From Eubacteriales bacterium (GTDB taxonomy: Bacteria; Bacillota; Clostridia; Lachnospirales; Lachnospiraceae): a stretch of 36,924 nt of DNA. The notes beneath the pieces were generated by a model. That model searched no databases, was not told where the DNA came from, and worked only from the letters and a program-made list of their open reading frames with translations. The stretch spans positions 1-36,924 of the forward strand of contig JAUNPK010000024.1 in the NCBI GenBank assembly GCA_030536855.1. The letters run 5' to 3'. Below, one piece after another: positions 1 through 36,924 of this stretch. Numbering within the stretch: the stretch's first letter is position 1; the number at the start of each line of letters is the position of its first letter. The position numbers and the translations under genes are program-made.

Positions 1-55
1 TCCCCCTTAAGTAGATTTGGTTATTTACCTTGTCTACCTAGGGGGAATCATATCA
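1..55 (-). repeat. Insertion-sequence-like end, inverted copy of the window's right end
   Basis: Bases 1-55 are the reverse complement of 36855-36909 with one mismatch. Read on the minus strand, the segment is a hairpin (arm 33-45 against arm 2-15) whose 3' arm ends in AAGGGGG, a Shine-Dalgarno-like run. At the other copy that run sits 7 bases before an ATG. This copy therefore probably leads into a minus-strand transposase gene just outside the window. Similarity weakens beyond base 55, although a GCATTA/GAGG-like block recurs near 61-74. The repeat is seen directly; the IS identity is inferred. Confidence 0.6.
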
Positions 56-91
56 TAAGCTAATGCCTCCTCTCTTTTGTTTTTACTATTC

Positions 92-188
92 AGTTCATTT
101 CTGAACGGTTGTGATGTGTATTATATTAACAGTTCATTTTTGTACTGTCAATACTTTTTATTAAAAACATTTCACTTTTGTACTGTTA
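92..188 (+). promoter_or_regulatory. Three phased operator-like repeats upstream of the XRE gene
   Basis: Three related 20-mers begin at 92, 131 and 169, spaced 39 and 38 bp. Copies two and three share TTTTGTACTGT and match at about 17 of 20 positions. Copy one holds the palindrome GTTCA-TTTC-TGAAC. The third copy overlaps the -35 and spacer of the promoter at 170-198. Repeats phased by about 3.6 helical turns, in front of an HTH gene, suggest autoregulatory operators. That role is inferred. Confidence 0.5.
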
Positions 189-198
189 ATGATATAAT
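170..198 (+). promoter_or_regulatory. Predicted sigma-A promoter for the XRE cassette
   Basis: A consensus TATAAT (193-198) lies 17 bp after TTTCAC (170-175), a weak -35. Transcription would start near 205, so the RNA would begin with the 203-327 fold. The poor -35 overlaps an operator-like repeat, which fits a regulated promoter. Confidence 0.5.
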
Positions 199-202
199 GT
201 AC

Positions 203-327
203 GCGAAGGCAAAAGTGAGCATGGAGTTTTGCCGATTGACATGCGAAGCATGAACAAGCGGCAAAGCACCATGAGAACGCGCCCGCGAACGAGGAAAACC
301 GAAGGTTTTTCGAGTTTTTGCCTTCGC
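203..327 (+). other. Strongly self-complementary GC-rich element (structured leader RNA or palindromic repeat)
   Basis: The outer 12-bp stem is perfect: GCGAAGGCAAAA (203-214) pairs with TTTTGCCTTCGC (316-327). Inside it, CATGG 220-224 pairs with CCATG 269-273 and TTTGCCG 228-234 with CGGCAAA 259-265. The tip is CATGC-GAA-GCATG (240-252). A second branch pairs AAAACC 295-300 with GGTTTT 304-309, again over a GAA loop. The element is clearly richer in GC than its flanks and lies between promoter and start codon. It may be a cis-acting RNA, a separate small RNA or a mobile palindromic unit; I do not recognise a named family. Confidence 0.55.
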
Positions 328-423
328 AGAAAACGTATTTAGTATTAATGTACGATGCATGGTTTGTACCCCGTGTCTCCGTGCATGCTACAACACTCAT
401 TAACCTTATAAGGAGCAATTAAA

Positions 424-1065
424 ATGGGCGAGAAATTTACCAGCCGGGTAGGCTATTTGATTCGTAATTTCAGAATTGCATCTGATATGACGCAAAAGGA
501 ATTAGCAGATAAATGTGGATTAAACGAATCCACCATCCGAAACTATGAGCTTGGAAACAGATATCCGGATGAAACAACTTTATTAAATATTGCAAACAAT
601 CTGGGGGTCAGCTTTTATGCATTATCTGACCCTGATGTTGCCAATTTGTTCAGTGCACTTCATGTACTGTTTGACATTGAATGGGCATACGGACTGCGAC
701 CTACTATGAAAGATGGAGAAGTATGCTTCAAATTTGAAGAGCGACTTCCAAGTGCCGCTCCCCGTCCACAGGAAGACCTTGATAACTTCCGAAAGATGGT
801 TGAATATTGGGCAAGTTTACGAGACAAGCTGGAAGATGATGAAATATCAGAAACGGAATACTATCTTAAAGAGGTAAAGTACCCAATGAATCCAACAGAC
901 CCGAATAAAGAGTACACTGTTTCGTTGAATCTTGATGATGACGACCAGCTACTTATTCAGAATATGGATAAAGATGACAATGCAGAAGAAACTGCTGAAT
1001 TGTTAAAAGACTTGTTTCCGGATTTCTCTTATGTGAAGAGAAAACGGAAACCGAAGAAGGAATAG
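424..1065 (+). CDS. XRE-family helix-turn-helix transcriptional regulator
   Basis: A 213-residue protein with an N-terminal XRE/HTH_3 domain at about residues 8-65. The recognition segment is visible as TQKELADKCGLNESTIRNYE, followed by the usual GNRYPDETTLLNIANNLGV helix. Residues 70-200 are acidic and not recognised as an enzyme domain; they may mediate dimerisation or ligand sensing. The tail is very basic (KRKRKPKK). The start is supported by AAGGAG at 410-415, 8 bases before ATG. It is the first gene of a three-gene plus-strand cassette (33 bp to the next gene) and follows three operator-like repeats and a long structured leader. It probably represses or activates its own cassette. Regulators of this type are common in mobile and defence loci. 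The HTH call is firm; the regulon is inferred. Confidence 0.85.
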   Translation: MGEKFTSRVGYLIRNFRIASDMTQKELADKCGLNESTIRNYELGNRYPDETTLLNIANNLGVSFYALSDPDVANLFSALHVLFDIEWAYGLRPTMKDGEVCFKFEERLPSAAPRPQEDLDNFRKMVEYWASLRDKLEDDEISETEYYLKEVKYPMNPTDPNKEYTVSLNLDDDDQLLIQNMDKDDNAEETAELLKDLFPDFSYVKRKRKPKKE

Positions 1066-1098
1066 CTTAACCATAATCACATGAAAGGATTTATTATT

Positions 1099-1986
1099 AT
1101 GAGAAGATTTATATATTTAGATACTGATACCCTTAATTCATATATTGCACAAATATATGATGGTTTAGTGCAAACACAAGAAACAGAGACTCAATCCAGT
1201 CAAGCAACTGATAAGCAATCTGAACGGACATCTAACTTAGGAGCAGATGCAGACTTAAAAGTATTTGGAAAAGGCATTGAAGGCAAAATGGATTTTACAT
1301 ATCGCCATTTAAAAGATACCTCTAACACAGAACTTATTAGTGATGTTCAGACTAAGCTTTTACATGACAACGCATTCGATCAACTCATGAATTATTTAAA
1401 CAAGAACGAGCATTTATCAAATCACAATATTGGTGACTTTATAGAAATCAATGACGAATTTTATATTATGGATTTAGACTATTATAAAAATATTTTTAAC
1501 GACAAAAAATTTCTGGATTTTATGAAGAAAAGCGAACGCGACAAAATACAAACTTTACTTAAAATACAACAAGATATTGAATTAGTTCAAGAAGGTGCTA
1601 ATTCTAATGAAATCAAGAAAAACTATACTAATCTTGCCAAAAGCAAATGTGCAGAATCTGATAAAAGCTATGATGATATAAAGGACATAATTGATATGCT
1701 TTGCACACTTGTTCCATATCGAAGAACCTTATGTATTGCAGATAATATGGTTGTGCTAAATGACAAATATATGCGTGATAACATTAATATGACATCTTTT
1801 AAATTCGGTGGAAAAATCAAAGTTCTTGGATACATCACTAACAAAATAACAACAGATACTAATGATAGTACAAATGTTTCTCCATTAGCTCAAGTTGGCA
1901 TAGGTTTGAACCAAATTATGCTTTCATTTTTCGGTCAACAACCATCCTTAAATATTGTCCACCCTATTGCAATATACTACGAATAA
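1099..1986 (+). CDS. DUF6414-like protein of unknown function
   Basis: About 295 residues. The N-terminus (MRRFIYLDTDTLNSYIAQI) resembles the YLD...LNSYxAQ signature I associate with DUF6414 proteins. A Gln/Thr/Ser-rich linker follows (roughly residues 24-48), then a mixed alpha/beta region and a C-terminal segment with KFGGKIKVLGYITNKI ending in HPIAIYYE. There is no signal peptide and no transmembrane segment, so it is likely cytosolic. I chose the second ATG because AAAGGA (1084-1089) lies 9 bases before it; an in-frame ATG at 1081 has no good RBS. It sits between the XRE gene and a membrane protein whose start is only 15 bp downstream, so it is almost certainly co-transcribed. No catalytic motif is evident. 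The family call is from memory and moderate; the function is unknown. Confidence 0.6.
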   Translation: MRRFIYLDTDTLNSYIAQIYDGLVQTQETETQSSQATDKQSERTSNLGADADLKVFGKGIEGKMDFTYRHLKDTSNTELISDVQTKLLHDNAFDQLMNYLNKNEHLSNHNIGDFIEINDEFYIMDLDYYKNIFNDKKFLDFMKKSERDKIQTLLKIQQDIELVQEGANSNEIKKNYTNLAKSKCAESDKSYDDIKDIIDMLCTLVPYRRTLCIADNMVVLNDKYMRDNINMTSFKFGGKIKVLGYITNKITTDTNDSTNVSPLAQVGIGLNQIMLSFFGQQPSLNIVHPIAIYYE

Positions 1987-2001
1987 AAAGGAGTTATACA
2001 T

Positions 2002-2844
2002 ATGAAAAAAATACTATTCTATTTATTATTCGTTGCAACAATCATTCTCTTAATTGCTGCTCCCTTTTTAATTGAGAAAATAATCTTATGTGAAGATATT
2101 TTTCCTTTTAATATGCCAATAACCTTTTCAAAAGAAACATGGTTTGGATTTATTGCATCTTATTTAGGAGCAATAGGCACAGTCTCATTAGGCATCATAG
2201 CACTATATCAAAACAAAAAATATAAAGAACTTTCTGACTCTTCTGAAGAAAGATTATTAACACTTCAAACCGAAATTAAAAATTTAACTGAAAAGAATGT
2301 TGCATTAATTGAACTCAATTCAAAAATTGAGAGAGCTAAATATTTTCCTATTCTCACAAATGCACATCACTCTTACTGGGATATGAGCAAAGCAAATGCC
2401 AAAAGCTCTTTTGATTTTGAAAATGATGCATTCGTTTTTTCATATAAGAACATCAGTCCGGAAGAAATCCCTAATACTTTAATTGATATATTCAATCAAT
2501 ATCATACATTTGTTTACACATTAAAGAATGATGGTGAGCGGACAATACGAAATTTTTCTTGCACTTCTGTAACTCAAAACAAACAATTACATGAACATGG
2601 TTTTTGGTTTTGCCAAACATGTGATATTGAACCCGGGGCAATTTTGCGATGTGTATATGTGACGAAATTTAATCTTGCAGAGCAATGCAAAAATGGTGAA
2701 ATCGAATCACTTTCTTTTAAATACGAAATGGAAAATGTAATAGGCGAACGTTTCGAAATGGCTACAGACCTACATTTCATTCCTTCTGGCAAAAATGCGG
2801 CTCCTGATTATATGATGGAGATTACACCTATTCATCGAGTATAA
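2002..2844 (+). CDS. Two-TM membrane protein with coiled coil and C-terminal cytosolic domain
   Basis: A 280-residue protein I do not recognise. It has a hydrophobic helix at residues 4-25 and another around 48-70 (WFGFIASYLGAIGTVSLGII). A basic, then heptad-like helical stretch at 74-112 suggests a coiled coil. A soluble region of about 165 residues follows, with several aromatic residues and a few cysteines. Both ends are predicted inside the cell. AAGGAG ends 9 bases before the ATG, and the gene follows the DUF6414-like gene by 15 bp, making it the last gene of the cassette. Short two-TM anchors followed by a coiled coil and a cytosolic domain are frequent in phage-defence effectors and in poorly described accessory loci. 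A membrane-effector role is therefore possible but unproven. Confidence 0.65.
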   Translation: MKKILFYLLFVATIILLIAAPFLIEKIILCEDIFPFNMPITFSKETWFGFIASYLGAIGTVSLGIIALYQNKKYKELSDSSEERLLTLQTEIKNLTEKNVALIELNSKIERAKYFPILTNAHHSYWDMSKANAKSSFDFENDAFVFSYKNISPEEIPNTLIDIFNQYHTFVYTLKNDGERTIRNFSCTSVTQNKQLHEHGFWFCQTCDIEPGAILRCVYVTKFNLAEQCKNGEIESLSFKYEMENVIGERFEMATDLHFIPSGKNAAPDYMMEITPIHRV

Positions 2845-2883
2845 AACTTCTTATTGTCATTTGATTGTCATACAACCAAAAAC

Positions 2884-2921
2884 GAGCCAAGAAACGCCGT
2901 AAATTCGGCATTTCTTGGCTC
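2884..2921 (-). terminator. Rho-independent terminator, probably originally for guaA
   Basis: GAGCCAAGAAA (2884-2894) pairs with TTTCTTGGCTC (2911-2921), with an inner GCCG/CGGC stem. Read leftward, the hairpin is followed by GTTTTTGG, a short T-tract. It faces guaA but now lies about 310 bp beyond the guaA stop, with a MITE-like element between. The hairpin may also stop plus-strand transcription from the cassette. Confidence 0.65.
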
Positions 2922-3226
2922 ATGTTGTTATAGGGCAAACGCTTTTATCCTCAAAAGGCAAAAATGTTTATCCTCCACATCCTAACCAAATCATCTGTGA
3001 TTAAGCTTAATATATCCATGTTATTTTTAGAGATACCACTATAAGCGATAACCTCTGAAACACTGTATTTACAAGGCGAAACACCTGAATGATAGAATGA
3101 AAAATGACCTTGACGATAGCCCTTTAAAGGCTATGAATCAAGGTCATTTAACTTTCTTTTATTCATTTGTTGAGGCTAAACATTTTTGCCCTTTCAGACT
3201 AAATTGCTTTGCCCTATAACAACATG
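2921..3226. mobile_element. MITE-like element with two-part terminal inverted repeats
   Basis: The outer 19-bp repeats are perfect: CATGTTGTTATAGGGCAAA at 2921-2939 and its complement at 3208-3226. A second perfect 14-bp pair lies inside (2957-2970 and 3177-3190). The 306-bp element contains no convincing gene. Its interior holds a strong hairpin: AAATGACCTTG 3102-3112 with CAAGGTCATTT 3139-3149, and TAGCC/GGCTA within. It ends 4 bp from the guaA stop. No clear target duplication is visible. It is best explained as a non-autonomous element or an IS reduced to its ends; the parent family is not identified. This covers most of the non-coding stretch 2845-3230. Confidence 0.65.
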
Positions 3227-3230
3227 TACA

Positions 3231-4775
3231 CTATTCAAACTCAATCGTTCCTGGTGGCTTGCTGGTCAGATCATAGAATACTCTGTTCACGCCCCTGACT
3301 TCGTTAATGATTCTGCTCATGACTGTCTGGAGAACTGAGAATGGTATCTCAGCGCTTTCTGCCGTCATGAAGTCTATGGTGTTGACAGCTCTCAGGGCAA
3401 CTGCGTAATCGTAAGTTCTCTCATCTCCCATTACGCCAACAGAACGCATATTGGTAAGAGCTGCGAAATACTGCCCTATGCTTCTGTCAAGACCGGCCTT
3501 TGCAATCTCCTCACGGTATATTGCATCCGCATCCTGTACAATTCTGACCTTCTCTGCAGTAACTTCACCAATAATTCTGATTCCAAGTCCCGGACCCGGA
3601 AATGGCTGACGGAACACAAGGTGTTCAGGAATACCAAGTTCAAGACCAGCTTTACGAACCTCATCTTTGAACAAGTCACGGAGAGGTTCTATGATTTCTT
3701 TAAAATCTACATAGTCAGGAAGCCCACCAACATTATGGTGTGACTTAATAACTGCTGACTCGCCTCCCAGTCCGCTCTCAACTACATCCGGATATATTGT
3801 TCCCTGGGCAAGAAAATCTACCGCTCCAATTTTCTTGGCCTCTTCTTCAAATACTCTTATGAACTCTTCTCCGATTATTTTTCTCTTCTTTTCAGGCTCT
3901 GTTACTCCTGCAAGCTTTTCGTAATATCTGTCCTGTGCATTGACTCTGATAAAATTAAGGTCAAACTGTCCGTTAGGTCCGAATACACTTTCCACCTCGT
4001 CTCCCTCATTTTTACGAAGAAGACCGTGGTCAACAAATACGCAGGTAAGCTGTTTTCCGATAGCTCTTGATAAAAGTCCTGCTGCCACTGATGAATCAAC
4101 TCCACCCGAAAGAGCAAGCAGTACCTTCCCATCTCCTACCTTCTCACGGATTTCCTTTATGGTATTCTCCACAAATGCATCCATTTTCCATGTTCCGGAA
4201 CATCCGCACACATTTCTTACAAAGTTGAAAAGCATCTTTGTACCTTCCTGAGTGTGAAGTACCTCCGGATGAAACTGTATTGCATACAAATTCTTATCTT
4301 TATTTTCTGCTGCTGCCACAGGGCAGTCTGCTGTATGGGCAATAATCTTAAATCCGCCAGCGACCTGTGAAATGTAGTCAAAGTGGCTCATCCATACAAT
4401 GGTATTCTCTGAAACATCGCCAAATAACGCACTGCTCTTATCAACAAATGTTTCTGTCTTACCATACTCTCTTACAGGTGCCTTCTCTACCTTTCCTCCA
4501 AGCACGTGCATCATAAGCTGTGCACCGTAACACAATCCAAGAACAGGTATTCCAAGTTCGAACAACTCCTTTGTGTAAGTAGGAGCTCCTTCCTCATAAC
4601 AGCTGTTAGGACCGCCTGTAAGAATGATTCCCTTAGGATTCATTGCTTTTATCTGTTCAATGTCAGTCTTGTATGAATATATCTCACAATATACGTTGCA
4701 CTCACGTACACGTCTTGCTACAAGCTGATTGTACTGTCCGCCGAAATCAATGACGATAACTTTTTCCTGATTCAC
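3231..4775 (-). CDS. guaA: GMP synthase (glutamine-hydrolysing)
   Basis: Converts XMP to GMP using ATP and glutamine, the last step of guanine nucleotide synthesis. It is a full-length two-domain protein of about 514 residues. The N-terminal class I amidotransferase has GLCYGAQ (nucleophile Cys) and the QFHPEV His/Glu pair. The ATP-pyrophosphatase domain has the P-loop SGGVDSS, and the C-terminal dimerisation domain ends in [11 protein letters not shown] place the start at a GTG (4773-4775) preceded by AGAGGTAAGG; an upstream in-frame TTG at 4820 has no RBS. A consensus promoter lies upstream and no purine riboswitch fold is visible. The 3' end of guaA is a known integration site for genomic islands, which fits the accessory cassette directly beyond it. 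Confidence 0.97.
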
Positions 4776-4846
4776 GACCTTACCTCTTTCCGCGTATAAC
4801 GCTAGTATATAATTAATCAAATGTTTCTGTTTTGAATTACCACTCC

Positions 4847-4875
4847 ATTATAAATGAGCATTAGTTATTAAACAA
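4847..4875 (-). promoter_or_regulatory. guaA promoter
   Basis: On the minus strand, TTGTTT (4870-4875) is followed after exactly 17 bp by TATAAT (4847-4852). The start site would be about 65 bp upstream of the GTG start, leaving too short a leader for a purine riboswitch. Confidence 0.65.
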
Positions 4876-4923
4876 GTGTCTTTTTCACCCGGCATCACAT
4901 CCTTCAGCAAACATTTATAATCT

Positions 4924-6378
4924 TTATTCACTGCATCTTCTTTGGATGTACCGGTGCATCTTTTCTCTTATATGTTGAAACTGGCCTTTTACAGTTTCAT
5001 TATCACTTTCAAATGCCATTAGTTTATCCAGGTACCCCTGCTGCACTACAGCTTTTATACTCTCCTGATAAACCAACTCGTATACCAGACTTATATGTCC
5101 AACAATATTGTCCACAGGCGTTTTTTTAAGAGCCCTTAACACCGCATGCTCCTCGTCAAAGCTTTCCATAACTTCCTTCGAAATCTCATTACTTTTCAGC
5201 ACTTCCAATGTGGTGTTGTAAATATCCGTCAGGGGAAAATCTACATTCACTTTAAGGATATCCACCTTATCAGCATCCCGTAAAATATTGCAGTACATTA
5301 CCGCTTTCTCATCAAGCCCTTCCGGAAGCCTGTATGCGCTGTGATATCTCACCGCATTTTCCATAATGTCCCATATCGCCTGCCCTTTAAGATTCATAAT
5401 TCCCGGAATAAAATTTTCTATCATTCCGTCTCTAAAGAGAATGTCTGCGCTAAGCTTTGCATGATCTACAGATTGGGCATCGTTAAATGTACCGTATCTT
5501 CTAATCTGCTCAAATCTGCCTATATCATGGAATACTCCGATAAGCCATGCTATATCCTTTTCCTCCTTTGAAAGTCCTATGTATTCTGCAATTCGCTCAC
5601 ACAAAGCAGCAACCCTGTATGTGTGGTCAATCTTTAACTTGATTTTGGGGTCTTTATCATTATATACAGATGCATATTTGCCAAATGTATCAAGCACTCT
5701 TCTTCTGTTAACCCCAATTCCTTTACCATTCCAGTAGTCTATAATGTACACCACATCATCCAGTCTTTCTAAAACACAGGATGTAAGTTCTCTTATTTCC
5801 CGGGGAATGATTACCGTATCAGGAACATGTACCACCTTCATACCCGCCGCATGTCCGGCTATTATTCCGTTAATGCTGTCCTCTATCACAATGCACTGGG
5901 AGGGCTTTACACCAATCATTTCTGCCGCGGCTAAGAATATATCCGGTTCCGGTTTACCACGTTCAATTTCATCTCCAAACTTTACTCCGTCAAGATAACT
6001 GTAGGCTCCGATTTCATGAAGTGTCTTATATGCACTTTCTCTTCTGGTGGAAGTTGCCACTGCACACTTAAGACCTCTCTCTTTTATGGCATTAAGCAGA
6101 ACATACAATCCCGGCTTTACGGGTATACCTTCCGTCTCTCTTAACTTATATACATATTCCGTTCGAAGTTCTCTTGACTTCCAAAAATCAATTTCTCCAT
6201 GATAACATTCGTCAAACAGGTGACATGCCCTCTCTGCCGTTGTTCCCTTAAAGCTGTCAACAAGCTCCGTTGATATAGTTTTTCCCTGACTTTCTATTGA
6301 ATGTTTCCAACCCTCATTGGACTGACGTTCTGAATCAATCATCACGCCGTCCATATCAAATATAACGCCTTTAATCAT
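4924..6378 (-). CDS. HAD phosphatase / HD-domain phosphohydrolase fusion
   Basis: About 484 residues with two hydrolase domains. Residues 1-215 are a beta-phosphoglucomutase-like HAD domain: nucleophile motif VIFDMDGVMIDSE, motif II VATST, GKPEPDIF with the conserved Lys, and VIEDSINGI as the acidic motif. Residues 235-480 are an HD domain with KIDHTYRV, the metal-binding pair GVFHDIGRFEQ, and a further conserved His in VDHAKLS. Both active sites look intact. The HAD half probably removes or moves phosphate on a small sugar or nucleotide, and the HD half is a metal phosphohydrolase; the substrates cannot be read here. The start is uncertain. This ATG has its AGAGG 16 bases upstream, whereas a TTG at 6393 has it almost adjacent. 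The gene is 126 bp downstream of uvrA. Confidence 0.85.
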   Translation of the reverse strand: MIKGVIFDMDGVMIDSERQSNEGWKHSIESQGKTISTELVDSFKGTTAERACHLFDECYHGEIDFWKSRELRTEYVYKLRETEGIPVKPGLYVLLNAIKERGLKCAVATSTRRESAYKTLHEIGAYSYLDGVKFGDEIERGKPEPDIFLAAAEMIGVKPSQCIVIEDSINGIIAGHAAGMKVVHVPDTVIIPREIRELTSCVLERLDDVVYIIDYWNGKGIGVNRRRVLDTFGKYASVYNDKDPKIKLKIDHTYRVAALCERIAEYIGLSKEEKDIAWLIGVFHDIGRFEQIRRYGTFNDAQSVDHAKLSADILFRDGMIENFIPGIMNLKGQAIWDIMENAVRYHSAYRLPEGLDEKAVMYCNILRDADKVDILKVNVDFPLTDIYNTTLEVLKSNEISKEVMESFDEEHAVLRALKKTPVDNIVGHISLVYELVYQESIKAVVQQGYLDKLMAFESDNETVKGQFQHIREKMHRYIQRRCSE

Positions 6379-6504
6379 GTCCGATTTATTCAATCCTCTT
6401 TTATACTTTAACTAACCATTTTACCTGAATTTTCCCATATTCTGCCAACCGGCGACTTTATATTTCAGACATCATCCTCCATATATAAGATTATTTCTTC
6501 ACTA

Positions 6505-9339
6505 TTATAAATACTTCTTAATATACTGTCCTGTGTATGACTTCTTAACCTTAGCCACCTCTTCAGGAGTACCCTTTGCTATCACGGTTCCTCCTCTGTC
6601 TCCTCCTTCAGGACCCATATCTATAATATAGTCTGCCGTCTTAATAACATCCAGATTGTGCTCAATAACAACTACTGTATTACCGCCCTCCGCAAGCTTA
6701 TGAAGTATATCCACCAGCTTATGAACATCTGCAAAATGTAATCCTGTTGTAGGCTCATCTAAGATATATATGGTTTTTCCCGTACTTCTCTTTGACAATT
6801 CAGTTGCCAGCTTGATTCTTTGTGCCTCACCACCTGAAAGCTCTGTTGAAGGTTGCCCCAATTTAACATATGAAAGTCCTACATCCTTCATTGTCTCAAT
6901 CTTTCTCCTGATTGATGGCACATTTTCAAAGAAATCAACAGCATCCTCAATTGTCATATCAAGCACATCGTATATATTCTTACCTTTGTACTTTACTTCC
7001 AAAGTTTCCCTGTTATATCTCTTGCCGTCACATACCTCACAAGGCACATAAACATCAGGCAGAAAATGCATCTCTATCTTAATAATTCCATCTCCGGAAC
7101 AAGCCTCACATCTTCCTCCTTTGACATTAAAAGAAAATCGTCCCTTACTATATCCTCTTTCTTTTGCATCTGATGTTGATGCAAAGAGGTCCCTTATCAT
7201 ATCAAACACTCCCGTGTAAGTAGCAGGGTTAGATCTTGGCGTCCTTCCGATTGGCGACTGATCTATGGCAATTACCTTATCTAACTGTTCCAATCCGGTT
7301 ATATCGTCATGCTCTCCTGATAAACATCTTGCTCTGTTAAGAGTTTTTGCAAGGTGTTTATATAATATTTCATTGATTAATGAGCTCTTTCCCGAACCTG
7401 ACACTCCGGTAACACAGGTAACTACTCCCAACGGAATATCCACATCAATATTCTTTAAGTTATTCTCTCTTGCACCCTTTATGGAAATCCAGCCTGAAGG
7501 TTTTCTCCTTTTAGTCGGAACAGAAATCTTTATTTTTCCGCTTAAATATGCACCGGTTATGGAATCTTTGCAGGCCATAATATCCTCAGCCGTACCTGTG
7601 GCAACTACTTCCCCGCCGTTTCTTCCTGCTCCGGGACCGATATCAACGATATAATCGGCTGCTCTCATGGTATCCTCATCATGTTCAACCACAATTACCG
7701 AATTTCCAAGATCTCTAAGATGGATAAGTGTTCCCAGTAGCTTATCATTATCCCGCTGATGCAAACCGATACTTGGTTCGTCCAAAATGTAAGCAACTCC
7801 CACAAGCCCGGAGCCAATCTGGGTTGCCAGCCTTATTCTTTGGGCCTCTCCTCCTGACAGTGTGGAAGTTGCCCTTGATAATGAAAGATAGTCCAGTCCC
7901 ACATCCACAAGAAACTTTATTCTTGCTTTAATTTCTTTGAGTATCTCAGCCCCAATATACTTCTGTCTTTCAGTAAGTTCTATATTGTCCAGAAATTCTT
8001 TAAGCTTAATTACGGACATATTGGTGATTTCGTATATATTTTTATCTGCAACAGTTACAGCAAGTGAAGAAGGTTTAAGTCTCTGTCCCTTGCAGGCTTT
8101 ACAAGGCCTAATTCTCATAAACTCCTCATACTGTTGTTTCATTGCGTCAGAAGAAGTCTCTCTGTATCTCTTCTCCATATTTTTTATAAGGCCTTCAAAG
8201 GTAATATCGTACACTCCATAACCCCTCTGTCCCTGGTAATGTACCTTAACTGAATGTCCTTTTGTTCCGTTAATGATAATATCCTTTATATCATCAGGAT
8301 AATCCTTAAATGGGGTGCTTAAGCTAAAGCCGTACTCCTCAGCCAGTGCAGTAAGTATGGCTCTCGAAAAGCTTCCTTCATCCTTAACTGACTGCCACCC
8401 CGTACCTGCAATAGCACCATCGTCAATGCTTAATGATTCATCAGGAATAAGTAATTCAGCATCAAAATTCATTGTATATCCAAGTCCGAAACAATCCGGA
8501 CAGGCACCGAAAGGATTATTAAATGAGAAACTTCTAGGCTCGATTTCATCTATGCTGATACCGCAGTCAGGACAAGAGAAACTCTGTGAGAAATTCATAG
8601 GTTCCCCACCAAATACATCTACGGTCATAAGGCCGTCTGCCAGCTTTAATGTTGTCTCAATAGAATCAGTAAGACGCTTGTTTATTCCTTCTTTCACCGA
8701 AAGCCTGTCCACTACAATCTCAATATTGTGTTTCTTATTCTTATCCAGCTTTATATCATCAGTAAGTTCGAACATGTTACCGTCAACGATAACTCTCACA
8801 TAACCGCTCTTTTTAGCCTGTTCAAACAATTTCTGATGTTCTCCCTTTCTGCCCCGTACAACAGGTGCAAGAATTTGTATTTTAGTTTTTTCAGGAAGAG
8901 AGAGTATAACATCCACCATCTGATCCACTGTCTGTTTGTTAATTACTTTGCCACACTCCGGACAATGAGGAATTCCTATTCTTGCGTAGAGAAGTCTGAA
9001 ATAATCATATATTTCTGTAACCGTTCCCACTGTAGAGCGGGGATTTCTGTTAGTTGATTTCTGATCTATGGAAATTGCAGGTGACAACCCTTCTATACTG
9101 GTAACATCCGGCTTTTCCATCTGTCCCAGAAATTGCCGCGCATATGATGAAAGGGACTCCATATACCGCCTTTGTCCCTCTGCATATATTGTATCAAATG
9201 CCAGACTTGACTTTCCCGAACCTGAAAGTCCGGTAAGTACAACCAATTTATCTCTTGGTATATCTACATCTATACCTTTAAGATTGTGCTCATTAGCACC
9301 CTTAATCTTTATATATTTGTCAAATTCACCTTTTTTCAT
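6505..9339 (-). CDS. uvrA: Excinuclease ABC subunit UvrA
   Basis: The damage-sensing ATPase of nucleotide excision repair, which loads UvrB at lesions. It is full length (944 residues) with two ABC-type ATPase modules. Module one has Walker [14 protein letters not shown] and signature [12 protein letters not shown] with Walker [11 protein letters not shown]. Module two has [22 protein letters not shown] and [10 protein letters not shown]. Both zinc fingers are visible: CPDCG paired with CPDCFG near residues 260-285, and CEAC paired with CEVC near 735-765. It starts 27 bp after the uvrB stop, so uvrB-uvrA form an operon. I saw no clear LexA box upstream. Confidence 0.98.
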
Positions 9340-9366
9340 TTACTACCTTCCTGCTGGTTCTACCGC

Positions 9367-11355
9367 TTATTTATTCTCATAAATGTATTTGTTGATTTCT
9401 ATCATCTTATCTCTTAAGGCTGCTGCCTCCTCAAAATCAAGCTCAGCGGCAGCTTTACGCATATTTTTCTCAATCTGCTTCTTAACCTTTTCAAGCTCCT
9501 TTATGTCCATAGACTCATAATCCACCTTCAGACTAACGCCTCCACTGTCAGGATCCGCTGCTCTGCTTATACTAATAAGCTCCCTTACAGCTTTCTTTAT
9601 AGTCTGTGGTGTAATTCCATGCTCATCATTGTAAGCCTGCTGGATTTTACGACGTCTTTCCGTCTCTGATATGGCCTTTTCCATGGACTCTGTTATGGTA
9701 TCTCCATACATAATAACACGTCCCTCTGCATTTCTTGCAGCTCGTCCTATGGTCTGGATAAGAGAAGTCTCCGTTCTTAAAAATCCTTCCTTATCCGCAT
9801 CAAGTATGGCAACCAGGCTAATCTCAGGAATGTCAAGTCCCTCTCTCAAAAGATTGATACCCACAAGAACATCAAATCCATCCAGTCTCATATCTCTGAT
9901 TATCTTCTGTCTTTCAAGTGTATCAATATCTGCGTGGAGATACTTTACCCTGATTCCCACCTCTTTGAGATATTCTGTAAGATCCTCAGCCATTCTTTTT
10001 GTAAGTGTTGTAACAAGTACTTTATTCTTATTGGCTGTCTCTTTATTAATTTCTGATATTAAATCATCTATCTGGCCTTCTATCGGACGTACGGAAATTT
10101 CAGGGTCCAGAAGACCTGTAGGACGAATAACCTGTTCGGCCCTCAATAATTCGTGCTCCGCCTCATAGGTACTTGGTGTTGCTGAAACAAAGAGCATCTG
10201 GGAAATTTTATTTTCAAATTCCGTAAAATTTAACGGTCTGTTGTCCTTGGCAGAAGGGAGTCTGAATCCGTAATCAACCAAAGTTGTCTTTCTTGACTGA
10301 TCCCCTGCATACATTCCCCTGACCTGAGGAATTGTTATGTGGGACTCATCCACAATAATAAGAAAATCATCCGGAAAATAATCCATCAGAGTGTAGGGTG
10401 GGCTGCCTGCCGGAAGTCCTGCCAAATGTCTTGAATAATTCTCTATTCCCGAACAAAATCCCGTCTCCTGCATCATCTCTATATCAAAATTAGTCCGTTC
10501 CTCAATTCTCTGGGCCTCTAACAGCTTATCCTCACCTTTGAAATATTTTATTCTCTCAGCCAGTTCAGCTTTAATATTCTCTATGGCAGCATCCATCTTT
10601 TCCTTGTCCACAACATAATGTGAATTGGGAAATATTGCTATATGGTCTAAAACACATAGCACCTCACCTGTAAGAGAATCTATCTCACTTAATCTGTCAA
10701 TCTCATCCCCAAAAAATTCAACTCTTATGGCATTTCCGCTAGAATCGGATGGATATATTTCCACCACATCTCCTCTCACCCGGAATGTGCCTCTTTTAAA
10801 ATCCTGTTCGTTGCGTACATATTGGATATCTATGAGCTTTCTTATCATCTCATCTCTATCCTTCTCCATCCCCGGTCTTAGCGAAATAACCATATTCTTA
10901 TAATCTATCGGGGCACCCAATCCGTAAATGCAAGATACAGACGCCACAATTATAACGTCATTTCTCTCCGATAATGCAGCTGTGGCAGAATGTCTTAATT
11001 TATCAATTTCATCATTTATAGAGGAATCCTTTGCAATATAGGTATCACTCTGTGGCACATATGCTTCCGGCTGATAATAATCATAGTAGGACACAAAGTA
11101 CTCTACTGCATTTTCGGGGAAAAATTCCTTCATCTCCGAATAAAGCTGTGCAGCCAATGTTTTATTGTGAGAGATTATCAATGTAGGCTTCTGTACATTT
11201 TGTATAATATTAGCCATTGTAAATGTCTTTCCCGAACCCGTTACACCTACAAGTGTTTCAAACTGATTTCCTTCAAGAAATCCCTTAGACAACTCCTTTA
11301 TTGCCTGAGGCTGGTCTCCTGTTGGCTGGTATGGAGAGTGCAATTTAAATTCCAT
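9367..11355 (-). CDS. uvrB: Excinuclease ABC subunit UvrB
   Basis: The damage-verifying helicase-like subunit that recruits UvrC. It is full length (662 residues). Motifs are Walker A GVTGSGKT, the beta-hairpin segment [20 protein letters not shown] that probes the strand, the DEAD-like box IIVDESH, the motif V-VI region [13 protein letters not shown], and QTIGRAARN. The C-terminal UVR domain is [20 protein letters not shown], the UvrA/UvrC contact. It starts at ATG 11353-11355 with AAGGAAG about 5 bases upstream. It is followed directly by uvrA and preceded by an unrelated membrane protein gene 86 bp upstream. Confidence 0.98.
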
Positions 11356-11441
11356 TTTTCATCTTCCTTCTTATTCTTTATAATAAAATAACCTGTAATC
11401 CACGTTTTTTAATTAGGATTCTCCGCTTTTTGACGCATTAT

Positions 11442-12209
11442 TTAAATTTTTTTACGCATCCCTTTAATCACAATAAGCAAAAATGCTCCACCTGCAATGA
11501 TAACAACAGCGGGTATAATAATAAATATTCCTTTAACTATGCCAAGGAACAAAAATCCCAACAGCACAACAACATCCCCGATTACTATTTTTACAATATT
11601 AGAAATATGGGGACTATGGGCGTTTGTCTTTTTTGCCGTAATTACAGAATCATATATCCCTCCTGCAAATACTACCGCCCCTATTAAAGTAAGAATAACA
11701 AGAACCACATTTGCAACAGAAAAATCCGACTTGTCAACGCCTAAAAATCCCACGCTCAATATCATAATGCCCGTGCCCATAATATATTTGGCATATCTCG
11801 GCATTAAAATACCCACAGCAATAAGACCTAAAGACACTCCTACAATCATAAGAATTACGCCTGTATCCCTGTCTTTTCCGCTACTGGCTTCCTGTGGATT
11901 CTCAGGGTTATAATAAATGGTCTGTCCCTTACCTGTCTTTGGCAAAGAACTGGAATATGAGTCCTCCGATACAGTATACGTTACACCATCCACTTCATAA
12001 GAGTATCTGGCGCAATATGAAGTGTTGTCATCCTCACTCTTACTGTCATAATCATATACATAGCCGGTTGTCCTCTCATAAGATGCGTACTTATATCTTA
12101 CAGATGCCACCTTATATGTTCCGAATCCCACCATAAGCACACAGCATCCAAGCCATATTATGAATAATATACCCATGTATCCTACCCTGTTCTTTGATTT
12201 TTCCTGCAT
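11442..12209 (-). CDS. DUF3592-like membrane protein
   Basis: A 255-residue integral membrane protein of unknown function. It has a TM helix at about residues 10-30, then an external beta-rich region (31-105). That region carries the DUF3592-type pattern YSYEVDGVTYT...GKGQTIYYNPENPQEA. About five further hydrophobic helices follow from residue 112 on, and the C-terminus is basic. It lies between the S41 protease and uvrB in the minus-strand gene train, with a terminator (12345-12378) upstream of it, so it probably has its own promoter in 12210-12340. The domain call is reasonably good; no enzyme residues are visible. Confidence 0.75.
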   Translation of the reverse strand: MQEKSKNRVGYMGILFIIWLGCCVLMVGFGTYKVASVRYKYASYERTTGYVYDYDSKSEDDNTSYCARYSYEVDGVTYTVSEDSYSSSLPKTGKGQTIYYNPENPQEASSGKDRDTGVILMIVGVSLGLIAVGILMPRYAKYIMGTGIMILSVGFLGVDKSDFSVANVVLVILTLIGAVVFAGGIYDSVITAKKTNAHSPHISNIVKIVIGDVVVLLGFLFLGIVKGIFIIIPAVVIIAGGAFLLIVIKGMRKKI

Positions 12210-12344
12210 ATAACCTCATTCCTCTTTCCAAATAACCTATGTTACTCTGACTAAAATCCCCTCTGTTAAGGCAAGCTTTCTAAGCAAAATCATAATTAAA
12301 ATTATAATCTCCACTTTGTTCGATTATACCATTATATAAAAGAA

Positions 12345-12378
12345 AAGTACAGAACAAGCAAACACCTGTTCTGTACTT
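12345..12378 (-). terminator. Terminator after the S41 protease gene
   Basis: AAGTACAGAACA (12345-12356) pairs perfectly with TGTTCTGTACTT (12367-12378). Read leftward, it is followed by TTTTCTTTTA. It closes the ftsE-ftsX-M23-S41 gene train. Confidence 0.85.
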
Positions 12379-12402
12379 ATTTGTACCACATTTTTTTGAT
12401 TT

Positions 12403-13785
12403 TTAAATCTTTTTCTTGATATCTTCTATGGCTGCATTAAGCTGGTTATCTTCCTCCCCATTGTCATTAAGCTCCACTACCACATTAGGAGTTACGCCTT
12501 TGCCATGAATATCCTGACCTTTAGGAGTAAAATACTTCGCAATAGTAAATTTTACCGCACTTCCATCAGTAAGAGGTTTTATTGTCTGAACTATACCTTT
12601 GCCAAATGTCTGTGTTCCGATTATTGTTCCTTTTTCGTAATCCTGAACAGCACCTGCAAATATCTCCGATGCACTGGCACTATTCCCATTAACTAGCACT
12701 GCCATAGGAACATTTAGTTCATTGTCATCATTTCCCTTATATTCCCTTTTATTGCCGTCCTTATCCTGAGTGTAAACTATTAGTCCCTTAGGAAGGATAT
12801 AATCGAGCATATCTACAACCGTAGAGAGTAATCCTCCCGGATTACTTCTTATATCAATCACCAGTCCTTTCATACCCTGGTTTGTCAAATCCGCTACAGC
12901 CGACTTAAACTGTGCTGTCGTAACCTCTTCAAATTGGAGAATAGATATATATCCGATATTATTTTCCATCATCTCATAGGATACCGTTTTAACCTGCACC
13001 TCATCCCTTGTTACAGTAAAGCTTAAAGTTTCACTTCCACGAATCAGCTGAAGATTAACTGTTGTACCTTTTTCTCCCTTAATCATGGCAACAGCTGAAG
13101 ACAAATCTTTATCTTTGATATCAGTACCATCAACTTTTATTATCCTGTCTCCTACTCTGAGTCCTGCCTTATATCCCGAGCATTCCTCATATATATCAAC
13201 AACAAGTATTCCGCCTTCATCACTTTTCTGGCACACAGCACCTATACCATAAAATTTACCTGTAGTGGATTCAACCAGTAACTTGTATTCTTCAGGGGTG
13301 TAATAAACAGTATATTTATCACCGTAAGAATCTATATATGCTTTATATATTTTTTCTGCAGTTTCCTGGTCATCTACATCATCAAAATAAAATGAATCCA
13401 ACAGTGAATCTATAGAATTAAGTTTGGATTCCACCCGGCTTCCGATTCCATCTTCATCTGTAACCGGATCCGATTGAACATATACTTCCCCATTAATTCC
13501 AATGTGAATATATCCTGACTTAATTAATGATAAGAGTACTGTTGACAGGATAAGTATCAGAGCCAATCCTCCGGAAATAATACCTACAAGCAGTCCTATA
13601 CCAAAGCCCGCTCTCTTCTTATTTCTTCTGCCACTGTTGGAACCATTTCCAACATTCCAACCATTCCCAACATTCCTGTTGTTTTGGTAATACCCATTGT
13701 TATCACTGTTGCCATTATTCCAATTGCTTCCACCGTATGGGGAATTCATCTGATTGTACACATTGTTACCATAATCTCCATTCAT
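12403..13785 (-). CDS. S41 family C-terminal processing peptidase (CtpA/Prc type)
   Basis: A membrane-anchored serine protease of 460 residues. Residues 1-56 are an Asn/Gly/Tyr-rich cytoplasmic tail. A TM helix spans about 60-88, a PDZ domain 170-262 and the S41 catalytic domain 270-445. The Ser/Lys dyad is Ser371 in NGNSASASEIF and Lys396 in TFGKGIVQT, with the usual 25-residue spacing. These enzymes trim or degrade exported proteins, often cell-wall hydrolases or their regulators. It lies 30 bp downstream of the M23 endopeptidase gene, which follows ftsX, so a role in controlling FtsEX-dependent wall cleavage is plausible but inferred. The low-complexity N-terminus is unusually long for the family. 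Confidence 0.93.
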   Translation of the reverse strand: MNGDYGNNVYNQMNSPYGGSNWNNGNSDNNGYYQNNRNVGNGWNVGNGSNSGRRNKKRAGFGIGLLVGIISGGLALILILSTVLLSLIKSGYIHIGINGEVYVQSDPVTDEDGIGSRVESKLNSIDSLLDSFYFDDVDDQETAEKIYKAYIDSYGDKYTVYYTPEEYKLLVESTTGKFYGIGAVCQKSDEGGILVVDIYEECSGYKAGLRVGDRIIKVDGTDIKDKDLSSAVAMIKGEKGTTVNLQLIRGSETLSFTVTRDEVQVKTVSYEMMENNIGYISILQFEEVTTAQFKSAVADLTNQGMKGLVIDIRSNPGGLLSTVVDMLDYILPKGLIVYTQDKDGNKREYKGNDDNELNVPMAVLVNGNSASASEIFAGAVQDYEKGTIIGTQTFGKGIVQTIKPLTDGSAVKFTIAKYFTPKGQDIHGKGVTPNVVVELNDNGEEDNQLNAAIEDIKKKI

Positions 13786-13815
13786 TTATACGTCCTCGAT
13801 TCATGACTGCCCTAA

Positions 13816-15006
13816 TTATCTGCTTAAGTAATTCCATGGATTTACCACTTTTCCGTTATACCTTACGTCAAAATGCAAATGCACACCCGTAGAATCTCCT
13901 GTCGTACCCATAAGCGCAATCTTTTGTCCTTTTGTTACGTAAGTTCCTGCCTTTACAAGAAGTGATGAACAATGAAGGTATCTTGTATATAATCCTCCTC
14001 CATGATTGATCATAATATAATTTCCACCCCACGAACTGTATGTAGAAAGTACAACTTCTCCATCGTAAGCCGCATAAATAGGATCTCCTGCAACTCCTCG
14101 TTTCAATGCTCCTATATCAATTCCACCGTGAGGAGACGTTCTTCCTTCAGTATCTCCATATTCTGATGTAATTCTTGTTGAAACTGTCGGCCACTTAAAC
14201 TTACCTCCGTTATAAGAAACATTGGATGAGCCATTTTGCTCTTTATTTCTAATTTCCGCCTCAATCTGCTCAATAAGTCTTTCCTGGGCCAGCTTATCAG
14301 CTTCCAAAGCAGCTTTGTAAGATTCCTGCTGTGAAACCATACTTTTAAGAGAATTCAATTCAGCAACCTTAGTTTCCTCAAGCAATGTAAGTGCTGCCCT
14401 CTGGTCCTCCAATGATGCCTGTGCCGCTACCAAATCCTCATGATCTTTATCAAGCTGTGCTTTTGCAATAGCTATATAAGATACTGTATCATTATATTTT
14501 TGCAACATATCTCTATCATATTGAGATATTTTTGTGATATATTCTGCCCTATTCAGCATTTCTCCCATACTTGATGAGTTAACAAGAAGCGCCAAATATG
14601 TCTCATCATTATGCTCATACATAAATTGTATGCGCATTTTCATTGCGTCATACTGCTGAGAAGCATCTGCTTCAGCCGCTTCCAGTTTTTGACTTGTCTC
14701 TTCTATCTCAATTTCAAGCTGTTCTATCTGTGTTGCTAATTCGTCCAAAGAGGCATCTACTTCAGCCATCTTTGCATCCAGTTGTGCAATATACGACTGG
14801 GCATCACTTGTCTTTTGTTGAAGGTCAGAAATCGTCTTTCTCGTTTCTTCCAGTTTACTTTCAATTTCATTTTTCTTATCATTTGCATTCTGGAGATCTG
14901 AATTCTGCTCTCCATAAACATAATCTGATGTTATGTATGTACAAGGTACAAACATAACAATAATAAGCAACGCGGCAACGAGTCTTTTAATAAACCTTTT
15001 ATTCAT
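13816..15006 (-). CDS. M23 peptidoglycan endopeptidase with coiled coil (EnvC-like architecture)
   Basis: A 396-residue secreted protein. A signal peptide is at residues 1-32, a long coiled coil at about 38-255 and an M23/LytM domain at 270-393. Unlike proteobacterial EnvC, the zinc site is complete: His293 and Asp297 in HGGID, then His345, and His376/His378 in HLHFD. It is therefore probably an active endopeptidase rather than only an activator. The gene lies 160 bp downstream of ftsX, the same arrangement as FtsEX with its coiled-coil hydrolase partner (PcsB/CwlO/EnvC). FtsX probably contacts the coiled coil and controls wall cleavage at division. A TATAAT-like -10 and a small inverted repeat upstream suggest a second promoter of its own. 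Confidence 0.92.
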   Translation of the reverse strand: MNKRFIKRLVAALLIIVMFVPCTYITSDYVYGEQNSDLQNANDKKNEIESKLEETRKTISDLQQKTSDAQSYIAQLDAKMAEVDASLDELATQIEQLEIEIEETSQKLEAAEADASQQYDAMKMRIQFMYEHNDETYLALLVNSSSMGEMLNRAEYITKISQYDRDMLQKYNDTVSYIAIAKAQLDKDHEDLVAAQASLEDQRAALTLLEETKVAELNSLKSMVSQQESYKAALEADKLAQERLIEQIEAEIRNKEQNGSSNVSYNGGKFKWPTVSTRITSEYGDTEGRTSPHGGIDIGALKRGVAGDPIYAAYDGEVVLSTYSSWGGNYIMINHGGGLYTRYLHCSSLLVKAGTYVTKGQKIALMGTTGDSTGVHLHFDVRYNGKVVNPWNYLSR

Positions 15007-15028
15007 ACAAATTCACCCCATTTGTCAT

Positions 15029-15050
15029 AGGATACAAATTGACGTATCCT
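15029..15050 (-). promoter_or_regulatory. Inverted repeat in the leader of the M23 gene
   Basis: AGGATAC (15029-15035) and GTATCCT (15044-15050) form a perfect 7-bp dyad. It lies between a TATAAT-like -10 near 15064-15070 and the M23 start at 15006. It could be an operator or a leader hairpin; the binding factor is unknown. Confidence 0.35.
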
Positions 15051-15166
15051 TGTTGACTATTATTATATCATATCCCACAAGTTACAATTTTTTCCAAAAT
15101 AAACCCTTATTGAGAAATAGGACTTCTGCAATTTTATGCATAAGTCCTAAACCAATTCATATATTA

Positions 15167-16075
15167 TTATACATCTGCATGTTTTCTTACAGCGAAGAAA
15201 CTTCCTATGATACCGATACCAATACCGAGGAGTATTCCTACAGGCCAAAGAACATTAAACACGTCATTAACCGGCATAAATGCAAGTATATTGTTAAGTA
15301 TTGAGAATTTTCTCATAATAAAATCAATTACATTTGAATATACAACTCTCAATATTATAATAGGAATAACCGAACCTACAAGTCCAATTACAATACCCTC
15401 AACGAAAAATGGTGCATCCACAAACGCATCTGTAGCACCAATATATTTCATAATAGAAATTTCTTCCTTACGCACTGTGATACCAATAACAATTGTGTTA
15501 GTAATAAGGAATATAGATACTGCAAGAAGAATAACAATGATTGCTATAGCAACATAACTCACAAGTCTTGCTGCACTTGATAAACTACTGGCTGTAGCTT
15601 CTGATCTGTTAACCTGTCTTACCCCGTTTAAATTTTCAAGGTATGTAACTAATGTTGACTGACTTGCAGTGTCCTTAAGATATACTTCATAAGATGAAGA
15701 ATTAGCCAAAGGATTATCATCCTTGAAACCTTCAGCAAGCTCCGGATATCCTGCAAAATACTCACCCTTAAAATTCTCCCATGCTTCTTCTGAAGTTGTG
15801 TAATGGATATCAGAAACCTCTGTACGCTGTTTTATTGTATCTCCCAGCTTCTTAATCTCTGTTTCTGACAAGCCCTCATCAAAGAACACAGTTACACAAA
15901 CCTCTGTTTCAGCCTTCTTAATCATATACTGAAAGTTGGAAACCAAGGCATAAAATAACCCAAAAAGGAATATACATGCCGTAATTGTTGCAATTGATGC
16001 CAACGAGAACAATCTATTACGATAGATATTCTTTAATCCATCCTTAATATGATAAAATAACGATCTAATCTTCAT
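15167..16075 (-). CDS. ftsX: Cell-division ABC transporter permease FtsX
   Basis: About 302 residues with the FtsX topology. A cytoplasmic N-terminus (MKIRSLFYHIKDGLKNIYRN) leads into TM1 near 22-45. A large extracellular loop with the FtsX extracellular domain spans about 46-165. Three more TM helices follow, with the MacB/FtsX-like permease domain. The chosen ATG overlaps the end of ftsE by 11 bp, typical of translational coupling. Possible upstream starts inside ftsE would add 15 residues that do not fit the family. With FtsE it forms the membrane complex that switches on a coiled-coil wall hydrolase from outside, here probably the M23 protein encoded next. Confidence 0.95.
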   Translation of the reverse strand: MKIRSLFYHIKDGLKNIYRNRLFSLASIATITACIFLFGLFYALVSNFQYMIKKAETEVCVTVFFDEGLSETEIKKLGDTIKQRTEVSDIHYTTSEEAWENFKGEYFAGYPELAEGFKDDNPLANSSSYEVYLKDTASQSTLVTYLENLNGVRQVNRSEATASSLSSAARLVSYVAIAIIVILLAVSIFLITNTIVIGITVRKEEISIMKYIGATDAFVDAPFFVEGIVIGLVGSVIPIIILRVVYSNVIDFIMRKFSILNNILAFMPVNDVFNVLWPVGILLGIGIGIIGSFFAVRKHADV

Positions 16076-16751
16076 AGAAATAACCACCCTTTTCCAAATC
16101 ACTGATAATCTTACCATCACTCATGGTAATTGTTCTCTTCTTCATCTGCTGAACAATTTCCATATTATGTGTTACAACCAACACCGTGGTTCCCTGTTTA
16201 TTAACCTGATCAAGAATTTTCATAATTTCATTTGAGTTAGCAGGGTCAAGATTACCTGTAGGTTCATCGCACAGCAAAATAGCAGGCTTGTTTACCAAAG
16301 CTCTAGCTATGGCTACTCTCTGTTGCTCACCACCTGACAATTCATTAGGAAAAGACTTATATTTGTCAAGTAGTCCTACCATAGAAAGCATAGCAAGTAC
16401 CCGGCTCTTAATCTTCTTTGTAGGAGCCTCAACAACCTTCTGTGCAAATGCAATATTTTCGTATATATTACGGTCCGGCAAAAGACGGAAATCCTGAAAT
16501 ACAACTCCTATATCTCTTCTGAGATAGGGAAGTTTCTTTCTTGAAAGTTTATTAAGATATTTCTTATTAACGTATATCTTTCCCGTTGTAGGATCTAATT
16601 CCTTCAAAAGCAGCTTAATAAGTGTTGACTTACCTGAACCGCTCTTTCCAACAATAAATACAAATTCACCTTTCTGTATGTGAAGGTTTATTCCATTCAA
16701 TGCCGGAACTCCTGATGTATACGTCTTTGTAACATCTTCCATTATAATCAT
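16065..16751 (-). CDS. ftsE: Cell-division ABC transporter ATPase FtsE
   Basis: A 228-residue ABC ATPase. Walker A is GKSGSGKST near residue 35, the signature LSGGEQQRVAIARAL and Walker B LLCDEPTGNLDP. The D-loop and switch His (VVTHNME) are present. Its length and its pairing with ftsX separate it from lipoprotein-release ATPases (LolD/MacB). It powers or gates FtsX to control peptidoglycan hydrolysis at septation. It starts at ATG 16749-16751 with a GGAGGAATATAT-type leader. It is the first gene of the ftsE-ftsX-M23-S41 train. Confidence 0.95.
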   Translation of the reverse strand: MIIMEDVTKTYTSGVPALNGINLHIQKGEFVFIVGKSGSGKSTLIKLLLKELDPTTGKIYVNKKYLNKLSRKKLPYLRRDIGVVFQDFRLLPDRNIYENIAFAQKVVEAPTKKIKSRVLAMLSMVGLLDKYKSFPNELSGGEQQRVAIARALVNKPAILLCDEPTGNLDPANSNEIMKILDQVNKQGTTVLVVTHNMEIVQQMKKRTITMSDGKIISDLEKGGYFYED

Positions 16752-16817
16752 CGTATATATTCCTCCATAATTGTATAAACGTAAACCTATAAAATTGGGC
16801 GCAAATCACCATTTACA

Positions 16818-17909
16818 CTAGAATGTGTCCTTGCTCTCCATATATTTCATATATTTAACTACCATTAACGCAATCTTAAATGTAATTGCATCATCAAACA
16901 CCCTCAAATCAAGCCCTGTACTTTTCTGAAGCTTATCAAGTCTATAAACAAGAGTATTTCTGTGAATATAAAGTTGTCTTGATGTTTCAGAAACATTAAG
17001 GCTGTTGTCAAAGAACTTGTTTATTGTTGAGAGTGTCTCTTCGTCAAAATCATCAAGTGATTTTCCATCAAATATCTCTTTAATAAACATCTGGCAAAGA
17101 TTCAACGGAAGCTGATATATAAGTCTTCCTATTCCTAATCTATTATATGCCACAACATTTTTGTCGCTATAGAATATCTTTCCTACATCAAGGGCCATAT
17201 TAGCTTCTTTATAAGACCTGGAAACTTCTCTGATATCATTAACTATTGTACCATAAGCAATATGTGCTGCACTCATAGCCTCAGTATTAAGCATATCAAT
17301 AATTACCTGGGCAGTCTTATCAAGATCTTCGTAGGTCTCATTACTTTTAACTTCTCTTACAAGAATAATACTCTTTTCATCAACAGCTGTGATAAAATCT
17401 CTTGTCCTTGAAGCAAAAAGCGTCCTAACTGTTTCCAGTGCATTAGTATCCTTTTCATGCTTTGTTTCTATTATGTAGACAACACGCTTAACATCCGTAT
17501 CAATATGTAATTTCTCAGCTCTTGTATACATATCCACTCTAAGAAGATTATCAAGGAGCAGATTCTTTATAAAATTATCCTTATCAAATCTCTCTTTATA
17601 CGCTACAAGCAGATTCTGTATCTGAAAAGCTGCAAGTTTTCCCAGCATATAAACATCATCGCTGGTTCCTTTTGCAAGAATAATATATTCTAAATTACCC
17701 TCATCCATTACCTTAAAAAACTGATATCCATTGACAGCCTGACTCTCTGCCGGGGAATCAATAAATACAAGGGCATCTGCTATGCACCCTGTTGTATCTT
17801 CAAATGTCTTAGCAACCATCTTACCTTCTGCATCTATTACACACAAATCAACTCGTGAGATAGCTTTCAATCCATCAACAGTTGTCTGTAGAATCTGGTT
17901 TGAAATCAT
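16818..17909 (-). CDS. PucR/CdaR-type transcriptional regulator
   Basis: About 363 residues. The C-terminal 60 residues form the PucR-type HTH (HTH_30): NKFFDNSLNVSETSRQLYIH followed by RNTLVYRLDKLQ, typical of CdaR and PucR regulators. The central part (about 130-280) looks like the GGDEF-like region of this family, and the N-terminal 110 residues may be a sensor domain. I chose ATG 17907-17909 because GGAG lies 11 bases upstream; a GTG three codons earlier is too close. It sits between the ABC ATPase gene and ftsE, 66 bp from ftsE. The adjacent MsmK-like ATPase and the family's link to sugar acids make a carbohydrate role possible, but the target is unknown. Confidence 0.85.
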   Translation of the reverse strand: MISNQILQTTVDGLKAISRVDLCVIDAEGKMVAKTFEDTTGCIADALVFIDSPAESQAVNGYQFFKVMDEGNLEYIILAKGTSDDVYMLGKLAAFQIQNLLVAYKERFDKDNFIKNLLLDNLLRVDMYTRAEKLHIDTDVKRVVYIIETKHEKDTNALETVRTLFASRTRDFITAVDEKSIILVREVKSNETYEDLDKTAQVIIDMLNTEAMSAAHIAYGTIVNDIREVSRSYKEANMALDVGKIFYSDKNVVAYNRLGIGRLIYQLPLNLCQMFIKEIFDGKSLDDFDEETLSTINKFFDNSLNVSETSRQLYIHRNTLVYRLDKLQKSTGLDLRVFDDAITFKIALMVVKYMKYMESKDTF

Positions 17910-17969
17910 ATAAATCACTTCTCCATTTCTGATAAAACATTATTCCTAACTATTGTAAAGCAAAATTTC

Positions 17970-18012
17970 AAAAAAAAAAAGAGGAAATGTATAATTTCTA
18001 TACATTTCCTCT
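17970..18012 (-). terminator. Strong terminator after the ABC ATPase gene
   Basis: AGAGGAAATGTATA (17980-17993) pairs perfectly with TATACATTTCCTCT (17999-18012) over a 5-base loop. On the minus strand the hairpin is followed by about ten T residues. Confidence 0.95.
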
Positions 18013-18045
18013 AAAATTCATACTTTGTTCATTATTTAGTAAGAA

Positions 18046-19161
18046 TTAGTGAGTAATAACGTTCTCTGTTTCCTTATCAAATACATGAAGTCTTGCAACA
18101 TCCATAGCAAACTCAACTTCATCACCTGGACGAGCTGTTGTTCTAGGATTAACCTTAGCTGTGCATGTTAATTCACCGATTTCATAGTGAAGGTTAACTT
18201 CAGCACCAAGCAACTCATATACCTTGATTGTAGCCTTGAACTTAGTATCAGGATTAGCAGCAATGAATGCTTCATCATCCTTAACATCCTCAGGACGGAT
18301 ACCAACTACAACTGTCTTTCCTTCATAACCACCTTCGAAGAGCTTAGCACTCTTGTCAGCAGGAAGTGTGATTGAAACTGAATCACTCATCTTAAGAACT
18401 GCCTGTGAACCACTCTTTGATACTTCTGCATCAATAAGGTTCATCTGAGGAGATCCGATGAATCCAGCAACGAAAATGTTGTTAGGTGTATTGTAAAGAT
18501 TCTGAGGTGTATCTACCTGCTGAATAATACCATCCTTAAGAACTACGATTCTTGTACCAAGTGTCATAGCCTCTGTCTGGTCATGTGTTACGTAAATAAT
18601 AGTTGTCTGTAATCTCTGGTGAAGCTTTGAAATCTCAACACGCATCTGAACTCTTAACTTAGCATCAAGATTTGAAAGAGGCTCATCCATAAGGAATACC
18701 TTAGGGCTACGAACGATTGCACGTCCCATAGCAACTCTCTGTCTCTGACCACCTGAAAGAGCCTTTGGCTTACGATCAAGTAAGTGCTCGATATCAAGAA
18801 TCTTAGCAGCTTCATGTACAGCCTTCTCAATTTCAGCCTTAGGTACTTTTCTTAACTTAAGACCGAAAGCCATGTTGTCATATACTGACATATGTGGATA
18901 CAAAGCGTAGTTCTGGAATACCATCGCAATATCTCTATCCTTAGGTTCTACATCGTTAACAAGCTTGTCTCCGATCCATAACTCACCTGAGCTGATTTCC
19001 TCAAGTCCGGCAATCATACGAAGTGTTGTAGACTTACCGCAACCAGAAGGTCCTACGAAAATAATAAATTCCTGATCCTCAATTTCAAGATTGAAATCCT
19101 TAACAGCTACAAATCCGTTAGGATATACTTTGCAAACATTTTTAAGTGATAAACTTGCCAT
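18046..19161 (-). CDS. ugpC: Carbohydrate ABC transporter ATPase (UgpC/MsmK/MalK type)
   Basis: A 371-residue ABC ATPase. Walker A is GPSGCGKSTTLRMIAG, the signature LSGGQRQRVAMGRAI, Walker B VFLMDEPLSNLDAKLR and the switch His is in YVTHDQTEA. A C-terminal MalK-like TOBE/OB regulatory region follows (about 240-371, with GIRPEDV). No permease or binding-protein gene lies nearby, and strong signals bound it on both sides, so it is a stand-alone ATPase. In Firmicutes such orphans (MsmK, MsmX) energise several sugar importers. It is the likely shared motor for multiple carbohydrate ABC systems; the gene symbol is a family-level label. Confidence 0.9.
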   Translation of the reverse strand: MASLSLKNVCKVYPNGFVAVKDFNLEIEDQEFIIFVGPSGCGKSTTLRMIAGLEEISSGELWIGDKLVNDVEPKDRDIAMVFQNYALYPHMSVYDNMAFGLKLRKVPKAEIEKAVHEAAKILDIEHLLDRKPKALSGGQRQRVAMGRAIVRSPKVFLMDEPLSNLDAKLRVQMRVEISKLHQRLQTTIIYVTHDQTEAMTLGTRIVVLKDGIIQQVDTPQNLYNTPNNIFVAGFIGSPQMNLIDAEVSKSGSQAVLKMSDSVSITLPADKSAKLFEGGYEGKTVVVGIRPEDVKDDEAFIAANPDTKFKATIKVYELLGAEVNLHYEIGELTCTAKVNPRTTARPGDEVEFAMDVARLHVFDKETENVITH

Positions 19162-19192
19162 TATAAATTATCCTCCATCTTTATGTCTCTGG

Positions 19193-19241
19193 GCGCAATG
19201 CGCTCTTGAATGATTGTATTTTACACTAATTGACCATCAAT
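19193..19241 (-). promoter_or_regulatory. Palindromes in the ABC ATPase upstream region
   Basis: Two perfect dyads lie between the ATPase start and its presumed promoter: GCGCAATGCGC (19193-19203) and ATTGACCATCAAT (19229-19241). A TAAAAT-like -10 lies between them on the minus strand (about 19218-19223). They are candidate operator sites; no regulator is identified. The rest of 19162-19435 holds only the divergent yjfB promoter. Confidence 0.3.
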
Positions 19242-19358
19242 GGCTATATCTTTATTTGCCAAATATCACTTGTTATTTTTCAACACTTTCGACAAGGGAA
19301 GGTCCAAAATGTATATTTTGCACAAATTTTAGGTGTTCTTTCTCACTAAGATTACCAA

Positions 19359-19387
19359 TTGCTATATATTTTTTATAGCTATATAAT
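19359..19387 (+). promoter_or_regulatory. Predicted promoter of the yjfB-like gene
   Basis: TTGCTA (19359-19364) and TATAAT (19382-19387) are separated by 17 bp. A second TATAAT at 19411-19416 lies closer to the gene. A sigma-28 match here is only partial (GCGGACAA at 19402-19409), so sigma-A is the safer reading. Confidence 0.45.
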
Positions 19388-19435
19388 GATGATGGAATAA
19401 AGCGGACAAGTATAATGTATAGTTAGGAGGATGCT

Positions 19436-19621
19436 ATGGATATTATGGGAATCGGAAGTATGTCTATGGGCATTAGCGCGTCCAAGGTATCTAATGACGT
19501 AGAAGTACTTATGTTAAAGAAAAGTTTAGATACTTACGAAACAATGGGAGACAATATGACTAAGATGATGGAATCATCTGTAACCCCTAATCTTGGTCAG
19601 AACATTGATGTATCTTTATAA
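19436..19621 (+). CDS. yjfB: YjfB-like putative motility protein
   Basis: A 61-residue protein of the small YjfB/putative motility protein type. It has an N-terminal MDIMGIGSMSMGISASKVSN, a central helix (EVLMLKKSLDTYETMGDNMT), and a C-terminus with the Pro/Asn/Gly-rich end typical of this family (SVTPNLGQNIDVSL). AGGAGG at 19425-19430 lies 5 bases before the ATG. It stands alone, divergent from the ABC ATPase and closed by a terminator. In Bacillus and Clostridia this family is associated with flagellar regulation, but its biochemical role is not known. Confidence 0.75.
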   Translation: MDIMGIGSMSMGISASKVSNDVEVLMLKKSLDTYETMGDNMTKMMESSVTPNLGQNIDVSL

Positions 19622-19658
19622 TTCACAACAATTTTTTATTCATAACAATTTATACAAA

Positions 19659-19705
19659 AAGGACACTCAGCCAATATTCAGTACGAATATAAACTGAGTG
19701 TCCTT
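19659..19705. terminator. Bidirectional terminator between yjfB and the CPBP gene
   Basis: AAGGACACTCAG (19659-19670) pairs perfectly with CTGAGTGTCCTT (19694-19705), and ATATTC/GAATAT pair inside the loop. Leftward it is followed by TTTTTG, rightward by AATTTCTTA. It separates two convergent genes. Confidence 0.85.
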
Positions 19706-19751
19706 AATTTCTTATGTTATTTCATTTTATCCTAATTTACTTCATCAGAAT

Positions 19752-20711
19752 TTATATAATCTCGATTACTATCATATATACCGCACACATTATAAATGTA
19801 AGAGCGGCCGGCAATGTCACAAAATGCACCCCATTGCCTTTAGGGTTTCTGTATTTTAATGCTGCTCTTATATATTCAAGCCTTCCACTTCTCTTTGCCA
19901 TTGATTTGATACTTATAAACACAAGGGCCATAAATCCAAATGCCATAACAGCCAGTGAAAACATCTGAACAATAGTTGTAATAACCATTGTCTCCGTGCT
20001 CATTTCCATGCTTGATGATATTTCCTGTGCTTCATATATCTTATCCAAAAGTCCTGTCAGTTCTAACAATTTCAGCATTCCAATAGAATAAGTGTTTACA
20101 GCAAAATGAGCCAGCACAGACGACCATATAGATCCTGTGGCTTCTACCATTACAGCAAACAAAATACCAATTGTAAATGCATACACAAACTGATTTATAT
20201 TAAGATGAATACATCCAAATACCAGTCCGCTCATAACCGCCCCGCCAAGGAGTCCGGCTCTCTTATATGTTCCGAAGAACACCCCTCGAAACACTGTTTC
20301 CTCTACCAACGGCGGTATAACTGCCATCAATATAACCTGAACAAGGAATGGATAACTCATAAGTCCCTGAGATGACTCCTGAAGATGATTAGTAGAGAAC
20401 AACATACTGAGGTTGCTCAAAAACAGCACCATAGGAATCATCAGATATCCCGTAAGAATAGACTGAAGTGCATTTTTCAAACCTATTTTCTTAAAAGGAA
20501 TATCTCTGACAGGATTCATTTTCACAATAGCCATATATATTAGAGAAATAATAAGAAGTATCAATTCTCCCAACACATATGTAATCCACAAAGGTATACT
20601 CTTTCCTGTTGAAGCTTCATATATTCCCATAACAAACCCTGCAGCTATGGACAATGCAATGTATCCAATAATCAGAACCGGAAAAAATGTGTTTATCTTC
20701 TTTATTTCCAT
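19752..20711 (-). CDS. CPBP-family intramembrane metalloprotease
   Basis: A 319-residue polytopic membrane protein with about eight hydrophobic helices. The CAAX-protease/bacteriocin-processing (ABI, PF02517) motifs are complete: EETVFRG (Glu137, Glu138, Arg142), FGCIH (His169) and HFAVN (His202). In bacteria these enzymes handle peptide export, bacteriocin immunity or membrane signalling; the substrate is not inferable. Its ATG overlaps the end of ridA by 10 bp, so the two are translationally coupled. Confidence 0.9.
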   Translation of the reverse strand: MEIKKINTFFPVLIIGYIALSIAAGFVMGIYEASTGKSIPLWITYVLGELILLIISLIYMAIVKMNPVRDIPFKKIGLKNALQSILTGYLMIPMVLFLSNLSMLFSTNHLQESSQGLMSYPFLVQVILMAVIPPLVEETVFRGVFFGTYKRAGLLGGAVMSGLVFGCIHLNINQFVYAFTIGILFAVMVEATGSIWSSVLAHFAVNTYSIGMLKLLELTGLLDKIYEAQEISSSMEMSTETMVITTIVQMFSLAVMAFGFMALVFISIKSMAKRSGRLEYIRAALKYRNPKGNGVHFVTLPAALTFIMCAVYMIVIEII

Positions 20712-21079
20712 GCGATTGCTTCCACTTCAAGCAATACATCTTTAGGTAATCTTGCAACTTCAACGCAAGAACGGGCAGGGAATGGTTCCTTAAAATATTT
20801 CTTATATATTTCATTGATTTTACCAAAATCATTCATTTCCTTAATGAACACAGTGGTCTTAACAATATTCTCTACCTTTGAACCTGAAGCCTCAACAAGA
20901 TTACAAAGATTCTGGAATGCCTGCTCTGCCTGAGCCTCAACACCACCCTCTGCAATTTCACCTGTAGATGGAATTACAGGAATAACACCTGATGTATATA
21001 CCATGTTATTAATCTCAATTGCCTGCGAGTATGGTCCTATTGCACTTGGTGCCTTATCTGTACTAATTACTTTCTGCAT
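20702..21079 (-). CDS. ridA: RidA family reactive-intermediate deaminase
   Basis: A 125-residue protein that hydrolyses reactive enamine/imine intermediates made by PLP enzymes, protecting metabolism from 2-aminoacrylate. The RidA features are all there: GPYSQA with Tyr17, the TSGVIPV strand, Arg103 in ARSCVEVARLP and Glu118 in LLEVEAIA. The ATG at 21077-21079 follows GGGAGGTATTTAAA and gives the standard family length. It overlaps the CPBP protease gene downstream, an unusual partner. Confidence 0.95.
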   Translation of the reverse strand: MQKVISTDKAPSAIGPYSQAIEINNMVYTSGVIPVIPSTGEIAEGGVEAQAEQAFQNLCNLVEASGSKVENIVKTTVFIKEMNDFGKINEIYKKYFKEPFPARSCVEVARLPKDVLLEVEAIAWK

Positions 21080-21164
21080 TTTAAATACCTCCCGATTTAA
21101 TATTTCACGTCTTACCGACTGAAAATAATTGTATACCATTATAATAATCCGTTCAAGAATTTTA

Positions 21165-21989
21165 TCATTTCAAAACAATGGAATCCTGCTCTATCTGTAT
21201 TTTCCCTTCCTTAAGAAGTCTTCCTACAGCTCTCTTAAATGCATTTTTACTTATGTTAAAATGCTTTTTTATTACTTCAGGATCTGCTTTGTCATTAAAA
21301 TCAATCTTTCCGCCATTTTCTACAATTGCTTTATATATCATGGAAGAATCCTCATCCATCTGGATATAAGCCTTCTGATGAATACTTATGGTAAGCTTGC
21401 CGTCTTCCCTTACTTTGATAACTCTTCCGTAAAGAGTATCTCCGATTTTAATATCATCCTGCATTTCGTTTCTTGTGACAAAACCATAATACCTGTCATC
21501 CACTGCAACATATATGCCATGGTCCTGCTTTATTCCTATTACGGTTGCGGTAACAGCACTATCTTTAACGTAATTACTGTCAGTCTCCAAATATTTGCTG
21601 ACCTTCATTGTTGCCGCCAGACGCTGGCTTCTGTCTATATACAATGCCACAAGGTATTCTTTTCCCGGCTCAACATGAGTTGTCTGCTCTCTGTAAGGCA
21701 GAAGAATGTTCTTTTCCAATCCCCAGTCAAGAAATGCTCCTATAGAGCTGACTTCGCACACCTTAAGCTTTGCAAGCTGACCAACCTGAACCTTTGGTGT
21801 ATTTGTAGTTGCTATGAGTCTGTCAGATGAATCCTTATATACAAATACCGTAAGAGCATCCCCGATTTCCACATCCTGGGGAACCTGTTTCTTCGGAAGG
21901 AGTACCTTATCATCCTCTGTGCCAAGATAAACTCCGAAATCTGTTTTTTTTACTATATTAAGACACTGTGTTTTTCCTAATTCAATCAT
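21165..21989 (-). CDS. CvfB/YitL-like S1 RNA-binding protein
   Basis: About 274 residues with S1-like OB-folds in a row: 1-60 (VKKTDFGVYLG), 65-130 (VCEVSSIGAFLDWGLEKNILLP) and 145-210 (VIGIKQDHGIYVAVDDRYYGFV). A C-terminal winged-helix region follows (NISKNAFKRAVGRLLKEGKI). This is the CvfB architecture, a virulence and translation-related RNA-binding protein in staphylococci. I chose ATG 21987-21989 because GGAGG lies 5 bases upstream; an ATG four codons earlier overlaps the RBS. A strongly folded leader (22000-22091) abuts the RBS. Confidence 0.88.
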   Translation of the reverse strand: MIELGKTQCLNIVKKTDFGVYLGTEDDKVLLPKKQVPQDVEIGDALTVFVYKDSSDRLIATTNTPKVQVGQLAKLKVCEVSSIGAFLDWGLEKNILLPYREQTTHVEPGKEYLVALYIDRSQRLAATMKVSKYLETDSNYVKDSAVTATVIGIKQDHGIYVAVDDRYYGFVTRNEMQDDIKIGDTLYGRVIKVREDGKLTISIHQKAYIQMDEDSSMIYKAIVENGGKIDFNDKADPEVIKKHFNISKNAFKRAVGRLLKEGKIQIEQDSIVLK

Positions 21990-21999
21990 ATTAACCTCC

Positions 22000-22091
22000 A
22001 TTCCGCAGGCACTTTAGTGCCGAAGGAATCGCGAGCCAAATGTCAGATTTAGCTCTGCGATAAATAATTCCAGCGCCGTTTTTGCGTCGCT
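22000..22091 (-). promoter_or_regulatory. Structured leader abutting the CvfB-like RBS
   Basis: Three hairpins stack in about 90 bases. ATTCC 22000-22004 pairs with GGAAT 22025-22029 and, inside it, GGCACT 22008-22013 with AGTGCC 22016-22021. TCGC+GAGC 22029-22036 pairs with GCTC 22052-22055 and GCGA 22057-22060. AGCG 22072-22075 pairs with CGCT 22088-22091. GGAAT could instead pair with a second ATTCC at 22067-22071, so two folds compete. The first hairpin touches the GGAGG RBS (complement at 21995-21999). It may be translational control or a palindromic repeat unit. Confidence 0.5.
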
Positions 22092-22097
22092 ATTGAA

Positions 22098-22124
22098 CAA
22101 AAAACCCTCGCATCACGCGAGGGT
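22098..22124 (-). terminator. Terminator after tRNA-Gln
   Basis: ACCCTCGC (22104-22111) pairs perfectly with GCGAGGGT (22117-22124). On the minus strand it is followed by TTTTTT. It ends the tRNA transcript only 6 bases past the mature 3' end. Confidence 0.92.
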
Positions 22125-22130
22125 CATTAG

Positions 22131-22203
22131 CTGGGCTTGAGGGATTCGAACCCCCGAAGTGCTGGAATCAGAATCCAGTGCCTTACCACTTGGCGAAAGC
22201 CCA
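22131..22203 (-). tRNA. tRNA-Gln (anticodon CTG)
   Basis: A 73-base cloverleaf on the minus strand. The acceptor TGGGCTT pairs with AAGCCCA, with discriminator G. The D arm is GCCAAGTGGTAAGGC. The anticodon arm is CTGGA-TTCTGAT-TCCAG, giving CTG, which reads CAG. The T arm is GGGGG-TTCGAAT-CCCTC with one G-U pair. The 3' CCA is not encoded. The TGGGC start and sequence type are those of bacterial tRNA-Gln. Confidence 0.96.
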
Positions 22204-22231
22204 ATATACTGTTGCGACAGCAACAATGATG

Positions 22232-22260
22232 ATTATACAGTAAGCTTTTTTATATTGCAA
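22232..22260 (-). promoter_or_regulatory. tRNA-Gln promoter
   Basis: On the minus strand, TTGCAA (22255-22260) is followed after 17 bp by TATAAT (22232-22237). A perfect hairpin, TGTTGC-GACA-GCAACA (22210-22225), lies between promoter and mature 5' end and would form in the pre-tRNA leader. Confidence 0.75.
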
Positions 22261-22326
22261 GCACTTTTTAAAATTTTTTTCGGTCAGATTCAGAATACCG
22301 TACACAGGCATTTTTAACTATGAGAA

Positions 22327-22743
22327 TTATTGACCAGTTACAAGTCTTACAGTTCCGTCCTCATCCTTTCCAAGATTTCTGTTACCCACAAAGAACTTAT
22401 ATCTGTTAAGCATGTCTTCCTTCTGCATATCTGATATGGCTTTTGTTACATCCATATCTTCATAACGGGATGTAGCTCCCTCCAGATTAAAGTCACTGTT
22501 CTTTTTGAAATCAAATGTGAATTCTGTGGGATCAGAGTGTTTTGGCGCGGTGTTAACACTATAGGCTGCTGCCGACTCACTTTTCTTCGTTTCCTCACTC
22601 TGTGTTATTACCTCAGGAGATTCTTTCAGTCTGGCAATCCCATCATTCTGAACAGAGATATCAATTCTATTATCATTCTTATTGTAATCACTGTAATTAT
22701 TATAATAATTTGAAGAATAATTATTAAGACTGTTAATCGCCAT
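22327..22743 (-). CDS. Small protein under a sigma-28 promoter, motility-associated
   Basis: A 138-residue soluble protein of unknown function. The N-terminus is Asn/Tyr/Ser-rich (MAINSLNNYSSNYYNNYS). The middle is polar and likely disordered. The C-terminal 40 residues look folded: VTKAISDMQKEDMLNRYKFF, then VGNRNLGKDEDGTVRLV. There is no signal peptide and no TM segment. AAGGAGG lies just upstream of the ATG. A near-consensus sigma-28 promoter stands about 35 bp upstream, which places it in the flagellar/chemotaxis late regulon. A secreted or regulatory flagellar accessory protein is plausible; I do not recognise a named family. Confidence 0.75.
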   Translation of the reverse strand: MAINSLNNYSSNYYNNYSDYNKNDNRIDISVQNDGIARLKESPEVITQSEETKKSESAAAYSVNTAPKHSDPTEFTFDFKKNSDFNLEGATSRYEDMDVTKAISDMQKEDMLNRYKFFVGNRNLGKDEDGTVRLVTGQ

Positions 22744-22777
22744 ACCAAAACCTCCTTTCTTGTTAATTACAGATTAT

Positions 22778-22804
22778 TTATCGGTTTCCCACGCAAAAAC
22801 TTAA
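22778..22804 (-). promoter_or_regulatory. Sigma-28 (FliA/SigD) type promoter
   Basis: On the minus strand, TTAAGTTT (22797-22804) is followed by an 11-bp gap and ACCGATAA (22778-22785). The known consensus is TAAAGTTT-N11-GCCGATAA, so 14 of 16 positions match. It is correctly oriented for the gene ending at 22327. Confidence 0.8.
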
Positions 22805-22855
22805 CCCCAATTTACCACCTTTTTGTCAGGTTTTCAACCAATTAGTACTAATTTA

Positions 22856-23419
22856 CTATTCTTTTCCACATTCCATTATCACAGGAAAACCTTCCTTATA
22901 CTCCTTAACAATAAATGGATGCAAAATAGCATAATCAAATATGCTTTTCCCTAATCCATTTTTAACCAGTGCGATGAGCTTCTCATTCGGTTCTTTTCCT
23001 AAAGCAGGACAAGTAGGTGTATGCGCAATTACAAGCCTTTCACCTTTTTTCATAATCCTGAGAGGCCATATTTTGCAGTCAAAAGGTTTGTCTTCATCAC
23101 TTAATATGCAGCCTTTTTCCGGACTTAAATAATCACAGGAGGCTTCCTCCTGAGAATCATCTGTCTTATATTTTCCTGACAATTTCATCTGCCCATAGGT
23201 CTGTCCATTCATGACACATTTGCCCTCATGAGTATAATATTCAACATCTTCTGATTTATTCATATTAAAATCCGAAATTACACCATATTCATTATCTGAA
23301 GACAGTTTTTCACACTCATCCTCAGGAAATAACGGAGTTTCCCACAGGCTACATCTTCTAAACGAACAACAAAATCTGCATTCTGCGCAGGTTTCCTTTG
23401 AAAGAACTTCTGATAACAT
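22856..23419 (-). CDS. YkgJ-type cysteine cluster protein
   Basis: A 187-residue protein with the CxxCxxCC cluster of the YkgJ/CxxCxxCC family (CAECRFCCSF near residues 12-21). Further conserved Cys residues follow in CDYL, GCIL, FDCKIWPLR and TPTCPAL. The family probably binds zinc or an iron-sulphur cluster; its function is poorly known. It starts 2 bp after the stop of the DUF2156-type gene, so the pair is one operon. Confidence 0.85.
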   Translation of the reverse strand: MLSEVLSKETCAECRFCCSFRRCSLWETPLFPEDECEKLSSDNEYGVISDFNMNKSEDVEYYTHEGKCVMNGQTYGQMKLSGKYKTDDSQEEASCDYLSPEKGCILSDEDKPFDCKIWPLRIMKKGERLVIAHTPTCPALGKEPNEKLIALVKNGLGKSIFDYAILHPFIVKEYKEGFPVIMECGKE

Positions 23420-23421
23420 AA

Positions 23422-24318
23422 CTAAATTACCTCTTTTGCACTGTATTTTTTTAGCATCATTTTAGGGTGATAAGATTCTTTGGCTTTTCTCAAGCCTTCT
23501 ATATTGATATCCTCTTCCCTGTTAATCCAGGTAGCTGAGTTAAGCCTCTTTGCAAACATCTGATTTATTGCAGCAAATCCACCATTAGAAGCATATTCAC
23601 CAATGGATTTTTCAAAATGTATATCCCATACATCATCGTTAATCTTTGAGGCAATTGTCATGCTTACAGGAACATGGTTAACATAAATAATTCCACCACT
23701 AAGTTTCAACTCCTCAAAATTATCAAGTGCATCCTTTATTGCTGCAAACTCTATAAGCGCTGAGTCGTCCTCGCTCTGGAGATGGTCGTAATACCATGCA
23801 TCTTCCACCACTCTGGCATCTTCTATGTTATTATCACCGATTTCATAAAATTCCATATCCGGATAACTTCTAATAAACTTGGAAATATGATTCTTTTTCT
23901 TGTGATATGCTTTCCCACTAAGATTTGCAAGATCCTGCTGCAAATAAACATAATCCCGGTCCCCATCATCACTATCAAACTTCATACTGCTTCCGTATAT
24001 CTCACTTAGAATTTTTTTCTGTTCCTCAGTTACAAAACAATATTCCAACGGTATTTTTCTATCTGCAGCGTCGTTCTCTATAGCTTTAATTGCTTTATAT
24101 ACATCCCCGGTTCCTAATGGAAAGGTGTATCCTCTCCTGCTTCCATGTCCCTGGTAGTACCTTATCAAGAAATCTTTGTATCTTGCCACCTTTATATTGT
24201 ACTTGTTTCTAAGTAGATATATATTGGCAAATGCTCCGTCACTTCCCATATATCCCGATTTTCCAACAAGTTCTCTTATCCATTCTCCGTCACTTAACTG
24301 CGGTGTAAACCACTCCAT
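23422..24318 (-). CDS. DUF2156/phosphatidylglycerol lysyltransferase C-terminal domain-like protein
   Basis: About 298 residues forming a double GNAT-like fold of the DUF2156 (LPG synthase C-terminal) type. Diagnostic stretches are YKDFLIRYYQGHG, AYHKKKNHISKF in the middle, IYVNHVPVSMTIASK, DIHFEKSIGEY and the end WINREEDINIEGLRKAKESY. It lacks the MprF membrane flippase domain. It may transfer an acyl or aminoacyl group to a lipid or small molecule. I chose ATG 24316-24318 because AGAGG lies 8 bases upstream; a TTG seven codons earlier is less likely. It is coupled to the YkgJ gene downstream. Confidence 0.85.
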   Translation of the reverse strand: MEWFTPQLSDGEWIRELVGKSGYMGSDGAFANIYLLRNKYNIKVARYKDFLIRYYQGHGSRRGYTFPLGTGDVYKAIKAIENDAADRKIPLEYCFVTEEQKKILSEIYGSSMKFDSDDGDRDYVYLQQDLANLSGKAYHKKKNHISKFIRSYPDMEFYEIGDNNIEDARVVEDAWYYDHLQSEDDSALIEFAAIKDALDNFEELKLSGGIIYVNHVPVSMTIASKINDDVWDIHFEKSIGEYASNGGFAAINQMFAKRLNSATWINREEDINIEGLRKAKESYHPKMMLKKYSAKEVI

Positions 24319-24483
24319 AAGACCAACCTCTGTTTTCAATAAATCAAAAATTTCCTATCATTCTAGCACACCATTTTTTCTAAAACAATAACAGCGCCTC
24401 TCATCTTTATTAAATCTTTGTAAATTAATACAAATACTGTTGACTACTCTAAAATGATTATTTTAAAATACAGTAAATGCTTT

Positions 24484-24604
24484 ATGGCAGAATTAGGCGT
24501 TTGTGAAACACCTTTTCGGTGCTGAACAGTTGTGCAATTATACTATGTTGCACAACGTACAGTATTAAATCACAGAGTTTCGCAAATGCCTAATGGCAGA
24601 ATTA
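24484..24604. mobile_element. Small MITE-like insertion with flanking direct repeats
   Basis: ATGGCAGAATTA occurs on both sides (24484-24495 and 24593-24604). Between them is a 95-bp unit whose ends are imperfect inverted repeats: TTAGGCGTTTGTGAAAC (24493-24509) and GTTTCGCAAATGCCTAA (24577-24593), 15 of 17 pairing. The interior holds CACC-TTTTC-GGTG and a perfect 9-bp stem GTTGTGCAA/TTGCACAAC. This is the structure of a tiny non-autonomous element with a target duplication. It lies directly before a membrane-protein gene. Confidence 0.6.
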
Positions 24605-24634
24605 TTGAAAGGAGATGTCCTTAAGACAATCATT

Positions 24635-25177
24635 ATGAATAAAAAAAATATGTTATTAATATTTATTGGTGTGTTCCTTGTATCTTTGAAATTCACAGTG
24701 ACCTTCGGAGCCATCAATATAGATGTTGCCAATGACTTTATCGGATTTCTTCTTATTGTAATTGGAATTACTCCTATATCAGGAAGAAACTCCCTTTATA
24801 AAAAATCAAGACTCATTGGCATTCTGGGATTGATTGCATCAATTATAGGACAGATTATCGATTGTATTGACTGGGGCGCTCAGGCTACAACTTTTCACTC
24901 AATTGCAATTGGTCTGACAGTTATATTTGCAATTTACTTCACTTACTACTTTACTCAGGCACTTATCATGGAGTCCAGGATTCAGGAAAAAATCGCTGCC
25001 ACAAGGAATTATCAACTGACATGGTTAATTCTCTCCGCAGCCGTATTTGTACATTTTATGGCTTTTGGTTCCACAATATCATTATATTCCATTATTGTTG
25101 AAACAATAGTTGCTGTATGTGCATTTTATTATTGTGTTTCTGTTTATAACACCAGCAAACAGTTGTATGAAGATTAA
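24635..25177 (+). CDS. Hypothetical polytopic membrane protein
   Basis: About 180 residues with five or six hydrophobic helices: 6-24, 28-45, 60-80, 90-112, 126-145 and 148-168. I do not recognise the family and see no catalytic motif. The start is uncertain. The ATG used here precedes the natural-looking MNKKNMLLIFIGVF, but its AAGGAG is about 20 bases away. An in-frame ATG at 24593 lies inside the direct repeat at the MITE edge and has no RBS. The insertion may have separated the gene from its original promoter. It is followed by the PII gene on the same strand after about 115 bp. Confidence 0.7.
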   Translation: MNKKNMLLIFIGVFLVSLKFTVTFGAINIDVANDFIGFLLIVIGITPISGRNSLYKKSRLIGILGLIASIIGQIIDCIDWGAQATTFHSIAIGLTVIFAIYFTYYFTQALIMESRIQEKIAATRNYQLTWLILSAAVFVHFMAFGSTISLYSIIVETIVAVCAFYYCVSVYNTSKQLYED

Positions 25178-25293
25178 TATTTTTAAATTATTTTACAATT
25201 ATGATTTACTTTGTTCATTTTTAATATTAAAAGATTGACTTTATTTACATCAGAAGTTTAAAATGACCTTGTCAATCGGAAAGGAAGCTATTG

Positions 25294-25632
25294 ATGAAAA
25301 AGCTTGAGATAATAATCAGACCCGAACGACTTGATGACTTGAAATCAATTCTTAACAATAATGGTGCTCACGGACTTATGATAACAAATATTATGGGGTA
25401 CGGAAGTCAACGTGGACACAAGCAGGTTTATAATGGTGTGGATTTTGGAGGAAATCTTCTTCCCAAAGTCAAAGTGGAATCCATTGTTTCTGATGATTCC
25501 TATAATAAGATTATTGACCAGATTATTGATGAGATTAATACCGGAGAATATGGTGATGGCAAAATATTTGTGTATGAAGTATACGATGCCATAAGAATAC
25601 GAACCGGAGAACATGGTAGCGATGCACTGTAG
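25294..25632 (+). CDS. PII family nitrogen regulatory protein
   Basis: A 112-residue PII protein, which senses 2-oxoglutarate and ATP/ADP. The T-loop runs from about residue 37 (GSQRGHKQVYNGVDFGGNLL) and the B-loop is TGEYGDGKIFV (83-93). The C-loop RIRTGE is intact. Tyr46 is kept, but position 51, the uridylylated Tyr of proteobacterial GlnB, is Phe, so control by UMP transfer is unlikely. No amtB or nif gene lies next to it. I chose ATG 25294; a TTG directly before it is less likely, with AAGGA 8 bases upstream of the ATG. A strong terminator follows. Confidence 0.93.
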   Translation: MKKLEIIIRPERLDDLKSILNNNGAHGLMITNIMGYGSQRGHKQVYNGVDFGGNLLPKVKVESIVSDDSYNKIIDQIIDEINTGEYGDGKIFVYEVYDAIRIRTGEHGSDAL

Positions 25633-25692
25633 TTTTTAGTTTTATAGTCATTAGGTTTTACAATTTACATTATTTATATTTTGATTATCAAC

Positions 25693-25740
25693 GGAGATAA
25701 TTACAATAGGATGCTAATTCCCTTGTAGTATCTCCTTTTT
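25693..25740 (+). terminator. Terminator after the PII gene
   Basis: GGAGATA (25693-25699) pairs with TATCTCC (25729-25735), extended by TACAA/TTGTA inside. TTTTTG follows directly on the plus strand. Confidence 0.85.
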
Positions 25741-25787
25741 GTTTATAACCTACGTTATCTGTATCCCATAACCGTACAGATATATAA

Positions 25788-25819
25788 GGGCCTGCAGGTA
25801 CTACCCAGCCTGCAGGCCC
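25788..25819 (-). terminator. GC-rich hairpin ending the DHHW operon
   Basis: GGGCCTGCAGG (25788-25798) pairs perfectly with CCTGCAGGCCC (25809-25819). It is far richer in GC than its surroundings. The leftward tail is TTATATAT, a weak U-tract. It is probably the terminator of the minus-strand operon; a second small hairpin CCTCT-CTAT-AGAGG follows nearer the gene. Confidence 0.6.
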
Positions 25820-25843
25820 GCCCCTCTCTATAGAGGATTCTCT

Positions 25844-27310
25844 TTATTTCATTATTTCATTCATTTCATCTATCCTTGTATTTGTGGATGTGGCAACTAT
25901 ATTATTAAGCACAAGCACATCTTTGATTCCATACTGATTAACCAACTCAGAAACAGTTCCCTTATAATATCTGTAATCGACGATATAAACATTTTCAAAG
26001 CTTTCCACAAGGAATGGCGCAAATGCATTTCCAAAGGATTCCTTTATTACCAGCACACTTGAGCCATCATGAATTTCAGGATTATTAATAATTGTGAGTG
26101 GATTATCTCCACCAATAAACGTACTGTACTTGCTGGTAGAATTCCATGTACTGACATCACTTATTATATTGTATTCTGTCCAGTCATAGGTCTTATTGAG
26201 CATAAGTACTTCATTGGTAGACTTAGGGATATAAGCGACTATTTTATCCGGATTAGTCCCCAGAGAAGAGACTCTTGTCTGAGTATAATAACTTCCCTTA
26301 AAATTATCGAATTCTACTTTATCAAATTTATCAAGCCCTGCAGGTGTTTTTCCAAGTTGTGTCATAAATGCAGAATACGCATAATACGCTCCTAAAGCAG
26401 TCCAATGGTGATCTGTTCTGAAATACAGATATTCATTTCTGTGAGTTCTCATCAAATCATATACATAACATTTTCCTACATTATTGTTCATCTTGCTGTA
26501 CATATACAACATTGCTTTTTTCTGATTACTGCTGGATATACTGTTTCTCGTTGCATCTTCCAGCGTAATATCTATACTTGTTGGTATTATAAGACTGTAA
26601 ACATTTGCCTTCCCATTAAGTTTATCTGCTAACGAATTTATCATACTGACATAATTATCTGAATCCGCCTGTGAAAATGAATAATAATTGTAGGCACTGT
26701 CTCCCACAACGTATATCGACCCCAGAGATTCTCCCTCTCTGGCAGTTGTTGTTCCATCATTTCCCTCTATAGAAGTTCCTACATCATCGGCATCAACCTC
26801 TTGATAACTGTACGCATAATTTTTTACTGTATCTCTTTCTGTTTGGCTTTCCTCCGGTTCTTCAATATCAGCAAGATATGAAAACTGATTCTCATCTATA
26901 TCTGCATCAGGAATGTCATCGCCAACAATAACCTCTCCGTGAATAACTGATTTCCTCACACCATAAAGACTGTTGAGCTTCTCACTGCATGCCATAAGAG
27001 TGTCTCTTCCCGGAAAAGTATCTGAAAACCATGTATCTATTCCACCAAAATATGTGCCATCAAAAAAATCTCCCAGGGTAAAATCCGGAAAGTCGCTTAA
27101 TTTTCTCTTTTCCATCCGGGACACTGTAGGTCTAATAGGCAATATAAGAGATACCACGGCACCAATTATCAGCATGGAAAGAAAAGCTACTATCTTGCAG
27201 ATTGCAGCTTTTTTCATCATATAATCCCTGTATCTTGGATTATTTTTATCTATATTATCTTTATTTATATTATTTTTATTCCTGTTTAAATTCTTCTCAA
27301 TGTTACCCAT
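25844..27310 (-). CDS. DHHW/AlgX-like exported protein, partner of the MBOAT acyltransferase
   Basis: A 488-residue membrane-anchored protein. Residues 1-30 are Asn/Lys-rich, a TM helix spans about 36-58, and the rest is outside the cell. It has the SGNH-like/AlgX-type landmarks: GDSAYNYY (nucleophile Ser in GDS), the DHHW motif in YFRTDHHWTALGAYYAY near residue 300, and VIKESFGNAFAPF further on. Such proteins take acyl groups from an MBOAT partner and move them to an exported polysaccharide. It lies 47 bp after the MBOAT gene. The start is uncertain: this ATG has no good RBS, while an AGGGA precedes the ATG pair at about 27220. Confidence 0.88.
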   Translation of the reverse strand: MGNIEKNLNRNKNNINKDNIDKNNPRYRDYMMKKAAICKIVAFLSMLIIGAVVSLILPIRPTVSRMEKRKLSDFPDFTLGDFFDGTYFGGIDTWFSDTFPGRDTLMACSEKLNSLYGVRKSVIHGEVIVGDDIPDADIDENQFSYLADIEEPEESQTERDTVKNYAYSYQEVDADDVGTSIEGNDGTTTAREGESLGSIYVVGDSAYNYYSFSQADSDNYVSMINSLADKLNGKANVYSLIIPTSIDITLEDATRNSISSSNQKKAMLYMYSKMNNNVGKCYVYDLMRTHRNEYLYFRTDHHWTALGAYYAYSAFMTQLGKTPAGLDKFDKVEFDNFKGSYYTQTRVSSLGTNPDKIVAYIPKSTNEVLMLNKTYDWTEYNIISDVSTWNSTSKYSTFIGGDNPLTIINNPEIHDGSSVLVIKESFGNAFAPFLVESFENVYIVDYRYYKGTVSELVNQYGIKDVLVLNNIVATSTNTRIDEMNEIMK

Positions 27311-27357
27311 AAAATCATTTGCAGTTTTAGCGTTTCACATTCATCTGTTACATAAGG

Positions 27358-28806
27358 TCAGAACCTGAAATATATAAACGGATTATAACTGTTTCCAATC
27401 AGTGCAATAGTCGATAAAAACAAAAGAACTACAGGGATTACAACATTAAGTATATTGTAAGCATATGTATATCCAACAACCCCCTGCCTTGACCTTTTCT
27501 TAAATATCCCCGCTACAATCTTACATAAAGGTGTAGATGCAATTACTGCAATTAATATAAATGCCAGATTATTGACAATAAGCGTATTTGTCTCAAAATT
27601 AGTAAATGTATTGCCGTTCATTCCAAACATGCTCTTCAGCATCGCACTAATCATATTAAAATCTGAGAATCTAAATAAAATCCATCCAAAGAAAACGACC
27701 AATATTGTATAAATATGTCGAATTAAGGTTCCTGCCACACCGTAAAGTTTATCAAATAACCTGAGAAGAAACAACTTCTCAAAAGATAAAAATGCAAAAA
27801 AATACAGTCCCCAAAGCACAAAATTCATAGAAGCCCCATGCCACAATCCTGTAAGCCCCCATACTATAAGCATATTAAGGAGCTGTCTTTTAATTCCTTT
27901 TCTGTTACCGCCCAAAGGTATGTACAGATAATCTCTGAAAAATGCACTCAAAGATATATGCCATCTTCTCCAGAAATCAGTCACAGAATTAGCCGTATAT
28001 GGATAGTTAAAATTTTCCTTATAATGAAATCCCGTCATTTTCCCAAGCCCTATTGCCATGTCGGAATAGGCTGAAAAATCAAGATATATTTCAAGGAAAT
28101 ACAACAATCCACCAATCCATGCCCCAAGGACTGATACGTTTGATATCTGAATCACATTTTCCGGAAGAATGGAATCAAGAATTGACGCACAGGAATTAGC
28201 CAGCAGAGTCTTCTTTGCAAGTCCTACGCAGAATCTTGATATGCCATCATTCATACTGTTAATATCAGTTTTTCTCTCTTTAAGGTCACTGGCAATATCC
28301 TTATATCTTACAATAGGTCCCGCAATACACTGATGAAACAGAGATGTGTACAGAAGCACTCTTCCATAATTATGGTCTGCCTCTATTTCTTTTCTGTAAA
28401 CATCAACCACATAAGAAATAAGCTGGAATGTATAAAATGATATTCCTACCGGCAATACAACTTCAGGTATAATCTTTGGTATGCCTGTGATAAATCTAGA
28501 AATTTCACTGATAAAACCTAAATATTTAAAATAGCACAAAAAGCCTAAGCTCAGGCCGATATCTGCGGCCAACACCCAGGCTGATTTTCTAGTATCACGA
28601 TACTTATCAATATATATAGCACCAAAATAATTTATTAACGCCACCACCATAAGCACCAAAAGGAACTTAGGCGATGACCACGCATAGAATATTAAAGAAA
28701 ATATTAAAACGCATATATTCTTTTTCTTAATGTCCGAAATCAATGCATAGCAAAGCAAGTTAACCGGCAGAAAAATATATATGAACAAAAGGCTTGAAAA
28801 AACCAT
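27358..28806 (-). CDS. MBOAT family O-acyltransferase (AlgI-like)
   Basis: A 482-residue membrane protein with about 11 helices. The MBOAT signatures are FYTFQLISYVVDVYR, the central DFSAYSDMAIGLGKMTGF and NFNYPYTANSVTDFWRRWHI, and the catalytic His in GLWHGASMNFVLWG. It moves acetyl or other acyl groups across the membrane for O-acylation of an extracellular glycan. AAAGG lies 5 bases before the ATG. It stands between a YesL-like gene (28 bp upstream) and the DHHW partner, so the three are probably one operon. The glycan acceptor is unknown. Confidence 0.95.
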   Translation of the reverse strand: MVFSSLLFIYIFLPVNLLCYALISDIKKKNICVLIFSLIFYAWSSPKFLLVLMVVALINYFGAIYIDKYRDTRKSAWVLAADIGLSLGFLCYFKYLGFISEISRFITGIPKIIPEVVLPVGISFYTFQLISYVVDVYRKEIEADHNYGRVLLYTSLFHQCIAGPIVRYKDIASDLKERKTDINSMNDGISRFCVGLAKKTLLANSCASILDSILPENVIQISNVSVLGAWIGGLLYFLEIYLDFSAYSDMAIGLGKMTGFHYKENFNYPYTANSVTDFWRRWHISLSAFFRDYLYIPLGGNRKGIKRQLLNMLIVWGLTGLWHGASMNFVLWGLYFFAFLSFEKLFLLRLFDKLYGVAGTLIRHIYTILVVFFGWILFRFSDFNMISAMLKSMFGMNGNTFTNFETNTLIVNNLAFILIAVIASTPLCKIVAGIFKKRSRQGVVGYTYAYNILNVVIPVVLLFLSTIALIGNSYNPFIYFRF

Positions 28807-28834
28807 GTTAACCTTTATCTCCCGTTATTCAACA

Positions 28835-29551
28835 TTACTGTTCTTCTGTCTCTTCCTTTTCATCCGATACTTCTATGGACTCAGTCTCCACCTTCTCACC
28901 AGAAGCTTCTATGGACTCAGTCTCTGCTTTTCTTTCAGCTATTTCCTTCTCCAGATTCTTAAAAATCTTTGAGAACACAAATCCATCTATATATAACATC
29001 AATGGTATGGTAACTATAAAAGCTGTCCAATACTCAATTGAAAAATATATAAATCCATAAGTGGCAATCATCATAATTATAGTCTGAGGAAGATGATGAA
29101 CGCACATAAACAATGAATTCTTAATTGTAACAAGCGCATTGTTATCATATCTTGACAACATTGCAAATGAATAAAGTAACACTGCTGCCCACACAAGCAT
29201 TATACCAAGTATGGCATACATAAAAATCATACCCACTGCTGAACCCTGAACAAATGCCCAATGTGCTGCAGCCCTCAAATCCAAAAATAAAAAGATACCC
29301 AAACCCGCTAATATCAATTCCACAAACAGACCCTGAAGAAAATTCATTTTAAATGACTTCATGAAATCTTTAAAAACATAGCTTTCCTCATCCTTTACCA
29401 ACTTCACTGCAGAATAAAAGGCAGCTGTAAGAGCGCCTCCTATTGTTACCACCGGAATGCAGAATAACACTGTTAAAAATCCTAATATTATAAAATCTCC
29501 AGCTTTTGTAAGTCCTCTGAAAAGTTTACCGTCTAATCCAAATCCATTCAT
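28835..29551 (-). CDS. YesL-like DUF624 membrane protein
   Basis: A 238-residue membrane protein with five or six helices. It has the YesL/DUF624 layout: an N-terminal GKLFRGLTKAGDFIILGFLT, the first helix pair with PVVTIGGALTAAFYS, and a central NNALVTIKNSLFMCVHHLPQT. YesL genes usually sit in carbohydrate-use clusters; the function is not established. The C-terminal 35 residues are an acidic cytoplasmic tail with a duplicated ETESIE(A/V)S(G/D)EK unit that other members need not have. It heads the MBOAT-DHHW operon. Confidence 0.85.
   Translation of the reverse strand: MNGFGLDGKLFRGLTKAGDFIILGFLTVLFCIPVVTIGGALTAAFYSAVKLVKDEESYVFKDFMKSFKMNFLQGLFVELILAGLGIFLFLDLRAAAHWAFVQGSAVGMIFMYAILGIMLVWAAVLLYSFAMLSRYDNNALVTIKNSLFMCVHHLPQTIIMMIATYGFIYFSIEYWTAFIVTIPLMLYIDGFVFSKIFKNLEKEIAERKAETESIEASGEKVETESIEVSDEKEETEEQ
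28871..28924. repeat. In-frame 36-bp duplication in the YesL tail
   Basis: An identical 18-mer, TTCTATGGACTCAGTCTC, occurs at 28871-28888 and 28907-28924, exactly 36 bp apart. It encodes two copies of an ETESIE-type 12-residue unit. The period keeps the frame, so copy number can change without breaking the protein. Confidence 0.8.
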
Positions 29552-29809
29552 TAATAATAGCCTCCATCATAACCCTGGCATTATTGCCTTTGAAGGTTGT
29601 ATTACATTTCTTTGTAAATCCTTTGTAAATCAATATGTTGATTATACTTATATACATAAGAAAAAGCAAAACATTTTTTATATATAATTATTAAATGTTT
29701 CTAAAAGCTGTTTTTTTTAAGCTTGCTGTATGTTAAACTTACCAAAGTTACACAGAAAATTTTAATGAGAAAGTTCATATTATAGTTATAGAGAAAGGTT
29801 ACTTGTTAT

Positions 29810-30505
29810 ATGGCAAATGGAAAAAATATTAAAGATGAGATACGAGAACAGAAGGGTAAATTCAAGACTCTTACATTTTCGCAAAAAGTACAGTATATAT
29901 GGGAATATTACAGATTTATAATATTAGCCGTGATTATTACCGTATGTGTTGTTGTTTCTTTCATCGTAGCATTCAACAGGAACAATTACGAAACGGTATT
30001 CAACGTTGCAGTATGTGATGGAAAAATGACAGGATACGATGCCCAATCTGACGATTTCACCACTGAATTTACAAAATATCTTGGAATTGACGGAAAGAAA
30101 AAACAGGTTTTCTTTGATTACAATTACAATCTTATTCAGGAAAACCCAATGGATTCCGACCCAGCCATCAGTTATGAAAAAATATATATTCTTGCCCAGA
30201 CCCGTGGTCTTGACGGCTATATATGCAACTATGATTGTGTTGATTATTTTTGCACCAAAAATGACTGCTTCTTCTATGACCTCAATGAATTATTGAATAA
30301 GGAAGAACTGGAAGCATTATCGGACAAGCTTATATATCACACTCTGTCTGACGGCACAGAAGTTCCCGTTGCAGTGGATATAAGGGAGGCCCCAAATGTG
30401 AAAGACACAAATCTCACAAGCGACCATCCTTGCTACGGCATTGTCCAGTCCACAAAGTATGCTGAAAACGCTGTAGATTTTATAAGATATCTATTTAATC
30501 TGTAA
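29810..30505 (+). CDS. Hypothetical single-TM exported protein
   Basis: A 231-residue protein I do not recognise. A 35-residue charged cytoplasmic N-terminus ends in FSQKVQYIWEYYRF. One TM helix follows (36-58), then an extracellular domain of about 170 residues. That domain contains CDGKMTGYDAQSDDF, a Cys-rich YICNYDCVDYFCTKNDCFFYDL and LSDGTEVPVAVDI. GAAAGG lies 11 bases before the ATG. It is divergent from the YesL operon across a 258-bp promoter region and overlaps the 3' end of the GNAT gene by 15 bp. The four clustered cysteines outside the membrane might form disulphides. Confidence 0.7.
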   Translation: MANGKNIKDEIREQKGKFKTLTFSQKVQYIWEYYRFIILAVIITVCVVVSFIVAFNRNNYETVFNVAVCDGKMTGYDAQSDDFTTEFTKYLGIDGKKKQVFFDYNYNLIQENPMDSDPAISYEKIYILAQTRGLDGYICNYDCVDYFCTKNDCFFYDLNELLNKEELEALSDKLIYHTLSDGTEVPVAVDIREAPNVKDTNLTSDHPCYGIVQSTKYAENAVDFIRYLFNL

Positions 30506-31216
30506 ATCAATATAATATATATTAATCCCATCTATATCGCTATCGTATAGAGAAAATCCCAATTTCTCAATCAACCCTATAGATGGGATATTATTTTTAT
30601 CTATGCAGGAATAAAGTCTTTTAATTCCCAGATTATCCCTTGCATAGGACATTATCGCCTTACAAACTTCATACCCTATATGTTTTCTCTGAAATTTCTG
30701 CCCTATAAGATATCCAAGTTCCTGACATATCTGGCCGTCTATATCACGATTTTCTATTCCTATTCTTCCCACCAGTTGTCCTGTGGCTTTGTCAAACACC
30801 AGCCACAGACCGTAATCAAAAAATCGGTACATATTATCAATATAGTTTCTTGTAAATTCTTCCTCCTCATCCCTTTCGTACAACTTCTCAACAAAAGGAC
30901 AATCCTTTAACGAATCATATAGTTTATATAATTCATCCAAATCCCCCATACTTTCCTCTCTCACGATACATCTGTCAGTTTCCAGTATCGTATCCGGTCT
31001 GCCCAATTTTCTGTTAAGGACATGTTGACAATATTCAGGAGTAAGATCCTCTGCAAAATACAATACATATCCAGCATTTCCTCTGTAATTTTCCCCTATT
31101 CCTATGTCCGATTTATTCAATTCAGGAACAATCTCCAAATCAAATCCTGCTTCTGAAAGTTTTTCTAAAATATTTTTATCAATATTATTGTCCGTCCCAA
31201 TAACCAGTTTCTTCAT
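30491..31216 (-). CDS. GNAT family N-acetyltransferase with an extra N-terminal domain
   Basis: A 241-residue protein. Residues about 82-235 form a RimJ/RimL-type GNAT fold: the acetyl-CoA region ELGYLIGQKFQRKHIGYEV, then RLYSCIDKNNIPSIGLIEKL and GFSLYD, are typical. The first 75 residues (MKKLVIGTDNNIDKNILEKL...) are not part of the GNAT fold and are not recognised; they may bind the substrate. It converges on and overlaps the preceding plus-strand gene by 15 bp. The acetyl acceptor is unknown. Confidence 0.85.
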   Translation of the reverse strand: MKKLVIGTDNNIDKNILEKLSEAGFDLEIVPELNKSDIGIGENYRGNAGYVLYFAEDLTPEYCQHVLNRKLGRPDTILETDRCIVREESMGDLDELYKLYDSLKDCPFVEKLYERDEEEEFTRNYIDNMYRFFDYGLWLVFDKATGQLVGRIGIENRDIDGQICQELGYLIGQKFQRKHIGYEVCKAIMSYARDNLGIKRLYSCIDKNNIPSIGLIEKLGFSLYDSDIDGINIYYIDLQIK

Positions 31217-31321
31217 AATCCACTTGAATCTCTCTTTTATATTCTTTATATTTTTCTTTTATTTGACAATTATACATCGCATACTTACAATAGAACAAAC
31301 ACTTAAGGAGGTCTATTTACT

Positions 31322-31846
31322 ATGGCAAATCAGAATCCAATTGTAACATTTACAATGGAAAACGGCGATATTATGAAAGCTGAACTTTATCCTAAAATCG
31401 CACCTAATACCGTTAATAATTTTATAAGCCTTATTAATAAAGGTTTTTATGATGGTTTAATCTTCCACAGAATTATTGCAGGTTTCATGATCCAGGGTGG
31501 AGATCCGGAAGGTTCAGGAATGGGTGGTCCAGGATACTCAATTAAAGGCGAATTCAAAATCAACGGATTCAGCAATGACTTAAAGCACACAAAGGGTGTC
31601 CTTTCAATGGCACGTTCTCAGCATCCTGATTCTGCAGGTTCACAATTTTTCATTATGCATGAAAATGCGCCTCATCTTGATGGACAGTACGCAGCTTTTG
31701 GAAAACTTACAGAAGGATTGGATGTATTAGATAAAATTGCAACTGTTGACACTGATTGGAGCGATCGTCCAAGAAGTCCACAAGTTATGAAGACTGTTAC
31801 AGTAGAAACATTTGGTGTTTCTTACGATGAACCTGAAACTGTATAA
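31322..31846 (+). CDS. Cyclophilin-type peptidyl-prolyl cis-trans isomerase
   Basis: A 174-residue cytosolic cyclophilin that speeds prolyl bond isomerisation during protein folding. Conserved features are FHRII (catalytic Arg near residue 49), GFMIQGGDPEGSGMGGPGY, SMARSQHPDSAGSQFFI and HLDGQYAAFGKL. There is no signal peptide. AAGGAGG lies 11 bases before the ATG. It is a single-gene unit with a perfect terminator just after the stop. Confidence 0.96.
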   Translation: MANQNPIVTFTMENGDIMKAELYPKIAPNTVNNFISLINKGFYDGLIFHRIIAGFMIQGGDPEGSGMGGPGYSIKGEFKINGFSNDLKHTKGVLSMARSQHPDSAGSQFFIMHENAPHLDGQYAAFGKLTEGLDVLDKIATVDTDWSDRPRSPQVMKTVTVETFGVSYDEPETV

Positions 31847-31850
31847 ATAA

Positions 31851-31896
31851 AAAATTGCCGTTTTTCTATATACAATTATAGAAGCGGCAATTTTTT
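31851..31896 (+). terminator. Terminator after the cyclophilin gene
   Basis: AAAATTGCCG (31851-31860) pairs with CGGCAATTTT (31885-31894), and TTCTATA/TATAGAA pair inside. It ends in a run of T residues. Confidence 0.9.
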
Positions 31897-32052
31897 ATTC
31901 ATAATTTATTCATAATTCACTCAATAAGAATTAACATTATGAACATCTTTTCTTCACTTTTACTGAATATACTAATACTTGTAAAACAGAATGCTTATTT
32001 CTTTTATTTTTTCATAAATCGAGTTGTTATACACAGCTCTCCTCCCTCTTTA

Positions 32053-32086
32053 CATCGTCCACATCGCAAGTGGACGATGTTTTTTT
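32053..32086 (+). terminator. Orphan plus-strand terminator
   Basis: CATCGTCCAC (32053-32062) pairs perfectly with GTGGACGATG (32070-32079) over a 7-base loop, followed by seven T residues. No plus-strand gene ends here. The cyclophilin gene already has its own terminator 170 bp upstream, and the neighbour at 32099 is on the other strand. It may end a small RNA from 31900-32050. Confidence 0.85.
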
Positions 32087-32098
32087 AGAGAATCTCAT

Positions 32099-32389
32099 TT
32101 ATAAAATTATAAAAGAAGCCACCATGAGTACAATTCCCACAACTATCATTATAATATCTTTTTTCTTATCTTTTTCATACTTTTCTTTACTAATATCTAC
32201 ACTGTCTCTTTTATCAAAAAAGATATTAAAATTCTTCCGTAAAGAAATATAGCCCACAATACCCATGGCTGTAAGAACCATTCCGAATAAAAACAAGATA
32301 AATCCAATAAATGGAAGATATGAATCTCCCATATTACCTTCGATGTTGTAAAAATCTACTTCACATCTTACCATACTAAGCATTTTCAT
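32099..32389 (-). CDS. Small two-TM membrane protein
   Basis: About 96 residues, unrecognised. A polar N-terminus (MKMLSMVRCEVDFYNIEGN) is followed by a TM helix (about 27-48), a highly charged middle (KRDSVDISKEKYEKDKKK) and a C-terminal TM helix (IIMIVVGIVLMVASFIIL). AAGGGG lies 8 bases before this ATG; an ATG two codons earlier is too close to it. It faces the orphan terminator and lies in a gene-poor stretch between the cyclophilin and fba genes. Confidence 0.55.
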   Translation of the reverse strand: MKMLSMVRCEVDFYNIEGNMGDSYLPFIGFILFLFGMVLTAMGIVGYISLRKNFNIFFDKRDSVDISKEKYEKDKKKDIIMIVVGIVLMVASFIIL

Positions 32390-32563
32390 AAACATAACCC
32401 CTTTCTTTCATCCGCTTTTCTGAAATACCACCTTTTATGCATATGTTATAAGCCTGCGTAAAATTAAAATATATTTAACCCCTACTCATGCAAGCTTCTA
32501 CATAATTATACAACATTTTGCTGTATAATAACAATAAAGCATCCAAATAATCTGTCTCATATC

Positions 32564-32592
32564 TTTTCAAAATCAAAGAAATATTGTATAAT
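32564..32592 (+). promoter_or_regulatory. Predicted fba promoter
   Basis: TTTTCA (32564-32569) and TATAAT (32587-32592) are 17 bp apart. The transcript would have a leader of about 50 bases. A second TATAAT-like hexamer lies at 32524-32529. Confidence 0.5.
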
Positions 32593-32651
32593 CGAGCCAA
32601 AGAGTGAGCGGTAAAATCAGTACTCATAGTTAAATTTAGGAGGTTATATTT

Positions 32652-33515
32652 ATGTTAGTTTCAGCAAAGGAAATGTTATCAAAAGCAAGAGATGGCAAAT
32701 ATGCTGTCGGACAATTCAATATCAACAACCTTGAATGGACAAAGTCAATTCTTCTTACAGCACAGGAGATGAATTCACCGGTAATCCTGGGAGTTTCAGA
32801 AGGCGCCGGCAAATATATGACAGGATTTAAAACAGTGGCAAGCATGGTAAGCGCAATGATTGATGATCTTGGAATCACTGTTCCTGTAGCTCTTCACCTG
32901 GATCACGGAACATACGAAGGATGCTATAAATGTATTGAAGCAGGCTTTTCCTCAATAATGTTTGACGGTTCTCATTATCCTATTGATGAGAATGTTGAAA
33001 AGACAAAAGAACTTGTTAAAATCTGTGCAGAAAAAGGATTATCTCTTGAGGCCGAAGTAGGATCTATCGGTGGTGAAGAAGACGGTGTAGTAGGTATGGG
33101 TGAATGTGCCGACCCTAATGAATGCAAGGCTATCGCAGATTTAGGCGTTGATATGCTCGCTGCAGGAATCGGTAATATTCATGGAAAATATCCTGCCAAC
33201 TGGCCGGGACTTAGTTTCGAAACACTTGCAGCAGTTAAAGAAAAGACAGGTGATATGCCACTTGTGCTTCATGGTGGTACAGGCATCCCTGAAGATATGA
33301 TTAAAAAAGCTATTTCTCTCGGTGTTGCCAAGATTAACGTTAATACAGAATGTCAGTTAGCATTTGCAGCTGCTACACGTAAATACATTGAAGCAGGTAA
33401 GGATCTTGAAGGTAAGGGATTTGATCCAAGAAAACTCCTTGCTCCTGGTGCTGAAGCCATCAAAGAAACCGTACGTGAAAAGATAACATTATTCGGTTCA
33501 GCCGACAAAGCATAA
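32652..33515 (+). CDS. fba: Class II fructose-bisphosphate aldolase
   Basis: The glycolytic/gluconeogenic zinc aldolase that splits fructose 1,6-bisphosphate into DHAP and GAP, 287 residues. Class II marks are VALHLDHG (catalytic Asp and zinc His), EAEVGSIGGEEDG, the zinc ligands in GIGNIHGKYP and VLHGGTGIPE, and the phosphate-binding KINVNTE. The length and the YAVGQFNINN start fit the Fba/GatY group. The genuine glycolytic role is the simplest reading, since no tagatose genes are near. AGGAGG lies 8 bases before the ATG. The sortase gene follows after 33 bp and may be co-transcribed. Confidence 0.95.
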   Translation: MLVSAKEMLSKARDGKYAVGQFNINNLEWTKSILLTAQEMNSPVILGVSEGAGKYMTGFKTVASMVSAMIDDLGITVPVALHLDHGTYEGCYKCIEAGFSSIMFDGSHYPIDENVEKTKELVKICAEKGLSLEAEVGSIGGEEDGVVGMGECADPNECKAIADLGVDMLAAGIGNIHGKYPANWPGLSFETLAAVKEKTGDMPLVLHGGTGIPEDMIKKAISLGVAKINVNTECQLAFAAATRKYIEAGKDLEGKGFDPRKLLAPGAEAIKETVREKITLFGSADKA

Positions 33516-33548
33516 TTTTTATACCTTACTATAAAACCGGAGGGTAAT

Positions 33549-34439
33549 ATGAGCGATTCAGAAAATAAAGATGACGAGTTGATTAACGATTTTTTGGACT
33601 CGGATTATAATACCGAAGATGATGAAGATGCCGAAGCTGTATTTGATGCCAAGGAAAAGAGAAGAAAAAAGAACACTATATTAAGACGTCTTGTTATGAT
33701 TATCGCTGCAGGTGTATTTATATTTGCAGCTGGTAATCTTATCAGTATTTTTCATGAATACAATAAAGGCAACCAGATATATAATTCCATTGAAAAAGAA
33801 GTCCTTGATGAAGATGCCCATACAAAAGTAATTATTGGCGATGAGGACAATGAGGTTGATATTCCTTTTACCTATGACCATAATACATTGCTCTCCATTA
33901 ATAAGGATGGATTAGGGTATGTTTATATTCCTTCTATTGACTGCCGTCTTCCTTTAGTTCAAGCCTCAGATAACGATTACTATCTGAGTCATACATTTGA
34001 TAATGTATACAACATTAACGGATGTTTATTTGAAGACTACCGTATTAATGGCGGTTTATCTGCTTCTCATGTTATTATTCATGGACACAATATGAAAAGT
34101 GGTGCTATGTTTGGAAAACTTTCAAGGTATAAAAGCTATAATTTTTGGAATACTCAGGGCAATAGTTCGTTCTATATATATACAGGCAATGTTATTAAGG
34201 AATATAAAATCTTTAGTTGCCATATAAGCGAACCTGTAGGTGATACATATACTTACAACTTCCCATCTCTTGAGTCAATGAGAGCTTATGCCTCAGAAAT
34301 GAAATCCAGATCTCTTTATGATACGGGCATAGATGTGAGCAATGCTACACAAATTGTAACACTGTCAACATGTACAGATGACCTTCAAAATCGTCTTATT
34401 GTTCATGGCATATATACAGGGGAAGCAACTCTCCCTTGA
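33549..34439 (+). CDS. srtB: Class B sortase
   Basis: A 296-residue membrane-bound transpeptidase that attaches surface proteins to peptidoglycan or pilus subunits. The N-terminal 45 residues are very acidic then basic, the TM helix is about 46-68, and the catalytic domain is outside (about 115-290). The triad is His180 in HGHNMKSGAMFGKL, Cys275 in TLSTCTDD and Arg282 in NRLIVHG. The GHNMxxGxMF pattern is class B. GGAGGG precedes the ATG by 5 bases. No substrate with a sorting signal lies in the window. The acidic cytoplasmic tail is unusually long for a sortase. Confidence 0.93.
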   Translation: MSDSENKDDELINDFLDSDYNTEDDEDAEAVFDAKEKRRKKNTILRRLVMIIAAGVFIFAAGNLISIFHEYNKGNQIYNSIEKEVLDEDAHTKVIIGDEDNEVDIPFTYDHNTLLSINKDGLGYVYIPSIDCRLPLVQASDNDYYLSHTFDNVYNINGCLFEDYRINGGLSASHVIIHGHNMKSGAMFGKLSRYKSYNFWNTQGNSSFYIYTGNVIKEYKIFSCHISEPVGDTYTYNFPSLESMRAYASEMKSRSLYDTGIDVSNATQIVTLSTCTDDLQNRLIVHGIYTGEATLP

Positions 34440-34461
34440 TATTAAAACACTCTTAATTAAT

Positions 34462-34489
34462 AAAAAAATTTAATTAATTAAATTTTTTT
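34462..34489. terminator. AT-only hairpin after the sortase gene
   Basis: AAAAAAATTTAA (34462-34473) and TTAAATTTTTTT (34478-34489) form a perfect 12-bp stem made only of A and T. It is probably a weak bidirectional terminator at the end of srtB. Confidence 0.5.
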
Positions 34490-34499
34490 AAAAAAGAAC

Positions 34500-34629
34500 T
34501 TGCATATTTATTGTTTTTGAGTTATTTTAGTTAAAGACAACTGATTGTTGTCTTAAGTCAAATAAGGTAGGACAAAGGCGTTCATTCTATACATACTAAT
34601 ATATGTGTATGTAGATGGATGCCTTTTTT
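34500..34629 (+). promoter_or_regulatory. glnN promoter and attenuator-like leader
   Basis: A promoter TTGCAT (34500-34505), 17 bp, TATTTT (34523-34528) would start an RNA near 34535. That RNA begins with a perfect 8-bp hairpin, AAGACAAC/GTTGTCTT (34534-34554). A full intrinsic terminator follows: AAAGGC 34574-34579 pairs with GCCTTT 34621-34626, the stem contains TACATAC/GTATGTA, and TTTTTT follows. It ends 50 bases before the glnN ATG. A terminator inside a leader points to antitermination control, probably by nitrogen status. Confidence 0.6.
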
Positions 34630-34678
34630 AGTTTTACTGACAATATATTTTACAAAGAAAAGGAAGGATGATGAAGTT

Positions 34679-36787
34679 ATGAGCGAAAAATTCAATGTAG
34701 CTGACATCTTCGGCGAGAATGTCTTTAATGACACAGTTATGAGAGAGCGTTTACCTAAGAACGTTTACAAAAATCTTAAATTAACAATGGAGGGTGTTCA
34801 GGAATTATCTTTAGCTGATGCTGATGTTATAGCTAACGCTATGAAGGATTGGGCTATCGAAAAAGGTGCAACTCATTACACACACTGGTTTCAGCCATTA
34901 ACAGGAACAACTGCTGAAAAACATGATTCTTTTATTTCAGCTCCTAAAGAAAACGGAAAGGTTCTTATGGAATTCTCCGGTAAGGAATTAATTAAAGGCG
35001 AACCTGATGCATCATCATTCCCTTCAGGTGGTCTTCGTGCAACATTTGAAGCCAGGGGATATACAGCTTGGGATTGTACTTCACCTGCATTTGTTCGTGA
35101 AGGTGCACAGGGTGCTACTCTTTGCATTCCTACAGCATTCTGCTCTTATACAGGCGAAGCTCTTGATCAGAAGACTCCACTTCTTCGTTCAATGGATGCA
35201 ATCAATGAACAGGCTCTTAGAATATTAAAATTATTTGGAAATACAACATCAAAGAAGGTTACTCCTTCTGTTGGTGCTGAACAGGAATATTTCATTGTTG
35301 ATAGGGAAAAATATTTACAGAGAAAGGATCTCATTTTCTCTGGCCGCACATTATTTGGTGCTATGCCTCCAAAAGGACAGGAACTTGATGATCACTACTT
35401 CGGTTCAATCCGTGAAAGAATCTCAGCATTTATGAAGGATGTTAACGAAGAGTTATGGAAGCTTGGTGTTACAGCTAAGACACAGCACAACGAAGTTGCT
35501 CCAGCTCAGCATGAGTTAGCTCCAATCTATGCACAGTGTAATATCGCAACTGATAATAATCAGTTAATGATGGAAGTTATGAAGAAAGTAGCTACCAGAC
35601 ATGGTCTTGTATGTCTCCTTCATGAAAAGCCATTTGCAGGTGTTAACGGTTCCGGTAAGCATAACAACTGGTCAATCACAACTGATGATGGCATCAATCT
35701 TCTTGATCCAGGTAAGACACCTCATGAAAACATTCAATTCCTGCTCGTTCTTGGTGCAGTAATGAAAGCTGTTGATACTCATGCAGATCTTCTCCGTGAG
35801 TCAGCTTCAGATGTAGGAAATGATCACAGACTTGGTGCTAACGAAGCTCCTCCAGCTATCATTTCTATGTTCCTTGGTGAACAGTTAGAAGATGTTGTTG
35901 AGCAGTTAATTGATAAGGGTGATGCTACAAGCTCTATCCAGAAAGGCAAGTTAAAGACAGGTGCTTCTACACTTCCTGATCTTAATAAGGATGCTACCGA
36001 TAGAAACAGAACATCTCCATTTGCATTTACAGGTAATAAGTTTGAATTCCGTATGGTAGGTTCTTCAGATTCTATTGCTCCTGCTAATGTTGTACTTAAT
36101 ACTATTGTCGCTGAAAGCTTCAAAGAAATCGCTGATGAATTAGAGAAGGCTGATAACTTTGATATGGCAGTACATGATCTTATCAAGAAGCTCTTCACAG
36201 ATCATCACAGAATCGTATTCAACGGAAACGGATACTCAGATGAATGGGTTGAGGAAGCAGCAAAACGTGGACTTCCTAATATCAAGTCTATGGTTGAGGC
36301 AGTTTCTTCTCTTACAAAGCCTGAAACTGTTAAGTTATTCGAATCATTTGGAGTATTTACAGAAGCTGAGTTAAAGTCAAGAGCCGAAATTAAATATGAA
36401 GCTTATTCTAAGGCTATCAACATTGAAGCTAAGACTATGATTGATATGGCTGGCAAGGAATTAATTCCTTCAATTATCTCTTACACAACAGAACTTGCAA
36501 ATTCTGTATTAACAGTTAAAGAAGCTGGTGCAGATGCTTCTGTTCAGGCTGAACTTCTCTCAACTGTTTCTGGATACTTAAAGGATGCCCAGACAGCTTT
36601 AACTAAACTTAAAGAAGTTGTTGCAGTGGCTGCTGATAAGGAAGGCAAAGAACAGGCTGAATACTTCAGAGATGTTGTTAAGGAAGCAATGGGCGAATTA
36701 AGAGCTCCTATTGATGCAGCAGAAATGGTTGTTGATAAGGAATTCTGGCCATTCCCAAGCTACAGCGAATTATTATTCGAAGTTTAA
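34679..36787 (+). CDS. glnN: Glutamine synthetase type III
   Basis: Makes glutamine from glutamate, ammonia and ATP. About 702 residues, the length of the large GSIII (GlnN) class rather than the ~450 of GlnA. Visible marks are [28 protein letters not shown], the active-site strands [11 protein letters not shown] and [46 protein letters not shown] and [25 protein letters not shown] lies 10 bases before the chosen ATG, and longer in-frame extensions cross the leader terminator. Codons are strongly biased, as in highly expressed genes. Together with PII at 25294 this is the window's nitrogen-assimilation content. Confidence 0.97.
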
Positions 36788-36831
36788 TTCTAATAATTGT
36801 ATGTGATAAAATTACATATATAAAATTGAAA

Positions 36832-36924
36832 GAGGCTGTCGCATTAAGAAAATTTGATATGATTCCCCTTAGGTAGACAAGGTAAATAACCAAATCTACT
36901 TAAGGGGGATTTTTTATGTCTAAA
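36832..36924 (+). mobile_element. Left end of an insertion sequence with transposase start
   Basis: An end-like GAGGCTGTCGCATTAAG begins at 36832. Bases 36855-36909 are the inverted copy of 1-55. CCCCTTAGGTAGA (36865-36877) pairs along its whole length (one G-U) with TCTACTTAAGGGG (36895-36907). The second arm holds the Shine-Dalgarno run AAGGGGG, 7 bases before ATG (36916), where a reading frame opens with ATGTCTAAA and runs off the window. The RBS would be hidden in the stem, as known for several transposase genes. The transposase itself is not seen, so the family is unassigned. Confidence 0.55.

Follow-up and report, generated by a model that had tools for sequence, protein, structure and literature searches.

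Mobilizable elements (IMEs) residing in guaA are known from streptococci (PMC5357655, PMC12479173), those of PMC5357655 having tyrosine integrases, named Tyr_3. P2-like phages and P4-like satellites, as portrayed in the available part of PMC9122126, have hotspots in which a fixed position of the backbone holds varying anti-phage genes. Among defence systems, Dodola pairs DolA, a DUF6414 protein, with the ClpB-like DolB, and its mechanism is listed as unknown in the accessible text of a 2025 survey (PMC12322248). Reported effects of Dodola are activity against a Bacillus phage and broad protection in S. thermophilus (PMC11514479, PMC12322248), the broad protection being that of PMC12322248; in the tests that PMC11514479 itself presents, lone systems including Dodola only minimally affected the phages under test. 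The same paper gives Clp-like structure matches to DolA, contrary to the PADLOC naming used here. Short two-TM effectors are found in SLATT loci and, as PycTM, in Pycsar.

We analysed a stretch of 36,924 nucleotides (the window) that forms one entire contig, G000:C45; other genomes are given G numbers and loci L numbers. The part from about 54 to 2925, or up to 3226 with an insert of 306 nt, is likely to be the right-hand portion of an IME that is integrated at guaA and carries exchangeable cargo of putative anti-phage function. The arrangement is like that of the P2 and P4 hotspots described in PMC9122126, except that the carrier is an IME, found mainly in Lachnospiraceae, whose slot lies right behind an XRE gene at the guaA end. 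Its family shares with the streptococcal elements of PMC5357655 and PMC12479173 the mobilizable type and the place in guaA, and with those of PMC5357655 a tyrosine integrase; it occurs in another host family and has an exchange slot headed by an XRE gene. No account of the present element was found in the literature searched (guaA, Lachnospiraceae, integrative element; defence hotspots), nor any mention of DUF6414 by name.

The locus and its backbone

Three ORFs lie on the plus strand, separated by 33 and 15 nt: gene 1 (424–1065), gene 2 (1099–1986, its frame being open also from 1081) and gene 3 (2002–2844). The first-pass annotation had reported this number, strand and spacing, all borne out by the ORF coordinates, and had named the products as an XRE regulator, a DUF6414-like protein and a two-TM coiled-coil protein. 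These names agree with an HTH_3 match for gene 1 (Pfam, E = 8.1e-13), a match of gene 2 residues 1–258 to PF19952, DUF6414 (2.9e-25; 90 bits against a cut-off of 25), which places it in that family, and the structure model of gene 3. An Rfam scan of the window gave a tRNA as its sole match.

The same annotation had placed the genes between an IS end and a MITE-like element. A repeat end does occupy 1–53, which is also the contig edge, and the segment 1–55 has four matches in the genome, counting itself and the opposite contig end (36855–36909), the two further matches being partial. Repeat copies at contig ends are expected when an insertion sequence breaks an assembly, and the repeat is therefore presumed to be an IS end, with no transposase seen for it. 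On the right, a MITE-like unit of 306 nt (2921–3226, with inverted-repeat arms at 2921–2979 and 3168–3226) is present in a single copy in its own genome. Both flanking units thus exist as described, the IS identity of the left one being presumptive. Beyond them lies a minus-strand gene (3231–4820) which, from its translation, we take to be guaA, encoding GMP synthase, the putative integration target.

A scan of genome contigs with gene 1 returned 34 loci, 20 of which (L133–L152) are 55–95% identical to it; these 20, the window and L076 make up the 22-locus set used throughout. Record titles of the gene 1 loci name mostly Lachnospiraceae or its members, the others being Oscillospiraceae, Eubacterium, Eubacteriales and Clostridia. 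By tblastn, gene 1 has integrase sequence beside it in 17 of the 22 loci (full length in nine), an excisionase-like gene in 19, relaxase sequence in ten and a NikA-like gene in eight. The five loci lacking integrase sequence comprise the window and L137, which have too little left arm, and L135, L143 and L146, for which ∼10 kb is covered. Among 12 distant relatives of gene 1, integrase sequence adjoins it in 11 (tblastn). The backbone copies of L134 and L138 contain the Pfam domains Arm-DNA-bind_4, Phage_int_SAM_3, Phage_integrase, NikA-like, TnpV and Mob_Pre. Comparison of these loci identifies gene 1 as a conserved gene of a predicted guaA-targeting IME family, mainly of Lachnospiraceae. No relatives of genes 1, 2 or 3 turned up in viral contigs, where the single-protein scans used are sensitive to close relatives only.

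The left arms of related elements also bear restriction-modification genes. A DpnII endonuclease and N6 methylases are encoded at L138:1581–4084 and a C5 methylase at L134:3269–4561 (all by Pfam), and similar genes, judged by eye, occur at L140:256–3397 and L076:58–2295.

Upstream of gene 1, three 20-nt palindromes without strand assignment (90–109, 129–148 and 167–186, starting 38–39 nt apart) recur in relatives and are putative operators. With up to four mismatches allowed, 19 of the 20 loci searched have at least one copy before gene 1 and 15 have three copies there, and the palindrome has a single match elsewhere across all 20 sequences. The palindromes and the divergent genes for excisionase and integrase together give the layout of an autoregulated repressor. 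Gene 1 may be the repressor of the element, binding the three palindromes and controlling the divergent genes; its transcript would read through into the cargo, which would then be expressed while the element is integrated. An inverted-repeat insertion of ∼145 nt (203–345, right boundary approximate, with arms at 203–214 and 316–327) sits between the palindromes and gene 1 in the window, L133, L135, L138 and partly L141, and is missing from other relatives such as L136, L139 and L142.

At the opposite side, comparison with relatives reveals a conserved right end (2845–2925, plus strand), a hairpin-bearing segment of about 70–75 nt next to the guaA stop codon. The last guaA codons (3231–3242) constitute a putative 12-nt attachment core, proposed because this sequence follows the right end in relatives both within and outside guaA. 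Among 20 right ends compared, guaA comes next in eight (L134, L137, L138, L139, L140, L144, L151 and the window, where the MITE-like insert intervenes), and the core is followed by other DNA in six (exact in L076, L135, L136 and L142, with one difference in L133 and three in L152). Looser variants of the core follow the right end in L143 and L145, a different short end sequence precedes guaA in L146, L147 and L150, and L117 reaches the contig end. The conserved end and target core expected of an IME are thus both present, the window copy being interrupted by the MITE-like insert.

A search allowing one mismatch located an exact second core in L142, 6.1 kb to the left of gene 1, which delimits a candidate element of about 7.5 kb, and one-mismatch second cores lie left of gene 1 in L134 and L149. 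The other 19 of the 22 loci, several of which have short left arms, have none within this limit, and a stricter 22-nt probe gave no match.

Other genomes of the genus to which the window belongs (L173, L174, L175, L176, L179 and L184) have different sequences abutting the guaA stop codon, some of them hairpin-bearing by eye, with eight of 21 junctions located. Such variety suggests that guaA may serve several kinds of element.

An exchange slot behind gene 1

The extent of similarity between loci defines an exchange slot that runs from the gene 1 stop codon to the conserved right end. The window is 94.6% identical to L133 and 93.3% identical to L138 over 54–1064, that is, up to the gene 1 stop codon, where conservation with L147 ends as well. 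Past gene 1, both L133 and L138 match only at 2851–2925, with L138 also matching the guaA end. Identity to L076, in another genome, is 93.6% over 354–2005, reaching the start of gene 3 and beyond chance; a gap follows, and then 94.7% identity over 2851–2925. L147 has a homologous gene 3 (72% over 2044–2922) and lacks gene 2. These comparisons reveal a mosaic in which a header of three palindromes and gene 1, the slot, the right end and the 12-nt core can be recognized as a common plan, at the level of sequence, with the mobile backbone visible in relatives.

Across the 22 loci the slot contains 39 ORFs of at least 45 amino acids in 27 blastp clusters. The ORF picker can miss overlapping ORFs, some of those listed may not be genes, and contig ends truncate the slots of L141 and L149. 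The slot can apparently also be empty: guaA begins 131–237 nt after gene 1, with no same-strand ORF of 60 amino acids between them, in nine of the 12 distant relatives examined (out of 14 distant gene 1 loci), these nine being two strains of Oribacterium and seven further records of Lachnospiraceae. The remaining three are L157, which stops at a contig edge, and L161 and L166, which bear other genes after gene 1. We use the word hotspot for this slot as a descriptive term, implying no comparison of rates.

The three genes of the window were originally viewed as one cassette, and their compact operon with an XRE regulator would fit a locus of regulator-toxin-antitoxin style independent of any mobile element. 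This is very improbable, however, as gene 1 leads into ORFs of 27 clusters over the 22 loci and adjoins integrase sequence in 17 of them, its phyletic pattern is unlike that of genes 2 and 3, and the exchange of cargo already contradicts such a unit. Gene 1 is instead part of the element backbone and has unrelated cargo elsewhere, so the proposal of a single three-gene system fails. The accompanying view of an accessory, horizontally mobile and defence-like setting has held up, as some relatives have known defence modules at the same place.

Pfam and PADLOC scans covered genes 2 and 3 and a further 20 of the 39 cargo ORFs. Matches among these 20 include a DarT protein (6.6e-15) with NADAR-DarT1 (3.1e-94) in L138, Septu PtuA (2.2e-95) in L149, PDC-S29, an EcsC protein, in L139 (1e-80), and DUF4062 (5.8e-29) in L148. 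A kinase in L145 matches both mads_6 (2.8e-40) and PD-T4-6 (4.5e-38), the shared part being the kinase domain. Weak matches are to SIR2 (5e-5, L143) and PycTM (1.3e-4, L134), and toxin-immunity-like cargo is represented by Barstar (4.3e-10, L144) and a WapI-like protein (5.5e-14, L136). For nine of the 20 ORFs PADLOC gave nothing at E ≤ 0.1; one of these is the NADAR protein found by Pfam.

The Barstar and WapI-like proteins, the DarT-type toxin with NADAR and several small membrane proteins could indicate that the cargo acts mainly in stabilization of, or competition between, mobile elements, through addiction, exclusion or toxin immunity, and less in phage defence. We consider this rather unlikely, given that PtuA, PDC-S29 and the DolA-family matches belong to families catalogued as anti-phage, and that the left arm of L138 bears a DpnII restriction gene. 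An IME with cargo that would be directed at phages is the reading we prefer.

Two other cargo proteins stand out by their distribution or size. A multi-TM family of 225–256 amino acids occupies the final cargo position after first genes of several kinds (L076:9606–10292, L136, L146 and L152), with a further relative at L077:6290–6967; neither Pfam nor PADLOC gives a match at E ≤ 0.1 for the L076 copy, relatives of which occur in four of 299 family genomes, G235 itself counted. The slot of L150 encodes a protein of 683 amino acids (10648–12699), for which both Pfam and PADLOC likewise gave nothing at E ≤ 0.1.

Genes 2 and 3 as cargo modules

DUF6414 proteins (PF19952) occur in 29 of 397 family genomes at E ≤ 0.001, 26 of them over the cut-off. 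The alignment used here joins the window protein with 24 others, omitting L058 (overlap rule of the ORF picker), L067 (one in-frame stop), L078, L081, L082 and the weak matches L084–L087. Eleven of the 25 match the PADLOC model of DolA at E ≤ 1, the best at 2.4e-82, and two scanned downstream neighbours of DUF6414 genes match DolB (1.9e-126 and 5.8e-131); DUF6414 is therefore taken to be the family of DolA.

Gene 2 shares PF19952 with the DolA-matching proteins of Dodola but is unlike them in that it matches no PADLOC family, DolA included, at E ≤ 10, has no DolB neighbour and is followed by a two-TM gene. Genes 1 and 3 flank it, guaA lies beyond, and neither gene 1 nor gene 3 has a DolB match at E ≤ 10. 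When the profile of its branch was compared with that of the DolB-linked branch, only 32 N-terminal columns aligned, at a probability of 5.6%, so that it is the Pfam model that ties gene 2 to DolA. Gene 2 is thereby assigned to a divergent branch of the predicted DUF6414/DolA superfamily that lacks the DolB ATPase. Its relatives were absent from plasmids at 1e-5, and one phage record contains a relative with 33% identity.

Elsewhere, genes directly upstream of DUF6414 encode a MmeI-type IIG enzyme (L069), AlwI (L067), a type II methylase (L057), RloB (L064) and an IetS-like subtilase (L078), and Eco47II (L079) and an HsdR-like helicase (L056) lie one to three genes away. These come from 28 loci viewed by eye, with ten proteins scanned that had been picked as defence-like or as DolB candidates; other loci, such as L061, L072 and L083, have ordinary-looking neighbours.

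Gene 3 has no Pfam family over cut-off. Its structure model has helices at residues 2–29 and 44–112 followed by strands, and the protein is predicted to combine a two-TM anchor, a long helix and a C-terminal beta-sandwich. It thus resembles the SLATT and PycTM effectors in being short, with two TM segments and a helical extension, but differs by its beta-sandwich tail. Its score against SLATT_fungal (14.9 bits) falls below the cut-off of 26.5, which places it outside the SLATT family as modelled, and the weak PycTM match noted above belongs to the L134 cargo and not to gene 3. Unlike SLATT and Pycsar loci, moreover, this one has no cyclase, SMODS or SLOG gene in the two cargo neighbours of gene 3. 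Relatives of gene 3 occur in 11 of 397 family genomes at E ≤ 0.001, the nearest being 69% (G256) and 33% (G022) identical, both without a DUF6414 neighbour; none were found on plasmids at 0.01, and none in phages.

The spacing of 15 nt on a common strand could mean that genes 2 and 3 form a two-component defence unit, with a DolA-like recognition subunit and a two-TM effector replacing the ClpB-like DolB. In L076 and L077 the relatives of gene 2 (94 and 66% identical) likewise lead, after 15 nt, into a different protein, a multi-TM one of 225–228 amino acids, which suggests a recurrent membrane partner for this branch. Around the L077 copy, 17 kb of sequence contain no relative of gene 1, and a recombinase-like ORF, judged by eye, lies ∼5 kb off. 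Yet genes 2 and 3 are found together in just one of the 397 family genomes, that of the window (G000); L147 and L046 have gene 3 but lack gene 2, and L076, L077, L151 and L063 have gene 2 but lack gene 3. A dedicated two-component unit is accordingly doubtful, and the distribution of the two genes marks them as what appear to be separate cargo modules of the slot.

The first-pass annotation had held that occurrence of genes 2 and 3 apart and in unrelated core contexts would speak against its reading. The first part is seen, the genes being apart in all of their 29 and 11 genomes except that of the window, but core contexts are not: several of the other contexts lie beside restriction or defence genes, the scanned neighbours having been chosen by eye and some loci having ordinary ones.

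We infer a defence function for genes 2 and 3. They would have been brought together as cargo by recombination, with gene 2 acting as an anti-phage protein, as its DUF6414/DolA superfamily suggests, and gene 3 as its membrane-anchored partner or as an independent effector. A bolder possibility, offered tentatively, is that this DolA/DUF6414 branch works with interchangeable small membrane effectors in place of DolB, and that the guaA IME of gut Lachnospiraceae is a swap cassette that expresses such modules through the operon of its repressor.

State of the element and its wider meaning

Similarity of the window to L133, L135, L138, L076, L151 and L134 starts at base 54, which is the position of the start codon of the excisionase-like gene in relatives (gene start 9632 in L138). 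The repeat end therefore abuts that position, and the right end is interrupted in its last bases by the MITE-like insert. The 423-nt left arm of the window contains none of the integrase and mobilization genes present in relatives, and the best integrase match in the 54 contigs of its own genome is 45% over 107 residues. A stranded, immobile remnant, with cargo ORFs that are still open, is probably what this strain retains of the element.

For the family as a whole, gene 1 and the right end provide a simple two-sided anchor, by which the content of the slot can be read from any genome that has the element. The 39 ORFs, which fall into 27 clusters and in many cases lack a family name, are a source of candidate defence genes from gut anaerobes, and the branch of gene 2, which lacks the ATPase, offers a concrete route to the function of DUF6414.
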